NCBI GenBank assembly: GCA_913009915.1
Contig: CAJVYZ010000006.1
Coordinates: 1-15,141 of the forward strand
Direction: 5' to 3'
Origin: an uncultured Gemmatimonadota bacterium
Lineage (GTDB): Bacteria; Gemmatimonadota; Gemmatimonadetes; Gemmatimonadales; GWC2-71-9
DNA: 15,141 nucleotides
In this document: positions 1 to 15,141 of the stretch, one piece after another
How positions within the stretch are numbered: position 1 is the stretch's first letter
Layout of the letters: each line of letters opens with the position of its first letter
Made by a program: the position numbers and the translations under genes
The notes under the pieces: model-generated
Databases searched by the model: none
What the model saw: only the letters and a program-made list of their open reading frames with translations
What the model was told of the DNA's origin: nothing

Positions 1-110
1 AGCGGAGGTGGGGGGGTGGGATGTGGAGGAGTAGGAATAGGGAGGTAGGAGAGTGGGGGGGAGGTGGGGTGGGGAGGGGGGGGGGGGGGGTGTGTTTTTT
101 TTTTTTTTTT
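1..110. other. Low-complexity sequencing artefact
   Basis: This stretch is almost only G with scattered A and T. It ends in a run of G followed by a run of T directly before an Illumina adapter. It does not resemble the balanced GC-rich coding sequence of the rest of the window. Together with the adapter it is best read as read-through or low-quality base calls at a contig end, not as organism DNA. Reading frames across it are spurious. Confidence 0.93.
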
Positions 111-176
111 CAAGCAGAAGACGGCATACGAGATATATCAGTGTGACTGGAGTTCAGACGTGTGCTCTTCCGATCT
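111..176 (+). other. Illumina P7 + index + read-2 adapter
   Basis: Bases 111-134 match the standard P7 flow-cell sequence (starts CAAGCAGAAGACGG). Bases 135-142 (ATATCAGT) occupy the 8-base index position. Bases 143-176 match the TruSeq read-2 adapter ending in GCTCTTCCGATCT. The true insert therefore begins at 177. Read on the minus strand, the adapter adds the well-known false peptide [12 protein letters not shown] to the end of the tyrS frame. Confidence 0.98.
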
Positions 177-1394
177 AACCCAGCGGCCGGCCAACAGATC
201 GGACTCGTCCAGCACGCGATTCACCTCGTCGGTCTTCTCGGCGTTGACCGCGAAGCCCTTGCCTTGCAGGCCGCGGCGCGCGTCTCCCTTGGAGGATGCC
301 AGCGACGTGCGAGTGAGGGCGTCCACCAGCGAGATACCGGCCGCAAATTCTTCTCGCGTGGTTCGAGCCACGGGCACCTCACCGGCCAGAACGTGAAACA
401 CGTCCTGGTCTGCTGCGCGGATGTCGCCACCGCCAAACAGGATCCGGCTGGCCTCGATGACGCCGCCGGCAGTAGCGTCGCCGTGGACCCGGGCCGTCAG
501 ATCGCGCGCCAGTTCCCGCTGCGCCACCCGTTGGCTCCGATCGGTTTCGTGCTCATCGACCAGCTGGGCGATGGCGTCGAGCGATCGGAAGGTGAAGAAC
601 TTGAGGAACCGCTCGACATCCCGGTCGTCGGTGTTGAGCCAGAACTGGTAGAATTGGTAGGGGCTCGTCTTGGCCGGGTCGAGCCAGATGTTGCCCCGCT
701 CGCTCTTGCCGAACTTGGTGCCGGAGGCTGTGGTCAGTAGCGGTAAGACCAAGCCGTGCGCTTTGGCACGCTCTTCCCGCCCGATGAGTTCCATCCCGGC
801 GGTGATGTTGCCCCACTGGTCACTCCCTCCCATCTGCAGCTCGCACCGCTCCGTGCGAAACAGATGAAGGAAATCGTAAGCCTGGACCAGCATGTAGCTG
901 AACTCGGTGAACGAAATGCCGGCTTCCATCCGGCTCCGCACCGACTCTTTCTGCATCATGTAGTTCAGGGTGAAGTGCTTGCCGGTGTCACGCAGGAAAT
1001 CGAGGAGTCGCATGTCCGCCAGCCAATCGGCGTTGTCGACCATGCGGGCGGGCCGGGACCCTTCGAAATCCAGAAAGTGCAGCAGTTGCTTCCGAATGGC
1101 GGCGGCGTTCCGTTGGGCCTGCTCCGCGGGCAGGACGGGACGTTCTTCCCGCTTCCCGCTCGGGTCGCCCACCAGGCCAGTGCCCCCGCCTACCAGCACG
1201 ATGGGAGTCCCGCCGGTGCGCTGCAGCCAGGCCAATCCCATGATCGGCACCAGATTCCCGACGTGAAGCGAATCGGCCGTCGGGTCGAATCCGACGTAAC
1301 CGGTGATGGGGCCCTCGGCCAGGCGGTCCGCCAGTCCGGGCGTGCTGTCCTGAATGAAACCGCGGCTGGAGAGTTCGTCGTAGAGCGTGCTCAT
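177..1394 (-). CDS. tyrS: Tyrosyl-tRNA synthetase, 3'-truncated
   Basis: Cytoplasmic class I aminoacyl-tRNA synthetase that charges tRNA-Tyr with tyrosine using ATP. From the ATG at 1394 the protein begins [12 protein letters not shown]. It shows the HIGH-type signature HVGN at residues 44-47, the conserved [11 protein letters not shown] block near 187-197 and the KMSKS-type loop KFGKS at 227-231, all typical of bacterial TyrRS. The C-terminal part (about 340 onward) fits the S4-like tRNA-binding domain. A GTG at 1418 would add eight residues, but MSTLYDEL is the normal family N-terminus. Only 406 residues are genuine against roughly 420 usual, because the gene runs into adapter at 177; the last 15-20 residues are missing. 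No strong Shine-Dalgarno is seen. It diverges from the PBP gene. Confidence 0.97.
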
Positions 1395-1433
1395 TGCCGC
1401 CAATCGTATTCGGCCCACCCGTGAGAGGCAAGC

Positions 1434-1465
1434 GCCACCAAGGCCAATGGCATCTGATTGGTGGC
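1434..1465. promoter_or_regulatory. Inverted repeat between tyrS and PBP gene
   Basis: GCCACCAA (1434-1441) and TTGGTGGC (1458-1465) form a perfect 8-bp inverted repeat with a 16-base spacer. A second nested pair, CCAAT/ATTGG, lies inside. It sits in the 93-base divergent intergenic region, so an operator or overlapping promoter element is possible. No clear -10/-35 pair is assigned. Confidence 0.3.
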
Positions 1466-1487
1466 CTCACTACCGTCAATGGAGATC

Positions 1488-3644
1488 ATGACGCATCCTT
1501 CATCGCCTCCCCAATCCACACCTTGGTGGCGCCGTCCGCGGCTACAGCGGGGCGTGGTCATCGCGGTATTGTCCCTGGGGGTGTTCGGCATGGCCTTCGC
1601 CGGCGGGGCCTGGTTCCGAGCCTGTGCCGGCAGCCGGTGCCCGTCCATTGAAGGCCTCGAGGGGTACGATCCAGACCAGGCATCAAAGGTGTTTGCGGCC
1701 GATGGCCGCCTGATCACCGATCTGGGGCTGGAACGGCGCACGGTCGTGCCCCTCGGGGAGATGTCGCCCGCCATCATTGCCGCTTTCCTTTCCACCGAGG
1801 ACAAGCGGTTCTACCAACACAACGGCATCGACTGGATCCGCTTCATCGGCGCCATCAAGAACAACATCCTGGCCGGCAGTGTTCGGGAAGGCTTCTCCAG
1901 CATCACCATGCAGCTCGCCGGGAATCTCTTCCCGGAAGACATCAACCGCCGGGACCGCTCCCTGAAACGCAAGGTGCGGGAGATGCGGGTCGCCCGGCAG
2001 ATCGAAAAGAAGTACTCCAAGGACAAGATCCTCGAGCTGTATCTCAACCAGATCAACCTCGGCAATCGGGCCTACGGCGTCGAGGCGGCTTCCCAGCGCT
2101 ACTTTGGGAAGTCCGTCCGCAACGTCAACGTGGCCGATGCGGCCATGCTCGCCGCCTTGCCCAAGGCGCCTACCCGGTACAACCCGCGGCGCAATCCACG
2201 GCGGGCCGTGCTCCGGCGGAACTCGATCATCAACGCCATGCGGGACGACGGCTTGTTCGATGCCGCCGAGGCCGAGCGGTGGAAGGCGTATCCGCTGCTG
2301 CTGTCCTCACGGTCCGACTACAGTGGGGTGGCGGAGTATTTCGTGGAATATGTCCGCCAGCAACTAGATGCCCGGTTCGGCAGCGATTTGTACAGCGATG
2401 GGTACCGCATCTACACCACCCTCGATCTCGACATGCAGCAGGCGGCGGAGCGAGCGCTGGAGGCTCAGCTGCTGGCGATCGAGGACGGTGACTACGGCGA
2501 GTTCACTCACCTCACCTACCGCGAGTACCTCGAGGAACGCACTGATACCGTTGCCGCCGGTGAGGAAGCTCCCCAGTACCTCCAGGGCCTCATGCTCAGC
2601 ATCGATGCCGCCACGGGCTACATCCGGGCCATGGTCGGTGGCCGGGACTTCGAGGACAGCAAGTTCAACCGGGTGACACAGGCCCGGCGCCAGCCCGGGT
2701 CCACCTTCAAGCCCTTCGTGTACTCGGCGGCCATTCGCGCCGGCATTCCCTTGTCGTACATCATGGTGGACGAGCCGATCAGCGTCGAGATGAACATCGG
2801 CGAACCCCCATGGGAGCCCAAGAACTTCAGCCTTCGGTACGCCGGTCCCATGACGCTCCGACGGGCGCTGTTCACTTCGGACAACATCATCGCCGTTCGG
2901 CTGGGACTCGAGGAAGTCGGCGAACAGGCCGTCATCTCCGAGGCCGTCAAGTTCGGTATCACGACCCCGATTCCGCCGTACCCGTCCATCTTCATTGGGT
3001 CGGCCGACGTGCTGCCCATCCAGTTGATCGGCGCCTATACCACGTTCGCCAACATGGGTGTCCGCACGACCCCGATCGGGATTCTGCGGGTCGAGGATCG
3101 TGACGGCCGGATTCTGTGGCAACCGGAGATCCGTCGGGAAGTGGTCGCCGATTCGGCCCACACGTGGCTGGTGCTGGATGTGTTGCGCGACGTCATCCGG
3201 CGCGGAACCGGGTATCGAGCCGTTCGGGCTAAAGGGTTCGACATCCCTGCCGGCGGCAAGACCGGCACGACCAACGACGGCTACGATGTCTGGTTCATCG
3301 GATTCACGCCGGATGTGGTGACCGGTGTCTGGATGGGGTTCGATCAGCCCAAGCGAATCATGAACCGGGCTACCGGTGGTAGGCTGGCAGCTCCGGCATG
3401 GACCACGATGATGAAGGAAGTGTACGAACGCCGCCCGGCTCCCAAGGCCTGGCCCCGACCGAGTGGCCTGACCTTCCAGGAAATCGATGTTTCGACCGGC
3501 TACATCGTGACGTCGTTCTGTCCCACGGATCTCCGCACGATCGAGTCCTACCTCCCCGGAACGGAGCCCGACCAGTTCTGTCCCGTGCACTCCCCATTCC
3601 GCATTGGCGGGAGTAACAGCTCCGTCTCGAATTCCGACCACTGA
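1488..3644 (+). CDS. PBP1A-family bifunctional peptidoglycan synthase
   Basis: Class A penicillin-binding protein that polymerises lipid II and cross-links stem peptides in the periplasm while anchored in the inner membrane. A short cytoplasmic Arg/Trp-rich N-terminus precedes one membrane segment (about residues 22-45). The GT51 glycosyltransferase domain carries the catalytic EDKRFYQHNGID motif from Glu104, then GFSSITMQLAGNLF, a variant of GxSTITQQLAKN. The transpeptidase domain has STFK with nucleophile Ser405, SDN at 464-466 and KTGT at 591-594. Length (718 aa) is normal for PBP1A. The start is uncertain: ATG 1488 has GGAG only three bases upstream, and ATG 1479 or TTG 1458 are in frame; all give the same mature protein. 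The amidohydrolase gene follows after one base, so co-transcription is likely. Confidence 0.96.
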   Translation: MTHPSSPPQSTPWWRRPRLQRGVVIAVLSLGVFGMAFAGGAWFRACAGSRCPSIEGLEGYDPDQASKVFAADGRLITDLGLERRTVVPLGEMSPAIIAAFLSTEDKRFYQHNGIDWIRFIGAIKNNILAGSVREGFSSITMQLAGNLFPEDINRRDRSLKRKVREMRVARQIEKKYSKDKILELYLNQINLGNRAYGVEAASQRYFGKSVRNVNVADAAMLAALPKAPTRYNPRRNPRRAVLRRNSIINAMRDDGLFDAAEAERWKAYPLLLSSRSDYSGVAEYFVEYVRQQLDARFGSDLYSDGYRIYTTLDLDMQQAAERALEAQLLAIEDGDYGEFTHLTYREYLEERTDTVAAGEEAPQYLQGLMLSIDAATGYIRAMVGGRDFEDSKFNRVTQARRQPGSTFKPFVYSAAIRAGIPLSYIMVDEPISVEMNIGEPPWEPKNFSLRYAGPMTLRRALFTSDNIIAVRLGLEEVGEQAVISEAVKFGITTPIPPYPSIFIGSADVLPIQLIGAYTTFANMGVRTTPIGILRVEDRDGRILWQPEIRREVVADSAHTWLVLDVLRDVIRRGTGYRAVRAKGFDIPAGGKTGTTNDGYDVWFIGFTPDVVTGVWMGFDQPKRIMNRATGGRLAAPAWTTMMKEVYERRPAPKAWPRPSGLTFQEIDVSTGYIVTSFCPTDLRTIESYLPGTEPDQFCPVHSPFRIGGSNSSVSNSDH

Positions 3645-3645
3645 C

Positions 3646-4887
3646 ATGCCGGCCCGCAGGCTGGGCGCCGAGTGGGTCTATCCCGTCACTGCACCGCCGA
3701 TCCCATCGGGTGCCGTCCTCGTCGGGGATGACGGGCGCATCGTTGCCGTGGGGCCGGACGGGGAGGTGCCCAGACCGCCCGGAGTCCCGACTGAGCATTT
3801 CCCCAGCGCGATCATCATGCCCGGCTTGGTCAACGCCCACAGCCACCTCGAGCTGACGGGCTTCGCCGGGGAAGTCGACGAGCCGCGGTTCGACGCCTGG
3901 ATCCGCTCGGTCCGCAGACTCAAGGAGACACGGTCGGCGGAAGACTTCCGGGTTGCCGCCAGGAAGGGAGTGCAACAGTGTTTCGCGGCCGGGGTCACGA
4001 CCGTTGCCGAGACCGGTGACAGCGGTGCGGTCGTTGAGGCGCTTGACGAACTCGGTGGGCGCGGCGTGGTGTTCCAGGAAGTCTTCGGCCCGCACCCCGA
4101 CCAGTGGGAAGACAGCGTGGCACTCCTGGCCAACCGGATCGCCATGCTCCAGACGTCAGCCTCGGTGCGCCTTCGCATCGGCGTCTCGCCCCACGCGCCC
4201 TACACGGTCAGTGGTCCGCTCTACCGTGCCGTGGCGGCGTTTGCCGGAGACGAGGGGCTCGCCATGGCGGTCCACATCGCCGAGTCCCAGGCCGAGAGCG
4301 ATCTTCTGGCAACTGGAACCGGACCGTTCCAGGAGGTGTGGCGCGCCCGGAGCATCCCCCTGCCGGAACCGCTGGGCGACTCGCCGGTCGCGTGGCTCGA
4401 GCGGCACGGGATCCTCGGTCCGGGGCTGCTGTGTATCCACAGCATCCGAGTCGACGAGGCCGACATCGATCTGTTGGCACGACGGCAGTGCTCCGTTGCC
4501 CACTGTCCGGTATCCAACATGAGGCACGGTCATGGCGAGGCCCCACTGCGGGCGCTGCTCGATGCCGGGATTACCGTCGGCTTGGGGACGGACTCGGAGA
4601 TCTCTGCGTCTACAGCGGACTTGCTGGCAGAGGCGCGCCTGGCCAGGGAACTGGCCGGACTGAGCGCCGCGGAGGCTATCGAGCTTGCTACCATAGGTTC
4701 TGCGGAGGCGATCGGCTGGGGCGAGACCATCGGCGCGCTCGAGGTCGGGCGCTGGGCCGACGTAGTGGTCCGGCAATCCGAGGGTGGAGTCACGGCCGAC
4801 ACGATGGCCGAGCGGGTGTTGTACTCCTCGGACGAGGACGTCGTGCTGGCCACCGTCGCCGGAATCGACCGATACCGCAGGTCCTGA
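3646..4887 (+). CDS. Amidohydrolase (AtzA/TrzN/SAH-deaminase class)
   Basis: Metal-dependent cytoplasmic hydrolase or deaminase of the amidohydrolase superfamily. The expected ligands are visible: HSH (His65, His67) in the MPGLVNAHSHLE block, His183 in SPHAPYT, His210 in VHIAES, and Asp316 in GLGTDSE. The arrangement and the CPVSN..HGHG block resemble S-adenosylhomocysteine/methylthioadenosine deaminases, aminofutalosine deaminases and triazine hydrolases, but the substrate cannot be decided from sequence alone. Length (413 aa) is typical. ATG 3646 is chosen because it lies one base after the PBP stop and gives a normal N-terminus; a GTG at 3604 would overlap the PBP gene by 41 bases. Placement suggests translational coupling to the PBP, with no obvious functional link. 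Confidence 0.9.
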   Translation: MPARRLGAEWVYPVTAPPIPSGAVLVGDDGRIVAVGPDGEVPRPPGVPTEHFPSAIIMPGLVNAHSHLELTGFAGEVDEPRFDAWIRSVRRLKETRSAEDFRVAARKGVQQCFAAGVTTVAETGDSGAVVEALDELGGRGVVFQEVFGPHPDQWEDSVALLANRIAMLQTSASVRLRIGVSPHAPYTVSGPLYRAVAAFAGDEGLAMAVHIAESQAESDLLATGTGPFQEVWRARSIPLPEPLGDSPVAWLERHGILGPGLLCIHSIRVDEADIDLLARRQCSVAHCPVSNMRHGHGEAPLRALLDAGITVGLGTDSEISASTADLLAEARLARELAGLSAAEAIELATIGSAEAIGWGETIGALEVGRWADVVVRQSEGGVTADTMAERVLYSSDEDVVLATVAGIDRYRRS

Positions 4888-4930
4888 GGAAGCCATTGCT
4901 CGGCTCCCGGCCGCCTTGCTACAGCTTCCT
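4887..4930 (+). terminator. Possible weak terminator hairpin
   Basis: AGGAAGC (4887-4893) and GCTTCCT (4924-4930) are a perfect 7-bp inverted repeat starting at the amidohydrolase stop. Inside it CGGC/GCCG (4901-4904, 4910-4913) forms a second stem. There is no T-tract after it, so intrinsic termination is doubtful; it may instead protect the 3' end of the PBP-amidohydrolase mRNA. Confidence 0.3.
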
Positions 4931-5052
4931 GGGAACGTTACGATTCAATCGGCTGCAGGAATTTCGAACGGCCTGGCTGGGGTGTGGGGTAGTCATCGGC
5001 TGATCCGTCCCCAAGTGGGAGTCTTTCTTCCAGCAGCAATCGTCCGTGCCCT

Positions 5053-5059
5053 AGGAGAG
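5053..5059 (+). promoter_or_regulatory. Ribosome binding site for HNH gene
   Basis: AGGAGAG lies five bases before the GTG at 5065. It decides the GTG start for the HNH endonuclease and is one of the few clear Shine-Dalgarno sequences in the window. Confidence 0.7.
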
Positions 5060-5064
5060 CATCC

Positions 5065-5616
5065 GTGAGGTGTTTGGCACTCAATGCATCCTATGAACCG
5101 CTGACGCTAGTCCCCGTCCGGCGAGCCCTCCGACTGGTGATCGATGGGAAGGCGGAGATTGTCGAGGCGGAGGGTGATCACGTCATCCGGAGCGAGTGGC
5201 TGCACATCCCCCGGCCCGCAGTCATCCGCTTGATTCGGTTTGTGCACGTACCCCGCCGGTTCCGGCGGCAAGTGACGAATACCTTCCTTTTTGCGCGCGA
5301 CGACTATCGCTGCCAGTATTGCCAACGGACACAGGCGGATCTGCGCCACCGTGAATGTCTAACGCGGGACCATCTCGTCCCGCTGTCGCGCGGAGGCGAA
5401 AACACCTGGGCCAACGTGGTGACGGCGTGTAGTAGGTGTAACACACGGAAAGGAAACCGGCTGGCCGAGGAATGCGGCATGCGTCCGATAGTGGCGCCCC
5501 AGGAACCCCATTTCGTCCACCTCGCCTGGGCCGTCCGCCGGCTTTCATCCATTCAATCGAAGTACATCCGGATGTTCTACGGCAAGGACGCGCTGCAGGC
5601 TCTCAGCGGACTTTGA
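5065..5616 (+). CDS. HNH endonuclease
   Basis: Small HNH nuclease (183 aa), predicted to cut or nick DNA with a divalent metal. The core holds a zinc-knuckle pair, CQYC near 84-87 and CSRC near 122-125. Between them LTRDHLVPLSRGG carries the Asp-His of the beta-beta-alpha-metal motif, followed by the N-terminal half of the final helix, ENTWANVV, and the terminal N-T-R-K-G-N-R segment. The N-terminus (MRCLALNASYEPL) is typical of a widespread chromosomal family often annotated simply as HNH endonuclease, with unknown physiological role; no methylase or toxin partner is adjacent. The GTG start is supported by the upstream AGGAGAG. The 3' end overlaps the convergent DUF4390-like gene by 14 bases. 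Confidence 0.92.
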   Translation: MRCLALNASYEPLTLVPVRRALRLVIDGKAEIVEAEGDHVIRSEWLHIPRPAVIRLIRFVHVPRRFRRQVTNTFLFARDDYRCQYCQRTQADLRHRECLTRDHLVPLSRGGENTWANVVTACSRCNTRKGNRLAEECGMRPIVAPQEPHFVHLAWAVRRLSSIQSKYIRMFYGKDALQALSGL

Positions 5617-6271
5617 ACCGCTCCGACCGGGCTTCAAGTCGGAGGCTCGGCAAGCCCGCTAGTCGGAGCAGCAATCGCTTGGCGCCGCGACTGACCGCAT
5701 CGCCCAGGCTCTCCCCCCCGCTTGCCGCTGATCCGAGATCTCCCCGCAAGAACCGATCGAGCTCCTCGAGGTCCGTGTCCGACAACGTCGCCAGTCCCAG
5801 CACGCCCGCGTAGTAGTAATCGCCGGGGTCGGTGGGGCCGATGGTGATGCGGTAGGCGTATTCGAGGGCACTGGTGAGGGCGCCGAGCGTGGCATACCGT
5901 CGCTCGCCCACCGAAGCCGGGGTAATGGTGTTCACCGTGTATTGATCGAGGAGCGGCTCGCGCCGCACGACGATGTCCCACTCGACCTGTCGTTCGAGAG
6001 CGTCGAACCACACGTCCCGGTCGCGCCACAGCTCTACCTGAAAATGCATCCGGATGGGAAAGCCCGAGCGCAGCATCGAACTCCACCGGTCATCGCTGAC
6101 GAGGTCGCGCGCCCGCAGGATCGGATCACGACTCCCGCTCGGTGTCGAATCCGCGGCCAGGGCAACCTCGAGCGTAATCCGGTTCTGACTGAGGCCCGCA
6201 CGCGGGGCCGCCAGGAGTAGCAGCGGGAGGAGCCACCAGGCACGTCCGTGCACCCGCGCGAAGGAGGCCAC
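5603..6271 (-). CDS. DUF4390-like exported protein
   Basis: The 222-residue product starts with a signal peptide: a short basic stretch, then WWLLPLLLLAAP, with likely cleavage after the AGLSQ region near residue 29. The mature part has alternating beta-like segments with paired aromatic/Arg motifs (MHFQVELWRDRDVWFD) and QVEWDIVVRREPLLDQYTV. These resemble DUF4390 proteins, which in Proteobacteria are encoded beside ntrY/ntrX; the family assignment is by motif feel and gene context. Molecular function is unknown. The GTG at 6271 follows the barrel-protein stop by 12 bases, so it is the last gene of the minus-strand unit. No Shine-Dalgarno is obvious. Confidence 0.7.
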   Translation of the reverse strand: MASFARVHGRAWWLLPLLLLAAPRAGLSQNRITLEVALAADSTPSGSRDPILRARDLVSDDRWSSMLRSGFPIRMHFQVELWRDRDVWFDALERQVEWDIVVRREPLLDQYTVNTITPASVGERRYATLGALTSALEYAYRITIGPTDPGDYYYAGVLGLATLSDTDLEELDRFLRGDLGSAASGGESLGDAVSRGAKRLLLRLAGLPSLRLEARSERFKVR

Positions 6272-6283
6272 GTCGACGCGGCG

Positions 6284-8071
6284 CTAGAAGCGCCGGTGGA
6301 GTCTGAGGGTCAGGCGAACAGGGACGTTGTCGGTCAGCGCCTTGGCCAAGTAGACGCCCACACCTCCGAGGTCGAGTCCCACACCCACGTCGAACTTCCA
6401 CTGGCTCCCTGCCGGGAGCTTACCGGTAGGAATCTGTCCCGGCCCGTCTCCCGCGATCCACGCCGTGCCTGCATCGGCCAGAAAAACCAGATCGGCCTGG
6501 TCGATGGCGATGAGGCGGTCGAGTCCGGCCCGCTCCCGGTCCTCCAGGCGGTAGGCCCAGCCAAACGACAACCTCGTCCTCACTTCCACCTGCAGCGCGA
6601 TGAGCCGGTTGCAGAACGCCGCCTGTGCCTGGTCGTCGAACCTTGGGGGGGCACAGGTGACTTGGCGGAAGCGGTAGCCGGGGAGGAGGTCCGTGCCGCC
6701 GAGCGAGTACCGGCGTTGCACCGGGAGATCGTCGCCACCGACCCACCCCTCGGCGAACAGCCGAGTGGCAACCCGCACGGCCGGACTGATTCGCATATAC
6801 CGGCGGGCGTCGAGGGAAATGCGCCCGAAGCTATATGTCGGGCCGGTCGGGATGGGCCGCCGAATCGAAATCGGGAGCAACAGCGGGGCGACGTCGCCAC
6901 TCCAATTCTGTTGGTACCACGTTTGGACGAACCAACCGGAAGACGGGAACGATGCGCTGTTCCGGGTGTCGAGTGCGAGCCCGACCGTGCCGCTGACGTA
7001 GTGACCGTCGTCGATCAGCGGGTTGGGGCGCCAGCGGTCCGAGTTCCGCAGCAACGACCAGGGGTCGCTGGCCCGCACCGAACGTTCATCCTGGCCGCGC
7101 AATCCCAGCCGGATTCTCAGACTCTGCGCCAGCGAGAGTCCTATGGTGACCCCAATGCCCTCGGCCTGATACCAGTCCCGGTAGTCCCGCTGCAGGATGA
7201 AAGCCGACCAGCCGTTTTCGGATCGGGTAAGAGGTTGTTGCTCGATCCCCACCATCTCACTCCGGGCCACCAGGTCCACCGCCCACCGAAGACCACTGCC
7301 CGAGCGCCAGCCGAGGTCGACGAAGTAGCCCAGATCCTTGCGAAGGTCCGACTGATCTGGCGCCGTGCGCACGATGCCCCGGATTTCGAGTGACAGCGTA
7401 TCCCGGTCCGAGGGCCGCCACTGGAAGATCGGCGCGAAATAGATGGGGAGGCCTTCAACCCGGTTGTACGTCCCGCCCAGGGACAGCTTCAGCGTAGTCT
7501 TGACGTCGCCGACCTGGAAACTTTTCTCGGCGGCCAGCTCGGCCAGGGGCGTTCGTTCCTCGCGCACACGAAGCAAGCCCTCGCTGTCGCGGTACACCTC
7601 GGCGATTTCCGCATAGACGCGGCCGGTGCCCCGGTGGAGGCCGCCGGGTCGGACGACCAAATGGCCTCCGACGACGAGGATATCGCCCGACACCGAGCCG
7701 CCCGGCTGAATGACGACGTCACCGTTGATGACGGTGATCGGCCCTTCGACGGTGCCGGCGATTCTCAGCGTCCCGCGAAACAGCGCCACGGGGCTCAGGA
7801 GCACGGCCCCGGCCGGTACCTCGATGTCGCTGATGAACCGGAGGGTCGTCGTGTCGTTGAATCGCTGTACCACTTCGTCCAATACGCCCGGCGGGAGCGT
7901 CCGGCCCGCTGTCGGCGCGACGGCTGGAGCGTCGGGGTTGATCACGATCACACTGTCCTGGGCCTGGAGCCCAGGGGCGACAGACAGGGTCAGGGCGAGG
8001 GCGACCCCGAGCATGAGGAACGCCGAGCCGTTGGATCGGGGCAGCACTGGAGACTCAGTCGGAGTGGGCAA
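6284..8071 (-). CDS. Bactofilin-like/Omp85-like outer-membrane protein
   Basis: A predicted exported outer-membrane protein of up to 595 aa. A signal peptide (hydrophobic LMLGVALALTLSV, cleavage near GLQAQ) leads into a Gly/Val-rich repeat region (about 90-150, e.g. GDVVIQPGGSVSGDILVVGG) that looks like a bactofilin-type right-handed beta-helix. From about 190 the sequence alternates like a 16-strand-type beta-barrel and includes GGTDLLPGY, similar to the BamA/TamA loop motif (L-R-G-Y) but with Pro for Arg. It ends in RLTLRLHRRF; the terminal Phe is a typical barrel insertion signal. The start is uncertain: TTG 8071 overlaps the response-regulator gene by 17 bases, while ATG 8014 would give a very short uncharged leader. 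Role inferred: envelope assembly or surface structure. Confidence 0.8.
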   Translation of the reverse strand: MPTPTESPVLPRSNGSAFLMLGVALALTLSVAPGLQAQDSVIVINPDAPAVAPTAGRTLPPGVLDEVVQRFNDTTTLRFISDIEVPAGAVLLSPVALFRGTLRIAGTVEGPITVINGDVVIQPGGSVSGDILVVGGHLVVRPGGLHRGTGRVYAEIAEVYRDSEGLLRVREERTPLAELAAEKSFQVGDVKTTLKLSLGGTYNRVEGLPIYFAPIFQWRPSDRDTLSLEIRGIVRTAPDQSDLRKDLGYFVDLGWRSGSGLRWAVDLVARSEMVGIEQQPLTRSENGWSAFILQRDYRDWYQAEGIGVTIGLSLAQSLRIRLGLRGQDERSVRASDPWSLLRNSDRWRPNPLIDDGHYVSGTVGLALDTRNSASFPSSGWFVQTWYQQNWSGDVAPLLLPISIRRPIPTGPTYSFGRISLDARRYMRISPAVRVATRLFAEGWVGGDDLPVQRRYSLGGTDLLPGYRFRQVTCAPPRFDDQAQAAFCNRLIALQVEVRTRLSFGWAYRLEDRERAGLDRLIAIDQADLVFLADAGTAWIAGDGPGQIPTGKLPAGSQWKFDVGVGLDLGGVGVYLAKALTDNVPVRLTLRLHRRF

Positions 8072-9434
8072 CGGAGCTGGCCGTGATGCCTAGGCGTTTG
8101 AGCCGGCGGTAGAGGTTGCCGCGATCGGTCTGAAGGATGCGGGCCGCCTCGGCCACGTTCCCGCTCGCCTTGGTAATCGCGCCGACGATCAGGGACCTTT
8201 CGTAGTCGTCCAGCGCGTCGGTGAGAGAGCGCGACAGTAGTAGAGCCGGCACCGGATCACCCCCATCCACCACGGTCATCGCCAAGGGCAGGACTTGTTG
8301 CACCCGGGTGGCGTCGATATCGGGCCCACCAAGGATGGTGAGCCGTTCGATGATGTTGGCCAACTCGCGCACGTTGCCGGGCCAGGCGTACGTCATCATC
8401 AACTCCAAGGCGTCCTGGGTAAACCGCGGAGGCTTCCGGGGTCGAATCCGGGTTGCCAGGTGTTCCACCAGGGCCGGAAGGTCCTCGATTCGCTCTCGTA
8501 AGGTGGGAACGTGTACCGGGAACACGTGAAGGCGGAAGAACAAGTCCTGCCGAAACGTGCCTTCCGAGACGGCCTGGGTCAGGTCGTGATTGGTCGCGGC
8601 AATGATCCGTACATCGACCGGCACGGTCGACTCGCCGCCGACCCGCTCCACTTCGTTGGTCTCCAGGGTGCGGAGCAGCTTGGCTCGGGCCTCGAGACTG
8701 AGATCCCCGACTTCGTCGAGGAACAAGGTGCCCCCGCTGGCCAGCTCGAATCGCCCCAGTCGGCGGTCGGTCGCGCCGGTAAAGGCGCCGCGCTCGTGTC
8801 CGAACATCTCCGATTCGACGAGATCGCGAGGAATGGCCGCGCAGTTGACCGTCACGAACGGCCCGGTCTGGCGCGGGCTCGCGTAGTGGATGGCGGCGGC
8901 GACGAGTTCCTTCCCGGTGCCCGACTCGCCGGTGATCAATACCCGCGTGTCGGTGGGACCCACTTGGGCGATCAGCTCCCGGACCGCCTGCAAGCTTCGG
9001 CTGTCGCCCACCAATTCCGTCCGTGGCATCACCGCTTCCCGCAACGCACGATTCTCCGCCCGCGCGAGATACAACTCGATGGCCCCTTCGATCGTGACCA
9101 GTACACTCTCGGGACCCAGCGGCTTCTCGAGAAACTGAAACGCCCCTAGTTTGGTGGCGCGTACCGCGTCGGCGATGTTCGCCTTGCCGCTCATCATGAT
9201 CACCGGTACGTCGACGCCCCGGTGGCGCAGTTCCTTCAGCGTGGAGATGCCGTCCGGACCCGGTGGCATGAGGAAATCGAGCATGATGACGTCGGGCGGG
9301 AACCGCTCGGCGGTGGCCAGGGCAGACCCGCTGTTTTCCGCTTCGTGGACCTCGTACCCTTCAGCCCGCAGCAGAGCCGCCAGCATCCGCCGGATGTTGG
9401 CCTCATCGTCTACCAGCAGCACTCGTTGAGCCAT
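8055..9434 (-). CDS. NtrX/NtrC-type sigma-54 response regulator
   Basis: Cytoplasmic transcription activator of 459 aa. The receiver domain (1-120) has the acidic pair Asp9/Asp10, phospho-acceptor Asp53 in MLDFLMP and Lys104 in FLEKP. The AAA+ domain has Walker A GESGTGKE (169-176), the sigma-54 contact loop GAFTGA (216-221), Walker B GTLFLDE (235-241) and the YAWPGNVREL block. A Fis-type helix-turn-helix (NVAEAARILQTDRGNLYRRLKRLG) ends the protein. Architecture and pairing with the upstream kinase fit NtrX. It should activate sigma-54 promoters when phosphorylated. The kinase gene ends 58 bases upstream, and the next gene overlaps its 3' end. The start codon lies inside an inverted repeat. 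Confidence 0.95.
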   Translation of the reverse strand: MAQRVLLVDDEANIRRMLAALLRAEGYEVHEAENSGSALATAERFPPDVIMLDFLMPPGPDGISTLKELRHRGVDVPVIMMSGKANIADAVRATKLGAFQFLEKPLGPESVLVTIEGAIELYLARAENRALREAVMPRTELVGDSRSLQAVRELIAQVGPTDTRVLITGESGTGKELVAAAIHYASPRQTGPFVTVNCAAIPRDLVESEMFGHERGAFTGATDRRLGRFELASGGTLFLDEVGDLSLEARAKLLRTLETNEVERVGGESTVPVDVRIIAATNHDLTQAVSEGTFRQDLFFRLHVFPVHVPTLRERIEDLPALVEHLATRIRPRKPPRFTQDALELMMTYAWPGNVRELANIIERLTILGGPDIDATRVQQVLPLAMTVVDGGDPVPALLLSRSLTDALDDYERSLIVGAITKASGNVAEAARILQTDRGNLYRRLKRLGITASSVAHSD

Positions 9435-9475
9435 GGATGGAAGATACTAGCGGCGTGTCATTTTGACATCCATGG
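9431..9475 (-). promoter_or_regulatory. Inverted repeat over response-regulator start codon
   Basis: CCATGGATG (9431-9439) and CATCCATGG (9467-9475) are perfect 9-bp complements with a 27-base spacer; on the mRNA the 3' arm contains the ATG of the response regulator. A palindrome TGTCA-TTT-TGACA (9456-9468) lies partly inside and overlaps one arm. The structure could fold over the start codon or serve as an operator. A tiny frame (ATG at 9474, eight codons to TAG) precedes the gene. The role is inferred. Confidence 0.35.
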
Positions 9476-9492
9476 TCAGGAAGCCAGGTGGC

Positions 9493-10695
9493 CTAGGGCT
9501 GTGACTCCGGTGGCAGGGCGGGGAGGGTGATGACGAAGGTGGCCCCACCGCCCTGAGTGTCCTCGATACGGATGTCGCCGGAGTGTTGCTCCACCGCCTG
9601 CTTGACCAAGGCAAGCCCCAGTCCGGTGCCCTCGGCCTTGCCGGTGACGTAGGGATCGAAGATGCCCGCCCGCTCCGGGGCGGGGATACCCGGGCCGTCG
9701 TCGGCCACCCGGACCACCGTGGCCCGGTTCGACCCGTGGACGGAAACCGCCAGATGCCCGGTACCGCCGGTGGCCTCGACTGCGTTGCGCAGCACGTTGC
9801 CGAAGGCCCTGCGGAGCGGGTCGTAGTGCCCCACGATCGACGCCTCGGTGGCCTCCAGCATAAGGTCCACGGTCATCGAGTCGGGCACGACCGACCGTAC
9901 CAGCTCGCCCAGCAACTCGTTGACGTCGATCTCGGCTGGTGGCCCAACGGGTAGCCGCCCAAAATCGGTAAACTCTCTGGCCAGCTGTTCGAGCTGCGCG
10001 GCCTCGGCTTCCAGGACCTCCAGCGACTCGGCCTGGTCCGCACCCGCGGTTCGCTGCAGCTGGGCGATGGCGAACCTGATCGGCGTCAGCGGGTTTTTCA
10101 TTTCGTGCGCAACGCGCCGGGCCACTTCGCGGAACGCTCTGAGGCGCTCGGCTTCGAGTTCCCGGCTCCGGCCGGCCGCCAACTCGCCGGCCATGTCTCT
10201 CAGGGCCGATCGCAGCGCCGCGAACTCGGGAGCTCCCCGGGTGGGTGGACCTTCGGGGAGCGGCTGACTCTGCCGGATCCGATCCGTCCAGCCGACCAGC
10301 TCGTTGATGGGTCGGCTGAGCTGTCGGGAGAGATGACCGGCGAGTATCATGGACGCGTACACCAGAATGGCGCCGACGATCATGATGGCGATGGCCAGGC
10401 CGGTCGAGTAGTAGCCCATGTACACCAGGGACCGTTGCGCTTCCGCCAAGGCTTGGTTCAGCGCCTCTACCTCCGTGGCGAACGCCTGGCGATCATCGGG
10501 GGAAAGAGCGGTGGTGTCGACCGACTCGATGACCAGGCGGCCGGCGGTGCCGATCCGCTCCAGGGCCAGGGCGGTCGATCCGGTCGGGCTGGTTGCCTGG
10601 AGGGTGAAGGCCCAGCCAACGATGAGGGCGGTCGTGGGGAGGGCTCCGAGGAGGACGAGGATGCCGAGGATGCGGCTGCGGAAGGACAGCGCCAT
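9493..10695 (-). CDS. NtrY-like sensor histidine kinase
   Basis: Inner-membrane sensor kinase of 400 aa. Two membrane segments (about 8-30 and 95-120: STGLAIAIMIVGAILVYASM) bracket a short periplasmic loop with a helix rich in Ala and Glu. A HAMP-like linker follows (LSRQLSRPINELVGWTDRI). The dimerisation/phosphotransfer domain has His197 in VAHEMKNPLTPI, the NtrY/NtrB-type H-box. The ATPase domain has the N-box near FGNVLRNAVEA, G1 ADDGPGIP and G2 GTGLGLALV. ATG 10695 is chosen because the upstream extension is His/Pro-rich and lacks family features. Its likely partner is the response regulator next door. Upstream TTTAAA lies only a few bases before the ATG, and no Shine-Dalgarno is visible. 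Confidence 0.93.
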   Translation of the reverse strand: MALSFRSRILGILVLLGALPTTALIVGWAFTLQATSPTGSTALALERIGTAGRLVIESVDTTALSPDDRQAFATEVEALNQALAEAQRSLVYMGYYSTGLAIAIMIVGAILVYASMILAGHLSRQLSRPINELVGWTDRIRQSQPLPEGPPTRGAPEFAALRSALRDMAGELAAGRSRELEAERLRAFREVARRVAHEMKNPLTPIRFAIAQLQRTAGADQAESLEVLEAEAAQLEQLAREFTDFGRLPVGPPAEIDVNELLGELVRSVVPDSMTVDLMLEATEASIVGHYDPLRRAFGNVLRNAVEATGGTGHLAVSVHGSNRATVVRVADDGPGIPAPERAGIFDPYVTGKAEGTGLGLALVKQAVEQHSGDIRIEDTQGGGATFVITLPALPPESQP

Positions 10696-10802
10696 GATGT
10701 TTAAAGCTACAGGGTCGTGGGGTAGGGTGATACCGGGATGGTGCGGGAGGGCGACATGATGGTCCGTGAACTGATGGTACAGCGCGTGCGATGATGGCCC
10801 GA

Positions 10803-10830
10803 AGGATGCTATACTTCCGGAGGATGCTAT
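10803..10830 (+). promoter_or_regulatory. Extended -10 promoter with direct repeats
   Basis: TGCTATACT (10807-10815) matches an extended -10 element, TGn followed by TATACT. It lies within a 10-bp direct repeat AGGATGCTAT at 10803-10812 and 10821-10830, whose 18-base period spans about two helical turns. A start near 10822 would place the leader-recognition gene at 10860 correctly downstream. A good -35 is lacking, as expected for extended -10 promoters. The repeats could be activator or repressor half-sites. Confidence 0.45.
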
Positions 10831-10859
10831 GCCATGGTGCGGCACCTTCTACTTGGACT

Positions 10860-11174
10860 ATGACCAGAAACGACGATCAGGCATTCGATGCCGGGGACGA
10901 CGAAGTGTTGCCAATGACCAACCCTCGAGTCGTGTTCTGCGCTGTTGAGGATGGCGCCGTTCTGCTATCCACGGCCGATGAGGTCTATTTCGGCCTCAAC
11001 GAGGTCGGGGTGCGAGTGTGGCAGATGCTCCCGCCCCACCACACGACGGTTCGTCAGGTGTGTGACAGTTTGTTGGAGGAGTACCCTGATGCCGTGGCCG
11101 AGGAGGTCTTGGCGGACGTAAGGGAACTGCTCCAGCAGCTGAGAGAGCACGGTCTGGTGCACGCCGCCGCCTAG
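10860..11174 (+). CDS. Lasso peptide B1: PqqD-like leader-binding RRE protein
   Basis: A PqqD-family RiPP recognition element that should bind the precursor leader and present it to the peptidase and cyclase. The fold signature is clear: VVFCAVEDGAVLLSTADEVYFGLNEVGVRVWQML (beta-hairpin plus first helix, written here by its key residues D-G-A-V-L, L-N-E-V-G and V-W), then a helix pair VRQVCDSLLEEYP and EEVLADVRELLQQLREHGLV. From ATG 10860 it has 104 aa; ATG 10914 gives 86 aa and a shorter acidic N-terminus, and ATGs further upstream would precede or overlap the predicted promoter. No Shine-Dalgarno favours one. It is separated from B2 by 348 bases but belongs functionally to the lasso cluster. 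Confidence 0.88.
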   Translation: MTRNDDQAFDAGDDEVLPMTNPRVVFCAVEDGAVLLSTADEVYFGLNEVGVRVWQMLPPHHTTVRQVCDSLLEEYPDAVAEEVLADVRELLQQLREHGLVHAAA

Positions 11175-11522
11175 CCTGCCCGGTCATCGATGGGCCCGCC
11201 ACACCGTCGAATCACGACCGCATGAGTCAACCCGACGAGCAGGGTCCCCTGTGGCGGATGGTCCGCTTCCATGACCAACCTGTAGTCTGTTCGCGACAAT
11301 TCAGCCGTTTGCCGCACCGCCCGATCGCTGACTGTGATTGTAACATGTTGTAGTTAAACGTGTTATGTAGCTCGGTGCCGGTTCTGTTGGCAGCCTCCAC
11401 GGCCCCCTCCTTGGCCCGAACCATGCCGATTGATAACCCGTAACTAGGGGCGCCATGGATGTCGTACCCTTCGTTCCCTTGCCAGATTGATGATCTGCCT
11501 TCCCGGGCTTCGGAGTCCCACG
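11175..11522 (+). other. Non-coding gap between lasso B1 and B2
   Basis: No convincing gene is present. A 43-codon frame at 11222-11353 has no Shine-Dalgarno and no recognised motif. An AT-rich patch at about 11331-11370 stands out from the GC-rich surroundings and contains the imperfect inverted repeat TAACATG (11341-11347)/CGTGTTA (11359-11365). TTGTAA (11338-11343) and TGTTAT (11361-11366), 17 bases apart, could be a weak -35/-10 pair for the B2-C-A-kinase unit. Apart from GGAG at 11512-11515 before B2, nothing else is seen. Confidence 0.5.
11338..11366 (+). promoter_or_regulatory. Candidate promoter for lasso B2-C-A-kinase unit
   Basis: TTGTAA and TGTTAT are spaced by 17 bases, each matching four of six consensus positions, inside the only AT-rich patch of the gap. 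The -10 overlaps the right arm of an imperfect TAACATG/CGTGTTA repeat, so regulator binding would affect it. This is a weak match-based prediction. Confidence 0.3.
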
Positions 11523-11972
11523 ATGAAATGGTACCGGATTCCCGCCAAGCTCATCCGTCTGCCCGGCTCTCAGCTAATGGACCTGGCCTTGGCGCAGTGG
11601 TCGATCCTGTGGGCGCAAGGTACGGTCTGGATTCGGCCGCGAGGTGAGTTGCTGCTGATGACGAGTGCCACTGCCGGGGATGACTTTGGCGGCAGTGAAT
11701 CGCGTGCTCGCGCGCTGGACTTGGCCGTTCGCCGGGTGGCCCGCTTCGGAATCCTGCGGCCGCAATGCCTGGTTCGGGCGTTGGCGCTGCATCGATTGCT
11801 GACGCGGGCCGGCGTTCGAGGAAGTCGGGTCCGAATCGGTGTTCGGTTGACCGAAGCGGAATTCTCGGCCCACGCCTGGGTGGTGTGGGGCTCGACCGTA
11901 CTTGGTGACGACCTTCACAGTGTGAGACAATTCGCCGCCATTACCGACGGCCAAGCGGCCACCAGGGCATGA
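11523..11972 (+). CDS. Lasso peptide B2: transglutaminase-like leader peptidase
   Basis: Cysteine protease of the lasso B2 family (149 aa), which cuts the leader from the precursor once B1 has delivered it. The catalytic Cys82 sits in RPQCLVRALALHRLL and His117 in SAHAWVVWG, the usual C/H spacing of the family; Asp129 or Asp130 downstream (LGDDLHS) may complete the triad. The N-terminal helix region (LIRLPGSQLMDLALAQWSIL) is typical. ATG 11523 is chosen because GGAG lies seven bases upstream and the sequence MKWYRIPAKLI fits; a start at 11487 would add 12 residues without support. The stop overlaps the ATG of the cyclase gene (ATGA), indicating tight translational coupling. Confidence 0.93.
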   Translation: MKWYRIPAKLIRLPGSQLMDLALAQWSILWAQGTVWIRPRGELLLMTSATAGDDFGGSESRARALDLAVRRVARFGILRPQCLVRALALHRLLTRAGVRGSRVRIGVRLTEAEFSAHAWVVWGSTVLGDDLHSVRQFAAITDGQAATRA

Positions 11973-13870
11973 GTAGCATCATCGGACGGTTTCGGGGCCA
12001 AGGCGACGACGCGACCTCACGCTTCGAACTCGGACTGAGCCGGTTGGCTCACCGGGGTGCTGAGGACATCGACGCGGTGTCCACTGCCGGCGGGATTCTG
12101 GGAGTCACCCGGTACCGGTGGGAGTGTGACAGCGCCATCGCCGGTCCGGCTATGGTGGCCGCTTGCGGGGAATGGGTAGCCGTCACTGACGCCGCCCTGT
12201 ACTACCAAACGGACCTCCGCCGCTGCCTGCAGCAGGCAGGGGCCTCACTGGAAAGCGGTGCAGCTTCGGCAGCCAGCCTGATCCTGCACGCCTTTCGAAC
12301 CTGGGGGCCCGATTGCCTGCGGTACCTCGAGGGCGATTACGCCTTTGTCGTTTGGAACCGGGCGACGGACGAAGTCTTTGCCGCCCGGGATTTTGCCGGA
12401 AGCCGGCCGCTCTACTGGGCCGAAGTCGGAGGGAGCATCACCGTGACCTCGGGAGTCGAGGCCACGCTTGCCGCCGCGGGACTAGAACGACGGCTCGTCA
12501 CCGGTGCCCTGGCGAGTAACCTGTCGGGATACCCAGCCTTGGGTGAGGGTACCCACTACCAGGGCGTGTACACCCTCCCCGCCGGTTACTACGTGCATTG
12601 GCGGGCCGGTCATACTCGCGAGGTTGCCCGATGGTGGACGCTCCCGTCGGACGGACCAACGCTGCCCGGTGAGGAGGCGGCGCACCAACTCCGTACCCTG
12701 TTGGTGAGAGCGGTCGAGGAACGCGCCCTGCCGGGAGATACCACCGCGGTGTGGCTGAGCGGAGGCTGGGATTCCACCGCGGTCCTCGGCGCCGCCCGGC
12801 AGACAGGAGGAGCGCACCGCTGGCAGGCGGTGTCGATCAGCTACCCGCCGGACGATCCGGGACGGGAGGACGAGTTGATCGCCGGCGCGGCGGAGTTCTG
12901 CTCGGTGCCGGTCGAATGGATCGATTCCGAATCGCTCCCCGTCCTGGCCGAACCGGAGCGTGATCCGTTCGCTCACGCGTTTGCCGGGTGGTTGCGGGGA
13001 TTGGCGACGACGGCGTCGGAGAGTGGCGCCCGGGTGTCGTTGAGCGGGTACGGCGGGGATCAGTTGTTCCAGACGTCTGACGTGTTTCTGGCCGATCTGG
13101 TTCGGCGGGGGCGTTTGGTGGCGCTGGGCCGGGAATGGCTGCATTCTCGATGGCGCGGGGAAGCCATGAGTTTCCTCCGGTGGGCGGTGAAGCCGGCGCT
13201 CCCGGCAGGCATCCGGGCCACGGTGGCGTCACTCAGAGGCGGCGATGGCATGAGCAGCCATCTCGACCGGGCCACTCCTCCATGGGCAACCGTGGATTCC
13301 GGGGAAGCCGCTGTGGCCGGCGCACTCGCCCTCGTGCCGCGAGAACCGGGTGAAGACCACGCGGCCCACGAAATGCGATGGTACCTGACTGATCGGTACT
13401 TCCCGGCCGTCAACTGCGTGGTGGCCGAAGTCGCTCTCGAGTGCGGCACGGAGGTCAGGTCACCGCTGATGGATGAGCGGATCGTCCGGCTGGCGGTGTC
13501 CCGGCCGCAAGAAGAACGGTCCAGCAGGGGCGAGACCAAGCGCCTTCTGCGCCAGGCCATGATGGGGTTGCTGCCGGCCGAGACCCTCGAGCCTCGCACG
13601 CGGCGGACCGGAACGACAGGCGGCTACTTCCATAGAGGGTTGCGGGTTAATGCCGAGTGGGTCCCGGGGTTGTTCAAGCAGTCACGGTTGGCGGACATGG
13701 GGCTCATCCGGCCCGACGTTTTCCTGCGGTGGTGGGAGTGGTTCACCGAAGGAGGAGAAGGGCCGTGGGACGTGGCACTGTGTGCCACGATCCAGACGGA
13801 GCGGTGGCTTCAACGAACCGAAAGTCGCGGTAACCCTACCGCCGCTGATTTGACCGCGGCGGCCCACTAG
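11969..13870 (+). CDS. Lasso peptide C: asparagine-synthetase-like macrolactam synthetase
   Basis: ATP-dependent enzyme (633 aa) that adenylates the Asp/Glu side chain of the core peptide and joins it to the new N-terminus to form the macrolactam. The N-terminal half is a class II glutaminase fold (LAHRGAEDID, then YLEGDYAFVVWNRA), but residue 2 is Ser, so the Cys nucleophile of true AsnB is missing and ammonia production is unlikely. The synthetase half has the PP-loop SGGWDS at 264-269 and SGYGGDQLF from Ser359, where AsnB-type enzymes normally have GGDE; here Gln replaces Glu. The C-terminal region keeps EVRSPLMDERIV and the Lys/Arg-rich ETKRLLRQAM block. It overlaps B2 by four bases, and the precursor gene begins 89 bases downstream. 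Confidence 0.95.
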   Translation: MSSIIGRFRGQGDDATSRFELGLSRLAHRGAEDIDAVSTAGGILGVTRYRWECDSAIAGPAMVAACGEWVAVTDAALYYQTDLRRCLQQAGASLESGAASAASLILHAFRTWGPDCLRYLEGDYAFVVWNRATDEVFAARDFAGSRPLYWAEVGGSITVTSGVEATLAAAGLERRLVTGALASNLSGYPALGEGTHYQGVYTLPAGYYVHWRAGHTREVARWWTLPSDGPTLPGEEAAHQLRTLLVRAVEERALPGDTTAVWLSGGWDSTAVLGAARQTGGAHRWQAVSISYPPDDPGREDELIAGAAEFCSVPVEWIDSESLPVLAEPERDPFAHAFAGWLRGLATTASESGARVSLSGYGGDQLFQTSDVFLADLVRRGRLVALGREWLHSRWRGEAMSFLRWAVKPALPAGIRATVASLRGGDGMSSHLDRATPPWATVDSGEAAVAGALALVPREPGEDHAAHEMRWYLTDRYFPAVNCVVAEVALECGTEVRSPLMDERIVRLAVSRPQEERSSRGETKRLLRQAMMGLLPAETLEPRTRRTGTTGGYFHRGLRVNAEWVPGLFKQSRLADMGLIRPDVFLRWWEWFTEGGEGPWDVALCATIQTERWLQRTESRGNPTAADLTAAAH

Positions 13871-13890
13871 GATGCCGTGGTCAACCACTA

Positions 13891-13907
13891 TCGGCCACTC
13901 GGGCCGA
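13891..13907 (+). other. Hairpin between cyclase and precursor genes
   Basis: TCGGCC (13891-13896) and GGCCGA (13902-13907) form a perfect 6-bp GC-rich stem with a 5-base loop. A small palindrome GTGGT-CA-ACCAC lies just before it (13877-13888). No T-tract follows, so it is more likely an mRNA-processing or stability element than a terminator. Confidence 0.35.
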
Positions 13908-13945
13908 CACCTTCCCGGGCGGGTGGCTCGGAGTCATTCTTCCAC

Positions 13946-13954
13946 AAGGAGGAG
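13946..13954 (+). promoter_or_regulatory. Strong ribosome binding site for lasso precursor
   Basis: AAGGAGGAG contains the full anti-16S core GGAGG seven bases before the ATG at 13960. It is the best Shine-Dalgarno in the window and fits a precursor that must be made in excess over its enzymes. Confidence 0.85.
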
Positions 13955-13959
13955 CCTCG

Positions 13960-14121
13960 ATGTACCATAAGCCGAAGGTTGAGCGTTTCGGTACAGTCCG
14001 GGAGCTCACCCTAGTGGGCTTCACTGGGGCAACTGATGGGTACACCATCAGTGGTCCCACGACGGGGAATGGGAATAATTACTGCGGGACTGCATCAAAC
14101 CCGTGTCCCACATCCTCGTAG
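13960..14121 (+). CDS. Lasso peptide precursor (A)
   Basis: A 53-residue precursor. The leader begins MYHKPKVERFGTVRELTL: Tyr2-x-x-Pro5, Gly11 and Leu16-Thr17 match the leader positions read by B1 and B2. If Thr17 is the usual -2 Thr, the core starts at Val19 and Asp26 is core position 8; if the more usual Gly1 is preferred, it starts at Gly20 and Asp26 is position 7. Asp26 is the only acidic residue after the leader, so it must be the ring acceptor either way. The tail after the ring is about 27 residues, long for a lasso peptide, rich in Gly, Asn, Thr and Ser, with Cys42 and Cys49 able to form a disulfide. It ends CPTSS. Position between cyclase and kinase genes and the strong ribosome site support it as real. 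Confidence 0.9.
   Translation: MYHKPKVERFGTVRELTLVGFTGATDGYTISGPTTGNGNNYCGTASNPCPTSS
14032..14052 (+). repeat. Perfect inverted repeat inside precursor gene
   Basis: ACTGATGG (14032-14039) and CCATCAGT (14045-14052) are exact complements with a 5-base loop. The element spans precisely codons 25-31, beginning one codon before the predicted ring-acceptor Asp26 codon. Whether it acts in the mRNA or is a coincidence of codon choice is unknown. Confidence 0.6.
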
Positions 14122-14124
14122 CCT

Positions 14125-14156
14125 GCGGGGGGGTAGGGGGCTTGCCCCCTACCCGC
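14125..14156 (+). terminator. Strong stem-loop after precursor gene
   Basis: Bases 14131-14140 pair perfectly with 14145-14154 (10 bp, mostly G-C) around a CTTG tetraloop, and GC/GC at 14125-14126 and 14155-14156 extend it past a 4-base bulge. It starts four bases after the precursor stop. There is no proper T-tract, so it is probably a partial terminator or a 3' stabiliser that lets precursor mRNA exceed that of the downstream kinase. Confidence 0.55.
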
Positions 14157-14210
14157 TTCTCGCGGTTTCCCTACGTTCTTGCCACAGCCGACTCCCAGCA
14201 ACCATGATCG

Positions 14211-15141
14211 ATGCCTGACTACGCCGTCTACGGCGGGATCCTTCGTTCCACTATCGACCTGCCGGAACTTCGGCCCGTGGATGAAGCTGCAGCGGAATCG
14301 TCCGCTGGAGACCGGGCGTGGTGTTATAGCCAAACTCCCGGGCCCCCACCCGATATGGATCTGACTGAGCTGGGCAAGGAACCCATCTACGGCAGCGTCC
14401 ACGCCCGGCTCTATCGCTTCGAGGGTGGCTATCGCATCGTCGTCGACGACACCGGTGCTTTCGACGTTACCGACGACGGAACGGCGGTGACCGGGTACCC
14501 CCTCGAGACGGCGTGGCCGGATTTCGTACGGGCTCATCTCATCGGCCGTGTCCTGTCGACCGCGATGTATTTGCAGGGAGTGCTCACGTTACACGGCAGC
14601 GGGGTCGTCATCGGCGGTCGGGCCGTGGCCTTCCTGGCGCCCAAACACCATGGCAAGACCACCCTGGCCCTGTGTCTGACGCGGGCCGGCGGTTCTCTGC
14701 TCACGGATGACACCCTCCCCATCGACGTTCACCGCGCATCCGCCATGGCCGGCGTGCACAGCATGCGGTTGCAACCGGATACTGCCTTGCTTCTCGCGGG
14801 AGAGGGAGGAGGGAAGCGCCAGCGCACGAGGGAAGGGAAAGAGATCCTCGATCACATGCCGGATACGTGGAAGCACGAAACCACCGCAGCCCTCGATGCG
14901 GTGTATCTGTTGACCCCGGCGGGGGCCTTCACTGATGGACGCGTCGTCGACCGCCAGCCTCTTCCCGGTGCCCCTGCCGCCGTGAGTGTCGTGGGGCATG
15001 CCAAGATTGCAGAAATGCTCGGGCATTGGGGGGCGCAGACGCTGCTCGAGCAGGCGGCGCTGCTTACCAGCCGGGTGCCGGTGGCCCTGCCCGCCGCGGG
15101 TCGCGGCCCCTGCCGACCTGAAGGGCGGGGTGCAGGGGTAG
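14211..15141 (+). CDS. HPr-kinase-like lasso tailoring kinase, 3'-incomplete
   Basis: An HprK-related protein open from ATG 14211 to the contig end. The N-terminus (YAVYGGILRSTIDLPEL) follows the Y-x-x-x-G...LPEL pattern of this group. LHGSGVVIGGRAVAFLAPKHHGKTTLA (key residues His128, Ala143-Pro-Lys-His-His-Gly-Lys149-Thr) is the P-loop, with Ala in place of the first Gly, and LLTDD (Asp166, Asp167) the metal-binding segment. In the paeninodin cluster such a kinase phosphorylates the C-terminal Ser of the precursor; the precursor here also ends in Ser-Ser. No Shine-Dalgarno is evident. The frame after about 15080 becomes Arg/Gly/Pro-rich and unlike the family; the +1 frame ends in TAG at 15139-15141, so an indel near the contig end is possible. 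Confidence 0.85.
   Translation, partial: MPDYAVYGGILRSTIDLPELRPVDEAAAESSAGDRAWCYSQTPGPPPDMDLTELGKEPIYGSVHARLYRFEGGYRIVVDDTGAFDVTDDGTAVTGYPLETAWPDFVRAHLIGRVLSTAMYLQGVLTLHGSGVVIGGRAVAFLAPKHHGKTTLALCLTRAGGSLLTDDTLPIDVHRASAMAGVHSMRLQPDTALLLAGEGGGKRQRTREGKEILDHMPDTWKHETTAALDAVYLLTPAGAFTDGRVVDRQPLPGAPAAVSVVGHAKIAEMLGHWGAQTLLEQAALLTSRVPVALPAAGRGPCRPEGRGAGV

Follow-up and report, generated by a model that had tools for sequence, protein, structure and literature searches.

The window, by which we mean the whole 15,141-nucleotide stretch analysed here, carries five genes on the + strand between position 10860 and the contig end, which an ORF and coordinate check places in the order B1, B2, C, A and K. 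B1 (10860..11174, 104 aa) encodes a PqqD-like RiPP recognition element and is followed by a 348-bp spacer (11175..11522, assigned to no strand) that is non-coding as far as seen. The reading frame of B2 (11523..11972, 149 aa), encoding a leader peptidase, overlaps with that of C (11969..13870, 633 aa), encoding a predicted AsnB-like lasso cyclase. Downstream lie the precursor gene A (13960..14121, 53 aa), with an AAGGAGG motif located just 5' of its start, and K (14211..15141), which encodes a kinase assigned to the HprK/PEPCK fold by profile and fold model and is still open at the contig end. Window scans returned two promoter-like matches against 0.7 expected and two terminator-like matches against 2.4 expected, too weak for use, and a leader-shaped pattern search found no second precursor in the B1-B2 spacer or the rest of the window.

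B1 had been described in the initial annotation as a PqqD-like leader binder, and it matches PF05402 (PqqD) at 67 bits against a cut-off of 23.4; the lasso PqqD models NF033530 and NF033536 also match, but under their cut-offs. Fifteen homologues of B1 were aligned. A search of PDB sequences returned TbiB1 as the best solved chain (E 1.5e-05) and TfuB1 as a marginal one (0.4), both of which we take to be lasso RREs. The C/H leader peptidase proposed for B2 agrees with its matches to NF033537 (lasso_biosyn_B2; 56.8 bits, cut-off 33) and PF13471 (62 bits). Its triad of Cys82 (CLVRA), His117 (AHAWV) and the Asp of an LGD motif is conserved, Cys in 14/14 aligned rows covering that site and His and Asp in 15/15; B2 alone found no match among PDB sequences. 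The spacer separating the two genes is odd, because in 27 of the 28 relatives with both genes on the same strand, the start of the B2 frame lies ahead of the B1 end or no more than 3 bp from it. Exceptions to this tight spacing are one relative in which the genes lie far apart (L044) and the window itself. The spacer contains no precursor-like ORF and no Rfam match, and has no second copy in the window's own assembly; it may contain a promoter that serves B2 and the genes after it, or may stem from an insertion at this site.

C, previously annotated as AsnB-like and devoid of the glutaminase Cys, matches PF00733 (Asn_synthase) at 106.2 bits and PF13537 (GATase_7) at 64.5 bits. Since it starts MSSII, it is without Cys2 of asparagine synthetase, and the hallmark of those enzymes, an N-terminal Cys nucleophile after Met1, is absent. 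The ATP-PPi motif SGGWDST is in place, and SGG.DS is invariant among 14 aligned C proteins. A placement of C among asparagine synthetases, named in the initial annotation as an outcome contrary to the lasso reading, was not found: the best NCBIfam score is that of lasso cyclase NF033535 (155 bits, cut-off 525), with asparagine synthase TIGR01536 slightly lower (145 bits, cut-off 267), yet C lies under both cut-offs and passes no other in NCBIfam. A profile of the 14 proteins searched against PDB sequences ranked a hydroxyamidotransferase (7ylz) at the top, followed by asparagine synthetases, and no chain named lasso cyclase was among the solved chains that it found.

A 53-aa precursor with lasso leader motifs had been proposed after the cyclase, and A at 13960..14121 encodes a peptide that matches NF033521 (lasso_leader_L3) at 22.3 bits against a cut-off of 19. 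A lack of lasso-model matches to B2 and the precursor, the other outcome named as contrary, did not occur, both being above cut-off. The leader (MYHKPKVERFGTVRELTL, 13960..14013, + strand) has Tyr at -17, Pro at -14, Gly at -8 and Thr at -2, and the predicted core (VGFTGATDGYTISGPTTGNGNNYCGTASNPCPTSS, 14014..14121 with the stop codon, + strand) spans 35 aa, with a ring from Val1 to Asp8, Cys24, Cys31 and Ser35 as its last residue; Asp8 is the sole acidic residue in this core. In nine homologues of A from the database (67-89% identity) the leader is largely retained, and Asp26 of the precursor, the last Ser and the two Cys are present in 9/9. We then widened the comparison with a leader-shaped pattern, which fixes the leader and not the core, and obtained 40 distinct precursors, including the window's, over 46 loci; the pattern found none in L047, L048 and L071, each cut at a contig or locus end. 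Gly occupies core residue 2 in 34/40 of these precursors and Asp core position 8 in 31/40, while four have an acidic residue at 9 only, one at 10 only and four none at 7-10. The last residue is Ser in 30/40 and another residue in 10/40, and 37 of the 40 contain 2-3 Cys.

Precursor pairs at 60% identity or above, from 17 of the 46 loci, gave pN/pS values of 0.03-0.54 in 34/34, including 0.28 in both pairs that involve the window's A; the loci were hand-chosen, the pairs are not independent, and the values are rough because pS is high in some pairs (up to 0.84). Judged by these comparisons, A is under purifying selection and its conservation is more than chance. Cys24 and Cys31 both lie beyond the ring and are conserved as a pair, and two Cys in the tail suggest a tail disulfide; in class IV lassos, this bond is thought to be possibly non-enzymatic (PMC9266682). 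The predicted 35-aa core is longer than the 33 residues given for pandonodin (PMC13352647), and cores of 21-42 aa were predicted in a rumen survey (PMC7533575).

The HprK-like kinase of the initial annotation was recovered at the level of the family. As a single sequence, K had no match among PDB sequences and matched HprK-related families weakly (TIGR04352, HprK_rel_A, 18.5 bits against a cut-off of 200), while a profile of 34 members reached solved HPr kinases (E 7.7e-06) and a structure model of K, compared by Foldseek and VIA-align, has the PEPCK/HprK fold. The 50 matches listed by VIA-align are PEPCKs and HPr kinases were seen in the Foldseek matches only, which is evidence neither for differing folds nor for closer PEPCK kinship. 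H128, K149, D166 and D167 are invariant in 34/34 aligned kinases, and His-Lys-Asp-Asp is the motif given for lasso kinases (PMC9266682). PadeK is described as acting on the last Ser prior to folding (PMC9266682; PMC8498205), and the presence of K together with Ser at the last position of 30/40 precursors suggests phosphorylation of the paeninodin type. By this analogy the product is probably phosphorylated on its last Ser; BsfK, a characterised kinase that modifies Ser3 and not the last Ser (PMC10368454), serves as a warning against certainty on the site.

The claim of a complete synthesis set stands for A, B1, B2 and C and falls short at K, which is either truncated at the contig end or damaged there: in alignment, its final 19 residues have no counterpart in relatives. 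Such a divergent end, along with a B1-B2 spacer unlike 27/28 relatives, could mark a decaying lasso cluster that has lost its function, a reading compatible with the others. A, B2 and C are nonetheless open with all motifs present, and because K stops at the final bases of a contig in a fragmented assembly, and the contig's other end carries adapter sequence, an assembly error is as likely as decay. We consider decay of the cluster very unlikely. The family matches of K also bear on whether this is a lasso system at all, as opposed to a non-lasso PqqD/HprK/AsnB system (an HPr-rel-A-like or exopolysaccharide amidotransferase set) beside a small peptide. C is near asparagine synthase models and under the lasso cut-off, K and B1 weakly match HPr-rel-A models, and TIGR04352 is matched by 34/34 kinases at E <= 0.01 (best 1.1e-11), all of which would suit such a system. 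The HPr-rel-A models themselves score below cut-off in the window, however (TIGR04352, 18.5 against 200 bits; PqqD_rel_X, TIGR04353, 20.4 against 35 bits), B2 and the leader score above those of lasso models, the precursor architecture is conserved, and a kinase and a nucleotidyltransferase are already described as lasso tailoring genes (PMC9266682, PMC7533575). We consider a non-lasso system very unlikely and retain the lasso reading.

Where the core begins was judged from the leader register of BsfA, with Tyr at -17, Pro at -14, Leu at -12 and Ile at -2, followed by Gly1 (PMC10368454). Placed in this register, the window's A has Tyr2, Pro5, Val7 and Thr17, and Val19 therefore becomes core residue 1, giving a predicted ring of Val1-Asp8. 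Core residue 1, taken as the second after Thr, is Ile in 8 of the 40 precursors, Val in 7, Ala in 7, Gln in 5, Leu in 4, Trp in 3, Asp in 2, and Gly, Cys, Phe and Thr in 1 each. A 2025 table of 62 lassos has only G, S, A, C, L or W as residue 1, Gly being the commonest (PMC12427821), and 24/40 precursors would begin with Ile, Val, Gln, Asp, Phe or Thr, none of which starts any of the 62. The seven with Ala have the same residue 1 as paeninodin and pseudomycoidin, both kinase-made and tabled as starting Ala1-Gly2 (PMC12427821). Metanodin, with Asn1, was published as the first such lasso (PMC12670498); for Val1, Ile1 or Phe1 lassos, no paper on lasso peptides was among the literature matches listed, one of which, on a lantibiotic methyltransferase, mentions them.

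In an alternative reading of the same operon, B2 would cut before Gly20 and leave a 34-aa core whose 7-residue ring runs from Gly1 to Asp7, with Thr at -3. The Gly at this position is nearly invariant (34/40) and the residue preceding it variable, Gly is the commonest first residue in the table of 62 (PMC12427821), ring sizes of 7-9 count as permissible (PMC8498205), and Thr is given as invariant at -3 in a rumen survey built on Gly1 (PMC7533575). Three relatives (L042, L068 and L086) also favour the Gly start, because their rings then have 8 residues, as opposed to 10, 9 and 9 with the start set by Thr at -2. Cutting before Gly20, however, violates the rule of Thr at -2 as well as the register with Tyr at -17 (PMC10368454), and the Gly rule of the rumen survey would also cut between TMA and GPG in a paeninodin-like precursor (PMC7533575), whereas paeninodin itself is tabled with an Ala-Gly start (PMC12427821). 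We regard the Gly20 start as unlikely and clearly prefer the Val start, with the ring Val1-Asp8. As read from the sequence, the core departs either from the usual residue 1 or from the Thr(-2) rule.

A relative of C at 35% identity or more occurs in at least 18 of 151 genomes (the window's own and 150 relatives), two of them fragmentary (G147 and G122). Scanning a contig collection with C alone gave no relative, while scanning it with the C alignment did find relatives: among the best 80 of at least 451 loci, 27 (L061-L086 and L094) encode a C that is 34-44% identical, and their titles name Gemmatimonadetes, Gemmatimonadota, Gemmatimonadales, Gemmatimonadaceae, Gemmatimonas or Longimicrobiales, the last of which we count into Gemmatimonadota. 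C identity in the other 53 of the best 80 is at most 31%, and these come from many phyla, one (L132) being also from Gemmatimonadetes. For gene order, the 46 loci including the window were reduced to 38 groups (the window and 37 others, some incomplete) by merging identical cyclases, and genes within 9 kb of C were counted; L047 and L048 are two contig ends of one genome and may be a single cluster. Across the 38 groups, A was found in 35, K in 34, B1 in 31, an ABC ATPase in 31, B2 in 30, an ABC-2 permease in 28 and an NTP_transf_5 gene in 27, and the order B1-B2-C-A-K was seen in 15/38, the window among them.

In 25 of the 34 groups having K, this gene is directly followed by the ABC ATPase and then the ABC-2 permease, and the order K, ABC ATPase, ABC-2 permease, NTP_transf_5 occurs in 21 groups. 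The K groups that depart from the former arrangement comprise the window, L039, L068 and L075, which are cut off at 9 kb or where the locus ends, L044 and L062, which have a different order, and L034, L043 and L084, with no exporter in the fetched stretch. Pfam searches of tested members identified ABC_tran in L031 and L033, ABC2_membrane in L031, L032 and L044, and NTP_transf_5 in L031, L034 and L039. Because this arrangement is common in relatives, the window's contig can be seen to end where the exporter usually starts. The earlier suggestion that export lies beyond the contig end is thereby strengthened; by synteny, an exporter past this point is well supported and an NTP_transf_5 gene is also predicted just past it. 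No exporter adjoining K was shown in the window's own assembly (76.5% complete, 676 contigs), which returned 40 ABC ATPase matches (best 38%) and one weak permease (28%), together with, for NTP_transf_5, a pair of PF14907 genes (contigs C29 and C309), neither shown adjoining K. PsmN has been linked to hexose addition (PMC9266682), and in rumen lasso clusters, genes for an HPr kinase and a nucleotidyltransferase are described alongside conservation of the C-terminal Ser region (PMC7533575).

The gene set, the catalytic motifs, the operon order in relatives and the conservation of the leader, of Asp8, of the Cys pair and of the last Ser are all supported by sequence. We read this as a real lasso operon of ordinary logic, belonging to a kinase-bearing and little-studied family of a single phylum, with an unusual ring start. 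In lasso biosynthesis B1 binds the leader, B2 cuts it and C closes the lactam. The cleavage site, threading, disulfide, phosphorylation, hexosylation and export, as well as any biological activity, are inferred, and we propose the following scheme. B1 would bind the YxxPxV...G...T leader of A, and B2 would cut after Leu18, placing Thr17 at -2. K would phosphorylate the last Ser of the precursor ahead of ring closure, in which C would activate the Asp8 side chain and close an 8-residue ring onto the Val1 amino group, around the tail. A Cys24-Cys31 disulfide would then form in the tail, probably during export by the ABC ATPase and ABC-2 permease predicted beyond the contig end, and the NTP_transf_5 enzyme could attach a hexose to that phosphate. 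That this Gemmatimonadota locus is a lasso-peptide operon working by this proposed ring, phosphorylation, disulfide and export scheme is, in our judgement, likely.

Among known systems, paeninodin and pseudomycoidin of Firmicutes (padeK, psmK and psmN) share with the window an HprK-like kinase with His-Lys-Asp-Asp, a last Ser and Gly2; paeninodin also has a split B, and psmN of pseudomycoidin parallels the NTP_transf_5 gene of the window's relatives. The paeninodin ring has 9 residues. Both peptides differ from the window's in Ala1, a first Asp at 9, the lack of Cys and a length of 23-24 aa (PMC12427821), as against the predicted Val1 and Asp8, two tail Cys and 35 aa in another phylum, and the window's relatives differ further in their ABC-2 type exporter. 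Pandonodin, a class IV lasso of 33 aa with a tail disulfide, resembles the predicted product in its long tail containing two Cys (PMC13352647, PMC12427821); it is proteobacterial, has Gly1 and a last Ala (PMC12427821), and is given no tailoring genes past A-D (PMC9266682). The Bsf cluster of Bradymonadales (BsfA/K/B1/B2) has the YxxPxL leader register and a kinase beside its lasso genes, but differs in Ile at -2, Gly1 and Ser3 as kinase target (PMC10368454). Metanodin, from a soil metagenome, resembles the predicted core in a non-canonical, ring-forming residue 1 that stands two positions after a Thr, but has Asn1 and a gammaproteobacterial origin, and its paper never uses the word kinase (PMC12670498).

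Our literature search, of mainly open-access papers, found no dedicated lasso study of Gemmatimonadota or Gemmatimonadetes among the papers listed, each of which names lasso peptides at most 5 times and has neither term in its title; earlier listing of these clusters in genome surveys is possible, and the string 'gemmatimon' is absent from the main text of a 2026 review (PMC13352647). We give about even chances to a phylum-level lasso family in which ring residue 1 varies freely and is in many cases bulky or beta-branched (Ile, Val, Gln, Trp, Phe and others), followed by a near-invariant Gly2, an 8-residue ring to Asp8 and a long, disulfide-closed tail, with a last Ser that is phosphorylated and possibly hexosylated and export by an ABC-2 pair. 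If 24/40 precursors truly start with residues other than those tabled, the substrate rule of lasso cyclases would be widened, and this would help explain how precursor finders that look for Gly1 can overlook genes of this sort; if the cut falls one residue later, the family would break the Thr(-2) rule instead and have 7-residue rings. Kinase-tailored lassos would, if the proposal is true, extend to Gemmatimonadota. The conserved last Ser accompanying a kinase, the two tail Cys, the frequent NTP_transf_5 gene and the atypical core start had all gone unseen in the initial annotation.

The spacer separating the genes for the PqqD-like B1 protein and the leader peptidase B2 (window 11175-11522) sets the lasso cluster of the window apart from 27 of 28 relatives, in which B1 and B2 touch or overlap. 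At the other end of the cluster, the final 19 residues of the HprK/PEPCK-fold kinase K (window 15084-15141) have no homology to relatives; this aberrant end is read as either a frameshift or a misassembly where the contig stops.

The window start (1-176) carries low-complexity G/T runs and sequence that we take to be an Illumina-like adapter, which runs to position 164 and has GCTCTTCCGATCT as its last bases. The minus-strand ORF at 138-1418, TyrRS-like as judged by eye, takes its C-terminal codons from this adapter. Another contig of the same assembly, C309 (locus L050), seems to have an adapter-like end too.

Related loci also display unusual precursors, numbered here from the second residue after the leader Thr (Thr at -2). 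Those at L035:8281-8529 and L045:8682-8876, both on the minus strand, have no acidic residue at core positions 7-10, and that at L080:9734-9997 has Asp9. All three share the motif T..K...GDD/GMD..P.IG farther along, and their leader-core boundary may be shifted. Two precursor genes per cluster were found in L033, L044, L046 and L073; L039/L078 is a double cluster with two copies each of C, A, K and B1 and a single B2, and in L031 (11156-12693) two Ferritin_2 proteins lie between A and B1. The Anaerolineae locus L100 contains K-, B1- and B2-like genes together with a precursor-like ORF (9800-10021) reading TQ-NSFLVSGLD, with Asp9 and a predicted Asn1 start; Asn1 is also the start residue reported for metanodin (PMC12670498).

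Elsewhere in the window's own genome, contig C29 (L049) carries a strong NTP_transf_5 gene (178.7 bits), near an apparent further HprK-like fragment recognised by eye. Directly upstream of B1, on the minus strand, a histidine kinase is paired with a sigma-54 response regulator (8058-10845); the two are NtrX/NtrY-like by domains. Also on the minus strand, domain search revealed an odd pairing within one protein (6287-8071): an Omp85-type barrel and a bactofilin-like N-terminal part, the latter a weak match below the cut-off.
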